From NCBI RefSeq assembly GCF_900109925.1, contig NZ_FOBW01000021.1, positions 1 through 57,199 of the forward strand: a stretch of 57,199 nucleotides of DNA, written 5' to 3'. A program made the translations under genes and the position numbers. Positions 1-57,199 of this stretch are shown here, one piece after another. Below the pieces are notes generated by a model that was not told the DNA's origin, did no database searches, and was given only the letters and a program-made list of their open reading frames with translations. This DNA is from Mesobacillus persicus. Lineage in GTDB: Bacteria > Bacillota > Bacilli > Bacillales > Cytobacillaceae. Within the stretch, counting starts at the first letter, position 1; each line of letters starts with the position of its first letter.

Positions 1-42
1 CAGGAGTCTTCGCCGCCTTCCACTCCAATCAACAGTGTCTTT
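1..42. repeat. End of a dispersed Bacillus-type repeat (partial)
   Basis: The first bases resemble one end of a repeat I remember from many Bacillus genomes. Its terminal CTGTTGATT (reverse strand, 27-35) also occurs inverted at 42486-42494, where another piece of the same family seems to lie. The window cuts it off. In frame 1 the bases could also code the last 15 residues of a protein ending at 48, so the call is tentative. Confidence 0.35.
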
Positions 43-66
43 AATTAGGTTGAGTTTAAAAATTAA

Positions 67-114
67 CAAAAAAACGACTCTAAATCAGGTTTTGAATTTT
101 AGAGTCGTTTTTTG
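67..114 (-). terminator. Rho-independent terminator
   Basis: A 14-bp near-perfect stem (AAAACGACTCTAAA against its complement) with a T run on the minus-strand side. It lies 72 bp past the stop of the DUF4870 gene. It is symmetric enough to work for a gene entering from the left as well. Confidence 0.75.
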
Positions 115-185
115 ATTGAAGAAATTACTTTTTCAAAAACCCGAAGGCTTTTCAGTGCCCTCTTAGAACACAGGCCCGGTCTCTC

Positions 186-506
186 TTATAAGATTCGGAA
201 GATGAACGGGATTCGATATTCATCCCCTTCATATGCTTTAACTGCTCCAATAAGGGTAAAAACAACGCCAAGGATGCCGACGATTGGTAGCAAAAGAAAA
301 CCAACAAGAACAACCATTAAAATTCCACTAATAAGGCCATAGACAGCATAGGTTATTAGAAAATTAAAATATTCTCGTCCGTGATAATCGATAAAGCTTG
401 AATCATTCTTTTTTACAATCCAAATGACTAGCGGACCAATAAAGACGGTGAAAAAACTAATCGCATAAATCGCAGCAGCCAGAAGCCTTTCTTCATTGCT
501 CGGCAT
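186..506 (-). CDS. DUF4870 domain-containing membrane protein
   Basis: A 106-residue protein with three hydrophobic segments (about residues 9-30, 48-66 and 68-92) and the DUF4870 signature of a short polar loop ending DYHGREYFNF between the first and second segments. DUF4870 proteins are small Tic20-like membrane proteins without an established biochemical role. The start is supported by a strong GGGGGGAG ribosome binding site 6 bases upstream. It is a single-gene unit, divergent from uppP, and ends before the 67-114 terminator. Function unknown. Confidence 0.85.
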   Translation of the reverse strand: MPSNEERLLAAAIYAISFFTVFIGPLVIWIVKKNDSSFIDYHGREYFNFLITYAVYGLISGILMVVLVGFLLLPIVGILGVVFTLIGAVKAYEGDEYRIPFIFRIL

Positions 507-666
507 ATCAATTCTCCCCCCTTTGCCAGCCTTCTCCTTATCCTACGAATGTACCATCTAAATGTTTCATCATGTAAGTATATTCCGCAACTACAGGATG
601 AGAAGTTCTTGTTTTGGACTACGTGAATACATTTGTAGTACAAGCAACTTCTATGAGGTGATAGTT

Positions 667-1455
667 ATGGAAATGATGTCAAAAATTGAAGCGTTTATTC
701 TCGGGATCATTCAAGGATTTACCGAGTTCTTGCCCATCTCAAGTACTGGCCATCTATATCTTGGGCGGCATCTCTTTGGACTAGACGAAGCTGGTCTATT
801 TCTTGATACAATGCTTCACATGGGTACATTATTAGCTGTCCTTGTGATTTATAAGGATGAACTTCTCGATGTGATTAAACATCCACTAGGGAGGACTGCA
901 AAGCTACTCGTTATCGGAACGATTCCTGCTGTTATCGTCGGGGTCCTCTTCGATGACTTCTTTGATTCAATCTCAAAGAGTGGACTTACAATTGGCTGGG
1001 AGTTCCTTGTTACCGGTTTGATCCTTTGGATGGCGGATGGAATTAGAAGAGGCCGCAAAAAAATGCATGAAATCACTTATGGAGATGCATTATTCATTGG
1101 GGTCTTTCAATCGGCAGCAATCATGCCTGCGTTGTCCCGGTCCGGCCTAACAATCGCAGCTGCTCTGTTTAGAAAATTAGATCGCGAAACAGCCGCATAT
1201 TTTTCCTTTCTATTGTCGATTCCAGCGATTGCAGGCGGGGTCGTATATAAGCTTCCAGAATTGTTTTCAGGTGGAACAGAGGCCGTTTCGCTGGGTAGCT
1301 TAATGGTGGCCACAGTCGCTTCTGCCCTTTGTGGTTATGTAGCCGTTGTTTGGATGATTAATTTCCTCCAGACAAAATCCTTGAAAATATTCGCTGTATA
1401 TGTGTGGATTTTAGGGTTAACCGTATTGGCACTCCAATACACAGGAATTTTTTAG
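667..1455 (+). CDS. uppP: Undecaprenyl-diphosphate phosphatase (BacA/UppP)
   Basis: An integral membrane phosphatase that recycles undecaprenyl pyrophosphate, the lipid carrier of peptidoglycan and teichoic acid precursors; BacA members confer bacitracin tolerance. The 262-residue protein has the two family signatures: QGFTEFLPISSTGH near residue 16 and PALSRSG near residue 155, plus about eight membrane segments. The length matches the family (about 265-275). The frame is open upstream to 562, but GAGGTG sits 6 bases before the ATG at 667 and the protein then starts exactly at the family N-terminus. It stands alone, followed by the structured leader of the next gene. Confidence 0.95.
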   Translation: MEMMSKIEAFILGIIQGFTEFLPISSTGHLYLGRHLFGLDEAGLFLDTMLHMGTLLAVLVIYKDELLDVIKHPLGRTAKLLVIGTIPAVIVGVLFDDFFDSISKSGLTIGWEFLVTGLILWMADGIRRGRKKMHEITYGDALFIGVFQSAAIMPALSRSGLTIAAALFRKLDRETAAYFSFLLSIPAIAGGVVYKLPELFSGGTEAVSLGSLMVATVASALCGYVAVVWMINFLQTKSLKIFAVYVWILGLTVLALQYTGIF

Positions 1456-1589
1456 AATTATCTGAAGTAATTTGGGAAAAAAAGGCGAAAAATCGGGCAA
1501 AAAAACTATTTCCTTTTGCGCATTTTTTTAGTATGATTTCTATGGAAATTGTTTAACCGAAAAGTTCATATCGGATATGTAATAAGGGA

Positions 1590-1735
1590 AGGCAAATGGT
1601 GCGCCACCAGTATCCTGGTTCTAGTGGGTTCGATTCCCACCCCGAAATTTTTTAGCAATTTTACAAAAAATTTCGAGGGTGGGCCATGTCTGTTTGACAT
1701 GGTTGGAATCTGCCCTGCAAATAGGAGGGATACAA
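1590..1735 (+). promoter_or_regulatory. Structured 5' leader with tRNA-like arms
   Basis: In front of the acetyltransferase gene are five consecutive hairpins: GGTG-CGC-CACC (1598-1608), CCAG-TATC-CTGG (1607-1618, overlapping), a T-arm look-alike GTGGG-TTCGATT-CCCAC (1624-1640), an 11-bp stem at 1643-1653/1665-1675, and CCATGTC-5-GACATGG (1684-1702). CCCACC at 1636-1641 can pair either with GTGGG of the T-arm-like hairpin or with GGTGGG at 1678-1683, so two exclusive folds are possible. The RBS AGGAGG follows at about 1723. I do not recognise a known riboswitch class. Confidence 0.5.
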
Positions 1736-1737
1736 AC

Positions 1738-2298
1738 ATGCTCAAGAAAAGAGATCTTCAGGATTCTCACGTTCTTTTCGAGCTTATGTCGCATCCAGAT
1801 GTCTTCCCTTTTGTACGTCAAAAGGCTTATTCTTACGATGAATTTGTGTTCGTCACAAAGCAAACCATCGAAGCTGAAGACCGAGGAGAACTTATTTCGA
1901 GAACCATTCTTGATGATTGGGGAGCCCCAATAGGGACAATTAATTTATTTGATATTCAAGATGGGGCTGGATTCCTCGGAACATGGATTGGCAAACCTTA
2001 TCACGGAAAAGGCTATAATGCACCAGCGAAAGATGCCTTTTTCCAAGAAGCTTTTTATGAGCGCGGAATTGAAACAATTTTTATGCGTATCCGGAAAGAA
2101 AATATCCGCTCCATTAAAGCTGCTGAGAAACTTCCTTACGTTGTCAAAGCAAACGAAACGAGACCGTCCATTTATAACCAATTAAACGCGAATGGCGATA
2201 TTTACGATTTATATGAAATTCCTAAAGATCAATACACACTATATATCCGTCGTGAAGTGAACCAGACTGTTGACGAATCACAGCTATTGGAAGCATAA
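1738..2298 (+). CDS. GNAT family N-acetyltransferase
   Basis: A 186-residue acetyltransferase of the GNAT fold. The central part, GTWIGKPYHGKGYNAPA (about residues 82-98), carries the pyrophosphate-binding loop of the acetyl-CoA site in the relaxed form seen in RimJ-like proteins; the following segment with RIRKENIRSIKAAEKL is the typical end of the domain. The substrate cannot be told. The open frame runs back to 1549, but AGGAGGG lies 8 bases before the ATG at 1738 and the upstream part is a structured leader, so I start here. A strong terminator follows at 2301. Confidence 0.85.
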   Translation: MLKKRDLQDSHVLFELMSHPDVFPFVRQKAYSYDEFVFVTKQTIEAEDRGELISRTILDDWGAPIGTINLFDIQDGAGFLGTWIGKPYHGKGYNAPAKDAFFQEAFYERGIETIFMRIRKENIRSIKAAEKLPYVVKANETRPSIYNQLNANGDIYDLYEIPKDQYTLYIRREVNQTVDESQLLEA

Positions 2299-2300
2299 AA

Positions 2301-2349
2301 GCAGGAGCACCCCATCCAAGATCATGTGGGGGCTCCCGCTTTTTTTATT
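2301..2349 (+). terminator. Rho-independent terminator
   Basis: GC-rich stem (GCAGGAGCACCCC paired to GTGGGGGCTCCCGC with one mismatch) followed by a long T run. It closes the acetyltransferase transcription unit and separates it from the convergent nrnB gene. Confidence 0.85.
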
Positions 2350-3538
2350 TTTTTTCTTTTAGATAAAAATCGACTAAATATTTAACATAAACATCATCCC
2401 GAGATAGAGAGGCGCCGAAGTTTCTTTTTATATGATTTTCAGCTTCCTGAAACTGACTAAAGCTCTCTTCGAGAATACCGTTTTTGACCTCAATGCTCCA
2501 CTTGCCATCCTCCATTGGGGCAACGAAGAATTTATCCCCCTGCCGACTATCATATAAAGTACCTTTTGGTGATTCCTTAAGGTTGTATCGGTTTCGAAAG
2601 GCATCTTGTCGGATTGGATCTAATGGATAGACTTCCTGAACGTATAAATCGAACGCGTCTTTTCCCATCGAGCATCCCGAGGCTTTTGCATGACCTCCGC
2701 CTCCGAACTGACCAGCGACGGCTGATACGTCCACATCGTCATGAATGGTTCGAAAGCTTATCTTTTTTCCACCAACGTTCAAAATCGCAATGTAGTCCAA
2801 ATGCGGATATTCTTTCCCTAGCTCGTTTCCTAGCTCAGAATGGTAAGATTCAGCATGGACAATCCCAGCACAAAGCTCATTGATAAACGTTTGATATGTC
2901 TCGCGCTTTTTTCTTCGGACATAGCGCTCAATTTTGTCCTCTTCCATTGATAACAGCTTTTGCTCAAAATCATCAAAATTAAAGGAATCTTGCTGTGACG
3001 TTAAACGTTCAATCATCTTTTCTTCAAATTCATCCAGTGAAAACATAAAAAATAAATCATTTAAATGCTTTGCTTTAATATTGTCGTTTTGGTCCCATTC
3101 CCAGGTATCATATTGGCGGACAAGCTCGACAAATTCATCCAAGGCCTTCGTTTTATGTATCCATTCATTCTCAAGCAAATGCTCATACAACAAGGAAGTG
3201 GCCGAAGTAAGCCTACCATCCTCATATTCCACCTGAACAGTCCCCCAGCTGTACTCATTAAAATGGAGCGCTGTCTTATGATGGTCAATAAAATTTACCT
3301 TTCCTCCACGCTTATGTAGCTGCTCCACCCTTTTCGTGTTTTCTTCATTAATGGATAAGTCCGTAATAAATAAATGGAACTCCTCTAACTTCTTCTCATG
3401 TTCAAAAAGCCGTTCGATTTGGTGATCCAACCCCATTACCGAGTTATACCGAACCTCAACCTTATCAGCAAAAGCCAGTTTCGCTACAATGCCACACCCA
3501 ATCCCATCAAGGTCATTATGGGTATACAATTTATACAT
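2345..3538 (-). CDS. nrnB: DHH-family oligoribonuclease (NrnB/YngD-like)
   Basis: A cytoplasmic DHH/DHHA1 phosphoesterase that degrades short RNA oligomers. Visible motifs: HNDLDG near the N-terminus (metal site), ITDLS, IDHH (the DHH signature, about residue 84) and the DHHA1 motif GGGGHAKASG at about residue 275. Length (397) matches B. subtilis NrnB. I choose the ATG at 3536-3538, which puts MYKLYTHNDLDG at the family N-terminus; a GTG at 3545-3547 in the same frame is possible and the ribosome binding site does not settle it. Monocistronic. Confidence 0.85.
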   Translation of the reverse strand: MYKLYTHNDLDGIGCGIVAKLAFADKVEVRYNSVMGLDHQIERLFEHEKKLEEFHLFITDLSINEENTKRVEQLHKRGGKVNFIDHHKTALHFNEYSWGTVQVEYEDGRLTSATSLLYEHLLENEWIHKTKALDEFVELVRQYDTWEWDQNDNIKAKHLNDLFFMFSLDEFEEKMIERLTSQQDSFNFDDFEQKLLSMEEDKIERYVRRKKRETYQTFINELCAGIVHAESYHSELGNELGKEYPHLDYIAILNVGGKKISFRTIHDDVDVSAVAGQFGGGGHAKASGCSMGKDAFDLYVQEVYPLDPIRQDAFRNRYNLKESPKGTLYDSRQGDKFFVAPMEDGKWSIEVKNGILEESFSQFQEAENHIKRNFGASLSRDDVYVKYLVDFYLKEKK

Positions 3539-3621
3539 CCTCTTCACCCGCTATTCTTTACATTTCTCCCATTAGGGTATCATTCTTCCCCCCTTTTTAA
3601 ACACTATTTTCCACCATTTAA

Positions 3622-3808
3622 AGCAAAAGACTTTTTCAGAAAGGATTGTTGTTAAAATCCTAAAGCCAATTTTAGCGTAAAATAAGCTAATTTGTACGTT
3701 TTAGTAAGTTTGCAAGCTCTTTTTTCATATGTAAATAGCCATGATGCTGCTCTGTAACAATGCTTAAGTCGTTCTACTTTATTCCAAAAACAACAAAGTA
3801 TAAGAATA
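3622..3808 (+). repeat. Dispersed element, copy 1 of 3
   Basis: Shares with 9452-9645 the core TTGTTGTTAAAATCCTAA, then an ATTTTA-GCG stretch, CTCTTTT-TCAT and a right end with ACAAAGT-GA-AATAGAG. Edges are approximate because this copy is diverged. No coding capacity. It fills the gap between nrnB and the CAP-domain gene. Confidence 0.5.
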
Positions 3809-3811
3809 GAG

Positions 3812-3848
3812 GCCAGGCATCCAAAAACTGGATGGTGCCTGGCACCTT
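3812..3848 (-). terminator. Hairpin with GGTGCCTGGCACC palindrome
   Basis: AGGCATCC pairs with GGATGGTGCCT across a 7-base loop, next to the palindrome GGTGCCTGGCACC. It sits immediately after the stop of the CAP-domain gene. Such GGTGCC palindromes recur in Bacillaceae intergenic regions. It may act as a 3' end or be a REP-like element. Confidence 0.45.
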
Positions 3849-3851
3849 ACA

Positions 3852-4658
3852 TTATTTCCCTATAAACATTTGTGTCCAATAGTTTCCTTCGGCTATATGA
3901 CCTACTCCGATGTGAGTAAAGGAGCTATTTAGGATATTTTTGCGGTGGCCTTCGCTATTCATCCAAGCATTTACGACCTCTTCTGGTGTACGTTGGCCCA
4001 TTGCGATGTTTTCGCCAGCAGCACGGTAGCTGATGCCAAACTGTTTCATCATATCAAACGGTGATCCGAATGTCGGGCTAGTATGGCTGAAGTACTTGCT
4101 GTCTTTCATATCAAGCGACTTTGTTCTCGCTACTTTACTTAATTCTGTATCTAACTTTAATGCAGCGAGACCTTGCTTCGCTCGTTCCTGGTTCGTTAAA
4201 TCCACTACTTTTTGCTCGTAGGCACTTACCTGGGAAGCCTTAGGAGCTGTCTCTGTTTGTTGAGCTGGTTGCTCTTGAACAGGTGCTGTTGGCTGTTGGA
4301 CTGGCTGTTCTTGAACTGGTGTAGCCGGCTGTTCTGCAGTTGGTTCTTCTACCGGTGGTGCAGACTGTTGGGGAGTTTGAACAGGCTGTTGTTCCTGTAT
4401 AACCTCCTCCGTTGGTTGTTTAGGCTCTTGAATAGTAGGCTGCTTTGCAATATAACGATTCCAGTTTAATTGGTAGTCTTTTAAGTATTTTTGTAGATAA
4501 CTATTAACTTGATTAAAGTCATATGTGCCTGTCTGGTATACATAAACTTTTTTCTCCACTTGATAATATGGACTTGCCGCATCTGCTTCATTTGCACCCG
4601 GAGTACCAAAAAGCAAAGCTGCTGTTGCTGCAACGCTTACGAGCATTTTCTTTTTCAT
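3852..4658 (-). CDS. Secreted CAP-domain (SCP/PR1, YkwD-like) protein
   Basis: A 268-residue exported protein. Residues 1-27 are a signal peptide (KKK, hydrophobic core, cleavage after ADA). Residues 80-140 are a low-complexity Pro/Gln/Glu-rich linker with repeated PVQEQP and QPTAPVQ units. Residues 145-268 are the CAP domain with its usual pieces: NQERAKQGL, SHTSPTFGSPFDMMKQFG, AGENIAMG, NAWMNSEGHRKNILN and the C-terminal GNYWTQMFIGK. Bacillus relatives (YkwD) are secreted or spore-associated with no fixed activity. The start has GGGAGG 8 bases upstream. Single gene. Confidence 0.9.
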   Translation of the reverse strand: MKKKMLVSVAATAALLFGTPGANEADAASPYYQVEKKVYVYQTGTYDFNQVNSYLQKYLKDYQLNWNRYIAKQPTIQEPKQPTEEVIQEQQPVQTPQQSAPPVEEPTAEQPATPVQEQPVQQPTAPVQEQPAQQTETAPKASQVSAYEQKVVDLTNQERAKQGLAALKLDTELSKVARTKSLDMKDSKYFSHTSPTFGSPFDMMKQFGISYRAAGENIAMGQRTPEEVVNAWMNSEGHRKNILNSSFTHIGVGHIAEGNYWTQMFIGK

Positions 4659-5056
4659 TGATGAATTCCTCCCTAGAAATGTTCATGCTGTCTTGCCCTT
4701 TAATGATAGCATTCAATTTTTGTAATATTTTAGGGAGAAATTTCCTTTATACAGATCTAATCCTATTTAGTAATGCAAGACTGAGATTACTTTTTAAAAA
4801 ATTTAACTAGTTTTCATGGCCTGTCTATAGTTATTTGATGTCCTTCTGTTATCAGTTATATTTATCCAACATTGTTAATTACACCCTCATAATCCATGTA
4901 TTACATAATAATAGAGGTTGACAGGTTTTTAATAGGCCGTTCTTTTTTACATAAATTTCATTTAAATGTCTAGTTTTAAAAATATATGTGAAAGATTACC
5001 TTAAAATGATAGTGTAAGTTACGTGCCTAATGTATGCTGGTCTACAAACATCACAA
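4659..5056. other. Intergenic, no gene seen
   Basis: About 400 AT-rich bases between the CAP-domain gene and the terminator of the SDR gene. The part next to 4658 should hold the CAP gene promoter. I found no convincing reading frame, RNA or repeat. Confidence 0.5.
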
Positions 5057-5059
5057 AAA

Positions 5060-5114
5060 AAAGAGAAAGCCAACCAAGGCGATTAACACTGACCATCGCC
5101 CTGGTTGGCTTCGT
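5060..5114 (-). terminator. Rho-independent terminator
   Basis: A 17-bp stem (AAGCCAACCAGGGCGAT on the minus strand, one G-T pair) with a 10-11 base loop and a following T run in the minus direction. It closes the SDR gene. Confidence 0.85.
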
Positions 5115-5153
5115 TTTTAACTCAATTTCCAAATAAATTATCACTTTCATTAT

Positions 5154-5948
5154 CTATCCTTCTCGCCTATGAACCTTACCAAGCACATCTTTGCCGCCAG
5201 TTATCGGAATGATGCTTCCGGTAATATAATCTGACTTCTCGTCTGCAAAAAATGAAATCACCCTAGCAATATCCTCGCCCGTTCCTGGCCGTCCTACTGG
5301 TACCGATTCATCAATTGATTCCACAGCCTCATCAATATCTTTTTCCTTCCAGTCTCCAACAATATCGCCCGGACACACCATATTGGCTGTAATCCCATAT
5401 TCCGCTTCCTCAAGCGCTATCGATTTAGTCAACGAAGCCAATCCAGATTTAGCCGCTGCAAAAGCAGAACGGTAAATCCACCCAGGTGCACTCTCAACGC
5501 GGTCAAAACCAACAGTGATGATTCTCCCCCAATCCATTTGACGCATGCCAGGAATAAGCAGGCTCGAGAGATAAAAAGCCGAATTTAAATTCCCATTGAT
5601 CAAATACTGCCAGTCCTCTACGGAGTAGTCGACCATCCTTCTTCGTTCATGGATGTATGGCCCCGCATTATGAACTAGAATATCAATCGAAGAAAAGCAT
5701 TGCTTTGCCTCCTCAACAAGTTTACAGCACTGCTGATAATCAGAGACATCCCCAGCTAAGGGGAGATTGTTGGTCCCATACTTTGACGTAAGTTCCGCTG
5801 CCAATGCTTCTGCCTTATCCTGACTGTTTCGGTAATTTATCACTAAATTGATCCCCTCTGAAGCAAGCTGTACCGCTGTTCTTCTGCCAATTCCTGATGC
5901 CCCTCCTGTGATAAAAGCTGTTCGTTTACCCACGTTTATACCCCACAT
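5154..5948 (-). CDS. SDR-family protein with altered active site
   Basis: A 264-residue Rossmann-fold protein of the short-chain dehydrogenase/reductase family. The nucleotide-binding motif TGGASGIG (residues 14-21), DVS (67-69) and NAG (94-96) are intact and the C-terminus has the usual ITGSIIPITGG. The catalytic part is odd: the YxxxK motif reads F163-AAA-K167, with Phe in place of Tyr, and the expected Ser in the preceding strand is missing (ITVGFDR). Classical dehydrogenase activity is therefore doubtful. The start has AAAGGAA 7 bases upstream. Single gene with its own terminator. Confidence 0.8.
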   Translation of the reverse strand: MWGINVGKRTAFITGGASGIGRRTAVQLASEGINLVINYRNSQDKAEALAAELTSKYGTNNLPLAGDVSDYQQCCKLVEEAKQCFSSIDILVHNAGPYIHERRRMVDYSVEDWQYLINGNLNSAFYLSSLLIPGMRQMDWGRIITVGFDRVESAPGWIYRSAFAAAKSGLASLTKSIALEEAEYGITANMVCPGDIVGDWKEKDIDEAVESIDESVPVGRPGTGEDIARVISFFADEKSDYITGSIIPITGGKDVLGKVHRREG

Positions 5949-6127
5949 TTATAATTCCTTTATACCATTATAGTAAATAGAACACCGTGTTTATGCAAAT
6001 CTTAGCTAAACAATTTTCCTAGTGCAGGATTTCTTAACCACTAGGCTTTTTATTGCATACAATAACACAACTTAATTACGATTAGCAGAAGTATAACGGG
6101 TATCATTCCCCAAAAGGAGGTCATCTG

Positions 6128-6610
6128 ATGCTCCCGTGGAACCAACTCCCTTTTAACGAGGACATGAAAAAAAAGCTTAATAGCATGAACCCAAACGAGA
6201 TTGACAAATATGTGCAAGACATGGTTTTAAAAATGTTCCCAAAGAATATGGGGGGAATGTTAAATCCTCAAGAATGGCTTAAAGATGCTGACAATTTTCA
6301 AGGAGCCTCCCCCACATCAACTAGGGAAATTCATGGGCTTCAATCTACCGTTTTTGAAACACATGATTTTGTTTTTATCAGAATCCCAATCAAAGATGAA
6401 CACTGGTTAAGAGAAATGAAGATTTATCATACCTCCCACGAGGCCATAATCGAAAATATTCCTGAAATCGGAGAAAAACACACGCTAAAATTACCTGCTG
6501 CCGTAAAGAAAAAAGGAGCCGTTGCCAACCATAGGGACGGTGTGCTCGAAGTTCGAATACCACGCAGTTATCAAACACAGATTTCAGAGATTAATATACA
6601 AGACAATTAG
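6128..6610 (+). CDS. Hsp20/alpha-crystallin-like protein (GerT/CotP type)
   Basis: A 160-residue protein with a C-terminal alpha-crystallin-like domain (about 75-155: FVFIRIPI, IIENIPE, KLPAAVKKKGAVANHRDGVLEVRIPR) and an N-terminal helical part rich in Met/Asn (NPNEIDKYVQDMV). Diverged Hsp20 proteins of this form in Bacillus occur in spore coats and germination (GerT, CotP, CotM), which I offer only as a likely context. RBS AAAGGAGGT. It is followed after 26 bases by a second Hsp20 gene, so the two form an operon ending at 7186. Confidence 0.75.
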   Translation: MLPWNQLPFNEDMKKKLNSMNPNEIDKYVQDMVLKMFPKNMGGMLNPQEWLKDADNFQGASPTSTREIHGLQSTVFETHDFVFIRIPIKDEHWLREMKIYHTSHEAIIENIPEIGEKHTLKLPAAVKKKGAVANHRDGVLEVRIPRSYQTQISEINIQDN

Positions 6611-6636
6611 ACGGTTGAAAGTTAAGGAGGATTAAA

Positions 6637-7155
6637 ATGGAAACTGATAAATGGAAGGATTGGCTAGATTTAACGAAACAATATGCTGCCGAAAGCTTTT
6701 GGAAGGAGGTTTTTAATCAGACTGATCAACCCTTTGCGGGTCATGAGAAGATGGGTGAAACTTTATCCAACTTGGCAAAAGAAACAAAAACAAAGGGGTT
6801 ATTTCCTAGATGCGATATGTTTGAAAGAGAAGATCAACTGTTTATTCAAGCAGAATTGCCAGGAATCTCGGGAGAAGATGTCCTTGTGACGTTAAGAGAA
6901 GATAACCTGGTAATTCAGGGAAATTATGCTACGCTACAGCCTAAGTTACAATATTATTTAAAGGAACGCTCTGATAGAAGCTTTGAAAAGTCGATTAAAC
7001 TTCCTGTAAAGGTAAATAAAAAGAAAATTAGCTCAACACTAAAGGATGGCGTATTAACCATTGTTCTTCCAATTATCACGGAGGAGGATAGCGTCCCCAT
7101 CCATATTGAAATTACGAGGTCACCGATCCCTAATGAGATGTATAAACAAGAATAG
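6637..7155 (+). CDS. Hsp20/alpha-crystallin family small heat shock protein
   Basis: A 172-residue small chaperone, closer to canonical Hsp20 than its neighbour: PRCDMFEREDQLFIQAELPGIS opens the alpha-crystallin domain at about residue 56 and SSTLKDGVLTIVLP closes it at about 132. These proteins hold unfolding clients; in sporeformers some are coat proteins. The RBS TAAGGAGG is strong. Second gene of a two-gene operon, with a terminator directly after the stop. Confidence 0.85.
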   Translation: METDKWKDWLDLTKQYAAESFWKEVFNQTDQPFAGHEKMGETLSNLAKETKTKGLFPRCDMFEREDQLFIQAELPGISGEDVLVTLREDNLVIQGNYATLQPKLQYYLKERSDRSFEKSIKLPVKVNKKKISSTLKDGVLTIVLPIITEEDSVPIHIEITRSPIPNEMYKQE

Positions 7156-7187
7156 GAATCAAACAATCTTGTTTGATTCCTTTTTGA
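7155..7187 (+). terminator. Rho-independent terminator
   Basis: GGAATCAAAC-6-GTTTGATTCC followed by TTTTT. Closes the hsp20 operon; the convergent kinase gene ends inside it. Confidence 0.9.
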
Positions 7188-8585
7188 TTAAATCGTTCGA
7201 AACAGTAACCGGACGGTCGTTCCCTTGCCAAGCTCACTTTCAATCTGAATAATTCCATGATGAAGGGTAACAAGCTTTTCTGTTATCGCAAGCCCTAAAC
7301 CTGTACCACCATTGCTTCTTGACCTTGCTTTATTCACACGGTAAAACCTTTCCGTGATTTTCTTTAAATCCTCAGCTGGAATTCCTATCCCAGTATCAAC
7401 GAATTCAATGCATGCACCATACGTATGCTTGGTAAGCTTAAGGCTAATCGTCCCACCTGTATCGGTGTACCGGATGGCATTGTCCATGATATTTTGGAGT
7501 ATTTGCTCAATCCTTCCTTCATCCGCATCTATAATGATTTCAGGGTCAAGGTCCACAACTAAGGCAATCTGTTTTTCTACTAAAACCTGTGAATATTTTT
7601 GAATAAAATCATCAATCAGTTGGGCAAGTGGCAAGGGATGGATATCAAGCGAAATTTGACCAGCATCAATTTTTGATAAGTCCAATAAGTCAGAAACAAG
7701 CTTTCCCATTCTTCCCGCTTCCCGATTGATGAGTTTTAGGTATTTTTCCTGCTCCTCAGGTGACTTAATATAACCCGAAGCCAATCCTTCACTATAACCT
7801 CTTACATAGGCGATTGGCGTTCGAAGTTCATGAGAAACATCTGCTAAAAAATCTCGCCGACGCTCATCCTCCTCCTGAATAGAAGCGGACATCTGATTAA
7901 ACGCTGCTGCTAATTGGCCAACCTCATCCTTTGATTCTATGTTAACCCTTGTGGAATAGTCTCCTTTAGATACTCTTTTAGCTGCTCGTTTCATCTCAAC
8001 TAGTGGCCTTGTCAAACGATCAATCGCTACATAACCGATTGAAAGGGCTATTACAATGAAGGAGACTCCACCTAAAAACCATAGATAGGAGAAATCCCGG
8101 GTTAATTCCGAAATCTTTACAAGGGGAACATAAAGAAAAATCATTCCTTCAAGACGGTTTTCATCTAACAGGGGAATAATGACCGCAATGATTTTCCGTC
8201 CAAAGAACTCTTCAAAGCCAATTTTAGAAATCATCCCCCCTTGCAAGAGCTGTTCACGTTCCTCAGAACTAATTAGCGAATCATTATTAGCTTGAACCGG
8301 CAGACTACTAGTAAGCTCCAACGGACTCTTAACAATGAAAACTTCCGTATCCGATTTATCGTTGAACCATTTTATATATGTTTTCAGTTCTTCCGATAGA
8401 GGTCCGCCCTGATAGTCCTCTGCTAATTTAAGTCCTGTTTCATAAAGATCTTCTTCAATTCTGTCAACATACAGTTTTTCATAAAATAAGTAAGATAAAA
8501 TAAAGGACACGGAAATCGTCACTAATATGGCAAATGTAATCGTTAGCCACAACTTTTTTAATAAGCTGTCAGCTATGAATTTCAT
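7188..8585 (-). CDS. HAMP-domain sensor histidine kinase
   Basis: A 465-residue membrane kinase. Two membrane helices (about 12-35 and 168-190) flank an extracytoplasmic sensor domain of about 130 residues; then HAMP (TRPLVEMKRAAKRVSKGDYSTRV), HisKA with phospho-acceptor His in DVSHELRTP at about residue 252, and the ATPase with N box DNAIRY, G1 DTGIGIPAED and G2 GGTGLGLA. The stimulus cannot be read from the sequence. Its ATG overlaps the regulator stop (ATGA), so both are translated together; it shares no terminator of its own beyond the hairpin at 7155-7187. Confidence 0.93.
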   Translation of the reverse strand: MKFIADSLLKKLWLTITFAILVTISVSFILSYLFYEKLYVDRIEEDLYETGLKLAEDYQGGPLSEELKTYIKWFNDKSDTEVFIVKSPLELTSSLPVQANNDSLISSEEREQLLQGGMISKIGFEEFFGRKIIAVIIPLLDENRLEGMIFLYVPLVKISELTRDFSYLWFLGGVSFIVIALSIGYVAIDRLTRPLVEMKRAAKRVSKGDYSTRVNIESKDEVGQLAAAFNQMSASIQEEDERRRDFLADVSHELRTPIAYVRGYSEGLASGYIKSPEEQEKYLKLINREAGRMGKLVSDLLDLSKIDAGQISLDIHPLPLAQLIDDFIQKYSQVLVEKQIALVVDLDPEIIIDADEGRIEQILQNIMDNAIRYTDTGGTISLKLTKHTYGACIEFVDTGIGIPAEDLKKITERFYRVNKARSRSNGGTGLGLAITEKLVTLHHGIIQIESELGKGTTVRLLFRTI

Positions 8586-9262
8586 GATCCAATAACCTCA
8601 AATTTATACCCAATTCCCCAAATCGTTTGGATATAATCTCCTATCCCTAGTTTCATCCTTAACGTCTTTATATGGGTATCAACCGTTCGTAAACTACCGA
8701 TATAATCCATGCCCCAAACATGCTCCAACAACTGTTCCCTGCTTAGCGCCTGGGAAGAATGCTCAATAAGGAAGTTTAGCAATTCATATTCTTTGAGGGT
8801 TAACGGGATCATTTCACCCTCGACATTTACACGACGGGCTTTTTTATCAATCGATATTTTACCATACTTTGCAATTTTATCTTCATGAATGGTTGGTGAA
8901 GTACGCCTTAGGACAGCGGCTATTCTCGCTACAAGCTCCCCTGGACTGAATGGTTTAACGATATAGTCATCTCCGCCAAGCTGCAAAGCCTTTACTTTGT
9001 CCCACTCTTCTCCCTTTGCTGATAAAAAAATGATTGGAAGCTGCGAAAAGGAACGGATAGTCTCGCAAACAGCGTAACCATCTCCTTCAGGCATCATAAT
9101 ATCCAAGATGACTAAATCAATAGCTTCTTTCTCTAATACCTCATAGGCTATAGTTGCACTAGCCGCTTGATAACATCGGTATCCTGAATTTTCTAAGTAA
9201 ATTTGGACGAGGTCCCGCATATCCTCCTCATCATCAATAATTAAAACTTTTACTGGATACAT
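8582..9262 (-). CDS. OmpR/PhoB-family response regulator
   Basis: A 226-residue regulator: receiver domain with the acidic pair in IDDEED, phospho-acceptor Asp in DLVILDIMMPEGDG, and KPFSPGEL; then a winged-helix DNA-binding domain (LTLKEYELLNFL, REQLLEHVWG, VDTHIKTLRMKLG). It pairs with the downstream kinase through a 4-base ATGA overlap. The frame is open to 9283 from a GTG, but AAGGGAGTG lies 5 bases before the ATG at 9262, which gives the usual N-terminus (MYPVKVLIIDDE). Target genes are unknown. Confidence 0.93.
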   Translation of the reverse strand: MYPVKVLIIDDEEDMRDLVQIYLENSGYRCYQAASATIAYEVLEKEAIDLVILDIMMPEGDGYAVCETIRSFSQLPIIFLSAKGEEWDKVKALQLGGDDYIVKPFSPGELVARIAAVLRRTSPTIHEDKIAKYGKISIDKKARRVNVEGEMIPLTLKEYELLNFLIEHSSQALSREQLLEHVWGMDYIGSLRTVDTHIKTLRMKLGIGDYIQTIWGIGYKFEVIGS

Positions 9263-9451
9263 CTTTCTCACTCCCTTGAACACGGAACTGTATAGTTCAT
9301 ATAAAATAAAAGCAGCTTTCTTTCCAATTTCATTATACTGCTAAAGTTCTGTTGGAAATATGAAAATTATAAGAAGAAAACTGACACAGATTTAACAATA
9401 AAAAAGCCAGTGCATTATAAGCAGCTAGCCCGAAATTAATTATATCTTTAC

Positions 9452-9645
9452 ATAAGGCTGTTTTCTCAACTATTGTTGTTAAAATCCTAACACCGATTTT
9501 AACGCAAGATAACCTATTTGGTGCATTAAATTATATTTGAGTGCTCTTTTCTCATGGATAAAGGTTAGTTTATAGTAGAACAAAGCTTAATCCATTATAT
9601 TTTATATCCAATAGCTACAAAGTTTGAGAAAAGAGCCTTACATAA
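9452..9645 (+). repeat. Dispersed element with terminal inverted repeats, copy 2 of 3
   Basis: About 190 bp bounded by imperfect inverted repeats: ACATAAGGCTGTTTTCTCAA (about 9454) and TTGAGAAAAGAGCCTTACAT (about 9622). Internally it matches 3622-3808 and, less well, 52335-52432. There is no open reading frame. This is the layout of a non-autonomous MITE-like element. Confidence 0.6.
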
Positions 9646-9699
9646 ACCATCCAATAGATGCAAAAAATACTGAATAACATCAAAAAGGAGGCAATAACA

Positions 9700-9942
9700 A
9701 TGAATGTTCCTTATCGCTGTCCGAACTGTAGGACGAACAAAAGCAGGTTCAACCTGATTAAGCAAGTAGCTCAGCCTGTAAAACTCAACCCCCAATCAGG
9801 GGAAGTCGTAGAGGAATATACCAGTAATCAGCTAGATCCTTTTCATACACCATACAGGGGACCTGAACTTCGTGTTCAGTGTGGGGTATGCGGACTTATT
9901 GAAGATGAAAGAACCTTTGTTAAATTTGGAGAACAAAATTAA
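9700..9942 (+). CDS. Small zinc-ribbon-like protein
   Basis: An 80-residue soluble protein with two Cys pairs, CPNC at residues 7-10 and CGVC near residue 65, spaced as in a zinc ribbon. I recognise no named family. The start has AAAGGAGG 9 bases upstream; the frame extends to 9658 without a ribosome binding site. A bidirectional terminator follows. Single gene lying directly after the dispersed element. Confidence 0.7.
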
Positions 9943-9943
9943 G

Positions 9944-9976
9944 TAAAAGGCTGAGACGGTTTCAGCCTTTTTTTAT
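9944..9976. terminator. Bidirectional terminator
   Basis: AAAGGCTGA-6-TTCAGCCTTT followed by T7; the opposite strand also has a T tail. It serves the zinc-ribbon gene and the convergent secreted-protein gene. Confidence 0.8.
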
Positions 9977-10798
9977 TTCGTAATCGATTTTATTGTCTTC
10001 AAGAAACTCGATGGAATCTACCTTCCAGCCTTCCTCGAGAGGTAGCCTGACAAGCTTCAATGTACCATCATAACGTTTGCGCCCTACACCTCGCAGTTGC
10101 ATCATAACGCTAACCGGAACATTCAAGGCAAGCTCATCTTTTATGTCTTCAATAGGTAAAATAGACATTCTACTAATGGAGACATTCTCAAATTCAGGTA
10201 GAAGGTCCTTCCAATTTAGCTGTTGAACTGAAGCTTGCGAAACAATCCTTTTATCCTGCTGCTTTAACCCGGCTAAATAGGCATTTGCCAACTCGTAGGG
10301 ATCCGTTGTCGTTAGGTAGCTATCAAGCTTATCAGCTGATTTTAGTATCATTAGCTTATGGGATAAATCCATAAAGTTTGTCCGGTGGGTTGTACTACCA
10401 TAAAAGTGAATGCAAAAATGTCCAGGAAAATTATTCTTTAAGGCCCCTGCACCATGAGGCATGCCATGCATAGAGGCCGCTATTCTTTTCCCATTTGATT
10501 GGACAATAATCGCTCGCCTTTTCCAACTCCATTTACCATTATAAATTTCTTTCATGATTTTTGTATCCTCAGCGGTCATTGGTTGTACATCAGCATGGCG
10601 ACTCCCGGCCCTACGTTGAACCTTAAACTTTTTACCTGTTTCGAGATCTTCAACAGTAAATTTGCTATATCGAGGAAGAAGTTCATTTACCTGCTTCCAT
10701 GGAAGAATTTCAATTTCCACCTTTTTTGCTTCAATATTTTGCCCATTTGTAGTAGTCAACAGGAGCACAAGGATTATAGCCAAATGAATTCGTTTCAT
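9962..10798 (-). CDS. Secreted protein with GHFCIHF motif (possible L,D-transpeptidase-like)
   Basis: A 278-residue exported protein: signal peptide at residues 1-25 (KRIHLAIILVLLLTTTNGQ), then a domain at about 30-160 with KFKVQRRAGSRHADVQP, SWKRRAIIV, MHGMPHGAGAL and PGHFCIHFYGSTTH. The His-rich stretch followed by a single Cys in HFCIHF recalls the HG...SHGC(I/V)R arrangement of YkuD L,D-transpeptidases, but this is only a resemblance. The C-terminal 110 residues look like an NTF2-like or dosage domain with no clear identity. Single gene upstream of nothing co-directional within 150 bases. Confidence 0.65.
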   Translation of the reverse strand: MKRIHLAIILVLLLTTTNGQNIEAKKVEIEILPWKQVNELLPRYSKFTVEDLETGKKFKVQRRAGSRHADVQPMTAEDTKIMKEIYNGKWSWKRRAIIVQSNGKRIAASMHGMPHGAGALKNNFPGHFCIHFYGSTTHRTNFMDLSHKLMILKSADKLDSYLTTTDPYELANAYLAGLKQQDKRIVSQASVQQLNWKDLLPEFENVSISRMSILPIEDIKDELALNVPVSVMMQLRGVGRKRYDGTLKLVRLPLEEGWKVDSIEFLEDNKIDYEIKKG

Positions 10799-10909
10799 TC
10801 TTATTTCACCGCTTCCAAAAAAGGTCTGCGAAAAAAGTTTTTCCGTTTTCTTCCCTTCCTATTCGGTTCCATAGGTTAAGATAGATCAAAAAACTTTGGA
10901 ATACATTGA

Positions 10910-10948
10910 AAACAGGCCCATTCAATAAAAAACATTGAATGGGCCTGC
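10910..10948 (-). terminator. Hairpin terminator after ctpA
   Basis: AGGCCCATTCAAT-6/7-ATTGAATGGGCCT, a perfect 13-bp stem, 10 bases past the stop of the S41 protease gene. Confidence 0.75.
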
Positions 10949-10957
10949 ATTAGTTTT

Positions 10958-12457
10958 TTATTTATCCATTTCTTCTTTGACAACTTCAATCGCTTTTTTA
11001 AGCTGTGGGTCTTCCTCAAGCATCTTATTCCGAACAGCTGACATTAACTCAATCGTTGAGCTATCTTTTAAAACACCCGTCTGTTCAAGTTCTTTATCCT
11101 TTTGGAACTGCTTCACAGCTTCACTTGTTTTTTCATCATAAAAGCCATCTTCACGTCCTGGGTCATATCCAAGTACTTTGAGCATCGTCTGTGCTGCTTT
11201 TACCTGTTCAGAGGCAGCACTAATGTTCAATTCAGTCTCTGGATCAATAAATGGAAGTGAGGCATAATCAGGCATTTCAACTTCATAATCAGGCTTAACG
11301 CCTTTTTCATGTACCCAATTTCCATCTGGTGTCAGCCATTTCTCTGTAGTGAGCTTGATATTAGAACCGTCCTTAAAGTTTTCAGCTCTTTGAACCGTAC
11401 CCTTACCAAAAGTTGTTTGGCCAACTAACGGAACTTCTGCCGATTCACTCACAGCACCAGCCAAAATTTCTGAAGCACTTGCGCTTCCCTTATCGATGAG
11501 AATCACTAATGGGAAATCACTGGTACTATTCCCAGTCGATGGATATTCTTGTACATTTCCTTGTCTATCTTCAACCTTGAATAATAGTTTGCCTTCTGGA
11601 ACGAACATGCTTGTGATCTTAATCGCCTGATCAAGCAAGCCTCCCGGGTTTTGGCGAAGGTCGAGGACCAGTCCTTTCATTCCTTTAGAATTCAGGTCTT
11701 CTAAAATCACTACAAGTTCCTCATGAGTATGCTCTGAGAAATTTGTAATTTGAACCTTGCCAATGTCATCTTCAAGCATTTCACCATAAACCGTTTCAAT
11801 CGGGATTGTATCCCGTGTAATCGTTACCTCTGTGGGTTCAGCATTGCCTCGCTGAATCGTTAATTTCACCTTTGTTCCTTTTTCACCCCTGATTAAAGCA
11901 ACCGCCTCGGTTGTGCTCATTCCTTGAATGCTTTTGCCATCAACAGAGAGGATGAGGTCCTCTGGTAGCAAACCCGCCTTTTCAGCTGGCGAGCCCTTTA
12001 AAGGTGAGACGATGGCAATATGACCATCCTTTTCTTGAATTTCTGCTCCTATTCCTTCAAATGAAGCCGAAATACTTTCGTGAAAGCTTTTAGCATCATC
12101 GAGACTCATATAATCAGAATATGGATCATCTAGAGATTCTACCATTCCACTTATCGCACCATCAATAAGCTGCTGTTCATCTAATTCCGTGTAATAATTT
12201 TTCTGTAAAGTATCATACGCTTCGTATAATTTTGCAAATTCTTCCCTTTCACGAATAACTTTTACAACAGGATCATCCTCGCCAAAAGCTAATGCAAAGG
12301 TGGTAATCCCGGCTGTTATAAACACAATAAAAAATAATAGCATCGCAAAATGAAACTTTTTTATTTGCATAAAATTCTGCTTCGTCTCAGTCTCTCCCAA
12401 CTGTTCAGAAGGACCTTCTTGTTCGGTATTTTCACCATTTTGTTTCTCTTGGTCCAT
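10958..12457 (-). CDS. ctpA: S41-family C-terminal processing protease (CtpA-like)
   Basis: A 499-residue membrane-anchored serine protease. Order: acidic cytoplasmic tail, one membrane helix (about 36-58), an S41 N-terminal helical part (DDPYSDYMS), PDZ domain (about 115-195, SPAEKAGLLPEDLILSVDG), the peptidase core with LDLRQNPGG and catalytic Ser in KGSASASE and Lys in FGKGTVQ, and a C-terminal peptidoglycan-binding domain (about 410-470, LKVLGYDPGREDG). B. subtilis CtpA lies near deoD, as here, so I prefer CtpA to CtpB. RBS GGTGA. Single gene. Confidence 0.92.
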   Translation of the reverse strand: MDQEKQNGENTEQEGPSEQLGETETKQNFMQIKKFHFAMLLFFIVFITAGITTFALAFGEDDPVVKVIREREEFAKLYEAYDTLQKNYYTELDEQQLIDGAISGMVESLDDPYSDYMSLDDAKSFHESISASFEGIGAEIQEKDGHIAIVSPLKGSPAEKAGLLPEDLILSVDGKSIQGMSTTEAVALIRGEKGTKVKLTIQRGNAEPTEVTITRDTIPIETVYGEMLEDDIGKVQITNFSEHTHEELVVILEDLNSKGMKGLVLDLRQNPGGLLDQAIKITSMFVPEGKLLFKVEDRQGNVQEYPSTGNSTSDFPLVILIDKGSASASEILAGAVSESAEVPLVGQTTFGKGTVQRAENFKDGSNIKLTTEKWLTPDGNWVHEKGVKPDYEVEMPDYASLPFIDPETELNISAASEQVKAAQTMLKVLGYDPGREDGFYDEKTSEAVKQFQKDKELEQTGVLKDSSTIELMSAVRNKMLEEDPQLKKAIEVVKEEMDK

Positions 12458-12596
12458 TATTTCACCACTTTCAATCGCTATGTAGAATACAGTAATCCTT
12501 TATTTTTTAGGATAACACTTTTATATAAAAAATAACAGATTTAATAATCGAGCCCTCCTTGGTGTGACCGCATTAGGGACCAACTGAATGAATTCA

Positions 12597-12630
12597 AACA
12601 AAAAAAGCCCTCTAATAGAAAGGGCTTTCG
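12597..12630 (-). terminator. Rho-independent terminator
   Basis: AAAGCCCT-9-AGGGCTTT with T7 in the minus direction, just past the deoD stop. Confidence 0.85.
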
Positions 12631-12634
12631 TAAA

Positions 12635-13339
12635 CTATTCTTTAATTACAGCTTCTAATGCTACTTCAATCATTTCATTGAAAGTCGTTTGACGCTCTTC
12701 AGCTGTTGTTTCTTCCCCTGTCAAAATGTGGTCACTAACAGTAAGGACGGATAGTGCACGACGGTCAAGTTTTGAAGCAAGCGTGTAGAGAGCCGCCGTT
12801 TCCATTTCAATTGCGAGAATATTGTATTTGGCCCACTTTTCAAGTTCTGCATTATCGTTGTAAAACTGATCGGCAGTAAAGACATTCCCTGCTTTTAAAT
12901 TCAAGCCTTTGTCAAGTCCAGCATTATAAGCTTTTAACAGAAGGTCAAAATCAGCCGTTGGAGCGTAATCAACACCACCAAATGTTAAACGATTCATTTG
13001 AGAGTCAGTCGAAGCGCTCATCGCCAAAATTACATCACGTACCTTAACATCTTTTTGAATCGCTCCACAAGTTCCAACCCTTACAAGTGTTTGGACATTA
13101 TAGCTGTTCATCAATTCATTAATATAAATCGAAATTGATGGTACACCCATTCCTGTTCCTTGCACAGAAATTCTTTTCCCTTTGTATGTACCTGTATATC
13201 CAAACATATTACGTACTTCATTATAGAGCTTAACATCTTCTAAAAATGTTTCCGCAATATATTTCGCTCTTAATGGGTCCCCTGGAAGTAGGACTGTTTC
13301 CGCAATTTCATTTTCTTTTGCATTGATATGTACACTCAT
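12635..13339 (-). CDS. deoD: Purine nucleoside phosphorylase DeoD
   Basis: A 234-residue hexameric (high-molecular-mass type) purine nucleoside phosphorylase, cleaving (deoxy)adenosine and related nucleosides to base and pentose-1-phosphate. Motifs: [13 protein letters not shown] (phosphate site), [15 protein letters not shown] (substrate site) and [11 protein letters not shown] with the catalytic Asp. The start ATG follows GGAGG by 8 bases; a TTG two codons earlier is unlikely. Single gene between ctpA and a convergently or divergently oriented mini-protein gene. Confidence 0.95.
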
Positions 13340-13531
13340 TGTCAAAAACCTCCATCTTTTCTAACGACATTCGAATAAAATGATACCATAATCTGTCCAA
13401 GCTGGGAAATCTTCCGTTAGTAAACTCATTGATCCGGGGAAAGCTAAAAATAGCTTGCCCAACACAAGGGGATTGATTCCCATGGATGGCAGCTAAGGAT
13501 ACAAAACCATAGTTGGAAAGGGGTTTTTCAG

Positions 13532-13660
13532 ATGGGTAAAAAACACCGCAATCGAATAAATTCTCCAAAGAAAAATAACCATATCCCACCAGAAGCCATT
13601 GTCGCAGAACATGAGGCACATGCAAAGGAAATCGTATCCGCACGCGAACGTAAAAATTAA
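13532..13660 (+). CDS. Small basic conserved-looking protein (42 aa)
   Basis: A 42-residue, very polar protein (MGKKHRNRINSPKKNN at the start, HEAHAKEI and SARERKN at the end) preceded by AAAGGGG 9 bases upstream and followed at once by a strong terminator, so it is a real transcription unit in the 360-base gap between deoD and spo0M. Similar Lys/His-rich mini-proteins occur in Bacillus; no role is known to me. Confidence 0.65.
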   Translation: MGKKHRNRINSPKKNNHIPPEAIVAEHEAHAKEIVSARERKN

Positions 13661-13661
13661 C

Positions 13662-13696
13662 TAAAAACGATGAAGCTTTATGCTTCATCGTTTTCC
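13662..13696. terminator. Bidirectional terminator
   Basis: AAAACGATGAAGC-ATAAA/TTTA-GCTTCATCGTTTT, a 13-bp perfect stem with A and T flanks. It ends the mini-protein gene on + and the spo0M operon on -. Confidence 0.9.
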
Positions 13697-13699
13697 TAC

Positions 13700-14470
13700 T
13701 TAGCTATATCGGTTGATTGTTGATTCCAGTTTCTCTTTTAGATTTGGCAAGTCACTTGAAGTAACAGTGAAGCGAATATTGCTTTCATCCATCTCCAATG
13801 CCTCTGAGAGGAAACCACCAAGACCCCTTGCTCTACGATCCACCTGCATGAATATCTCAACTTCATTTTCTGAAGCTGGGAAAAAGACTAGTTCAAGTTC
13901 ATCTAATTTACCACGGAAAGAACCCATAACTGGGACATACTCAAATTCTTGTATAAATGGTAATCTCTTGCGCAACCGGTACGGAGCCTGTTCACAATCT
14001 GCCTCACGGAGCCTAAATCCTAAATCCTCAACTGCAGTTAATACCGAATCCATTAACTTGTTAGGAACCACCTTAAGATAATCTTTATCGGTTGGGTCAA
14101 CCGCATTTTTAATATCAAGTGAGGTGGTTACCCATATTTTTGAACGACCAATAGATATCGGCACATCTAAAGGGAGGATAAAAGAGAAAGGAATCTCTTT
14201 TGTTTCCCCCGGCCCAACCGTGAAAGGTTCATTCAAGCGAAACCTGTCAACCACCACCGGAACATTAAATTTGCGATCGTTCGATTCTTTTAAATAAGTT
14301 GTGTTTAATGCTAGATAAATCTCGTCCACCTTTTGCTCCGTGCTCCCACCTTTAATATGGACCACTCCACGAATCTCTCCGCCTGGGACAACCGTGTCCT
14401 GCTCTAATTTTGTATCCACCTGTGCTGAGCCAATCCCAATGCTAGCAAGAGCCTTATTGAATAATGACAT
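13700..14470 (-). CDS. spo0M: Sporulation-control protein Spo0M
   Basis: A 256-residue arrestin-like protein of the SpoOM family, the same length as B. subtilis Spo0M. It starts MSLFNKALASIGIGSAQVDT, the family N-terminus, and contains VPGGEIRGVVHIKGG and the C-terminal FFPASENEVEIFMQVDRR. Spo0M affects sporulation timing and cell division/shape by an unresolved mechanism. It is the last gene of an operon: the kinase ends 20 bases upstream and GGAGGA provides the start. Confidence 0.93.
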   Translation of the reverse strand: MSLFNKALASIGIGSAQVDTKLEQDTVVPGGEIRGVVHIKGGSTEQKVDEIYLALNTTYLKESNDRKFNVPVVVDRFRLNEPFTVGPGETKEIPFSFILPLDVPISIGRSKIWVTTSLDIKNAVDPTDKDYLKVVPNKLMDSVLTAVEDLGFRLREADCEQAPYRLRKRLPFIQEFEYVPVMGSFRGKLDELELVFFPASENEVEIFMQVDRRARGLGGFLSEALEMDESNIRFTVTSSDLPNLKEKLESTINRYS

Positions 14471-14490
14471 ACTCGCCTTCCTCCTCCGGT

Positions 14491-15291
14491 TTATCTATTT
14501 ATAATTTTTAGAAAATCCACCTGAATATCATGCCAGTTTTCATACGGTTTATCTAATTGAAGGAGTTTACACAGGACCGACCGAATCAACATCGGTAGCT
14601 CCAGTTCTTCTACCCAGCTTCGTTCCTTTGCTCCTTCATCGTTTTGATAACCGGAATATAATAAAAACAAAAGGAAATGACCTAAAGCATAAAAATCTGC
14701 CTGAAAGGATATGTCCTTCATTCGATTCTGTTTGCTTCGTATAGGATTATTCCCCTTAAATTCCACACTTTTTGCTAGTCCGAAATCAATCAACTTTAAA
14801 GCGTGATCTTCTTGTACCATCACATTCGGTATCCGTATATCTCGATGCACGACACCTTTATTATGTAAGTATCCTATGATTTGTATAAGTTCTAATCCTA
14901 TTGTAAAGGTTTCGCGCTCATTGAATGTTTTTCCTTCATCAAAAATCAATTGTTCAAAAGTTTTTCCCTCAATAAAGTCCATTGTGAAATAGGGAACTCC
15001 TTTTACCTCACCGGTCGCGTATACTCGTGGAAAAGAGTAATGGTGGAGGGATTTGAGCATGTTGCTTTCTTCAATAAACCCTTTCCGACCACCTCTTGAC
15101 ATCCGTTTGTGAAGTCTTAGTGCTTTTAATACCACTTTCTCATTGTTCTCCCGATCTTCCACTAAAAAACTACGGCCATATCCGCCAGTCCCAAGCCATT
15201 TCAAAAGACGGTAGCGATCATCAATCAACTCTCCAACTGAATAACGGACATCAAAAAACTCTGAAAAACCTAGGATCATTGATTTATACAT
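14491..15291 (-). CDS. Hanks-type Ser/Thr protein kinase (PrkD/YbdM-like)
   Basis: A 266-residue soluble eukaryotic-like kinase. Gly-rich loop LGTGGYGRSF (about 34-43), ATP-anchoring Lys in VVLKAL, catalytic loop HRDIRIPNV (about 155) and metal-binding IDFGLA (about 175). Length and lack of membrane or PASTA parts match B. subtilis PrkD (YbdM). It sits between a small Ser/His-rich protein and spo0M with gaps of 27 and 20 bases, so all three are probably co-transcribed and may act in one sporulation-related pathway (inference). The RBS is weak (GGGGA). Confidence 0.88.
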   Translation of the reverse strand: MYKSMILGFSEFFDVRYSVGELIDDRYRLLKWLGTGGYGRSFLVEDRENNEKVVLKALRLHKRMSRGGRKGFIEESNMLKSLHHYSFPRVYATGEVKGVPYFTMDFIEGKTFEQLIFDEGKTFNERETFTIGLELIQIIGYLHNKGVVHRDIRIPNVMVQEDHALKLIDFGLAKSVEFKGNNPIRSKQNRMKDISFQADFYALGHFLLFLLYSGYQNDEGAKERSWVEELELPMLIRSVLCKLLQLDKPYENWHDIQVDFLKIINR

Positions 15292-15318
15292 TGTTTAGTT
15301 CCCCATGGTAAGAAATGA

Positions 15319-15492
15319 TTAGCTACTAAAAAAGCTGCTGAAACTCCTACTTCGATGCTTTCTTTTATAATGTTGATGCCCCATTTTCGAGTATTTTTGG
15401 TGATGTTTATGACGCCTCCCATTGTCACTTGAGCTATAATGTTTTTTTGATACTGAATTATTTAAGATGGACTTCAGAAGTTTTTTTAGCAT
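15319..15492 (-). CDS. Small Ser/His/Lys-rich basic protein (57 aa), operon with kinase
   Basis: A 57-residue protein opening MLKKLLKSILNNSVSKKH and ending KRKHRSRSFSSFFSS. It has 15 or so Ser, many His/Lys/Arg and no hydrophobic core, like CotG-type spore coat proteins. It begins with AAGGAGG 7 bases upstream and ends 27 bases before the kinase gene. Since the next gene is a Ser/Thr kinase, its Ser-rich basic tail is a natural candidate substrate; this is inference from position and composition only. Confidence 0.7.
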   Translation of the reverse strand: MLKKLLKSILNNSVSKKHYSSSDNGRRHKHHQKYSKMGHQHYKRKHRSRSFSSFFSS

Positions 15493-15562
15493 CTTTTCGA
15501 CCTCCTTATTTTCTATTAGTTACTACGTTCTGATTAAATTAAAAGTTTCATATTTAATATTA

Positions 15563-15592
15563 GAAAAGGCGGACCAAAACGGCCCGCCTTCT
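15563..15592 (-). terminator. Rho-independent terminator
   Basis: AAGGCGG-(GCCGTTTTGG)-CCGCCTT type hairpin ending in T4 on the minus strand, right after the yozD-like stop. Confidence 0.75.
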
Positions 15593-15766
15593 TTATTCAT
15601 TTTCGACCTCTTCATCGATGATACATTTATCGAGAAGGTATTCGAAGGTAATATCCGCAATTTCCTCCAATTCTCCTTCATTGGGAACGTATCCCCTTTT
15701 TACTAGCTCATGAAAGAAAAATTCCGCAATCTCTTCGGTATCGATAACAACTTCAATCTCCTTCAT
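15593..15766 (-). CDS. yozD: YozD-family protein
   Basis: A 57-residue acidic protein (MKEIEVVIDTEEIAEFFFHE..., ending IIDEEVENE) that I recognise as the small conserved Bacillus protein YozD, with the same length and the IDTEEIAEFF and EIADITFEYL blocks. RBS GGGGGCG weak. In B. subtilis yozD lies in the yod region that also has deoD and ctpA, which fits the neighbourhood. Function unknown. Confidence 0.8.
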   Translation of the reverse strand: MKEIEVVIDTEEIAEFFFHELVKRGYVPNEGELEEIADITFEYLLDKCIIDEEVENE

Positions 15767-15926
15767 CAGAATCGCCCCCTTTGTACTGAATGTATGAACG
15801 ACAGGAATGATTCATGCATAGTTAAGATGTAACCATTTTCAAAAATCAGAAAATTCTCCACATAAGTCTAAATTTATTTGGACAAGCATAGACATTATCA
15901 TCATTTCTTTTTTAGGGGGAGTTCGA

Positions 15927-16094
15927 GTGCAACAACTTAAAGTAGTAGCTCAATCCATTACAGATGATCTAAACAGTGAGGAAAGTATCCTTATTGAAAT
16001 GATGGAAAAGGGAACAGACTGGTTATTCAAATTGGTTCTGTTCTTAGGTGTACCAATTTTTGCTTATGTAAGCTATCAATTTTTACAGCTTTAA
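15927..16094 (+). CDS. Small single-pass membrane protein (55 aa)
   Basis: A GTG-started 55-residue protein with GGGGGA 7 bases upstream. Residues 1-30 are polar (QQLKVVAQSITDDLNSEES), residues 33-52 form one membrane helix (WLFKLVLFLGVPIFAYVSY). No family recognised. Stands alone before the transporter gene. Confidence 0.55.
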   Translation: MQQLKVVAQSITDDLNSEESILIEMMEKGTDWLFKLVLFLGVPIFAYVSYQFLQL

Positions 16095-16356
16095 GTAATT
16101 TTTGTAAGTAGTTTGCTTATCCTTTCCTCTATCACAATTATTGTATCTATGACAAAACTGACTTACTCCACGGGGCAGGTCCACGTGGTTTGACGGATAA
16201 ATTCTATATTTTTTTTATTATAGTAACAATCTCAAGTAACACATTTATTGTTATACGGTTATACTTAGTAAGTGAATTAACTTAACTGTTAATAGAGGTA
16301 GGTAGAAACTACCCAATGTAATTTATAATACTCAGTTTATTAGGTGTGACAACAAC

Positions 16357-17319
16357 ATGAACTTATTCGAAAAATTTTATACATTAATTATCTTCCTAGC
16401 AGTTATTTTCGGGTTAGGTTTAGGGCAAGTAGAACTAATTCGTACTAATGCAGAAAACTTTATTGTTCCATTGTTAGTAGCAATGCTCTATATTACGTTC
16501 TTACAAATTCCTCATGAGGAAATAAGGAAAGCTTTTAAAAATAGAAAGTTTACATACACATCAATAATTATTAACTTTGTTTGGACTCCTATTTTAGCAT
16601 GGTTACTTGCCTTGCTTTTTTTAGGTGATTATCCAGCATTATATATTGGGTTTATCATGTTAATGGTCACACCGTGTACAGATTGGTATCTAATCTTTAC
16701 AGGGCTTGCCAAAGGAAATGTAGCCCTATCAATGGCAATACTGCCTTTGAATTTAATCCTCCAGGTTATTTTACTACCTATCTACCTTCTTATGTTTGGT
16801 GAGACCACTGGGGTGATCGAATTAGCCTTCTTAGTAGAAAGTTTTCTAATCGTTTTATTCATTCCATTATTTTTAGCAATGCTAACGAAAAGGCTTTTAA
16901 GAAATCAGGAGCAATTCAGTGAAAACCTTATAGCAAAACTTAGCTTGTTTCCAATTATATTTCTAAGCTTAGCCATCCTGGCGATGTTTGCTTCCCAGGG
17001 CCAACTCTTACTTGACCATTTAGATTTAATGTGGAAAATAACCATTCCGATTTTATTATTTTTCATTGTGAATTTTATATTTGGTCAAAAGGTTGGGCAG
17101 TTAATGGGGTTTCCGAATTCTGATAAAGTAAGTTTAAGCTTTACAACTTTAGCTAGAAATTCACCAATTGCTTTAGCCATTGCGATGACCGCTTTCCCAG
17201 ACCAACCATTAATCGCTTTAACTTTAGTCATAGGCCCCTTATTGGAACTACCGATTCTTGCGATTATTTCTCAGCTTTTATTATTTATTTCTAGTGAGAG
17301 AATACGAGATAACACGTGA
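16357..17319 (+). CDS. Arsenic-resistance/bile-acid:Na+ symporter superfamily (BASS) transporter
   Basis: A 320-residue integral membrane protein with about ten helices. The signature TPCTDWYLIFTGLAKGN (about residues 108-124) is that of the ACR3/BASS-related group usually annotated as arsenic resistance protein; TLARNSPIALAIAMTAFPDQP (about 265-285) is the second conserved part. Substrate could be arsenite or another anion. Its position at the edge of an arsenic region supports an arsenic role but the gene is on the opposite strand with its own promoter. RBS is weak (AGGTG). Confidence 0.75.
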   Translation: MNLFEKFYTLIIFLAVIFGLGLGQVELIRTNAENFIVPLLVAMLYITFLQIPHEEIRKAFKNRKFTYTSIIINFVWTPILAWLLALLFLGDYPALYIGFIMLMVTPCTDWYLIFTGLAKGNVALSMAILPLNLILQVILLPIYLLMFGETTGVIELAFLVESFLIVLFIPLFLAMLTKRLLRNQEQFSENLIAKLSLFPIIFLSLAILAMFASQGQLLLDHLDLMWKITIPILLFFIVNFIFGQKVGQLMGFPNSDKVSLSFTTLARNSPIALAIAMTAFPDQPLIALTLVIGPLLELPILAIISQLLLFISSERIRDNT

Positions 17320-17355
17320 AAGCACACATCAACATGATGTGTGCTAGTTATTGTT
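17320..17355 (+). terminator. Hairpin after transporter gene
   Basis: AGCACACATCA-ACATGA... pairs with TGTGTGCT immediately past the stop. The T run is broken (TAGTTATTGTT), so termination is probable but not certain. Confidence 0.5.
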
Positions 17356-17368
17356 CTCTCCAAAACCC

Positions 17369-18007
17369 TTACACATGACTTTTGCCGTCATTATTCACAA
17401 TCACAGAAAGTTTTCGCAGAACAACTTTCATCACATGCGCATACTCTTCGTCTCCAAACCACAAGTAGAGAATTCGGTAGTCATTGTAAATATCAAGCAT
17501 GCTGTCGATGAGACTCTTTTTCATGCCTTTTTTTCGCAACTCCTCTTTTTCCGATTTTCGCTTTGAAGAAGTTTGCTTTTTTTCTTCTGGTGCAGATAAA
17601 GCTTTCTTGTCTTTCTTGTCTGTATTCCATAGTAAGCCAAACTTCTTGATGAAAACATCGGCACTCTCGGCGTCTGCGATAAGCGTTAATTCCTCTTCCC
17701 CAGCTTCGAGCCATTCTCCGTCCTTAATACGTGAAAGCTCATAAATGATATCCTCCCAGGAGTCTTCCTTGTAGCGCCAGATTTCCGTTCGGAACCCGAC
17801 GATTTTAAATAAATCGGAGCCATATCCTTTCACCTGGACAACATCACCGAAAAAAAACTTATATTCTATATCAATATGCTCTTTTTCAAGGAGCTTTCCT
17901 TCATATTCATCTAACGGCAATAGGCTAGATTCAAGATACAGCCCTTGACCCTTGTTTATTTCATATACATATAGTCCGTCAAGCCATTTTACATTTGTTA
18001 ATTTGCT
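17369..18007 (-). CDS. Conserved hypothetical with SH3-like part (cassette copy 1)
   Basis: The clear coding part is 183 residues from a TTG at 17918-17920: FFFGDVVQVKGYGSDLFKIVGFR (cannot exceed family proof) looks like an SH3/KOW-like barrel, followed by a charged linker (EKKQTSSKRKSEKEELRKK) and a helical end. The same frame stays open upstream to about 18035 and the extra residues (KWLDGLYVYEINKGQGLYLE) are shared with the second copy at 29.3-30.0 kb, so the true protein is longer, but no ATG/GTG/TTG with a ribosome binding site is visible; the N-terminus may be damaged. Function unknown. Confidence 0.6.
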   Translation of the reverse strand, partial: SKLTNVKWLDGLYVYEINKGQGLYLESSLLPLDEYEGKLLEKEHIDIEYKFFFGDVVQVKGYGSDLFKIVGFRTEIWRYKEDSWEDIIYELSRIKDGEWLEAGEEELTLIADAESADVFIKKFGLLWNTDKKDKKALSAPEEKKQTSSKRKSEKEELRKKGMKKSLIDSMLDIYNDYRILYLWFGDEEYAHVMKVVLRKLSVIVNNDGKSHV

Positions 18008-18065
18008 ATTTTTATTGGTTGTAGAAAAAGTTACCTAAATATATATCCGTTTCGTCCTAAGTACA

Positions 18066-18099
18066 AAAAGAAAACTCGGATACCTAATAGTACCCGAGG
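18066..18099 (-). terminator. Rho-independent terminator
   Basis: CTCGGGTAC-6-GTATCCGAG then TTTTCTTTTT on the minus strand, directly past the 42-residue gene; the duplicate cassette has the same hairpin at 30009-30041. Confidence 0.8.
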
Positions 18100-18228
18100 T
18101 TAGCTTACTTTGTCATTACCCTTTTTATCTTTATCATTTGGCTTTTTAATTTTATTCGTTAATTCAATTAATCCCCTTGCGGCTTGCTCAGCATTAAATG
18201 TTCCCTTTTCTGCGTATTTTACCTTCAT
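18100..18228 (-). CDS. Small conserved protein (42 aa), cassette copy 1
   Basis: A 42-residue protein, MKVKYAEKGTFNAEQAARGL at the start and a charged Lys/Asp tail. RBS GAGGTG 8 bases upstream, terminator just after the stop. A second intact copy at 30042-30170 differs at only five or so residues, while the neighbouring larger gene decayed there, so the small gene seems to be the part kept under selection. Function unknown. Confidence 0.7.
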   Translation of the reverse strand: MKVKYAEKGTFNAEQAARGLIELTNKIKKPNDKDKKGNDKVS

Positions 18229-18445
18229 GATGTGAACACCTCATAGCAAAATATGCGTGAGGTCTCTGTTTTTTATCTTGTCTTATGCATTTTTTTCGAG
18301 GTCCATGTTACAAAGGTTATTACAGAAAGCACAGGTTACTTGAATAAGCTAAAATTACTATGAGCCAAACTATGCAAGGTTTGTGCCATAAATTATCGTT
18401 TGTTATCTTATTAGGAGTAACCTACTCCTTTTTAATTGGTATTTG

Positions 18446-18646
18446 TCAGCCACCTTCTATACAAGTTGTATTAGAACTTCCAACAACAGAATTTAAATCC
18501 TGAAGTAGTGAAGGAAGTATATTACTTTCAACCAAGATATTTAATGGTTGTTTCGTAAGTGACACATTATATTTTATAAATACAGCTTCTGTTTCACTCC
18601 AAACATCAACAATTGCTTCAGGTGTCATATTCGACTGTATGACCAT
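18446..18646 (-). CDS. Small conserved protein (66 aa) of the permease operon
   Basis: A 66-residue protein with a helical N-terminus (SNMTPEAIVDVWSETEAVF) and a Cys near the C-terminus in SSNTTCIEGG. RBS GGTGAG. It lies 92 bases behind the thioredoxin-like gene in the same direction and is likely the last gene of the arsR-permease-thioredoxin operon. The N-terminal form (WSETEAVFIKYNV) recalls DUF542/DUF1858-like short domains but I cannot assign it. Confidence 0.6.
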   Translation of the reverse strand: MVIQSNMTPEAIVDVWSETEAVFIKYNVSLTKQPLNILVESNILPSLLQDLNSVVGSSNTTCIEGG

Positions 18647-18738
18647 TTAGTTCTCACCACTTCTCAGTATTTTCATCTTAAAATAACCCCAAATATTCTA
18701 ATGTGTCTATGCAGTTCAATCTTTGTATAGATTTTTAT

Positions 18739-18972
18739 CTATTTTTCAAGAATTTTAACGATGTCTTTTGGTTTCAAAACCTTGCCAGTTGAGACGACTT
18801 TTTCATCAATTACTAATGCAGGGGTCGACATTACGCCATAAGCCATGATGTCTGGTATCTCTGTAACTTTAATAACTTCGGCGTTTCTCCCTACCTCTTT
18901 AAGCGCTGCCTCCGTGTTTTCACCTAGTTGAACACATTTTTTACATCCTGTACCTAAAATTTTAATAACCAT
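18739..18972 (-). CDS. Small thioredoxin-fold protein
   Basis: A 77-residue minimal thioredoxin-fold protein with the redox motif GCKKC at residues 9-13 and cis-Pro in STPALVIDE, of the kind annotated as redox-active disulfide protein 2. These are usually found next to COG0701 permeases, exactly as here: the permease gene ends 52 bases upstream. RBS AAGGAGAG before the ATG at 18972; the longer frame to 19065 overlaps the permease end and has no ribosome binding site. Confidence 0.88.
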   Translation of the reverse strand: MVIKILGTGCKKCVQLGENTEAALKEVGRNAEVIKVTEIPDIMAYGVMSTPALVIDEKVVSTGKVLKPKDIVKILEK

Positions 18973-19024
18973 CCTAATCTCTCTCCTTCGTTTCTGAATA
19001 TAATTTCTAACCATAAAGACGCAC

Positions 19025-20038
19025 TTATAGTAATAGATGACCAAAGGCGTTAAACGTGTAGCCAATGATGAGAATCCCTACTGTGACAATACCAATGAAA
19101 ATGACTAATAATCTCGTTTTAACAACTTTCTTTAACATGATGAGAGATGGTAGAGATAGTGCTGTTACACTCATCATGAACGCTAACGCTGTACCAATGC
19201 CGACCCCTTTCGCAACCAAGGCTTCTGCAATTGGAAGTGTGCCGAATATATCTGCATACATCGGGGTACCTATAATTGTTGCTAACGGTACAGAGTACCA
19301 TTTATCCTGACCAAGCAACGCAGTGATAACCGATTCAGGAATCCAGTTATGAATCGCCGCTCCAATGCCAACACCAATTAGGATGTATAACCACACCTTT
19401 TGGATTATTTCCACTACCTGATCCTTCGAATAATCCAATCGTTCACGGGTAGTCAACTCTTCTTGAGTGGCACTAATCATTTGATTGCTATAAACAAACG
19501 ACTCTACATACTTCTCAAGTTTCAATTTACTAATGATAGTTCCCCCAATCACGGCAAGAACAAGACCTACCACCACATAGGCAATTGCAATCCGCCAGTT
19601 AAAAATACTTGCAAGTAAAATAACGGATGCTAAATCAACTAATGGCGATGATATTAAAAATGAAAAGGTCACTCCAATTGGGAGCCCAGCGCTTGTAAAC
19701 CCAATAAATAACGGAATGGACGAGCAAGAGCAAAATGGGGTAACGGTTCCGAGTAAAGCGCTTAAAATATTGGCTGTTAGCCCCTTAAAGCGACTTAATA
19801 TTTTCTTCGTTCTCTCGGGTGGAAAGTAGCTTTGAATATACGATATGAAGAAAATCAGGACAGAAAGTAAGATGAAAATTTTAATCACATCATAAATAAA
19901 GAAGTGAATACTGCCTCCTACTCTGCTAATGGGATCCAACCCGAATCCTTTTTCTATTAAAACCGTTACTAAATGATGTAGCCACTCCATTTTGAGTAGC
20001 TGGTTGTTCAACCATTCAAAAATAAACACAGGACCCAT
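19025..20038 (-). CDS. COG0701 permease (ArsP/UPF0718 family)
   Basis: A 337-residue membrane protein with eight or more helices, the conserved TPFCSCSSIPLFIGF (about residues 100-114) with its Cys-rich site, and GTPMYADIFGTLPIAEAL near 255. Relatives include ArsP, which exports trivalent organoarsenicals, and permeases of unknown metal(loid) substrate. It is preceded by an ArsR gene and followed by a small thioredoxin, supporting a metalloid role. AGGAG abuts the ATG at 20038; a GTG at 20029 has better spacing and could be the real start. Confidence 0.85.
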   Translation of the reverse strand: MGPVFIFEWLNNQLLKMEWLHHLVTVLIEKGFGLDPISRVGGSIHFFIYDVIKIFILLSVLIFFISYIQSYFPPERTKKILSRFKGLTANILSALLGTVTPFCSCSSIPLFIGFTSAGLPIGVTFSFLISSPLVDLASVILLASIFNWRIAIAYVVVGLVLAVIGGTIISKLKLEKYVESFVYSNQMISATQEELTTRERLDYSKDQVVEIIQKVWLYILIGVGIGAAIHNWIPESVITALLGQDKWYSVPLATIIGTPMYADIFGTLPIAEALVAKGVGIGTALAFMMSVTALSLPSLIMLKKVVKTRLLVIFIGIVTVGILIIGYTFNAFGHLLL

Positions 20039-20062
20039 CTCCTAAGAATATTTAGCATTTGA

Positions 20063-20413
20063 TTAATTGTTTAGAAGTGGTAAGACAGGTGTGAGTTTCT
20101 CCTTGTTTACACGATAAATTGTAAACTTTCCCTCTCGCCTTGATTCTATAACTCCACCTTTTTCCATAATTTTCAGATGATGGCTGATGGTAGAACTGGC
20201 TCCGTCTAAAGCTGCCACGATTTCACACATACATAAATCTTCCAGCCACAATAAGGAGATAATTCTCAGCCTAGTTTCATCAGCCAAGCCCTTAAAAAAG
20301 CCAGCTGAACTTTCTAATTTATTACTACTTAAAGTAATCGGGAATTGTTTCTCCGCATCCCCACGAATCCCACACATTTCTTCATTCGATTTCAGGCTCC
20401 ATGTTGTTCCCAC
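20063..20413 (-). CDS. ArsR/SmtB-family repressor of the permease operon
   Basis: A 116-residue winged-helix metalloregulator. The metal-binding alpha-3 motif reads LEDLCMCEI, the CxC arsenic/metal type, followed by the recognition helix SSTISHHLKIMEKGGVI and wing RREGKFTIYRV. It starts with GTG, 8 bases after GGAG. First gene of the operon with the permease, thioredoxin-like protein and the 66-residue protein. It presumably binds the AACTA/TAGTT palindrome in its own promoter (20441-20457). Confidence 0.9.
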   Translation of the reverse strand: MGTTWSLKSNEEMCGIRGDAEKQFPITLSSNKLESSAGFFKGLADETRLRIISLLWLEDLCMCEIVAALDGASSTISHHLKIMEKGGVIESRREGKFTIYRVNKEKLTPVLPLLNN

Positions 20414-20433
20414 ATGATCAACTCCTCCATTTA

Positions 20434-20470
20434 ATTATAGAACTATTTTTCTAGTTTTATAGTTTTGTAA
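20434..20470 (-). promoter_or_regulatory. Promoter/operator of the permease operon
   Basis: On the minus strand TATAAT sits 17 bases before the GGAG box, and the palindrome AACTA-GAAAAA-TAGTT overlaps it. Position and symmetry suit an ArsR operator; assignment is by inference. Confidence 0.5.
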
Positions 20471-20489
20471 TTGACGTTTTTATTACAAA

Positions 20490-20672
20490 ATCGGTTGCAC
20501 TATCCAATACGGATATAAAATCATTAAGAAATAGACTAATAACGAAATTGCGATTCGAATCACATCTAGTAGTAATGAAATTACTTTGAACTTCTTTTAG
20601 AGAATAAATCAGAGCAATGGTAAATAACAAAGCAATGAGTGTGATTGGTGAAATCCTGACAAGAATTCATTT
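20490..20672 (-). pseudogene. Remnant of an ACR3-type arsenite efflux gene
   Basis: The minus strand encodes RISPITLIALLFTIALIYSL and, after a frameshift, LLLDVIRIAISLLVYFLM, which I recognise as a continuous inner part of ACR3/ArsB-type arsenite permeases (ISPITLIALLFT followed by LDVVRIAIPLLIYF). About 60 residues survive, with no start, no end and at least one frameshift. An ACR3 pump was therefore lost here; arsB further on does its job. Confidence 0.75.
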
Positions 20673-20737
20673 CCATTTCATTATTCCCTTTAGACTTCAA
20701 TTCGAAATCCCCCAGATAACCAAGATGGTTTTTGATT

Positions 20738-20774
20738 GAAAAACCGCAATCCGGTAAGGATTGCGGTAATTTGT
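20738..20774 (-). terminator. Rho-independent terminator
   Basis: ACCGCAATCC-TTACC-GGATTGCGGT followed by T5 on the minus strand. It ends the arsDA-hesB-phosphatase-trxB operon. Confidence 0.85.
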
Positions 20775-20783
20775 TCCTATAGT

Positions 20784-22188
<1,405 letters not shown>

Positions 22189-22205
22189 CTGTATACCCTC
22201 CTATG

Positions 22206-22484
22206 TTAACAACAGTCACTTTCATTGCCCTTTAAAACTAATGCTTTCCCATCTTCATTCAGGTCAAGAACCATCCCGTCTATATGCTCTTCTATATTCG
22301 GGTCAACCGCGACCTGAATTTGATTCATAGTTATTACCTTATCACTTACTTCTGGCTCATCCAGAGCCAGTCCAATCTGAGGCTTGCCTCAGCCAAAGCC
22401 AGCAAAGTAAACACGGATGCCTTTTGCCTCTCTATCGTTAAGTAGAGTTTGCAAGAAGTCCCTTGCATCATTCGTGATTTGCAT
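22206..22484 (-). CDS. HesB-like selenoprotein (in-frame TGA read as Sec)
   Basis: 92 residues if TGA at 22389-22391 is read through as residue 32. The frame runs from ATG with AAAGGA 10 bases upstream to TAA: MQITNDARDFLQTLL..., then GIRVYFAGFG-U-GKPQIGLALDEP, ending NESDCC. The TGA sits where IscA/HesB proteins have their first metal-ligand Cys (GGCSG), as in the known HesB-like (seleno)protein family. A 7-bp hairpin CTGGCTC-TGGAT-GAGCCAG at 22352-22370 puts its apical loop 25 bases after the TGA with G at loop position 2, which satisfies the bacterial SECIS rules. Alternatively it is a nonsense mutant. Confidence 0.8.
22352..22370 (-). promoter_or_regulatory. Candidate bacterial SECIS hairpin
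   Basis: Perfect 7-bp stem with a 5-base loop TGGAT inside the HesB-like coding frame, loop starting 25 bases after the in-frame TGA. Stem length, loop size, distance and the G in the first two loop positions match the published bSECIS consensus. Confidence 0.65.
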
Positions 22485-22514
22485 TGTTGTCGTCCTTTCG
22501 ATCTATTATTGATG

Positions 22515-24284
22515 TTATTCTAGGTATGACTTTAACCGCTCATACCCTTTGCGATCTTCATTAATAAGTGGCACGATGGCACACTTCTCTGCCAGTTCCT
22601 TTTCTACTTTAGAAATCCAGGATTCCTCAGCCACAGCCCTCCCTTTTAATACAGGGTCTTGTGTTTTCGTTGCGAAAAGGCTCTGGTTGATGATCCACCA
22701 TTTTGGCGAAATATCAGCACGCTCTAGATCCTTCTGTAATCGGCTTGCCTCCAATACAGGAGTGGCTTCTGCCAATGTTACAATGACGACACTTGTTTCC
22801 TGCGGGTTCCGAAGTCGGGGAAGGAGCTTTTTCGCACTTTCAGGTACTTCTCCTGTCGAGCGGGCAAGTTCTTTGTTATAGGACTGTGCTGCATCTAAGA
22901 GTAATAAGGTATGACCTGTCGGGGCCGTATCAATCACAACAACTTCATCTTCAGACCGTTCCACCACGTCCGCAAAAGCTCGGAAAACAGCAATCTCTTC
23001 TGTACATGGTGAGTTTAAATCTTCTTCTAGATAAGCTAATCCGGCCTCATCAAGACCTTCAGCCGCGTTTGATAAGACTTCTTTTTTATAAGAATCCACC
23101 TCTTGTACAGGGTCAATTCTGCTAATCGTCAACAACTCGCTTTTTTCACTATTACCGAACACGAAGTCCAAATGTGCAGCAGGGTCTGTTGTCGTTAAAT
23201 GCACTTTGTGTCCTTTTTCTACAAGACCCACTGCAATCGCAGAAGCCATTGTGGTTTTCCCAACTCCTCCCTTCCCCATCGTCAATATGACACGAGTTCC
23301 GTTCACAGAGAATTCGTTAATAACATCCTTCAAGTCTGGTAGGTTATGTTCCTTAATCTCCACGTTCTCTTGTGATGCGGGCATTGTGTAATGATTAACA
23401 AAATGGCGAAGGCCATCAAGCCCTGTTAGGGAGTAAGAAACAAACGGTAAGGAAAAGACACCAACCTGTTTTAAGCCTTCCGGAATGTTCTTTATGCTAT
23501 TCTGTTGCCTTTGATAAAAAGAAGTCGAAACCTCATCTTCCGGTACGTAAGTTTTCATTAATCCATTCACAATAAGATATTGGTTCTGAATGCCGATTTC
23601 TTTTAATTCTAATGCGGCTCGATTCGCTTCTAGCAGGGAAGACTCATCCGGTCTTGCAACAAGGACTAATGTTGTCTTTTCAGGGTCAGACAGAGCTTCT
23701 ACTGTTCGACTATAGATTTCTTTCTTTTCCCCCAAGCCGGATAGAGGACCCAGACAAGAAGCTCCATGCGTACTCTCTTCTAAAAATCCGCTCCATGCAG
23801 TTGGTAACTGCAACAATCTTAGCGTATGACCTGTCGGGGCCGTATCAAAAATGATATGATCAAATCCTTCGACAATCTTTGGGTCTGCAAGTAAACTCGT
23901 AAATTCATCGAATGCTGCAATCTCGACTGTACAAGCCCCTGATAGTTGCTCCTCCATTGTTGCTACAACAGACTCTGGAAGGACCCCGCGGTATGGGCCC
24001 ACTACTTTTTCCCGGTATGTGTGGGCAGCTTCTTCCGGATCTAGATTACAAGCAAAGAGGTTTTCTACTTCTGGAATGGGTTTTGGAGTGTTCGTCAAGT
24101 CCACTTCCAATACATCTTGAAGGTTGGATGCCGGATCTGTACTTACGAGCAACACCTTCTTCCCCTCATCAGCAAGTGATACCGCCGTAGCGCACGCTGT
24201 TGAAGTCTTTCCAACGCCGCCTTTTCCTGTAAAGAATATAAACGGAGTATGAACATTCTTCTTTGGATTAAAAGGTTGGAACAT
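22515..24284 (-). CDS. arsA: Arsenical pump-driving ATPase ArsA
   Basis: A 589-residue tandem ATPase that energises ArsB. Two P-loops GKGGVGKT at about residues 20 and 335, two signal motifs DTAPTGHTLRLLQLP and DTAPTGHTLLLLDAA, and the metalloid-binding cysteines in SGACTVEIAAF, GASCLGPL and NSPCTEEIAVF. The gene overlaps or abuts arsD: a GTG at 24293 overlaps the arsD stop (GTGA), while the ATG at 24284 gives the family N-terminus MFQPFNPKKN; I use the latter with low certainty about the start. Confidence 0.95.
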   Translation of the reverse strand: MFQPFNPKKNVHTPFIFFTGKGGVGKTSTACATAVSLADEGKKVLLVSTDPASNLQDVLEVDLTNTPKPIPEVENLFACNLDPEEAAHTYREKVVGPYRGVLPESVVATMEEQLSGACTVEIAAFDEFTSLLADPKIVEGFDHIIFDTAPTGHTLRLLQLPTAWSGFLEESTHGASCLGPLSGLGEKKEIYSRTVEALSDPEKTTLVLVARPDESSLLEANRAALELKEIGIQNQYLIVNGLMKTYVPEDEVSTSFYQRQQNSIKNIPEGLKQVGVFSLPFVSYSLTGLDGLRHFVNHYTMPASQENVEIKEHNLPDLKDVINEFSVNGTRVILTMGKGGVGKTTMASAIAVGLVEKGHKVHLTTTDPAAHLDFVFGNSEKSELLTISRIDPVQEVDSYKKEVLSNAAEGLDEAGLAYLEEDLNSPCTEEIAVFRAFADVVERSEDEVVVIDTAPTGHTLLLLDAAQSYNKELARSTGEVPESAKKLLPRLRNPQETSVVIVTLAEATPVLEASRLQKDLERADISPKWWIINQSLFATKTQDPVLKGRAVAEESWISKVEKELAEKCAIVPLINEDRKGYERLKSYLE

Positions 24285-24289
24285 GCTTC

Positions 24290-24652
24290 TCACTTCTTTC
24301 CTAAAAGATTAAGATTGTTATTCACTTTCTTTTCTTTCAATTCTTCTAAATTTAAATCAAACCACTCAGAAAGCTGCTCGTTCGTAGGGTAACCTCCCAC
24401 AATGACCACTTCTCCGTCTAACATAGTGATTGGTAGGGAATCAGGGCCTTTTTCATGAAGAACTTTCGTTATTTTTTCATTCTCCGCAAACTTTGAAGGT
24501 TCGCTAGCAAGATTATACCGCTTAATATCAAATCCTTTATTCTCTAAAAGAAAGAATGCTGTGGCAACTCTTGTTAACTCAGGATCGACACTTGGCCCAC
24601 AAACACCTGTAGGACAGCAAAGGGCTGGATCAAAGACTTCAACTTTCCTCAT
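24290..24652 (-). CDS. arsD: Arsenic metallochaperone ArsD
   Basis: A 120-residue thioredoxin-fold chaperone that hands As(III) to ArsA and weakly represses the operon. The metalloid site is Cys12-Cys13-Cys18 in LCCPTGVCG. The end of the sequence is helical and loosely conserved. First gene of the arsD-arsA-hesB-phosphatase-trxB operon, with GGGGGA 9 bases before the ATG and an operator-like promoter at 24676-24709. Confidence 0.95.
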   Translation of the reverse strand: MRKVEVFDPALCCPTGVCGPSVDPELTRVATAFFLLENKGFDIKRYNLASEPSKFAENEKITKVLHEKGPDSLPITMLDGEVVIVGGYPTNEQLSEWFDLNLEELKEKKVNNNLNLLGKK

Positions 24653-24675
24653 AATTTATTCCCCCTATATTTTAT

Positions 24676-24710
24676 ATAAGTATTTGCTTATATAATAAAA
24701 TACTTATACA
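24676..24710 (-). promoter_or_regulatory. Promoter/operator of the arsDA operon (ArsR site)
   Basis: The minus strand has TATAAGTA-18-TACTTATA with the block TATAAGTxxxTTATTATATA. The same block occurs before arsR at 26953-26990, so one ArsR probably controls both operons. Confidence 0.6.
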
Positions 24711-24792
24711 TAGAATTCAAGCAATTGAATGTAAAGATTTTGTTAAGAGCAAAAAACGATTATGCAAGATATTTAATATGGATGGGACTTAT

Positions 24793-24828
24793 AAAAAAAC
24801 CAAGAGAAAGTTCTCTTGGTTTTTTTAA
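24793..24828 (-). terminator. Rho-independent terminator
   Basis: AAACCAAGAG-AAAG-TTCTCTTGGTTT flanked by A and T runs, just past the arsC stop. It separates arsRBC from arsDA. Confidence 0.9.
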
Positions 24829-24830
24829 CA

Positions 24831-25250
24831 TTATTCACCTGTTTCAGAAAATCGTTTAATCCTGTCTCCTACCTCATCACGAACTCGTTGGAAGAAGGCC
24901 CACTTTTCTTCATCGGTTCCCACCGCTTTAGCTGGATCATCGAAGCCCCAATGTTCCCGTTTAACATGAGGAGGCGTTACCGGACACTTGTCTGCAGCAT
25001 CTCCACATAAAGTCACGACTAAATCAGCATTGTTTAATATCTCAGGGTCGATAATATCAGAAGTTTGATTAGAAATATCAATATCAGCTTCCTTCATAGC
25101 TTTTACTGCATTCGGGTTTAAGCCATGAGCTTCAATTCCCGCACTGTATACGTTCCACTCATCTCCTAAGTATTTCTTTGCCCATCCCTCAGCCATCTGG
25201 CTTCTGCATGAATTGCCTGTACATAAGAAGTAAATTGTTTTTTTAGACAT
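24831..25250 (-). CDS. arsC: Arsenate reductase ArsC (thioredoxin-coupled)
   Basis: A 139-residue LMW-phosphatase-fold reductase of arsenate to arsenite, the same length as B. subtilis ArsC. P-loop CTGNSCRS with Cys10, and the redox pair Cys82/Cys89 in LCGDAADKC at exactly the B. subtilis positions. Reduced by thioredoxin, for which trxB lies in the next operon. 27 bases after arsB; third gene of arsR-arsB-arsC. Confidence 0.97.
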
Positions 25251-25277
25251 GAATGATTTCTCCTTTGTAAGTTAGAT

Positions 25278-26576
25278 TTAAGAAATAATTAACAACCATA
25301 GATAGAGACCCACTAATGTAATAAATAGGGTCGGAATCGTAAGAACAATACCTGTTTTAAAATAAGTTCCCCATGAAATTTTCACGCCTTTTAAACTTAA
25401 TACGTGAAGCCACAGCAAGGTTGCAAGTGATCCAATTGGCGTGATTTTTGGTCCTAGGTCAGACCCTATTACATTGGCATAAATTAAAGCCTCTCGTATT
25501 ACACCACTTGTATTCGTATCAGCAATCGCAAGGGCATCAATCATCACCGTCGGCATATTGTTCATTACTGACGAAAGAATGGCTGCAATAAAGCCCATTC
25601 CAATCGTTGCGGCAAATAGACCTTCATCAGCGGTTACCTGAATCACATCGGCTAATATATTCGTTAAGCCTACATTTCTTAATCCGTAAACCACAACATA
25701 CATACCTATGGAGAAAAAGACGATAGCCCAAGGGGCACCTTTAACAACATTGGCTGTTTGAACAGCAGGACTTTTCCTAGCCATTAATAAGAAGAAAATC
25801 GCCACGATGCCGGCAATAAAGGATACAGGGATGCCAATAAATTCACTGGCAAAGTAGCCTACTAAAAGAACAGCTAGAACGACCCAAGACAGTCGAAACA
25901 TTTTAGGATCACGAATGGCCTCATTAGGTCTCTTAAGTTGGGACATATCATAGTTCTTCGGAATACTCTTCCTAAAAAAGAGGTATAAAACTATAATACT
26001 TGCCGCTAACGAGAAAAGATTCGGTACAATCATTCTCGAAGCAAACTCGACAAAACCAATACCGAAAAAGTCCGCAGATACAATGTTGACCAGGTTACTT
26101 ACCACTAATGGAAGCGATGTAGTATCAGCAATAAACCCACTCGCAATGATAAATGGAAACACCATTTTCTCATTAAAGTTCAAATTACGAACCATTGCTA
26201 ACACAATCGGAGTCAAAATAAGCGCAGCCCCGTCATTGGCAAAAAATGCAGCCACTAATGCACCCAGAATGGATACATACACAAACATTCGAACTCCATT
26301 TCCCTTAGCCGCTCTAGCCATATGAAGAGCTGACCATTCAAAGAAACCAATCTCGTCTAAAATAAGCGAGATAATGATAATGGCAATGAACGCTAGTGTG
26401 GCATTCCATACGATGGAGGTTACATCTAGTACATCTTGAAAATCAACCACCCCCACTAGCAAGGCCAGTATGGCTCCCCCGCAAGCCGACCACCCAATGG
26501 ACAATCCTTTTGGCTGCCAGATGACCAGAATGAGTGTAATCAAAAAAATCGCTGAAGCTAAAATCACTTGTGTCAT
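25278..26576 (-). CDS. arsB: Arsenite efflux transporter ArsB
   Basis: A 432-residue ArsB/NhaD-type permease with about twelve membrane helices; [14 protein letters not shown] and the second half [18 protein letters not shown] are the paired signatures of the ion transporter superfamily. It works alone or with ArsA. 15 bases behind arsR, one operon. Start ATG preceded by GAGGAGG. Confidence 0.96.
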
Positions 26577-26591
26577 TTTCTTACCTCCTCA

Positions 26592-26936
26592 TCACTCACA
26601 AGAAATACGCAAGCCTTGTACTTCTAATTCTTTAAGTTTATATTCTTGGCTAGGAAGATGATGGAGTAAAGTTTGGATAATTGGATAATAATCGCTTTGC
26701 TTATTGAGTGAATAAAAAACCCACTGCCCTTTTCTGGCTTCTCGGACGATTCCTACGTCCTTCAATTTTCGAACATGCTGGCTGATAGCCGGCTGGCTGG
26801 TTTTAAAGATTTCAACAAATTCACAGACACAGCAATCATTTGTATCTAATAGCTTTACCATAGTCAAACGTGTTTTATCGCCAAGTAACTTTAAAATAGT
26901 GGCCACTTTATCTAGTTCAACATTCGATACGTTCAT
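26592..26936 (-). CDS. arsR: Arsenic repressor ArsR
   Basis: A 114-residue ArsR-family winged-helix repressor. The metalloid site is in NDCCVCEFV (Cys35, 36, 38), then SQPAISQHVRKL as recognition helix and RKGQWVFYSL as wing. First gene of arsR-arsB-arsC; GGGAGG before the ATG. Its likely operator lies at 26953-26990. Confidence 0.95.
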   Translation of the reverse strand: MNVSNVELDKVATILKLLGDKTRLTMVKLLDTNDCCVCEFVEIFKTSQPAISQHVRKLKDVGIVREARKGQWVFYSLNKQSDYYPIIQTLLHHLPSQEYKLKELEVQGLRISCE

Positions 26937-26952
26937 CTTACCTCCCTACCTT

Positions 26953-26992
26953 TCAAATATAAATATATAATAATTCACTTATATATTCAAAT
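26953..26992 (-). promoter_or_regulatory. Promoter/operator of arsRBC
   Basis: Minus strand TTGAAT, then TATAAGTGAATTATTATATA, followed by TTTGAA. It shares the TATAAGTxxxTTATTATATA block with the arsD promoter and begins and ends with TTGAAT/ATTTGAA half sites typical of ArsR operators. Confidence 0.6.
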
Positions 26993-27233
26993 GCCATTTT
27001 ATTGTTAGTTTTGAAATTCTCATTTATTTTTATTCAACTTCTTTTTTCTTTGTAGTTCTGGATGCTCGACAACATATGTATTCTTTTAACCTTTTTATTT
27101 AGTAAAAAACCGAGAAAAGATATGGTTGAAGTAAAATTAAGAGAAATATAAAGAGAAAACAACCATTCTTTCTGTGGTCATATTTACAAAAAATAAGCCC
27201 AGTTATTTTGGCTGGACCATGGTTAACGGTTAT

Positions 27234-27332
27234 TTAGATTTCACCATAGATATCAAATAATTCCCATAGTAGATGAAGACGACCAATGATAGCTAGCCCA
27301 ATAATAGGACTTGTATTACTTATTGCTTCCAT
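27234..27332 (-). pseudogene. Truncated DUF3368 (PIN-like) toxin
   Basis: The 32-codon frame MEAISNTSPIIGLAIIGR... is the start of a DUF3368 protein, normally about 160 residues with a PIN-type ribonuclease fold (ISNTSPLIALAxIGRLDLL). It stops after about 30 residues and nothing further downstream continues the domain. It overlaps the end of the UPF0175 antitoxin gene, the usual toxin-antitoxin order. Confidence 0.7.
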
Positions 27333-27636
27333 CTTGTTTACCATCTTCTTTTAGAATAAACTCAATCGTTTCATCATCTTGCTTTTTATGATCTTCTGAA
27401 TACTCAGCCCAATGAATATTATGATCAATTAAGATTTGAATAAATTCTGATATGCTTTTACCACCTAGCTCAGCTGCTCGTGCAAGTGTTATTTTTCTTG
27501 CAGTAAACAAATACATAGCTATTGATATATTAACACTTTCATCAACAGAATTTACATGTGTCCCTTTTAGAAAAGGCAAGAATTCAGGATTAATTCCAAC
27601 TTTTGCTTTTGATTCCTCCATAGCCAATGGTATCAT
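27316..27636 (-). CDS. UPF0175-family antitoxin
   Basis: A 106-residue protein whose middle, ITLARAAELGGKSISEFIQILIDHNI, is the UPF0175 signature helix-turn-helix. Such proteins are the antitoxin partner of DUF3368 PIN-like toxins; the toxin here survives only as 32 codons. The C-terminal tail is highly charged. Three in-frame starts are possible (27636 ATG, 27627 TTG, 27621 ATG) near one GAGG box, so the N-terminus may be 3-5 residues shorter. Confidence 0.8.
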   Translation of the reverse strand: MIPLAMEESKAKVGINPEFLPFLKGTHVNSVDESVNISIAMYLFTARKITLARAAELGGKSISEFIQILIDHNIHWAEYSEDHKKQDDETIEFILKEDGKQDGSNK

Positions 27637-27819
27637 TCCTCTCTATACATTCTTGCCTTCATTTAACAATTAATGATTACTAACAGAAGAAATCTATCCT
27701 TAAAATAGATATATAATAAAACAATGACCTTGTTCAGCATAAGCACCCGATAGTTTAAGTGAAAAATTCACAATCTCATTCAATAAAAAATGGCGGGCAT
27801 TAGATTTACAACACTCCAA

Positions 27820-28689
27820 TTAATTTATGTCAGTTAATGATATTGTAAGTTTAATAACTTCAAAATTATAGTTACCTTCTGAATCTTTCTCAAACTCAAA
27901 TGGATAAAACCCTGTTTCATTTCCTTCCATGTACTTCTTCACTTGTGGCAATTGTTTTATATAATTGATGCACCTTGAATTAGAAGGAAAAGAGTCTATA
28001 AAATTGCCTTCTTTATCATATAATTCAGTAACAATTTGGTAAGGACTATTATAACTATTAACCATGTGAATAGAGTTTTCACTATATGTTACCCATTTCA
28101 GATTATCAACGCTTGCATTACTTCGGTTGCAATCAATATGGTTAACAACTGGCTTATTTTCAGGATTAAGAATAAATGCTTCTGCAACTAATCTGTGAAC
28201 CAATAAACGTTTCCTCTTTCCGTCAACAGATATATTAACAGTCCTATAACCACTTGTATTAATACTTTGACTTATAACTTTATTTGTTTTAGAACTAAAA
28301 ACTTCACCGCCTTTACTCACATAATAATTAGTATAGTCTTTAATTTCTTTCCACTCTTCACTTTCCTTTACAAAATTTATTTCAATTTCTTTTCTTTGTT
28401 CTTCTTTCGAACCCCAACCAACATGTTTTAAGTTAGTAAATCTATCATTAGATAAGTTACCATCAATATGTTTTATATGCTCTGGAAACCAAACTCCCTT
28501 ATTCGCAAAGGAATTATACACGATTACACAAACATATTCTTCTTTGTATCTGAAACCAACTTTCAATCGAACTTTGTTATAACCACTTTTAACATTTTTC
28601 TGTTTCACAACATTATCGGTTTTAACGTGTCTTACTTCACCTTTTTCATTTACAATGTAATCATCGTAACCTTTAACAATTTTCCACAT
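27820..28689 (-). CDS. NUMOD4/HNH homing-type endonuclease
   Basis: A 289-residue protein: two NUMOD4-like repeats (WKIVKGYDDYIVNEKGEVR at residue 1 and WKEIKDYTNYYVSKGGEVF near 105), an HNH_3 domain with VHRLVAEAFI, VNHIDCNRSNASVDNLKWVT, and a C-terminal NUMOD1-like DNA-binding part (LYDKEGNFIDSFPSNSRCINYI). The HNH catalytic residues are present. Such enzymes are usually encoded in introns or phages; here it is free-standing next to a broken toxin gene. AT-rich compared with neighbours, suggesting transfer. ATG at 28689 has GGGG 9 bases upstream. Confidence 0.88.
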   Translation of the reverse strand: MWKIVKGYDDYIVNEKGEVRHVKTDNVVKQKNVKSGYNKVRLKVGFRYKEEYVCVIVYNSFANKGVWFPEHIKHIDGNLSNDRFTNLKHVGWGSKEEQRKEIEINFVKESEEWKEIKDYTNYYVSKGGEVFSSKTNKVISQSINTSGYRTVNISVDGKRKRLLVHRLVAEAFILNPENKPVVNHIDCNRSNASVDNLKWVTYSENSIHMVNSYNSPYQIVTELYDKEGNFIDSFPSNSRCINYIKQLPQVKKYMEGNETGFYPFEFEKDSEGNYNFEVIKLTISLTDIN

Positions 28690-29307
28690 ATACAATACCC
28701 CAATTAGTTTAATTATCTACCTCTTAATCGACCACTTTTATTAATCGTGAAACCGATTTTCTTTAAGATACTTTCAAATTTAAAAAGTTTTCGTTTGCAA
28801 TTTTCCCGAGGTTTAAATGCTTCCCCTATAACTTTAGTTCAATCTCATATTACCTTTTTTGGAAAGTATTTGGAATGAATTTCTTCTTACACTAGCCTGA
28901 CCCGTTAGCTTAAGTACATTCATGCACAAAGTCGCCTAAAAATGACCATTTATTGCACAGTATAAGTCTACTATGCATTTAGAAAATGAGAATTTTCTTA
29001 TTCCATATTACGCCCCGTTAGTGTAAGTACAATCCTTAACGCCTTTAATGTAAACATATAAAAGGATGGAACCATTGTAATCCCATCCTTAAGACTCTTT
29101 CACTTTTATTTTAAATCCATTTCAGCCCCGCTTTGGCCAAAAACCAAAGGACCTTGTATTAGCCAACTTAAAACGGCCACAAGAGAATTGTTCTTTCTAT
29201 TCCTTTGTGAGTTGCTGTTAGTTTTTCAACAATTCACCTGTCTTCAACCATTATTAACCCTTTTTTTCACTGGACTAATTTCACTCTAAGATGTTATCAG
29301 CTAGTTG
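28690..29307. other. Intergenic region with short repeated motifs
   Basis: About 600 bases without a gene. CCCGTTAGCTTAAGTAC (28901), CCCGTTAGTGTAAGTAC (29013) and the looser CCCGATAGTTTAAGTG (27747) are copies of one short motif. A hairpin AAGGATGG-12-CCCATCCTT lies at 29062-29091. I see no reading frame worth calling. Confidence 0.4.
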
Positions 29308-29965
29308 CTAATGCTTAAACATGACTTTATCATCATTATTTACAATCATAGCAAGCTTTCGTAACACGACTTTCATCACATCGGCATACTCTTCATCTCC
29401 AAACCACAAGTATAGAATTCGGTAATCATTGTAAATATCAAGTATGCTGTCGATTAGACTCTTTTTCATGCCCCTTTTTCCGCAACTCCCTCTTTTTCCG
29501 ATTTTTTTCTCGACGAAGATTGCTTTTCATCCTAATGGAGCAGGTAGACTTTTTTTGTCTGTGTTCCACAATAAGCCAAACTTCTTGATGAAAACATCGG
29601 CACTTTCGGCGTCTGCGATAAGCGTTAATTCCTCTTCCCCGGCTTCGAGCCATTCTCCGTCTTTAATACGCGAAAGCTCATAAATGATATCCTCCCAGGA
29701 GTCTTCCTTGTAGCGGCAAATTCCGGTTCGGAATCCGACGATTTTAAATAAATCGGAGCCATATCCTTTCACCTGGGACAACATCACCGAAAAAAAAACT
29801 TATATTCTATATCAAATATGCTCTTTTTCAAGGAGCTTTCCTTCATATTCATCTAACGGCAATAGGCTAGAAGATTCTAGATACAGCCCTTGACCCTTAT
29901 TGATATCCTATTCGTACAAGCCATCGAGCCATTTCACGTTGTTAATTTGTTATTTTTATTGGTTG
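29308..29965 (-). pseudogene. Decayed cassette copy 2 of the hypothetical at 17.4-18.0 kb
   Basis: The minus strand matches 17369-18007 along its length: KWLDGLY, FFGD, VKGYGSDLFKIVGFR, WEDIIYELSRIKDGEWLEAG and the C-terminus SLIDSILDIYNDYRILYLWF. One-base insertions near 29775, 29799 and 29815, a stop in the N-terminal part and changes in the linker break the frame at least three times, so no full protein is made. Confidence 0.85.
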
Positions 29966-30008
29966 TTAGGGCAAAAAGACGCTAATTAAAATCCGAGGTC
30001 GTTTATAC

Positions 30009-30041
30009 AAAAAGAAAACTCGGTCCTAAAAGGACCCGAGT
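30009..30041 (-). terminator. Rho-independent terminator
   Basis: CTCGGGTCCTTTTAGGACCGAG followed by TTTTCTTTTT; counterpart of 18066-18099. Confidence 0.8.
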
Positions 30042-30170
30042 TTAGCTTACTTTGTCATTACCCTTTTTATCTTTATCATTTGATTTTTTAATTTTATTCG
30101 TTAATTCAATTAATCCCCTTGCGGCTTTCTCAGCATTAAACGTGCCTTTTTCTGCATAGTTAACTCTCAT
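30042..30170 (-). CDS. Small conserved protein (42 aa), cassette copy 2
   Basis: Intact copy of 18100-18228 with MRVNYAEKGTFNAEKAARGL at the start and an identical charged end. RBS GAGGTG and terminator are conserved too. It stayed open although the gene behind it broke, which suggests it has its own role. Confidence 0.7.
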   Translation of the reverse strand: MRVNYAEKGTFNAEKAARGLIELTNKIKKSNDKDKKGNDKVS

Positions 30171-30295
30171 GATGTAAACACCTCATTGGAGAATATGCGT
30201 GAGGCCTCTGGTTTTTATCTTGTCTTATGTTCTTTCTTTAAGAAAACTGGAAGTAATTCGTTTGGTGATTTTAAATATTTTAAAAGGAGACACAA

Positions 30296-30335
30296 AAAAG
30301 CACACTGAGATTTATTTATCAGTGTGCTTTTACCA
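30296..30335 (-). terminator. Rho-independent terminator
   Basis: AAAAGCACACTGA-11-CAGTGTGCTTTT just past the stop of the first sulP gene. Confidence 0.85.
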
Positions 30336-30338
30336 TTA

Positions 30339-31817
30339 TTAATGTCCAACAACTTTTTCAAGTCCACCTGGTTTATTATGAACGGCCAACTTTTCAACTA
30401 ATTTATTGCTCTCTTTATTAAGACCGATAAGATTTACTTTTACACCGTTTTGGTGATATTTAATAACAATCTTATCGATTGCTCCTACTGCTGAATCGTC
30501 CCATAAGTGAGCTTGTGTTAAGTCTAAATTAATTTCTTTAACCTTTTCGTTGTAATCAAAACTTTCAACAAATTCTGTCACAGAGGCAAAGAACAATTGT
30601 CCAGATACTCGGTATACCTTTTTATTCGATCCTTCTGAAGCTAAAGTCGTTACCTTCACTTTAGAGATCTTTGAAGCAAAGAAGATAGCACTCAGGATGA
30701 TTCCTACTAAAACTCCTTTAGATAGGTCATGAGTCATGAGAACTGTAATAACAGTCCCAACCATTACAATCGTATCAGTTACAGGTACTTTGCGAAGGCT
30801 TTTTAAAGATGCCCAATCAAACGTACCGATCGAAACCATAATCATAACACCAACTAAAGCTGCCATAGGAATTTGCACAAGAAAATCGTTTAATACTAGG
30901 ATCAAGAACATTAAGAAAGCCCCAGCAACTATTGAAGAAAGTCGACCTCTTCCTCCAGATTTTACATTAATGACGGATTGACCAATCATGGCACAGCCAG
31001 CCATTCCACCGAAAAAGCCAGAAACTATATTCGCAATTCCTTGCCCTCTTGCTTCCTTGTTCTTATCACTTGTTGTGTCAGTCATGTCGTCCACAATACT
31101 TGCTGTTAGCAATGATTCCACTAATCCAACAATCGCAATAGATAAAGCATAAGGGAAAATAATTTGTAATGTCTCAAAGTTCAACGGAATATCCGGAATT
31201 AAGAAAATTGGTAAAGCTTGAGTTAAATTCCCCATATCTCCTATTGTGCGCACATTGCTACCAGTAAAAATGGCAATCGCCGTAATGGCCACAATTGCAA
31301 CTAATGGAGCGGGAACAGCTTTTGTAAATCGGGGTAAGATATAGATAATTGCAAGTGCACCAACGACCATTGCGTACATAACCCAAGATTCCCCAACAAA
31401 GTGCGGCAATTGCGACGTGAAAATCAAGATCGCAAGTGCGTTAACAAATCCGACCATAACAGATCGTGGCACAAATTTCATTAAACGTCCTAGTTTCAGT
31501 ACCCCCATCACAATTTGAAGCACTCCGGTTAGTATGGTTGCCGCAAGTAGATATTGTAAACCATGCTCCGCAACTAAGGTTACCATCAGTAACGCCGTTG
31601 CCCCTGTAGCAGCGGAAATCATCCCTGGCCTTCCACCAACAAACGCAATAACAACCGCTATACAGAAAGATGCGTATAATCCAACCATAGGGTCCACTCC
31701 TGCGATAATAGAGAAGGCAATTGCTTCTGGAATCAAAGCCATTGCGACAACCATCCCTGCTAGAACATCCCCCTTGATATTCCCGAACCATTCATATTTA
31801 ATTGTACTTAAATTCAA
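30339..31817 (-). CDS. SulP-family anion transporter 1 (with STAS domain)
   Basis: A 492-residue SLC26/SulP transporter: ten to twelve membrane helices (residues 15-390) with [24 protein letters not shown] and [26 protein letters not shown], then a C-terminal STAS domain (about 400-490, [19 protein letters not shown]). SulP proteins carry sulfate, bicarbonate or other anions; the substrate here is open. TTG start with GAGGTG 5 bases upstream. Its leader has the conserved GAGAGT hairpin (31860-31893) behind a good promoter. Confidence 0.93.
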
Positions 31818-31859
31818 ATCGGCACCTCTTTCTTATATTAAAATTATTTTTGTACTTAT

Positions 31860-31893
31860 GACTTTCAACTCTCATGAAAGTCGGGTCCGTTGA
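31860..31893 (-). promoter_or_regulatory. GAGAGT-loop leader motif, copy A (sulP1)
   Basis: Minus strand AACGGACCC followed by hairpin GACTTTC-ATGAGAGTT-GAAAGTC. The same arrangement precedes sulP3 (45036-45068) and uspA (48110-48144), and it lies in the first 40 bases of the predicted transcript. Confidence 0.6.
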
Positions 31894-31904
31894 TAACAAA
31901 GGAG

Positions 31905-31933
31905 ATTATAAATGATTGTGACATTTTTGTGAA
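31905..31933 (-). promoter_or_regulatory. SigA-type promoter of sulP1
   Basis: Minus strand TTCACA-17-TATAAT. Transcription would start about 8 bases further, just before the GAGAGT hairpin motif. Confidence 0.6.
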
Positions 31934-32067
31934 ATCGCATGTAAACGCACACAACTTTAATTATCATAGGATTGCTCTTTTTAACTCAAGATTTCTATAT
32001 AACTCTATAATATTTAAAAAAAGTTTATAAAAACATACCCCCAAGATAATTCATTATGAATATAAAA

Positions 32068-32103
32068 ATAGAAGGCTCCCCATTCTAAGGTAGCCTTCTA
32101 AAA
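32068..32103 (-). terminator. Rho-independent terminator
   Basis: AGAAGGCTACC-9-GGGAGCCTTCT with T tail on the minus strand, past the ltaS stop. Confidence 0.8.
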
Positions 32104-32113
32104 AGAAACGTCT

Positions 32114-34069
32114 TTAATTAGGAAAATCGTTCTGGGAAGGGTGATAGTTAAATAATGATCGATCTACCGGTGTGAAGTTCTCAGGTGTATAGAACCTTAG
32201 TAAATCTCCATTCACCACTTGATCAGAAAGTTCTAGTTTTTGCTCAGCGATTTCCTGATACTTTTTCGCCCTCTCTATTTGAGCTTCCTCCTCCAAAAGC
32301 CTTCCTGTTTTTGAATCGTAAAAGTTTCCATCGACAAATGTAATTGTTGGACTAACAAAGTCTCCATTGCGGAAAGGCACGATTTCGTCGTGGTTTTCCG
32401 CTAATAAATCCGTTCCTAACTGTACATAATCCTTTGTATTAATCCCTAACAAGTGAAGCAACGTTGGAAGAATATCCATTTGTCCACCATATTCATGATT
32501 TACTCCACCCTCTATACCTGGTACTCGAACGAATAATGGCACACGTTGTAACTCCGCTTTACTTACAAACGGAGTGACTTCTTTTTCAAGAACTGTTTCC
32601 ATCGCTTTATTATGATTTTGTGAAATTCCGTAATGGTCACCATACATGACAATAATGGAATTGTCGTACAATCCTGATTCCTTTAAATCAGCAAAAAATT
32701 GTTCCAGGGCTTCGTCTGCATATCGAGCAGTCTGAAAATAGTTATCTACCGATTTATTACCGGTTGTATGTCGCTCTATTGTAGCCTCATCCGGATCCAT
32801 ACTAAATGGATAATGATGAGTCACTGTAATGAATTTCGAATAAAATGGTTGTTGCATTGTTTCCAACATTGGTATAGATTGTTCAAAAAACGGCTTATCC
32901 ATTAGCCCGTAATCCGCTAGTTGATCTGGAATCATTTCATAGTAGCTTGAATCAAAGAAATAATCATATCCTAAAGATTTATAAACTTCATCGCGATTCC
33001 AAAAGCTTCCTGTGTTTCCGTGGAAAACTGCTGATGTATATCCTTGTTGATCTAGAATGGCGGGAGCTGCTTGGTACGTATTTAACCCTTTGATTGTGAA
33101 AACAGAGCCCTGAGGTAATCCAAGTAAGGAATTAGATAGAATAAACTCGGCGTCGGCGGTTTTCCCTTGTGCTGTTTGATGAAAGAAGTTATCGAAATAA
33201 AGCGTATTTTCTTCCATAGTTAATGAATTTAGGAATGGTGTAACTTCTTCCCCATGCAATTCATAATCAATCAAAAACTCTTGAATTGATTCTAGATGAA
33301 CTAAAATCACATTCATCCCTTTACCAACACCAAAATATTCAGGATTGGGCTCAGCATGGTTAGACCTAGTGAAGTTAATTGTTTCGGTTAAATCATCACT
33401 GTCGGCTAAAACCCTTTGGGCAGATGCTCTTGTACTTTGAACTGCATCATAAATGGTATAGTTATACATCCCTAGATATTTAACAATATAATTACGGTCA
33501 AATCCCCTTGTTAACAATTGTGGACGATCGGCCTCTGCTAGAGCAAGATTTAACGCTGAAATACCTAGTGCCAGGCACAATAGGGCCGCAATCTTCCGAC
33601 GCCCTATGTTTATGTTTTCGATTTTTACAAACCTAAAAACAAGTAGTCCAATTAAAACAAGGATATCTAGAAAGAACAGGAAGTCATATGGTTTAAACAG
33701 CGTAACAATACTGCCACTTACATCACCAAAATTCTGTGTTTGAAAAAGCGTGGGTAATGTAATAAAATCATTAAAAAATCGATAAAACATAACATTAGCA
33801 AATAATAGAAATGTTAATAGAAAATAAATAATGATTAGCCAAATGTACTTCTTTCGGCCTTTAAATAAAAAGGCCAGTCCTAAGAAAAAAAGAGAAGACC
33901 CTAGAGGGTTTAAGAATAACAATATCTGCTGTAAAGTATTTCCTACACCTAAATCAAATTGAGTCAATTGAACTATATACGTTTTTAACCATAGTAAGAC
34001 TACAGCTAAAAAGAAAAAGCTAATATAGTTATTAATTGTCCTGTGTTTAGTTTTCGAGCTAATTTTCAT
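32114..34069 (-). CDS. Lipoteichoic acid synthase family protein (LtaS)
   Basis: A 651-residue membrane sulfatase-fold enzyme that polymerises glycerol phosphate from phosphatidylglycerol onto lipoteichoic acid. Five N-terminal membrane helices (about 15-205), then the extracellular catalytic domain: metal residue in VHLES, catalytic Thr in TAQGKTADAEF (near 298), HGNTGSFWNR, and MYGDHYG. Bacilli have several LtaS paralogues (LtaS, YfnI, YqgS, YvgJ) and I cannot tell which this is. GGAAGG 5 bases before the ATG. Single gene. Confidence 0.92.
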   Translation of the reverse strand: MKISSKTKHRTINNYISFFFLAVVLLWLKTYIVQLTQFDLGVGNTLQQILLFLNPLGSSLFFLGLAFLFKGRKKYIWLIIIYFLLTFLLFANVMFYRFFNDFITLPTLFQTQNFGDVSGSIVTLFKPYDFLFFLDILVLIGLLVFRFVKIENINIGRRKIAALLCLALGISALNLALAEADRPQLLTRGFDRNYIVKYLGMYNYTIYDAVQSTRASAQRVLADSDDLTETINFTRSNHAEPNPEYFGVGKGMNVILVHLESIQEFLIDYELHGEEVTPFLNSLTMEENTLYFDNFFHQTAQGKTADAEFILSNSLLGLPQGSVFTIKGLNTYQAAPAILDQQGYTSAVFHGNTGSFWNRDEVYKSLGYDYFFDSSYYEMIPDQLADYGLMDKPFFEQSIPMLETMQQPFYSKFITVTHHYPFSMDPDEATIERHTTGNKSVDNYFQTARYADEALEQFFADLKESGLYDNSIIVMYGDHYGISQNHNKAMETVLEKEVTPFVSKAELQRVPLFVRVPGIEGGVNHEYGGQMDILPTLLHLLGINTKDYVQLGTDLLAENHDEIVPFRNGDFVSPTITFVDGNFYDSKTGRLLEEEAQIERAKKYQEIAEQKLELSDQVVNGDLLRFYTPENFTPVDRSLFNYHPSQNDFPN

Positions 34070-34281
34070 TTGCACCTTCCTTGTACCTCCTATTTATCAC
34101 TGAGACTTAGTATTCACTTTTTTAGTCTACTAAGTTACTAATATACGAATAACAAAAAAGAAAAATTGAATTCAGCTCCTATCTCTTCCCAGAGGATGGG
34201 ACACTATAGGGTTTGAGCACAAAAATACTGTTTCAGTGTTTTTGTTTCCCTAAAATCAGCAATATTAGAAGTTTAACACGA

Positions 34282-34313
34282 ATCGTCCCAAAAATGAACA
34301 ATTTTGGGACGAT
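34282..34313. promoter_or_regulatory. Perfect palindrome upstream of the resolvase-like gene
   Basis: ATCGTCCCAAAA-8-TTTTGGGACGAT, 12 perfect bp per arm. It lies 50 bases before the start codon, near the expected -35 region, and is the likely binding site of the protein encoded next. Confidence 0.65.
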
Positions 34314-34362
34314 ATATTTTATGCTATGCTATTAAAAGAAGGACAAGAGAGGTGAAACATAC

Positions 34363-34908
34363 ATGATTATTGGATATATTCGCACTTACCATGAAGATCT
34401 AAGTGCTGAGGAACAGCAAAAGATACTAACAAATATTGAATGCGACGTCATTATAAAAGAGACTGATTCTTCATCAAATGATTCAAGGGTAGAACTCGAA
34501 AATATAATGAAGAATCTGCAGCAAGGTGACACCATCGTCGTGACCAAACTTTTAGTTTTGGCCGACTCCATGCGTCATCTAGTTGAACTGTTGGAAGTTA
34601 TTGAAGTAAAAGGTGCTATATTCCAATCTCTAACAGAAGGAATTGATACAAAAATAGATTCTAGTTATTCCTTTATTAATATCGCTAAACATCTCTTAGA
34701 GTTCCAAAGTGATCTTATTAGTCAAAACACAAAAAAGGGCTTAAATAAAGCAAAACAACAAGGGGTTCATACCGGTCGACCAAAGAAATCTGAGAGTGAA
34801 GTAGTCCGAGCAATCGCCATGTATCGTAGTAATGAATATAGCTTGGCCGAGATAAAAAAAGAGACTGGAATAAGTAAATCTACCTTATACCGATATCTGG
34901 AAAGTTGA
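34363..34908 (+). CDS. Resolvase-like DNA-binding protein without catalytic residues
   Basis: A 181-residue protein of the serine recombinase fold with C-terminal helix-turn-helix (GRPKKSESEVV, AEIKKETGISKSTLYRYL). The fold is clear (SLTEGIDTKIDSSYSFINIAKHLLEF), but active-site residues are gone: the YxRVS motif reads GYIRTYHED (Ser to Tyr at position 9), the KLDRLxR block reads KLLVLADSM, and EFERxLIxER reads EFQSDLISQN. Recombination is unlikely; it may be a repressor acting on the palindrome at 34282-34313. RBS GAGAGGTG. Confidence 0.75.
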   Translation: MIIGYIRTYHEDLSAEEQQKILTNIECDVIIKETDSSSNDSRVELENIMKNLQQGDTIVVTKLLVLADSMRHLVELLEVIEVKGAIFQSLTEGIDTKIDSSYSFINIAKHLLEFQSDLISQNTKKGLNKAKQQGVHTGRPKKSESEVVRAIAMYRSNEYSLAEIKKETGISKSTLYRYLES

Positions 34909-34945
34909 GAATTATATCTTTTGACTAGTCCTACCGTACAACTAT

Positions 34946-35002
34946 AAAAGGATACTATCCAATATCGGTTTAAAACCCCAACAGATATCGGCAGTATCCC
35001 AT
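34946..35002 (-). terminator. Probable terminator after RNase J
   Basis: Long imperfect stem: GGATACTGCCGATATC on the minus strand pairs with GATATTGGATAGTATCC and ends in TTTTA. Confidence 0.6.
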
Positions 35003-35021
35003 TAATCAAATTTGGTAAAGA

Positions 35022-36683
35022 CTAAACTTCCATGATAATCGGTAAAATCATTGGTCTCCGACCTGTTTTGTCAAATAAAAACGGTTGGATATCATCAATC
35101 ACCTTTTTTTTCAGTTCTGACCACCTTACCATTCCATCGTTTAATTGAGTAATCACAGTATCCGAGACGCGCTCTTCCACTTCTCTTATAAGACCCTCTG
35201 CTTCCCTCACATAAACGAAGCCTCTTGTCACCACGACTGGTCGTTTCATTAACTTTTTATTTTGTGGACTGATATTCATCGTTATGATAACTAAGCCCTC
35301 CTGCGAAAGGATTCGACGATCACGCAATACAATGTTACCAATATCTCCTATTCCACTTCCATCAACATAAACAGGATAGGCTGGAATTTTACCTGATACC
35401 TTTGCACCTTTAGCCGTTAATTCTAAAACATCACCATTATCTAGAATAAAGCAATTTTCTTTCGGTACGCCGCATTCAACTGCTAACTTCACATGTGACT
35501 GCAACATCCGATATTCCCCGTGAATTGGGAAAAAGAATGTAGGATTTAATAAGCGAAGCATTAACTTCTGCTCTTCTTGCTTTCCATGCCCTGACGCGTG
35601 TACTTCGCTGATTTTGTGGTGAATGACATGCCCACCAGCACGGTCGATGAGATTCGTTACTCGATTGACACTTAATTCATTCCCTGGGATTGGGGATGAT
35701 GAGAAAACAAAGGTATCTCCCGGAATGATTTTTACATCACGATGACTCCCATTCGCAATACGTGATAACGCCGCCATTGGCTCCCCTTGGCTACCTGTGC
35801 AAATAATTGTCACTTCACTACTTAACGTTCGGTTGATTTGGTTTACATCGATAAAGGTATCATCAGGTGCCGATATATACCCTAACTTCCTTCCAATCTC
35901 AATCGTTTTTTCCATACTTCGCCCAATAACTGCGATTTTCCGATTATATTTTAAGGAGGACTTTACCACCTGCTGAATACGATCGATATTGGAAGCGAAT
36001 GTGGCAAAGATGATCCTTCCGTCCGTGGTCCGAAAAATATCTTCTATTGCTTCCCCTACCCTCTGCTCGGATATTGAAAATCCCGGAACCTCACTATTTG
36101 TACTGTCCGACAGTAGGCAAAGTACCCCCTCTCGTCCTATATCAGCAATCTTATGAAAATCCGTTTCCTTCCCCGACGGTGTTAAGTCAAATTTAAAATC
36201 ACCTGTGTGAACGATATTTCCTTCCGCAGTCGTAATGACTACTCCAAAGGAATCGGCGATACTATGGGTCGTACGAAAAAACCTTACCTTTAGATGGTCA
36301 AAATTGATTTCAGAATCGCCAGAGATCAAATGGTATTGTGAACCCTTAATTTTATGTTCAACCATCTTACTCTTGATCAATTCCAGGGCAAATTCTCCAC
36401 CATAAATGGGTGCTTTGAGATCACGAAATAAAAACGGAAGTCCACCTATATGATCTTCATGTCCATGAGTAATAAAAATCCCTTTAAGCTTTTCCTGATT
36501 CTTTATGAGGTAAGAATAATCATTAATGACATAATCAATTCCAAAAAGATCATCATCAGGGAATTTAACCCCACAATCCACAAGGACCATTTCATTTTTA
36601 TACTCAATTACATACGTGTTTTTACCAATTTCTCCAAGTCCACCTAAGGCAAAAATTTTAATTTCCTGATTCTTAAATTTCAT
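35022..36683 (-). CDS. Ribonuclease J (RnjA-type)
   Basis: A 553-residue metallo-beta-lactamase/beta-CASP ribonuclease, 5'-3' exonuclease and endonuclease in mRNA and rRNA processing. Zn motif HGHEDHIGG (about residue 75), HTGDFKFD, beta-CASP parts SDSTNSEVPGF and CTGSQGEPMAALSRIANG, SEVHASGHG, IHGEYR, and the C-terminal KKTGRRPMILPIIMEV-like end (here DKTGRRPMILP). B. subtilis rnjA is next to rpoY (ykzG); here no such neighbour exists, so this may be an extra paralogue. Single gene. Confidence 0.92.
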   Translation of the reverse strand: MKFKNQEIKIFALGGLGEIGKNTYVIEYKNEMVLVDCGVKFPDDDLFGIDYVINDYSYLIKNQEKLKGIFITHGHEDHIGGLPFLFRDLKAPIYGGEFALELIKSKMVEHKIKGSQYHLISGDSEINFDHLKVRFFRTTHSIADSFGVVITTAEGNIVHTGDFKFDLTPSGKETDFHKIADIGREGVLCLLSDSTNSEVPGFSISEQRVGEAIEDIFRTTDGRIIFATFASNIDRIQQVVKSSLKYNRKIAVIGRSMEKTIEIGRKLGYISAPDDTFIDVNQINRTLSSEVTIICTGSQGEPMAALSRIANGSHRDVKIIPGDTFVFSSSPIPGNELSVNRVTNLIDRAGGHVIHHKISEVHASGHGKQEEQKLMLRLLNPTFFFPIHGEYRMLQSHVKLAVECGVPKENCFILDNGDVLELTAKGAKVSGKIPAYPVYVDGSGIGDIGNIVLRDRRILSQEGLVIITMNISPQNKKLMKRPVVVTRGFVYVREAEGLIREVEERVSDTVITQLNDGMVRWSELKKKVIDDIQPFLFDKTGRRPMILPIIMEV

Positions 36684-36821
36684 TTCCCCATCTCCTCATA
36701 AATGTAACATTTTATAATGAATTCACCCCAAAACGAGGAACTAAGGGGACCATCGTTCAACACTATTGAACTTTGGTATTCATCTAAACATGTCATTTAT
36801 TTATCTTATTTTCATTTCGTT

Positions 36822-39128
36822 TCAATCCATCACTTGATAATGGTTTTCATTTACTTCATCTAGCAAGAAATCAGAGGGTGCTCGTCCATATAAGTACAAT
36901 CGGTGCATCGGCCTTGTCATGGCGACATACAGTAACTTAATATCAAGTTCTTCATTTGTATACTTTTCATTTAACGCTACCATTATTACTGCATCAAACT
37001 CCAATCCCTTTGACAAATAGGATGGTACAATCGAAACATACCCCTTCTTCATATCCATCATTTCATCTAACAACTGGGTTTTAACATCGCTTGCTCCTAA
37101 AAGGTTGGCAAGCACCTTGCATTCTTTCTCGGTTCTCCCAATAATCGCAATTGAATTTAAGTCTTGTTTATAAAGTTCATCCACATTTTTTTTCAATAAA
37201 GTAACCAATTCATTTGTATTTTTAGGATTCACTTGTGCAAAGATTGGTTTTGGTCCATGCCGGACAACTGGCTCAACTCTTGGTAAATCTTCTTTCATAA
37301 CTGCAAGGACATCATTTGCTAATTCCATAATTTCGACTGTTGTACGGTAACTCTTTCGAAGAGAATGATAATTTGCTGAAGGAAAAATATCCTTTAATAC
37401 CGGTTCCCAACTATTGTTTCCCCGGTAAGAATGAATCCCCTGCGCAAGGTCGCCTACAATCGTAAATAAATCGGTACCGGACCCTTCTTTTAATGCGAAA
37501 AGCTGAAAATAACTGTAATCTTGAGCCTCATCAATAAAGAAGCTTTTCATTTTATATTCATCGTCAATTCCAGTCAGCTTTGTTTTCAAATAATATAAGG
37601 GGGCTAAGTCTTCAAGTTCGAAAACCTTCTTCTTAAAAAGATGTGTACAATAGGTTGATAGTTGGGTAGCCTCTGACTCATTAAGGGATGAATAGTCCAT
37701 TAATTTTACTGGTGATGTCATTAATTCTTTATATAGCGTGAAAATATTGCTTGGTTTAAACATTTTCATATAGTTTTTAACAGCTACTTTTCCCTCAGCT
37801 TTTATTGTCTCAAGTCGCTGTTCTTTCTGATCAAGGAGATGACTCACTTTTTTCTTCCTTTTAGAGGCATCTTTCATATTATAAAGAGCCTTTTCTAAGG
37901 CATCATCGTATTTTTCCTCAAGCTTTGTTAAGATCATTTTCTTTTTGGTTTTAAGGTGGTTCGATAATAACCCTTTTATTTTATCTAGCCTGTTGTAGAT
38001 AGGTAAATATTTATACTCCTTCAAGAATAATCGTTTAAGATTCTCTCCCTTTTTTAAACGGTACTTTTCAAGCATAAAGTCCTCTGATGGAGCCGTTGAT
38101 TTCTCAATGTCTTTTAAATACTTGTCCAACAGATCTCGAAATGCTAAAGAACCTTTATAGGATGAAATCCATTTGATATTGTCTGCATTCTCCGCCCCTT
38201 CAACTAGCGATAAAAGTTTGTCATTTGTGGGTGCGATTTTTATTTTCTCGCCTAAGCATGCCTTCATGTAATCAACAAATGTTGTTTGTTTAATTTTATC
38301 TACACCAAGCTCTGGGAGAACATCCGATATATAATCAATGAACAAACGATTCGGTGCCAATATCATTAATTTTTCTGGTTGAAAATTCTCACCAGCGATA
38401 TAGAGAAAATAGGAAATTCGGTGAAGAGCAATGGTCGTCTTTCCACTTCCAGCTGCTCCCTGAACAATGATAGGATGCTGTAGAGAAGCGCGAATCACAT
38501 CATTTTGCTCCTTCTGTATGGTCGAAACAATTTCTGTCAACCGGTTATCTGCTTTACCTGCCAAAGATTCCTGCAATAGTTCATCATGAGTGGTGAGGTC
38601 CACATCGCGGATATCTTTTAACATTCCATCCTCAATTTTGTATTGCCTTTTGAGCGATAAGTAGCCTTCCCGTTCTTCTTCATTTACTTCATAGGAGACC
38701 GTCCCTAATCTGCCATCATAATAAACATTTGCAATGGGAGAGCGCCAATCAATAATAATCGGCAGTTGATTTTCTCGATCATAAAGCGAAGTCTTACCAA
38801 TATAAAGGAGCTCCTCCTTCCCATCAACTTCTCTCTGAAAATTGATTCGTGCAAAATAAGGGTTATTTAGGATACTTTGAAGTCTTCCCAACTGAGTTTC
38901 GGCCATTTCAAGAAATTTAGCATTGGTCAAAATATTGATATAGCTTAAACTGCTATCTAAATAATCTAAATCAACAAATGCCTGCTTGATGTTCTCTTTA
39001 AAATTTTCTTTGTTTCCGGTAGAACTTTCAAGAATCATGTTAATATACACTTTTGTAAATTCTAAATACTCTACTTCAGCTTGATAATCAGGATGGTCAA
39101 ATACTGAAGCGATTTTGTCATTCTTCAT
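36822..39128 (-). CDS. helD: RNA polymerase recycling ATPase HelD
   Basis: A 768-residue UvrD/Rep-type ATPase that strips stalled RNA polymerase and recycles it. N-terminal coiled-coil part (residues 1-110), LYIGKTSLYD and IIDWRSPIANVYYD, Walker A GAAGSGKTTIALHR near residue 225, a middle helical insertion rich in Lys/Leu (350-470), Walker B FIDEAQDYSYFQ, RKSYRTTVEIMELAN, and VSIVPSYLSKGLEFDAVIM. Length equals B. subtilis HelD (774). RBS is weak. Single gene. Confidence 0.9.
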   Translation of the reverse strand: MKNDKIASVFDHPDYQAEVEYLEFTKVYINMILESSTGNKENFKENIKQAFVDLDYLDSSLSYINILTNAKFLEMAETQLGRLQSILNNPYFARINFQREVDGKEELLYIGKTSLYDRENQLPIIIDWRSPIANVYYDGRLGTVSYEVNEEEREGYLSLKRQYKIEDGMLKDIRDVDLTTHDELLQESLAGKADNRLTEIVSTIQKEQNDVIRASLQHPIIVQGAAGSGKTTIALHRISYFLYIAGENFQPEKLMILAPNRLFIDYISDVLPELGVDKIKQTTFVDYMKACLGEKIKIAPTNDKLLSLVEGAENADNIKWISSYKGSLAFRDLLDKYLKDIEKSTAPSEDFMLEKYRLKKGENLKRLFLKEYKYLPIYNRLDKIKGLLSNHLKTKKKMILTKLEEKYDDALEKALYNMKDASKRKKKVSHLLDQKEQRLETIKAEGKVAVKNYMKMFKPSNIFTLYKELMTSPVKLMDYSSLNESEATQLSTYCTHLFKKKVFELEDLAPLYYLKTKLTGIDDEYKMKSFFIDEAQDYSYFQLFALKEGSGTDLFTIVGDLAQGIHSYRGNNSWEPVLKDIFPSANYHSLRKSYRTTVEIMELANDVLAVMKEDLPRVEPVVRHGPKPIFAQVNPKNTNELVTLLKKNVDELYKQDLNSIAIIGRTEKECKVLANLLGASDVKTQLLDEMMDMKKGYVSIVPSYLSKGLEFDAVIMVALNEKYTNEELDIKLLYVAMTRPMHRLYLYGRAPSDFLLDEVNENHYQVMD

Positions 39129-39359
39129 ATTTCTTTATTCTCACATCCCTTTTACTATTTAATTTTAATCTTTCATTATGTATGGTAGAAAAAAATAAGA
39201 TTACAGAGGTAATAAGAGGATAAACGTGGAAAAAACACCTTGAATATAACATAATTAGAATTTTAAAACAACCTTCTGAAAGAGCTAAAAAAGCAAAGCT
39301 TTTTATCAGTAAGAAATTATTATAAGAAATCTCCATCTCTTTCTTTATTATTTTTATAA

Positions 39360-39389
39360 AAAAAAAGAAATGGTATCATACCACTTCCG
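39360..39389 (-). terminator. Rho-independent terminator
   Basis: AAGTGGTATGATACCATTT then T9 on the minus strand; closes the sulP2-uspA operon. Confidence 0.8.
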
Positions 39390-39809
39390 TCATTTTACTA
39401 TTAAAACGGGACACTCAGCCCTTTTTGCTACCTTATGACTAACACTTCCTAAGACGAGTTCCTGTAAGGCATTTAATCCTCTGCTGCCTATGATAACGAC
39501 ATCTACACCATTTTTATTGGAATAATCTACAATTGTTGGACCTGGTTCACCGTGTAAAATTTTTGTTTCAAACTGAACTGCTGACTCTTTCATTCGTTGC
39601 TCTACATGCCGAATCCGATCTTTTCTTTTATCTCCTATGTCAGCTGAGTTCCAATTATTTAAAACATCAGTCTTGGACTTATCACTGTCAACAACATATA
39701 CCATCTCAATCTTTGAGCCTTTTGTACACAATGCCATTGATATGGCATGTTCTCCTGCTCGTTTTGAATGTTCTGATCCATCGGTTGCCAAAAGAATTTT
39801 TTTATACAT
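39390..39809 (-). CDS. Universal stress protein UspA 1 (with sulP2)
   Basis: A 139-residue UspA-fold protein with the ATP-binding signature G-2x-G-9x-G-S in GSRGLNALQELVLGSVS and N-terminal LLATDGSEHS. It begins 11 bases after the sulP2 stop, so the transporter and this protein are co-translated partners. In other systems UspA-fold proteins bind nucleotides and regulate linked transporters; that is inference here. Confidence 0.92.
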   Translation of the reverse strand: MYKKILLATDGSEHSKRAGEHAISMALCTKGSKIEMVYVVDSDKSKTDVLNNWNSADIGDKRKDRIRHVEQRMKESAVQFETKILHGEPGPTIVDYSNKNGVDVVIIGSRGLNALQELVLGSVSHKVAKRAECPVLIVK

Positions 39810-39820
39810 ATGACCACTCC

Positions 39821-41269
39821 TTAATGAGATCCGAGTTTATTTGCAAGTTTTTCAACTAATTCAGAACTATCCTCATTTAATCCGGTTACTTCGACTTGTT
39901 TGCCGTTTTCTTCAAATTTATTAATGATTTTATCTACGGCTGCTACGGCCGAATCATCCCAGAGATGTGCTCTACGTAAATTAAGCTCCACAAATTGAAT
40001 TTCTTCTTTATAATCAAATTTTTCTAGTAGCTCTGTAACGGATGCAAAGAATAGCTGTCCCCTTATCTTATATATCCGCGTCTTTCTTTCTAGGGTACTA
40101 TTTACCTCCACTTTGGATATCTTTGATACAAAGAAGATGGCACTAAGCAAAATTCCAGTAAACACCCCGATAGCTAAATTATGCGTTAAAACGACCGTCA
40201 AGACAGTGACAATCATCACAAAGGCATCTGTTCGAGGTAATAGATACAATGTTTTAATGGAGTTCCAATCAAATGTACTGATTGAGACCATAATCATGAC
40301 ACCCGCTAACGCTGCCATTGGGATTCTTACCACGATGTCACCCAAAACGACAATCAACAGCATCAGAAAAACACCTGAAAATAACGAAGATAATCTTCCC
40401 CTACCGCCTGAACTGACATTAATGACAGATTGTCCTATCATGGCGCACCCAGCCATTCCACCAAAAAATCCTGTGACGATATTGGCAATTCCTTGTCCTC
40501 TACTTTCTGTATCTTTATTGCTACCAGTGTCCGTCATATCATCCACAATTGCAGCTGTCAGTAACGACTCCAATAAACCGACTAAAGCCAAAGCTAATGA
40601 ATAAGGAAGAATAATCATTAAAGTATCAAGGTTAAGTGGGATATCAGGAAGGAGAAAAACGGGTAAAGTTCTTGAGATTGTCCCCATATCTCCAACGGTT
40701 CTTACACCTATATTCATAAAAATGGTAATAGCAGTTACAACGACTATGGCAACTAATGTTGAAGGGATTGCTTTAAAAACATACGGCAATAAATAGATTA
40801 TAGCCAAGGTTAAGGCAACCAAAACATAGATAATCCATGTCTCTCCTACAAAGTGTTGCAATTGTGAGGTGAATATCATAATCGCTAATGCGTTGACAAA
40901 CCCCACCATCACCGATCTTGGAATAAATTTCATATATCTTGAAAGCTTAAAAACCCCAAACAGAATTTCAAATATGCCCGTTAGGATTGTCGCGGCAAGT
41001 AAATACTGAAGTCCATGCTCGGCAACTAGATTTATAAACAATAAAGCCATCGCACCGGTTGCCCCAGATATCATCCCTGGCCGTCCACCTACAAAAGCGA
41101 TGACTACTGCAATCGTAAAGGAAGCATATAAACCCACCATTGGATCAACCCCTGCGATAATCGAAAAAGCAATCGCTTCTGGAATTAGTGCTAATGCCAC
41201 GACAATTCCAGATAATAAATCCCCCTTTATGTTGCTAAACCATGAATCCTTATAGCTCATCTGTTCCAT
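39821..41269 (-). CDS. SulP-family anion transporter 2 (operon with uspA)
   Basis: A 482-residue SulP/SLC26 transporter with STAS domain, about 65-70% like copies 1 and 3 by eye. Same signatures ([52 protein letters not shown]). The frame extends to 41380, but GGGAGGT 7 bases before the ATG at 41269 gives the proper N-terminus ([17 protein letters not shown]). Unlike the other two copies it lacks the GAGAGT leader motif and is followed directly by a uspA gene. Confidence 0.93.
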
Positions 41270-41649
41270 CTTCTTACCTCCCTTTTTCGTAGTATGGATA
41301 TTCTGATTTAGAATAATGTCTGGGGTAAAATACCACATAATAGCAATTCCAAAAAAATGCAATATAAAGCTTGAAGACATGCCTCACTACAAAACATTCA
41401 TGTTGTGTGTTAAGCTAATATTAAATAAATTCTGGATAAACCGTTTGCATATTATAGAACGAAAAGTTTTTTCGCCTTTTAAGTAATTCGATAACGAAAC
41501 CCTCTTCTTCCCCATTATCGTTTTTAAAGTCCACTATCATATTAGGTAACAACATTACACGAACTCATTTGGTAATTTTATAAAGATGAGGTTGCCAAAT
41601 TTAATTAGTAATACTTCAGGTCAATTAAAATAAACTAAAGGGGGATTTA
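41270..41649. other. Intergenic, promoter region of sulP2
   Basis: About 380 AT-rich bases. Must hold the sulP2 promoter (minus) and the promoter of the mini-protein gene at 41650 (plus). No gene, repeat or copy of the GAGAGT motif seen. Confidence 0.5.
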
Positions 41650-41802
41650 ATGGCTTTTAAATTTTTATGTTGCTATTGTCAGGGGAAAGGAAAAAAGTCC
41701 TTATTTAAAGGAATATTATCCGTAAAAAAGTGTAGAAATTGTGATGGAAAAGGAATCATTTATGCTACTCGTCCTTTTAAAAAGTTGAATGAAAGTGGGT
41801 GA
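41650..41802 (+). CDS. DnaJ-zinc-finger-like mini-protein (50 aa)
   Basis: A 50-residue protein consisting of one half of a DnaJ Cys-rich domain: CCYCQGKGK at residues 7-15 and CRNCDGKG near residue 28, i.e. two CxxCxGxG repeats that would bind one zinc. GGGGGA 6 bases upstream. Its end overlaps the next small frame, and the short unit ends at the 42023 terminator. Function unknown. Confidence 0.65.
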   Translation: MAFKFLCCYCQGKGKKSLFKGILSVKKCRNCDGKGIIYATRPFKKLNESG

Positions 41803-41806
41803 TTCT

Positions 41807-41965
41807 TTGATAAAGCCAAATGATATTATTATGTATAATGACGCTAAACATTTGGTTCTTTATGTCAGTGATGCCGGCTATTGTAAAATAAAAAAACTTA
41901 ATAATCCTAAATACATTGAACTTGTGCACCGAAAAGATTTAAAACAAAGAAAAGTGGTGAAATAA
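41807..41965 (+). CDS. Small hypothetical protein (about 52 aa)
   Basis: Frame beginning TTG ATA AAG (or four codons earlier at GTG 41795, which overlaps the stop of the preceding gene): IKPNDIIMYNDAKHLVLYVSD... ending KQRKVVK. A compact beta-rich composition (SH3-like) is possible. Tight packing behind the zinc-finger mini-protein suggests an operon. A 24-codon frame starting ATG at 41965 with GGTGA upstream runs into the terminator and may also be translated. Confidence 0.5.
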   Translation: MIKPNDIIMYNDAKHLVLYVSDAGYCKIKKLNNPKYIELVHRKDLKQRKVVK

Positions 41966-42022
41966 TGTTAACCCTTACATTAAAATCAATACACGATGAC
42001 CACATTTTACAGAAAATAAAAA

Positions 42023-42063
42023 TAGACCCCAAGGGCTAAAAAAGTCCTTTTGGGGTCTATTTT
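42023..42063. terminator. Bidirectional terminator
   Basis: AATAGACCCCAA-GGG... pairs with TTTTGGGGTCTATT; T/A tails on both strands. Serves the mini-protein operon and the convergent excisionase-like gene. Confidence 0.85.
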
Positions 42064-42064
42064 C

Positions 42065-42247
42065 TTAAATTCTTTCTCCATTTTTTAATTGTTCAATAAA
42101 TTCATCTAAATCTTCTCTTTTAACTCTCCAGTGTCTTCCTATTTTAAATCCAGGTATTTTCCCTTCCTGAACTAATTTATATGTTGTCATTTCGCTTAAT
42201 TGTAAGTATTCGGCCACTTGTGAAACAGTCATAATTTCTTTAGACAT
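42065..42247 (-). CDS. Excisionase-family helix-turn-helix protein
   Basis: A 60-residue MerR-like/excisionase DNA-binding protein: IMTVSQVAEYLQLSEMTTYKLVQEGKIPGFKIGRHWRVKREDLDEFI is the complete helix-turn-helix_17 pattern (listed as separate pieces: VSQVAEYLQLSEMTTYKLV, GRHWRVKREDLDEFI). RBS GGAGGTG. It may control nearby genes or be a leftover of a mobile element; no integrase lies next to it. Confidence 0.85.
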   Translation of the reverse strand: MSKEIMTVSQVAEYLQLSEMTTYKLVQEGKIPGFKIGRHWRVKREDLDEFIEQLKNGERI

Positions 42248-42484
42248 AACGACACCTCCAAACCATTAACATAAGTATATAATATCATAAATGAAAAGTT
42301 GTTTTACAAAACAAGCAGTCCTAAAGTGTATATATTGGCTTGAAAATGTATCTAAGGAACTTAATTACAAATGTTTCACCCCAAGATCTAACCCGAAGGC
42401 CTATTTTTATATTTCAAAATGTTGACAAACCCGTAAAGAATCGAGCTTGTCTATAGTCTTTTTTGGTTTGGTTTAGGAAAAGGT

Positions 42485-42565
42485 GCTGTTGATTTCTGTT
42501 CCAGGCGCTTCGTTTCCGCGGGCAGGAGGTGAGCCCCTCTCCTGTGGGTTCTTACCTGTCCAGAA
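42485..42565. repeat. Dispersed Bacillus-type repeat (partial copy)
   Basis: CTGTTGATTTCTGTTCCAGG, then CGCTTCG-TTTCCGCGGG and GGTGAGCCC, is a GC-rich repeat I know from many Bacillus intergenic regions. This copy is short. Its terminal CTGTTGATT is inverted relative to the fragment at 1-42. Confidence 0.5.
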
Positions 42566-42579
42566 TGGCCAAAAATGAT

Positions 42580-43440
42580 TTAAAGTTTAATTCCACCCAA
42601 CCACTCAATTAAACTGTCGTAAGTATTCTGGGCATCTTTATAACCTTGTTCATATAATTGGCTTAGCTTTACTTGATTACGCTCTACTCGACCAACCTTT
42701 AAATCTTTTTGTGGCCTAATGACAAAAACCTCTTTGTTAGACTCAAGGTCTTCAATAAATTCGAGTGTCTCATTATATATTTCAAAGCGAGTCTCAAGGG
42801 TCTTTGTCAACCCTTTAAAATCTTTATAAAAATAATTGGTCAATCCAGTAAAGGAAGACTTCTTCTTTCTGTAACCCTTTGGCTTTGTAAGGATGAGAAC
42901 ATTTTTCTGAACTCGATCACCCAAAGCCTTTCGGATGGGGATTGGATCTGAAATACCTCCATCCATTAACTTTCTTCCCTCAAATTCGATAGCTGGAGCC
43001 ATAAACGGAAGGGAGCTAGATGCCCTTATAATCTTTAAAATATTATCTCCATATAAACCTTTTTCGAAATAGACTGGATCTCCTGTTTCACAATCGGTTG
43101 TACCAATAAAGAACTTTTCTCTAGCCTTGGTAAACGTCTGGAAATCGAAGGGAACAAGATTATTTGGAATCTTATCAAAAATAAGGTCCATTCCAAACAA
43201 TTCCTTTTTCAGGATAAGATTGCGCACGGAAATATAGTCAGGATGATTAACATAGCCAATGGTCACCTGCTGATTCCGCCCAGCTTGTCTTGAAATGTAG
43301 GAAGCTGCATGACATGCACCAGCAGAAACTCCTATTATATAAGGAAAATATAATTGCTTTTCCATAAAATACTCCAAAACACCCGCTGTATAAACCCCTC
43401 TCATTCCACCACCTTCTAGCACAAGTCCGCTTCTATACAT
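42580..43440 (-). CDS. Patatin-like phospholipase
   Basis: A 286-residue patatin-fold acyl hydrolase. Oxyanion motif LEGGGMRG at residue 8, nucleophile Ser in GVSAG at about residue 38, and catalytic Asp in LMDGGISDPIP near 158. The best analogue is the YjjU/RssA-like cytoplasmic group; the natural lipid is unknown. Single gene between repeat and sulP3. Confidence 0.9.
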   Translation of the reverse strand: MYRSGLVLEGGGMRGVYTAGVLEYFMEKQLYFPYIIGVSAGACHAASYISRQAGRNQQVTIGYVNHPDYISVRNLILKKELFGMDLIFDKIPNNLVPFDFQTFTKAREKFFIGTTDCETGDPVYFEKGLYGDNILKIIRASSSLPFMAPAIEFEGRKLMDGGISDPIPIRKALGDRVQKNVLILTKPKGYRKKKSSFTGLTNYFYKDFKGLTKTLETRFEIYNETLEFIEDLESNKEVFVIRPQKDLKVGRVERNQVKLSQLYEQGYKDAQNTYDSLIEWLGGIKL

Positions 43441-43499
43441 CCGTTGATTCCTCCTTCTACACGAATAAAAATACGATTAATCTACTGGTTAACTGAACA

Positions 43500-43532
43500 A
43501 AGAAAGACCCGAGTTGCTACCTCGAGTCTCAT
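43500..43532 (-). terminator. Rho-independent terminator
   Basis: AGACTCGAGGTAGCAACTCGGGTCT-type hairpin then TTT; 22 bases past the sulP3 stop. Confidence 0.75.
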
Positions 43533-43553
43533 AGATTAATTGATTCATTGCTA

Positions 43554-45008
43554 TCAATGTCCCGATGCTTTGGATAACCCACCAATCTTTTTCTTCAGAT
43601 TTTTACTCTCTTTATTTAACCCTACGTAGGTAACATCAATATTGTTTTGTTCAAACTTCATTTCAATTTTATCAAGGCCCCCGATAGCTGAATCATCCCA
43701 AAGATGTGCTTGAGTTAAATCAATGACAACCTCTTTTACGTCATCTTTATAGCTAAACTTATTGAGTAAATCGGTAACAGAAGCGAAGAATATTTGTCCT
43801 CGTACTTTGTAAATTTTCTTTGTCCCTCCATTTACTAGTGTTTCCTCTATATGCACTTTCGAAATTTTGGCTGCAAAGAAAATAGCACTTAATACAACAC
43901 CAGCTAGGACCCCTTTTGATAAATCATGTGTATAAAGAACAGCGGCAACCGTTACAATCATAACAACCGCATCAGATTTCGGAATTTTATGAAGGGATCT
44001 CAATGAGCTCCAATCGAAAGTTCCAATTGCAACCATGATCATTACCCCAGCTAATGCGGCCATTGGAATTTGTACGACAACCCCACCCAAAACAATGATT
44101 AAAAACATTAGAAAGATACCAGCTACTAATGAAGATAACCGACCATATCCGCCTGATTTCACATTAATAACAGATTGGCCTAGCATAGCGCAGCCAGCCA
44201 TCCCTCCGAAGAACCCAGTCACAATATTGGCATAGCCTTGACCACGGATTTCTTTATTCTTATTACTTCCTGTGTCGGTCATATCGTCCACAATATTTGC
44301 TGTAAGCAGTGATTCCAACATCCCAACAATCGCAAGCGCAAGGGAGTACGGGAATATAATCATTAACGTTTCAATCGTAAGTGGAATTGAAGGAATTAAA
44401 AACACAGGTAACGATTGAGTTAATGAACCTAGATCACCAACTGTACGAACTCCAATTCCCCCAAATATTACGATAGCTGTAACAACAATAATAGCTACTA
44501 AAGTTGATGGTACTGCTTTCGTAATTTTCGGTAACATATATATAATGACTAAAGTCAAAGCAACAAGTGCGTACATGACCCACGTTTCCCCAACAAAATG
44601 CTGAAGCTGTGATGTAAAGATCATAATGGCTAAAGCATTAACGAACCCAACCATTACTGACCGAGGTACAAATTTCATGATAGACGCAAGGTTTAATGCA
44701 CCGAATAGAAATTGAATAATCCCTGTCAAAATGGTTGCTGCCAATAGATATTGTAAGCCATGGTCAGCAATCAACGTCACCATCAGAAGAGCCATGGCTC
44801 CTGTTGCACCAGAAATCATTCCCGGACGTCCCCCTACAAACGCTATAACTACAGCTATACAGAAGGAGGCGTATAAACCAACCATTGGATCCACACCTGC
44901 AATAATGGAGAAGGCGATAGCTTCCGGAATAAGTGCTAACGCAACTACAATTCCAGATAATACATCCCCTTTTATATTTCCAAACCATTGTTGTTTCAAA
45001 TTTGACAT
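43554..45008 (-). CDS. SulP-family anion transporter 3 (with STAS domain)
   Basis: A 484-residue SulP/SLC26 transporter, closest by eye to copy 1. Signatures [41 protein letters not shown] and STAS motif [26 protein letters not shown] 5 bases before the ATG. The leader has a SigA-type promoter (TTGGAT-16-TATTAT at 45079-45106) and the GAGAGT hairpin shared with sulP1 and uspA3. Confidence 0.93.
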
Positions 45009-45035
45009 TTTTCCACCTCTATTATTTTTTTTGTT

Positions 45036-45068
45036 GACTTTTGACTCTCACAAAAGTCAGTCCGTTTT
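45036..45068 (-). promoter_or_regulatory. GAGAGT-loop leader motif, copy B (sulP3)
   Basis: Minus strand AACGGACT followed by hairpin GACTTTTG-TGAGAGT-CAAAAGTC. Paired changes relative to copies A and C preserve the stem while the GAGAGT loop and the CGG flank stay the same, which points to a functional RNA. Confidence 0.65.
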
Positions 45069-45078
45069 GCGTACCTGC

Positions 45079-45106
45079 ATAATAGCATCCTTTCAATTAA
45101 ATCCAA
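45079..45106 (-). promoter_or_regulatory. SigA-type promoter of sulP3
   Basis: Minus strand TTGGAT-16-TATTAT, with the transcript starting just ahead of the GAGAGT motif as in sulP1. Confidence 0.5.
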
Positions 45107-45251
45107 AACGGCATGTAAGCGTCAGTCATCACATGTTTTCTTTAAGTTCCTTTCAAATTCTGGCTTATACTCTCGTTCACAAAAACTTCACATTTATTTA
45201 TAATCAAATATAACCATTTATAATTTAGTATATATAAGGTCAATTCAACCA

Positions 45252-45290
45252 TAAAAAAAAGACCTGACAGGATACATTGTCAAATCCTTT
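45252..45290 (-). terminator. Rho-independent terminator
   Basis: GATTTGACA-8-TGTCAGGTC with G-T pairs and T7; downstream of the pyruvate-kinase-like gene. Confidence 0.7.
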
Positions 45291-45351
45291 TTAATAACTT
45301 ATTAGTTCTTATTGATCTATCCCTTGTATCCATTTAATCTCCGCTCTACAA

Positions 45352-46764
45352 TCAACTTTTCCCTTGATAAATAATACCGCTATATGTGTCGACCGTAACT
45401 ACCTCTCCATGTATGATATTGGATACACCACCTGCCCCTAAAACCATTGGCTTATCTAGGTTCAGACCGACAACGGCTTCAAAGGAATTCAAACTCTTTT
45501 CCTCCGTAATGACCAAAGAAGCTTTTCGAATAAGCTCAGCACGCACCTGGGTTTCTTGGTTTGGTATGACTAATACATCCCCGAAAGCCATTGTATTTTC
45601 ATGAAAAGCTCCGTTAGCTATAAATACTCTTCCAGTTAGAATCGAACCTCCAATTCCATAACCATACCCTAATTCCTTACCAATGACCTTTATTTCGAAG
45701 GAATGATTACCTTTGTCATTAACAGAATCATCTATATATACAACTCGATCACCAATCATTAGAGGGAAAACCTTTTTCACCTCTTCTATTATTTCCTTAC
45801 TATTCGATCGTTCTGATACCAAAGTTATGGACCCACGATAAAGGCTAAACCGATATGCTAAACGCTTATTTGCAGTAATGGTTATGATAGGGATAGGAAG
45901 GCGTAAGTTTAATAACTCTTCCGCACTGGTTCCTTCTTTTGTCTGCAAAACAATTGCCTTTGCCTCACTACTCTCTACCAAATGAATTACATTCGACATG
46001 CTGTTCAACTCAGATCGTTTGCTTTCATTGATTTTCCTTGAACGCCTGTTTTCTGCTATTAAGAACCCCGTAAATCGGTGAATAACTTCCTCTTGTCGCA
46101 ATCCAGAACCCTTGTTTAGGGAAAAAGAACAACCATCGAGATGGTCAAAAATAAACATATTGGCTATTCTTTTATATTCATTAATATTAAATTCATCCTG
46201 TAAAATCACTGGTTTCCCGCTTTCGTTACATGAAAAAGCCACTGCTTTAATAATTAATGGGATTTGCATCGTCTTAAAATGTTGACCCATTTCTTGCTTA
46301 TCTAAAAGAATTCCATCTGACTGTTCAAGTATTTCATTTATATTTTTAATACTTTCACTGTTTCCAACTTTTGCAATCAAAATGATTTCACTTGAGGTTT
46401 TCACTGTATTTTCTATTATTCTTCTATACTCCAAAACATCAAAACCACTATGAATGTTTGAACAAATAATATATTTTACCCCAAGGTTTTCTCCCCATTT
46501 AATTTCGCGTATGACTTCGGTTCGATTTACACTTCTTTCTTCGCCACCCTTATGGATAGGTGATAGCATTAAAATATTTTTCAGTTTTTTTTCAGTCATT
46601 TGCACGGCTTCCTCTAGTGTTTTCATCCTTTGTTCGAGCCTTAAAAAACCATCTTTTGCCGGACATAGTAATGTAAAATCCATTCCTTTGTTTACTAGTT
46701 CTAGCATACTAAATAGGGATTTAGATACATTTCCCAAACTGCATATTATTTTTGTGTTTAGCAT
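45352..46764 (-). CDS. Degenerate pyruvate-kinase-like protein
   Basis: A 470-residue protein that follows the domain order of Bacillus pyruvate kinase: barrel-like N-terminal part (MLNTKIICSLGNVSKSL resembles the KIVCTIGPAS start), middle part (VGNSESIKNINEILEQSDGILL), a C-domain-like part (ESSEAKAIVLQTKEGTSAEEL, SITLVSE) and the extra C-terminal PEP-utilizer-like domain (TEEKSLNSFEAVVGLNLDKPMVLGA). But the catalytic MVARGDLGVE block reads LLDKQEMGQH, the TATQM block reads ILQDEF, and the R-N-D metal site is absent, so it is probably a pseudoenzyme or sensor. It lies among sulP and uspA genes. Confidence 0.8.
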   Translation of the reverse strand: MLNTKIICSLGNVSKSLFSMLELVNKGMDFTLLCPAKDGFLRLEQRMKTLEEAVQMTEKKLKNILMLSPIHKGGEERSVNRTEVIREIKWGENLGVKYIICSNIHSGFDVLEYRRIIENTVKTSSEIILIAKVGNSESIKNINEILEQSDGILLDKQEMGQHFKTMQIPLIIKAVAFSCNESGKPVILQDEFNINEYKRIANMFIFDHLDGCSFSLNKGSGLRQEEVIHRFTGFLIAENRRSRKINESKRSELNSMSNVIHLVESSEAKAIVLQTKEGTSAEELLNLRLPIPIITITANKRLAYRFSLYRGSITLVSERSNSKEIIEEVKKVFPLMIGDRVVYIDDSVNDKGNHSFEIKVIGKELGYGYGIGGSILTGRVFIANGAFHENTMAFGDVLVIPNQETQVRAELIRKASLVITEEKSLNSFEAVVGLNLDKPMVLGAGGVSNIIHGEVVTVDTYSGIIYQGKS

Positions 46765-46983
46765 TAGGTCTCCTTTCTATATAAGCTAATAAAACATGGA
46801 ATCAATTAAAAGAGGATATATCGAAGAAAGTGAGGAATAACGAAGAATTACGTTTAACAAAAAAATCAATTAGACCTGTTTTTATTCTATTCAATTTGAG
46901 CATTATTATTATAAACAACCTTTACCATAAATTTCTTCCTATGATAATTGGTCATACCATATATCTATTTTATAATATAAAAA

Positions 46984-47010
46984 AATAAAAGCGCTACTTA
47001 AGCGCCCTGA
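46984..47010 (-). terminator. Rho-independent terminator
   Basis: GGGCGCTTAAGTAGCGCTTTTATTTTTTT on the minus strand (palindromic GCGCTTAAG... arms), past the uspA2 stop. Confidence 0.7.
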
Positions 47011-47025
47011 AAAATGATCAATTTT

Positions 47026-47445
47026 CTATTTAATAATCATGACAGGACATGAAGCTTTTTTCATCACTCGGTGACTGACACTTCCTAACATCATACTCTG
47101 AAGTGGATTTAGCCCTCTAGAACCAATGACAATTATATCGATTTGATTTTGGTCTGCAAATTCAATAATTTTAGATTCGGGATTCCCTCTTATAAGTTTA
47201 ATTTCATATTGTACTTCGTTTCTTTTTGCAGTTTCCTCAGCTACCTTAAATCTTTCTAAGCGCTCCTCTTTTATTCCTTTCGCTTCCCAAAGATTTAGCA
47301 CTTCAGTTTTTGTTTTATCATCTGACAGGACATACAATACCCAAACCTTTGAATCTCTTGTTAATTTTGCAATATCAATTGTTTTCGAGACTGTCCGTAA
47401 GGAATGCTCAGAGCCATCAAAAGCCAAAAGTATATTTTTAAACAT
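47026..47445 (-). CDS. Universal stress protein UspA 2
   Basis: A 139-residue UspA-fold protein with LLAFDGSEHS at the N-terminus and the ATP-binding GSRGLNPLQSMMLGSVSHR. The ORF extends to 47475, but GGGAGGG lies 5 bases before the ATG at 47445. Single gene with terminator. Confidence 0.92.
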   Translation of the reverse strand: MFKNILLAFDGSEHSLRTVSKTIDIAKLTRDSKVWVLYVLSDDKTKTEVLNLWEAKGIKEERLERFKVAEETAKRNEVQYEIKLIRGNPESKIIEFADQNQIDIIVIGSRGLNPLQSMMLGSVSHRVMKKASCPVMIIK

Positions 47446-47536
47446 TTTCACCCTCCCTTTCATTAATAATATCAATTAAATAAAGCGCTTTCAATTGTTT
47501 TCTGACTTTTCAGTAATTATTTAGGGGCCAAAAAAA

Positions 47537-47613
47537 TAGCTGTGTTAAAGTACATTTTTTGATTTTACACACTGTTTATGGAGCGGAAAATGAACAGCAC
47601 GTTTAACACAGCC
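47537..47613. repeat. Short palindromic MITE-like element
   Basis: About 77 bp with 13-bp terminal inverted repeats TAGCTGTGTTAAA / TTTAACACAGCC, flanked by A/T-rich tracts (AAAAAAAT on both sides). No coding capacity. Similar GCTGTGTTAAA elements are frequent in Bacillus genomes. Confidence 0.55.
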
Positions 47614-47621
47614 AAAAAAAT

Positions 47622-47655
47622 AAAAATAGGACCCCTATTGAGGTCCTATTTTTAT
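47622..47655 (-). terminator. Rho-independent terminator
   Basis: AAAAATAGGACC-TC-AATAG-GGGTCCTATTTTT, T run on the minus side; just past the uspA3 stop. Confidence 0.85.
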
Positions 47656-48071
47656 TTTATAATCATAACAGGAGCTTTGACACGCTTAGCTACTTTGTGG
47701 CTCACGCTTCCTAACACCATCTCTTGTAGCCCATTTAAACCTCTACTTCCAACTGCAACTAAGTCAAAATCCTTTGAATTGGCAAACCCAACAATTTCCT
47801 CTGGTGCTTCTCCGTGCAAAATTTGCTGGGTATAAGAGATTCCTTTTCTATCGAAGAAATCCTCGACTTTTTTCAAACGTTGTTTCCTAGATTCATTAAT
47901 TACTTCTTTGGACGATAAATGAAGAACATCTTCTTTTGAGGTGGCACTATCAACAACATACACGATAGTAATGCTTGACCCTGCAGTATTTTCTGCTAAA
48001 AAAGCTACCCTCTCAGCTGCTCTAAATGCATTTTCCGAACCATCATAAGCTAACAACATATTTTTAAACAT
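47652..48071 (-). CDS. Universal stress protein UspA 3 (GAGAGT leader)
   Basis: A 139-residue UspA-fold protein, MFKNMLLAYDGSENAF..., with GSRGLNGLQEMVLGSVSHK. The longer frame to 48128 runs into the leader motif and is not used. GAGGAG is 12 bases upstream of the ATG. It is the only uspA of the three with the GAGAGT leader, linking its control to that of sulP1 and sulP3. Confidence 0.92.
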   Translation of the reverse strand: MFKNMLLAYDGSENAFRAAERVAFLAENTAGSSITIVYVVDSATSKEDVLHLSSKEVINESRKQRLKKVEDFFDRKGISYTQQILHGEAPEEIVGFANSKDFDLVAVGSRGLNGLQEMVLGSVSHKVAKRVKAPVMIIK

Positions 48072-48109
48072 TAAAGATTCCAACTCCTCTATTGTCTTTG
48101 AATTTTTTT

Positions 48110-48144
48110 GACTTTGAACTCTCATCAAAGCCGAGCCGCTTTAG
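48110..48144 (-). promoter_or_regulatory. GAGAGT-loop leader motif, copy C (uspA3)
   Basis: Minus strand GCGGCTC followed by hairpin GGCTTTGA-TGAGAGT-TCAAAGTC. Loop identical to copies A and B; stem changed by paired substitutions. Confidence 0.65.
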
Positions 48145-48396
48145 ACATAAAGAATCATAACATATTTCTCCTATCAAAATATCAATAGTAAAAGCGGTTA
48201 AATTACTGTTTTTCACTTATTTCCTCTATAATCCCCTTATTTGCTTTATAAGAAAGAAAATTTATAATTAATGAAGCATTCTTACACTATTTTTACATTT
48301 AACTACAAAGTATTGGACGTTTTTGTTAGAATGAATGAAGAATTGGTTCGTTTATTTTCCAATAAGCGTAAGAGGAGGTCGAAGGAGAGGTAAAAA

Positions 48397-49014
48397 ATGA
48401 AAATTGAAGATTCAGGTGAACGTGTTATTCCCGATTTCATGAAACCCACGAACGGGCTGTTACTTGAACATATTGCAAGATACCAATTTAGCACCCATTA
48501 TCTTAAGGGGAGAGTATTAGATTTGGCCAGCGGCTCGGGGTTCGGCTCTCAAATGCTTGCTAAGTTAGGGAAAAAAAGAATTGAAACTATCGTTGCAGTA
48601 GACTGTGATCCCAGTACAGTTGCATATGCAAAGGGGCGGTATAACCACCCACTTGTTGAATATCGCTGCGAAAATGCAGTAGATCCCCTACTTCCTCAAA
48701 AGTTGGGACTCTTTGATGTCATTGTTTCCTTTGAGACGATTGAACATATTGAAGAAGAACAACAATTCCTTTCTAATGTTTATCAATTATTAAAACCAGG
48801 TGGCGTTTTGATTCTGTCTACTCCATTTGGTAAAGGTCGAGGAAAACCATGTGGCTCGGCTTTCCATGTTCATCAGCTTACTGTTGATGAATTCAAAAAC
48901 TTGTTTAATGGGTATACAAATGTGAAATTTTATGGACAAAAAGGTGTGTTAATTGAACCGACACAATATGATGAAAACTGGTATCCTATCGGAATTACTG
49001 TTTGTACAAAATAA
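48397..49014 (+). CDS. Class I SAM-dependent methyltransferase
   Basis: A 205-residue methyltransferase. SAM-binding motif I VLDLASGSGFGS near residue 46, acidic VAVDCDP at motif II, FDVIVSFETIEHI at motif IV, then LLKPGGVLILSTPFGKG. The N-terminus GERVIPDFMKPTNGLLLEHIARY is typical of Bacillus proteins in this group. Substrate unknown. GGAGAGG before the ATG. 27 bases before the next gene, so an operon. Confidence 0.92.
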   Translation: MKIEDSGERVIPDFMKPTNGLLLEHIARYQFSTHYLKGRVLDLASGSGFGSQMLAKLGKKRIETIVAVDCDPSTVAYAKGRYNHPLVEYRCENAVDPLLPQKLGLFDVIVSFETIEHIEEEQQFLSNVYQLLKPGGVLILSTPFGKGRGKPCGSAFHVHQLTVDEFKNLFNGYTNVKFYGQKGVLIEPTQYDENWYPIGITVCTK

Positions 49015-49041
49015 AAGTCTCTTTTAGAGAAAGGTAATGAT

Positions 49042-49314
49042 ATGGATAATGAAATCATTTTAAAAGTTGTGAATGAGTTAGATATTCGGATTGTTATTCC
49101 GAATGGCAAAAGGGTCTACACCATAAGGTTCCACAAAGAAAATAATGATTTTTGGGTTGCCATGATTGGAAATATCAAAAACGATAATAATGAGGAACTG
49201 ATCTCTTACTTATTGGAAAAAGTGTATCAAGATGAAACAACCAACTCGATACTAAACGAACTGCAAGTCCCCAAAAACCTTCGGATTGAACCTCTTATGA
49301 TATTCAATACATAA
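49042..49314 (+). CDS. Hypothetical protein (90 aa)
   Basis: A 90-residue protein, beta-strand rich at the start (LDIRIVIPNGKRVYTIRF) with acidic middle (KNDNNEELISYLLEKV). AGAGAAAGG box 7 bases before the ATG. Second gene behind the methyltransferase, ending at a terminator. Not recognised. Confidence 0.6.
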   Translation: MDNEIILKVVNELDIRIVIPNGKRVYTIRFHKENNDFWVAMIGNIKNDNNEELISYLLEKVYQDETTNSILNELQVPKNLRIEPLMIFNT

Positions 49315-49355
49315 AAAATCTGAAGGGGAACAAAGCGCTTGTGTTTATACGAATT

Positions 49356-49393
49356 AAAAAAATCGACAGGCACTTATGCTTGTCGATTTTAAG
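49356..49393 (+). terminator. Rho-independent terminator
   Basis: AAAATCGACAGGC-ACTTAT-GCTTGTCGATTTT; ends the methyltransferase operon. Confidence 0.85.
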
Positions 49394-49535
49394 TTCTGAG
49401 CTACTCAATGTCTTGCATAAAGAAAACCACGCACCCATGTATAGCCACAGTAAATTCATATATGTATATTTTTAAACCGTTAAATCTTCGGGACTGAGAT
49501 AACCACTATATAGGCGGGCTTAATTCAAATAAAAA

Positions 49536-49610
49536 TGGCTCCGCAGGTAGGACTCGAACCTACGACCGATCGGTTAACAGCCGATTGCTCTACCACTGAG
49601 CTACTGCGGA
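49536..49610 (-). tRNA. tRNA-Asn(GTT)
   Basis: TCCGCAG/CTGCGGA acceptor, D-arm, anticodon loop CTGTTAA, T-loop TTCGAGT, encoded CCA. Last of the four-tRNA cluster on the minus strand. Confidence 0.97.
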
Positions 49611-49651
49611 ACAATAGTAAAAGAAAAATATGTATGATAGGCCTACTTAAA

Positions 49652-49735
49652 TGGTGGAGGGGGACGGATTCGAACCGCCGAACCCGAAGGAGCGGATTTA
49701 CAGTCCGCCGCGTTTAGCCACTTCGCTACCCCTCC
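49652..49735 (-). tRNA. tRNA-Tyr(GTA)
   Basis: 84 bases with long variable arm; anticodon loop CTGTAAA, acceptor GGAGGGG/CCCCTCC, encoded CCA. Confidence 0.97.
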
Positions 49736-49759
49736 AAAAATATGGTTTAGTGTTTTAAA

Positions 49760-49836
49760 TGGCGGTCCGGACGGGACTCGAACCCGCGACCTCCTGCGTG
49801 ACAGGCAGGCATTCTAACCAACTGAACTACCGGACC
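49760..49836 (-). tRNA. tRNA-Asp(GTC)
   Basis: 77 bases, acceptor GGTCCGG/CCGGACC, anticodon loop CTGTCAC, T-loop TTCGAGT, encoded CCA. Confidence 0.97.
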
Positions 49837-49862
49837 TAATTTAAAAGCTTACACAAAAACTT

Positions 49863-49943
<81 letters not shown>

Positions 49944-50003
49944 GTAATATTATTTTTAAACATCTAGTCCTGAAAGACCTATGAAAATTATATCATAAAA
50001 AGT

Positions 50004-50062
50004 TGGTGGAGCCTAGCTGAATTTAAACCGCTTACTACCTTTGTTCAAAGCATGCGCTCCAC
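50004..50062 (-). other. tRNA-like remnant with encoded CCA
   Basis: 59 bases: GTGGAGC at the 5' end pairs perfectly with GCTCCAC, followed by CA as in a CCA tail; inside is CTTT-GAAC-AAAG as an anticodon-like arm and GTTTAAATTC resembling a T-loop, but the D arm is missing and the T stem does not pair. Probably a decayed tRNA gene upstream of the fMet cluster. Confidence 0.4.
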
Positions 50063-50313
50063 GTTAAGCTAATTCAAGGTTATATTGCCTCTATTGTAAA
50101 GAAAAGACCTTCTAATCACCTCATTCTAGTTCAATCCAGCTTGGCGGCCATGGGGAAGCTTAATTTAATGTGGTTAAACATAAAGTCCTAGAAAGAATTG
50201 TTCTTAAAAATGCATCTTAAAAATACCAAAGTACAAAGGGTTCCAAGGACTGGGTAAAAGTAATAAATAATCAATATATATAGACACTTACATAACCGTG
50301 ATGAGAAAGGGTT

Positions 50314-50454
50314 ATGACACCAGAAGCGAAAAAAATATTTTACAGCCAGTACAGGGATTACATTACCGAAGAGAATAAGAAATATGTCTATTTAGACCCT
50401 AAGATAAAATGCCGCGTAAAGTTTAGAAACTATACAACTGATGGATTATTATGA
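50314..50454 (+). pseudogene. Fragment of an ATP-dependent DNA ligase C-terminus
   Basis: A 46-codon frame whose middle, YLDPKIKCRVKFRNYT, matches the conserved C-terminal strand of ATP-dependent (phage/SPbeta type) DNA ligases (cRVKFRNxTKaGxLR). It has no ribosome binding site of note and ends early (TDGLL, then stop). A terminator lies just after. I take it as the remnant of a lost ligase gene. Confidence 0.5.
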
Positions 50455-50479
50455 ATCCCTTCATTTGTTAAGTGTATAG

Positions 50480-50518
50480 CGTAACGCCTACCCACTAGGA
50501 TGGATAGGCGTTTTTTAT
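50480..50518 (+). terminator. Rho-independent terminator
   Basis: AACGCCTACC-CACTAGGATG-GATAGGCGTT then T5; downstream of the ligase remnant. Confidence 0.8.
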
Positions 50519-50771
50519 GTACATTATACTCTTAGTCAATGCTCAAACCTATCCAGTTCTAACTCATTTTTAATGCCTAGAACAACGCCCACTTTTAAAA
50601 GTTCTAAAGGAAAAAGGTAACGTGTAATGTTTTCCCTTCTCGCTTTCCCCTATCTAATAGATTTCACCGACTGAATGTGTACGTCTCTTAAACGATGGGA
50701 ATCCTAATGGATAAGAAAATAACAGAATTTCTTTCAACCTATTACTTGTTCAACAAGGAAGTGCGTATTCT

Positions 50772-51182
50772 ATGCTAATCGAGTATATTGTATTTTTCAG
50801 TCTAATTGCCGGAGGGCTTATTGCTTTCTATCTACATAAGCCTGGTGAACCAGTAATTGATTACATCACATTACAACAATTGAAATGCGAAAGCTATATC
50901 GAAAGGCGGCTATATAAAGCACTCGTATCCAACGGTTATCACATACGGACACAAGTACCTTGTGGCAAATATAGAATCGATTTGACCCTTCCGGAACATA
51001 AGATAGCCATTGAATGTGACGGTAAAGATTTTCATTCAACACCTGAACAAAAAATTCATGACCGGAAAAAAAATGCGTATCTTCGAAAAAACGGATGGAA
51101 GGTCATTCGATTCAGTGGGCGCCAAATTAACCGTGAGTTAAAGAAAGTTATTAGTCAGATTAACAAGGAGAGTAAACGATGA
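50772..51182 (+). CDS. Membrane-anchored DUF559/VSR-like nuclease
   Basis: A 136-residue protein: one N-terminal membrane helix (residues 4-22, EYIVFFSLIAGGLIAFYL), then a DUF559-type restriction-endonuclease-fold domain. YRIDLTL, IAIECDGKDFH and NGWKVIRFSGRQI give the D...ExK-like active site and the VSR/DUF559 end. The stop overlaps the ATG of the next gene (ATGA), so the two nucleases are translated together. RBS GGAAG is weak but positioned well. No methylase or specificity subunit nearby. Confidence 0.75.
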   Translation: MLIEYIVFFSLIAGGLIAFYLHKPGEPVIDYITLQQLKCESYIERRLYKALVSNGYHIRTQVPCGKYRIDLTLPEHKIAIECDGKDFHSTPEQKIHDRKKNAYLRKNGWKVIRFSGRQINRELKKVISQINKESKR

Positions 51183-51772
51183 AGGCAAAACGGAAATCAA
51201 GGAAGGATTTCGATAAACATATAATCAGTGGAATTATGCTTTTTTGTTGGTTTTTTACAACCGCCGACTATATTAAAGAAATCCCGAGTGATGTATCAAC
51301 AGGGGTATTTCTACTTTCTTTACCTTTCCTTGTAGGCCTCACAAATAAGAGGTTCCGAAAGTTTGTTATTAGAATGATCCTTGTATTTATCAAGTCTTTT
51401 CGATATAAAAGTGGACTTCCCGTAGATTTAAAAAAAGTCGATACCATGGCCGGTCTGGAATTTGAACGTTTTTTAAAACCCGTTTTTGAACGGCAAGGAT
51501 ATTTGGCCGATGTAACCCAGGGATCTGGTGATTATGGTGCAGACTTAATTCTGAGAAAAGGCAGAAAGAAATACGTTGTTCAGGCTAAGAGATATAATAG
51601 CAACATTGGAGTTAGTGCAGTCCAGCAAGTTGTGGCAGCCGTCAGTTTTTATCGTGCTCATGGAGCAATTGTCGTTACCAACAGGTACTTTACTCCTGCG
51701 GCAAGAGAACTAGCGATGGTAAACGAGGTAAGGTTAATCGATCGGGATGAACTAACTAAACTTTTATGCTAA
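51179..51772 (+). CDS. Two-helix membrane protein with Mrr-like nuclease domain
   Basis: A 197-residue protein. Two membrane segments (about 15-32 and 40-56) and a linker, then an Mrr_cat-like restriction fold from residue 85: LEFERFLKPVFERQGY, the active site D in GDYGADLIL and the Q-x-K pair in KYVVQAKRYNSNIGV, then AVQQVVAAVSFYRAHGAIVVTNRYFT. Coupled to the preceding nuclease by the 4-base overlap. Mrr-type proteins recognise modified DNA; what this pair does is unknown. Confidence 0.8.
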   Translation: MKAKRKSRKDFDKHIISGIMLFCWFFTTADYIKEIPSDVSTGVFLLSLPFLVGLTNKRFRKFVIRMILVFIKSFRYKSGLPVDLKKVDTMAGLEFERFLKPVFERQGYLADVTQGSGDYGADLILRKGRKKYVVQAKRYNSNIGVSAVQQVVAAVSFYRAHGAIVVTNRYFTPAARELAMVNEVRLIDRDELTKLLC

Positions 51773-51917
51773 AATCCGTTACTTTTTAATGTGGGCAAAG
51801 CCATGACACTAAAATAGATGTTCACACTAAACATATCCTCCTAGTCTATACATTCATAAACTTGTGAAGTATGATAAACACGAACAAACTTTCGTTTCAT
51901 GGATTTTAGGAGGTATG

Positions 51918-52145
51918 ATGGTGGTAGTGTCCATAACGATTAGATATAAAAGCCCTGCTGGAATTGTATTAAAACAAGGATTATTTCCGATTCGCGGTCA
52001 AAAACCGGAACTAGTTGCCTGGAATTGGTGGCAACAAATTAAACTAGAAACCTATACTGATGAATTAATTGAAGTGATTGTGAATGGCGAACTAGATATA
52101 ACCGATAAGGTGAGAGAGTTGAAAAAGCCCCTCCTCACAGAATAA
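51918..52145 (+). CDS. Hypothetical protein (75 aa)
   Basis: A frame starting ATG ATG GTG after a perfect AGGAGG (51908-51913); the GTG at 51921 or ATG at 51918 has the better spacing. SITIRYKSPAGIVLKQGLFP and AWNWWQQIKLETYTDELIEV are a conserved-looking compact beta/alpha composition. Not recognised. It lies 145 bases after the nuclease pair and may or may not belong to it. Confidence 0.55.
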   Translation: MVVVSITIRYKSPAGIVLKQGLFPIRGQKPELVAWNWWQQIKLETYTDELIEVIVNGELDITDKVRELKKPLLTE

Positions 52146-52283
52146 CGAGTCCGGTTCAGAGTTAGAAAATATGCTTTATAATCAAAAAAGGTTTGACCCT
52201 GGCCGATTTCTATTTGGTAAATGAAAATTTTACTTCAGATAATATGAAAAAGCATACTTCTGATTGCCCATAATACCGTGCAT

Positions 52284-52320
52284 AAAAAAACACCCGAATT
52301 ATTGTGCTAATTGGGGTGCT
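52284..52320 (-). terminator. Hairpin terminator
   Basis: CACCCCAATTA-GCACAA-TAATTCGGGTG followed by T7 on the minus strand. No minus-strand gene ends close by, so it may belong to the gene at 52555 or to an unseen short transcript. Confidence 0.5.
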
Positions 52321-52334
52321 ATATGTAATGTTAT

Positions 52335-52432
52335 TTCTCGTTTTCTAACCTTTTCTGATCCTAACCGGTAATTTTAACGAATAGGGCCAATTTAGTTAGG
52401 CTCAATGCTTTTCTCATAACTTCATGGACAGA
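52335..52432 (+). repeat. Dispersed element, copy 3 of 3 (diverged)
   Basis: ATCCTAAC-CGG-ATTTTAACG followed after about 25 bases by CTTTTCTCATAA aligns with the core of copies 1 and 2. Diverged but in the same order and spacing. Confidence 0.4.
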
Positions 52433-52554
52433 ATTCCAGTAGCAGTAATGCACTTATCTTCATAGGGGTGCTAGCTTAATCGATACCACAAAACATCTTT
52501 ACCCTTTTTTTTCAAAAATGAAGGATATTCTAATGTCCGGAATGTTGTTTTACA

Positions 52555-52851
52555 CTAATTGGTGAGGTTTAACTTCTCACCTCTTTTTTGCATTTGGTTA
52601 ACAGCTTGTTCTAGATTGTAAATTCTCATGTTCAATGTAGCAAGCCCATCTATTACATTTTCAGATATCATTTCAATTTGTTCATTAATTTGTGTAAATA
52701 GTGCTTTTTCTAATTTCTCCTGCTCTGCTTTTATTTCACATAAAACATAATTTAGTTTTGTGTCTAAATCTTCAGGGTTCCCAACAATATTCTTTACACT
52801 TGCATTGATGATTTTCAGATCAATGATCATCTGTTTCAATAAATCTTCCAC
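52555..52851 (-). CDS. Small coiled-coil protein (98 aa)
   Basis: A 98-residue, Ile/Leu/Glu-rich helical protein with heptad-like spacing along most of its length (LKQMIIDLKIINASV, LNMRIYNLEQAV). No domain recognised. AGGAGGG 6 bases before the ATG leaves little doubt about the start. Single gene. Confidence 0.6.
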   Translation of the reverse strand: MEDLLKQMIIDLKIINASVKNIVGNPEDLDTKLNYVLCEIKAEQEKLEKALFTQINEQIEMISENVIDGLATLNMRIYNLEQAVNQMQKRGEKLNLTN

Positions 52852-53160
52852 ATCGTTACCCTCCTAATAGAACATTAAAGTTTACCTTAGAAAACTGCCA
52901 ACAAGGCAAATTTTCGTGGGAAGGCCTACTCTAGCCCATTTTTATTTACCAAAAAAACACATTCATCAACACACCCCAAAAACATTACGCTTACGTTCAA
53001 TTAGTAACTACCGCTATTCAAAAGAATTCACAGGTTTAACACTTATAAATCCCATTCATCATATTGAATACCAGTAAGACAATTGACCATACTAAAGGAA
53101 AGAGGGGAAGAAAAGTTGCCGCTTTTCCTCCCGAGTCTAAACAAGGAGATGATACCAACC

Positions 53161-53484
53161 ATGTCGGACTTTGGATCAATGATTCGGGCTCATCGTGAAC
53201 AAAAAGGATATACACTAAATGACTTTGCCCACCGAATAGGAGTTTCCCCTGGATATCTGAGTAATTTAGAAACCGGAAAAACGGATACCATAAGGTTGCA
53301 TGTCCTAGAAAGGCTCCAGCAAGAACTTGACATCCACCCTCTCCAGACTGATGAACAGCGTTTAGAGCAAAGGCTTCAACGTGTAACCCTAATGCTACAA
53401 CAATGTCAAATGAGAAATCCCTCATTAACGGAACATTTTATGACTCAATTTGAACAAAGCTTGGAGCTTCTTATGGACGCATAA
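53161..53484 (+). CDS. XRE-family helix-turn-helix regulator
   Basis: A 107-residue protein with a Cro/CI helix-turn-helix at residues 8-60 (RAHREQKGYTLNDFAHRIGV, SPGYLSNLETGKTD) and a helical tail (DEQRLEQRLQRVTLMLQQC). Related to small SinR-like repressors. The ATG at 53161 is 12 bases behind AAGGAG, and an in-frame ATG at 53149 abuts that box; the former gives the family start. The frame upstream to 53083 is not used. Confidence 0.85.
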   Translation: MSDFGSMIRAHREQKGYTLNDFAHRIGVSPGYLSNLETGKTDTIRLHVLERLQQELDIHPLQTDEQRLEQRLQRVTLMLQQCQMRNPSLTEHFMTQFEQSLELLMDA

Positions 53485-53499
53485 GCTTTGTTCCTTTTT

Positions 53500-53540
53500 A
53501 ATTTGCTCCTTTTTTGGAAGATTATTCATCATTGTGAAAC
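53500..53540 (+). repeat. 41-bp direct repeat, copy 1
   Basis: Begins AATTTGC, ends TTATTCATCATTGTGAAAC, identical to 54094-54134 at about 35 of 41 positions. It lies 15 bases behind the stop of the XRE gene. Confidence 0.6.
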
Positions 53541-53627
53541 TTATTTATCATGATGAAACACAGTCAATGGGATTAATTACAGGAAGATTGTTTTGACCAG
53601 CCGAACGTGGTCCTACATTCATAAGAT

Positions 53628-53918
53628 TTAGAATCCCAGATATTCTTCTGTAGTTAACGGCTTTTTGGGACTAGTTAAGTATTTTTTATCTGATAAGTTC
53701 GTATAAAAGAACAATTGGTAACCATCTATTCCGTTATGGCTAAAAGGTCTTGAGCATACAAAGGTTCCTTCAAATAAGGAGTGATTTTCAAAAAATACAA
53801 ATAAACGACCTTTGGGGCCATAATTATTTACCTCATCTTCCATCTCACTTACCGTTTCAAATGTTTTAGTTTTAAACAGTTGAAATGACAAGCGGTCATA
53901 AAACTGTACTGTAAACAT
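53628..53918 (-). CDS. Hypothetical protein (96 aa)
   Basis: A 96-residue protein starting MFTVQFYDRLSFQLFKTKTF with GGGGGT 8 bases upstream; beta-rich with several aromatic residues (FVFFENHSLFEGTF). No family recognised. The frame upstream to 53957 has no ribosome binding site. Confidence 0.55.
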   Translation of the reverse strand: MFTVQFYDRLSFQLFKTKTFETVSEMEDEVNNYGPKGRLFVFFENHSLFEGTFVCSRPFSHNGIDGYQLFFYTNLSDKKYLTSPKKPLTTEEYLGF

Positions 53919-54093
53919 TAATTGTACCCCCTTTCTTTTATCACATATTGCATACAAAAATGGTTTTCCAAAAGCGTAAATCTCTATCGAGATGAAAAGG
54001 CTGTTTTATAAGCACCAAACTCTACGTATATTAGCTACACCAGAAGAACCCCTCCTTTGGCTCCTTTAATCAAACCTTATCGTTTCATTTGTT

Positions 54094-54134
54094 AATTTGC
54101 GCCATTTCGGGAAGGTTATTCATCATTGTGAAAC
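54094..54134 (+). repeat. 41-bp direct repeat, copy 2
   Basis: Partner of 53500-53540. It lies 30-40 bases before an AGGAGG that has no ATG after it (ATA TTA GAG follows). Confidence 0.6.
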
Positions 54135-54366
54135 GATGTTTATTTCCATAAACAGTTACAGTTTCAAATTAGGAGGTACTATATTAGAGGTCGGGACTGT
54201 TAATTTTAAGACTTTTCTTTATTGGAACCCTCCAGTAATTCCTTCTTCATTCTCGATCTGCTGTTTGGAGGGAGCTGAATTAATTTTCATGAACAGGAAA
54301 TTCATCAAATTCTGATAGACATCCTTCTGCCTGAAAGATTACATATCAACATTAGGAGTGGTTTTC

Positions 54367-54507
54367 ATAGTTCAAGCACAAACTTTTACCATCGAGTATG
54401 AACTCGCGGGTGTGATATTTTATCAACAAGTTCAGGCTTAGGGTATTGAAGAAGCAAAAACCAAGGTTAGGCAACAACAATCTACAGCAACCCATTCCGG
54501 CAGTTAA
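54367..54507 (+). pseudogene. Possible broken small gene
   Basis: ATA where a start is expected behind AGGAG, then VQAQTFTIEYELAGVIFYQQ, a TAG stop, and GIEEAKTKVRQQQ in the same frame, followed by a real terminator. It looks like a 46-codon gene with a start mutation and one stop. Weak evidence. Confidence 0.35.
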
Positions 54508-54526
54508 CCTGTTAAATATTTAACTT

Positions 54527-54566
54527 AATGAGGAGAGGCTATTATATAGCCCTCCTCATTGTTTTT
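54527..54566 (+). terminator. Rho-independent terminator
   Basis: AATGAGGAG-AGGGCTAT... hairpin: AATGAGGAGAGGCTAT pairs with ATAGCCCTCCTCATT, then GTTTTT. It implies a plus-strand transcript ends here. Confidence 0.75.
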
Positions 54567-54994
54567 CATTTAGAAAAATCTCTTGTTTTCCCTTCAACAG
54601 AACTGCCAATGGCTTTACGTTTGTGTTTTTTCCGATCTGTCCCATACAAGCTACATTAGAAATCGTATTTTAGTGCGGCCAAGATCAAGTTTAAGATATT
54701 TCTATAACACAGCTTTTATGTATAAACGGCCATAACAGTGGCTATGACCGTTAACATCCATATTTAGTATAGACTCTCAATCTGGTACCCTTCCCGGCAC
54801 TATAGCCTCCCCTTGAAACTGAGAACACTCCGCTCTCAAGACGTAGACCTCAAAATTAGATTTTTGCAAGTAAATTTCATCGGTTTCAGAAGATTCCCCG
54901 ACACCGGGTATTAAGGACATGTGATAAGAACATTTTACACTACCACGATTCTTGGAATGAATTTTTCCTTTTTCTTAACGTACCCAATGTTAAC
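54567..54994. other. Intergenic, hairpin only
   Basis: About 430 bases with no gene seen. One palindromic hairpin, AACGGTCATAGCC-AC-TGTTATGGCCGTT on the minus strand (54727-54754), may be a transcript end. Confidence 0.4.
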
Positions 54995-55732
54995 TTACTG
55001 GTTCTCTGTCTCCCACTCTTCCTCCTTACCCACTCCTGGTAAACTCATCTGATTTTTATTGACTTGTGTTTTATTTTCCTTTTTATGTTTTGTTTTTGAT
55101 ATAGAGTCATCAATATATTTTTTTAACTGATTTTCCATCTGATCGAGAGCGGTTAATTTTTGTCTCAACTGATCTATTTCTGAAAATATTTTACTCTGAT
55201 GTTCCTTTAAATATTGTTCTATTTCCTTAATGGAATTATTGGACGTTAATTCTATTTTCCCCTGCTGCAACTTTAACTCTTCCACTTGCTTCTTTAGAAT
55301 ATCCAAATCAGTGGATTGAACTATGGACTTCTCTTGCTCATAATTGTTTGTACTAGCGTTTAAGGTTGTATTTTCATCTCCCAATTCCCGTGAATTTTCA
55401 TTTATAGGATTTTCAACCGTTTTCCCACCTTCTTCATTTGTCTCAGTTTTTGTAGCTAAGCGATTAAATTCTTCGTTAATGTCAGGTTCTAGTTCTAACT
55501 CATCAATGTCCTGTTTATACAAAGCCAATATCCTCGGCCAACCCGGCCTTTTTTTTTCAATAAACTCGTAAAGGTTTTCTATTGTTATCCGCCACCCATC
55601 CTTTCTATTGTCGGTGCGGCTTGCAACAATTGACCCTTCCCTAATCCATCTGGACAACATTTGTATTGAGTCAGTTATGTAAAATTCCTTTAGTATCTTT
55701 AAAGCTTCCTCAACATTAAGATCTCTACTCAC
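54995..55732 (-). CDS. HTH plus coiled-coil DNA-binding protein
   Basis: A 245-residue protein: N-terminal MerR/excisionase-like helix-turn-helix (VEEALKILKEFYI, MLSRWIREGSIVASRT, WRITIENLYEFIEKKRPG), a long acidic low-complexity middle, then a coiled coil (about 145-215, DILKKQVEELKLQQGKIEL). GTG start 6 bases behind GGGGGG. Architecture resembles plasmid- or phage-associated partition/replication accessory proteins in Bacillus; function unknown. It lies between small regulators and a group II intron. Confidence 0.65.
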   Translation of the reverse strand: MSRDLNVEEALKILKEFYITDSIQMLSRWIREGSIVASRTDNRKDGWRITIENLYEFIEKKRPGWPRILALYKQDIDELELEPDINEEFNRLATKTETNEEGGKTVENPINENSRELGDENTTLNASTNNYEQEKSIVQSTDLDILKKQVEELKLQQGKIELTSNNSIKEIEQYLKEHQSKIFSEIDQLRQKLTALDQMENQLKKYIDDSISKTKHKKENKTQVNKNQMSLPGVGKEEEWETENQ

Positions 55733-55921
55733 TGTTTTCCCCCCAGAACCATACTGTTACTATACTATTCGGCTTATGGACAATCTTTCCTTGATATTAG
55801 GACTAAGCCTTAGAGACAAATGTAAAGTTACCAATCTCTCAGTTTAGATATATTTTTACTATCATAAAATTACTTAATTAAAATTACTGAAGTAAAGTTA
55901 TTAAGGTAAAGTTACATGCAT

Positions 55922-57106
55922 ATCGAGTAGGAGAATAATCATTAATTGATTATCCGACCTCTCACACCACCGTACATACGGATCCGTATACGGCGGTTCA
56001 ATTTCATACTAAACATGTACTTTTTTGTAATGCTGGACACAAGAGATTAGCCCGAAACTAGCTAGTCTCTTATTTGTAATTGTCGTTGTAAGTACCCACG
56101 AGTAGGCAATACGGACTGCCCCTTTACTTGTATGGCTATATTTATAAGCGTTGTATCTTTCCATTCCAAGCTTGATTAGGTTCTTCCTTCGATTCTTGGC
56201 TGTTTTCCATTTCTTCCATATGCATGTTCTCAGCCGAACTCTTGTATGGGTGTCTATCTTACCTAGCACGCTTTTCATGTAGCCAATTTTGAAGTAATTT
56301 ACCCATCCTCGTATGACTTGGTTGATTCGTTCAACCTGAAACTTCGTTTCAACACTCCAATTCTTCCTCGTTAAAAGTTTCAGTTTGTATTTGAAGTTTT
56401 CTACTGACTTTTGGTGTGGTTTTGCCTTGTATAAGTCGGCTTGATAATCTTTAAAGAAGCCAAAACCCAGAAATTTCATATTAGGGTCATCTGGTCTTGT
56501 CACTTTCGTCTTTGTGCTATTGACAATCAAACCCAACTTTTCTTCGATCAACTTCGTCACTGACCTCATTACTCGTTTCGCCGCCATCTCGCTTTTGACC
56601 ATAATAATACAGTCATCCGCATATCTTGCGAATCGGAGCCCACGCTTTTCAAGTTCTATATCCAGTTCGTTAAGCATAATGTTACTAAGTAGCGGAGATA
56701 GGTTTCCGCCTTGAGGAGTTCCTATGACTGTTTCTTTATATTCCTCATCGATTTGCACACCACTTACTAGGAATTTACGGATGAGTGAAATGACATCCCC
56801 ATCATCGACAGTTTTTGATACGAGATTCATCAATCTATCATGATTTACTGTGTCGAAGAAACGTTCTAAGTCAATATCTACAATCCATTCATGACCATCA
56901 TTTAGATACTCTAGAGTTTGTATGATAGCCATCTCGGCATACCGGTTAGGCCTAAATCCGTAGCTATAATCACTAAACTTCTTATCAAACATAGGTGTAA
57001 GGACTTGTGCTATCGCTTGTTGAATAACTCTATCTTTGACCGTCGGGATGCCTAAGAGCCTTATCCCACCATTTGGTTTAGGAATTTCAACCCTTAGGAC
57101 GGGTTA
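55922..57106 (-). mobile_element. 5'-truncated group II intron
   Basis: Minus-strand sequence runs from the reverse transcriptase gene into a domain V-like hairpin (ACCGCCGTATACGG-ATCC-GTATGTACGGTGGT, about 55960-55995) and domain VI, ending CCTACTCGAT at 55922, a typical intron 3' end. The 5' ribozyme domains and N-terminal codons of the protein are missing and the sequence changes abruptly at about 57106, so the element cannot splice or move on its own. Confidence 0.75.
56009..57103 (-). pseudogene. ltrA: Group II intron reverse transcriptase/maturase, N-terminus lost
   Basis: The longest clean frame begins at 56992, but coding is continuous up to about 57103 (RVEIPKPNGGIRLLGIPTVK). RT motifs: YGFRPNRYAEMAIIQTLEYL, VDIDLERFFDTVNHD, IGTPQGGNLSPLLSNIMLNEL, the catalytic FARYADDCII, then maturase (X) domain KKLKLLTRKNWS to the end. 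About 70-100 residues of the N-terminus of an LtrA-like protein (normally about 420) are missing at the truncation point. Confidence 0.85.
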
Positions 57107-57109
57107 AAC

Positions 57110-57158
57110 TGTACCCTATAGAGTAGACATGTAAAAAAAGTCTACCTATGGGGTACTT
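57110..57158. repeat. Inverted repeat, probable IS end at the intron junction
   Basis: GTACCCTATAGAGTAGAC and GTCTACCTATGGGGTAC face each other across 11 bases. TGTACCCTATAG-type ends are seen in IS3-like elements, so an insertion or deletion here may have removed the intron 5' end. The window stops 40 bases later. Confidence 0.4.
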
Positions 57159-57199
57159 TTTTGTATAATTAAGAAACACAACTAGAGAATGACAAAAGG

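Follow-up and report, generated by a model that had tools for sequence, protein, structure and literature searches.

The window analysed here is a stretch of 57,199 nucleotides from Mesobacillus persicus (contig NZ_FOBW01000021.1), which carries on its minus strand an arsenic-resistance operon with the order arsR-arsB-arsC-arsD-arsA-hesB-phosphatase-trxB. Similarity to annotated neighbours points to an arsR regulator (26592..26936), the arsenite efflux pump gene arsB (25278..26576), arsC for a thioredoxin-type arsenate reductase (24831..25250) and the thioredoxin reductase gene trxB (20784..21734), as well as, by likeness to annotated ArsD neighbours, to arsD (24290..24652), encoding an arsenite chaperone in which Cys12, Cys13 and Cys18 are present. 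The pump ATPase gene arsA (22515..24293) scores 856 bits with TIGR04291, over the cut-off, and the dual-specificity phosphatase gene (21760..22188), comparable to orf8 of the CDB3 ars1 operon, gives 34.5 bits with PF00782 against a cut-off of 33.5. A second arsR, an ArsP-type permease gene and a small thioredoxin gene follow trxB.

Between arsA and the phosphatase gene lies a hesB-type gene (22206..22484, minus strand), the putative selenoprotein gene considered in this work, whose ATG is found 30 nt after the arsA stop and whose end is 17 nt from the phosphatase gene. A first-pass annotation of this DNA, with the strand unstated, had described a 93-codon frame broken only by a TGA at codon 32, and this is indeed the structure on the minus strand, where 92 residues plus TAA are interrupted a single time, by the TGA at 22389..22391; the plus-strand reading of the same segment contains stops. 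The likely ribosome binding site, AAAGGA (22493..22498), stands 8 nt before the ATG. Read through as selenocysteine, the TGA falls in the context YFAGFG-U-GKPQIGL, and the chain ends in two Cys codons, C91 and C92 (22209..22214).

The ars region is flanked by direct repeats of 226, 69 and 214 nt (94, 80 and 89% identical; window positions 17612-18296 and 29551-30238, about 11.94 kb apart), which look as if the ars block had arrived with a duplicated flank. An HNH/NUMOD4 endonuclease-like gene is present upstream of the operon (27820-28695), and a group II intron match was found on the minus strand at 55922-55998.

Recoding of the in-frame TGA

Just downstream of the TGA, folding and conservation mark a SECIS-type hairpin (22352..22370, minus strand) of sequence CUGGCUC-UGGAU-GAGCCAG, with a 7-bp stem and, 25 nt from the UGA, the loop UGGAU, whose second and third bases are both G, in agreement with the hairpin proposed in the first-pass annotation. 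The 63-nt fold has an energy of -18.6 kcal/mol (z -2.5), and none of 200 shuffles was equally stable. Nine other TGA sequences folded at the same site gave z values from -0.4 to -2.1, less striking by energy, so that the case for the hairpin rests on its conservation. When the whole window was scanned for a TGA with the frame open on both sides and a SECIS-like hairpin, three candidates emerged, among which hesB scored highest; one other lies antisense to arsA.

Matches to the protein occur in at least 116 of the 201 genomes searched, with none found among phages. The homologue set was drawn from 140 match regions (L052-L191, among the matches listed) and four plasmid records; 32 further regions, centred on ArsA, were also covered. 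One region with TAA at codon 32 (L065) and four broken or partial ones (L123, L176, L177, L179) were dropped before the 142-row set was made, and two plasmid records that repeat genome rows (L192, L195) were left out of the 140-row counts and of the tree. Among the matches listed, the homologous codon is TGA in 124 and Cys in 16 of the 140 homologues. When the hairpin register (25 nt from UGA to loop, 5-nt loop, seven stem positions) was scored in the TGA sequences listed, 100, 18 and 6 of the 124 kept 7, 6 and 5 stem pairs, respectively; counting the 113 distinct ones among these matches, at least six of the seven pairs are kept in 107, in one register, and the loop opens with TGGA in all 113. 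Cys sequences form at most four pairs in 15 of 16 cases and six in the remaining one (L168). A chance hairpin imposed by a constrained peptide was ruled out, since synonymous recoding of the same peptides gave at least six of seven pairs in just 18% of trials and codon 41 is CTG in 124/124 TGA rows versus 0/16 Cys rows among the matches listed. Covariation in the stem is real but modest, with 96.2% of cells paired against a shuffled mean of 92.1% and none of 1000 shuffles as high. The six-pair Cys row falls among TGA rows in the tree, and its genome (G145) gave no SelA match, which suggests that its hairpin may be a SECIS remnant, such as the available text of PMC1794560 describes for other Cys proteins.

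The region after the TGA also behaves as coding sequence. From codon 47 onward, dN/dS lies between 0 and 0.33 in 13 of 15 pairs (two pairs were saturated), which argues that this part is used as protein. For the window copy itself, in which the first-pass annotation had named decay signs as a point against the reading, comparison with two relatives shows purifying selection after the TGA, and two more comparisons were saturated.

The same annotation had proposed a search for the selenocysteine machinery, and every component looked for turned up in the assembly (40 contigs, 99.99% complete): SelA (498 bits), SelB and SelD, both over their cut-offs, and one tRNA-Sec over the gathering score, on which ARAGORN agrees. 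The selD gene (L018, G000:C28:288762-289688) has an in-frame TGA of its own, so that one or more additional selenoproteins are probably produced. Among the matches listed, 96 of the 97 genomes that carry the TGA form encode a full-length SelA (E < 1e-100), the exception being G110, in which a SelA fragment alone was found. Judging from these comparisons, it is very highly probable that the hairpin downstream directs the insertion of selenocysteine at UGA codon 32, and the hesB-type gene almost certainly encodes a selenoprotein.

The TGA and the hairpin recur across many genera. In a scan of named genomes, of which the best 80 of 102 matching loci were considered, all 79 that could be classified (L243 excepted) have the TGA, and 43 are ars-linked; among these best 80 of 102, the hosts include Mesobacillus (with M. 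selenatarsenatis SF-1), Cytobacillus, Neobacillus, Robertmurraya, Rossellomorea, Peribacillus, Fictibacillus and others. Operons of the same type with the predicted Sec form also occur on plasmids of Cytobacillus. None of the five such records found shows an annotated gene at the match in the PLSDB gene tables, which are incomplete, and the two records examined (L192 and L309) both have TGA at codon 32. On several plasmids, Cys forms are labelled 'adhesin', a label that looks like a misannotation; two of them (L308, 2539-2820, and L310, 6001-6285) have the motif GCCGP. A vicinal Cys pair replaces U-G in 10 of 12 ars-linked Cys rows (L190, L193 and L194 among them) and in the 13 Cys forms that were reread or recovered by profile in the ArsA survey, perhaps as two thiols standing in for one selenol.

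Fold and family of the predicted protein

The protein matches PF01521 (Fe-S_biosyn) with 37.0 bits, over the gathering cut-off of 26.3. An AlphaFold2 model built from a 45-sequence alignment has a mean pLDDT of 85, its least sure part being the last two residues (mean pLDDT 58). A Foldseek search with this model returned 1r94 (E 9.1e-06), 1s98 (1.0e-05) and 2d2a (6.7e-04), and E. coli IscA, IscA with [2Fe-2S] and SufA are among the top-ranking solved structures; the predicted fold is thus that of the A-type Fe-S carriers. In profile alignments to HI1723 and AQ_1857, the putative Sec32 falls on the first conserved Cys of the fold, in line with the first-pass proposal that the TGA replaces the metal-ligand Cys of the IscA/HesB fold while the CC end is kept. 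In classical A-type carriers the remaining ligands are those of a C-terminal CxC. The window protein shares the predicted fold and the position of the first conserved Cys with IscA, SufA and ErpA, but its first ligand would be Sec and a CC at the very end takes the place of the CxC; across the homologues, this place is likewise held by a terminal CC or a single C.

HesB-like selenoproteins had been listed by 2006 at the latest (available text of PMC1794560), and a 2016 survey counted 90 of them in 86 organisms (PMC5029168, as far as its accessible text goes). The window protein resembles the curated families TIGR01911 and NF038090 in being a small relative of A-type carriers in which one site is either Sec or Cys. 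However, it scores below both cut-offs (45.1 bits against 66.35, and 44.7 against 85), it lies in an ars operon, and its motif is UGKP, not the UxGP given for HesB-like selenoproteins in the part of PMC13188914 at hand. Many relatives have UGGP, and each of the 16 sequences in alignment A1 hits both family models at E <= 0.001. In the broad sense, a HesB-like selenoprotein is the class that suits it, given the in-frame UGA at the first-Cys position, the SECIS-type hairpin and the Sec machinery of the genome.

Linkage to arsenic genes

The operon context is itself not new. Bacillus sp. CDB3 ars1 is an arsRYCDAT-orf7-orf8 operon in which orf7 is HesB-like and orf8 a phosphatase, and B. cereus ATCC 10987 has a similar one, according to the available text of PMC4562236. 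The window operon is of this type, joining a HesB-like gene with arsDA and a dual-specificity phosphatase gene; the likeness to orf7 is one of description, and whereas the B. arachidis operon examined has Cys, the window gene has a predicted Sec. The novelty that the first-pass annotation had assigned to a HesB-like gene built into an arsDA operon therefore holds for the Sec form there and for its breadth, the gene in such an operon being already known. No word beginning with 'selen' occurs in the available text of PMC4562236, nor does 'seleno' in that of PMC5481582, and the literature searched, as far as its text was accessible, held no report of a HesB-like selenoprotein combined with an ars operon, although priority is not certain.

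As anticipated in the first-pass annotation, relatives in other ars operons have either TGA or Cys at codon 32. A survey centred on ArsA yielded 73 loci over the cut-off in 67 of 201 genomes, and 54 of them are followed, on the same strand and at no more than 4 kb, by a HesB gene. Thirty-one carry the TGA form, all 31 in genomes with full SelA, and 23 a Cys form (9 with SelA, 14 without), these 23 being made up of ten from the first count, three that had initially been recorded as lacking a stop and were reread as Cys, and ten recovered by profile. At the remaining 19 loci no HesB gene was found in this interval (16 with SelA, 3 without; that of G061 ends at a contig edge). The Sec form goes with the Sec trait (Fisher p 2.5e-7, with kinship ignored), yet genomes bearing the trait may use Cys.

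Neighbouring ars genes were recognised by similarity to the proteins of the window, and those lying in the read-through frame of hesB can be missed, so that the ars counts are lower bounds. The commonest companion of ars-linked hesB genes is arsC, present at 55 of 59 loci (47/47 with TGA and 8/12 with Cys), and ArsA is encoded at 43 of the 59. Sixteen TGA loci consist of a regulator, a pump, arsC and hesB, with no arsA or arsD found, which suggests that the partner of the HesB protein is not ArsA alone; in 15 of them arsC directly precedes hesB, and in the other a phosphatase gene lies between the two. On the other hand, for 77 of the 124 TGA homologues among the matches listed no ars gene was found within 4 kb on the same strand, some adjoining spoVR and rhodanese-like genes and others putative tungstate-type ABC transporter genes. 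The base function of the family is therefore not arsenic-specific, and As(III) cannot be its sole concern. A terminal CC is found in 45 of 47 ars-linked TGA forms versus 40 of the 77 others among the matches listed. The link between this ending and the ars context (Fisher p 8e-8) was set aside as inflated by near-copies, just five independent pairs lying on supported branches.

The tree is based on 92 columns, and many of its forks are unresolved. The window row belongs to a clade (SH-aLRT 97) of eight rows, every one of them ars-linked and with TGA. A second ars block in the same genome (L052, G000:C17:33000-47000) is an arsRBCDA segment of about 4.5 kb between spoVR and another predicted Sec-HesB gene. 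Its hesB groups with those of three congeners and not with the window clade, and no ars genes were found at the equivalent place in these congeners, where the flanks are colinear and spoVR directly precedes hesB. The simpler reading is that the ars block joined a pre-existing hesB, because a different clade, assigned to Cytobacillus from its named records, has spoVR near hesB at ten loci as well, or else the block would have been lost in the three congeners. Over the whole tree, the grouping of TGA forms with ars genes requires 15 changes, at least five of these, whether gains or losses, being forced by supported branches.

Possible roles in arsenic handling

From gene order, we infer a role in the handling of arsenic. 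The best explanation of the whole, to which we would give a nearly even chance, is that the gene encodes a 92-residue selenoprotein of A-type fold, produced from the ars operon, whose Sec32 and Cys91-Cys92 take As(III). In the proposed geometry, the selenol and the terminal pair would form a soft three-ligand site, and three soft ligands suit As(III). ArsD, with its three soft ligands Cys12, 13 and 18 (available text of PMC4562236), would work in a like manner: it is another small protein of the same operon, present in the window too, to which no sequence relation is claimed. The HesB protein would probably receive As(III) on its formation by ArsC, or else ahead of ArsD/ArsA and the pump, and would pass it on or hold it, and the TrxB/thioredoxin pair would keep the selenol and the thiols reduced. 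Considered apart, the handling of As(III) by Sec32 and the Cys pair is our preferred but tentative mechanism, slightly short of the whole in our estimation. Against it stand the 77 TGA homologues apart from ars genes, the 19 of 73 ArsA loci at which no HesB gene was found, and the low confidence of the model at its C-terminus. The first-pass suggestion of a Sec-dependent step in arsenic handling survives in its link to arsenic genes, but 'Sec-dependent' is too strong, since the same operon position is occupied by a Cys form at 23 loci, nine of which belong to genomes with SelA.

A protein of this fold could instead still carry or repair Fe-S clusters, the Sec making its site more resistant to arsenite or to reoxidation, and be included in the operon because arsenite damages Fe-S enzymes. 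The A-type carrier fold itself agrees with such a role, as do the 77 TGA rows outside ars operons (versus 47 inside), where a general Fe-S function would fit. We regard it as a serious rival, though an unlikely one, as the chain ends in CC or a single C and lacks the classical C-terminal CxC, and the presence of the gene at 54 of 73 ArsA loci is more specific than general repair suggests. Somewhat less probable still, but likewise a serious rival, is a redox partner, a selenol/thiol reductase cooperating with ArsC and TrxB, whose substrates might be, for instance, arsenate-reductase intermediates or the peroxides of arsenic stress. The trxB gene of the window operon and the arsC found at every one of the 47 ars-linked TGA loci speak for this activity, and a review holds most uncharacterised selenoproteins to be likely redox proteins (PMC13188914, available text); but the fold is not thioredoxin-like, no arsC was found at 4 of the 12 ars-linked Cys loci, and trxB is near, on the same strand, at just 7 of the 31 TGA loci beside ArsA. 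A broken gene, with the TGA as a plain stop and a 31-residue fragment as product, is extremely improbable and was rejected, for the TGA, the hairpin and the coding selection downstream (dN/dS) are conserved and the genome has full Sec machinery, even though one relative (L065 in G038) has TAA at this codon and has lost most of arsA. That copy (G038:C2, around 6974) is a relic whose genome still has SelA.

Returning to As(III) binding by Sec32 and the Cys pair, its extension to the whole group is more doubtful than the assignment for the window protein. An A-type carrier fold would have given rise, possibly on more than one occasion, to a selenium-based arsenite handler, in which Sec32 and Cys91-Cys92 bind the As(III) released by ArsC and pass it to the pump; a large group of Bacillaceae would then depend in part on the supply of selenium for their arsenic resistance, with the Cys version mostly in relatives without the Sec trait.

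In any case, the finding joins selenium biology and arsenic detoxification, usually treated apart, and hints at a use of selenium in arsenic handling by some relatives of Bacillus. The gene is easily missed by annotation, as in the Cytobacillus plasmid records that show no gene at the match while Cys relatives are annotated. The division of Sec and Cys forms by the Sec trait offers ready natural comparisons, and if Sec is a metalloid ligand in these proteins, it would have a role outside redox catalysis.
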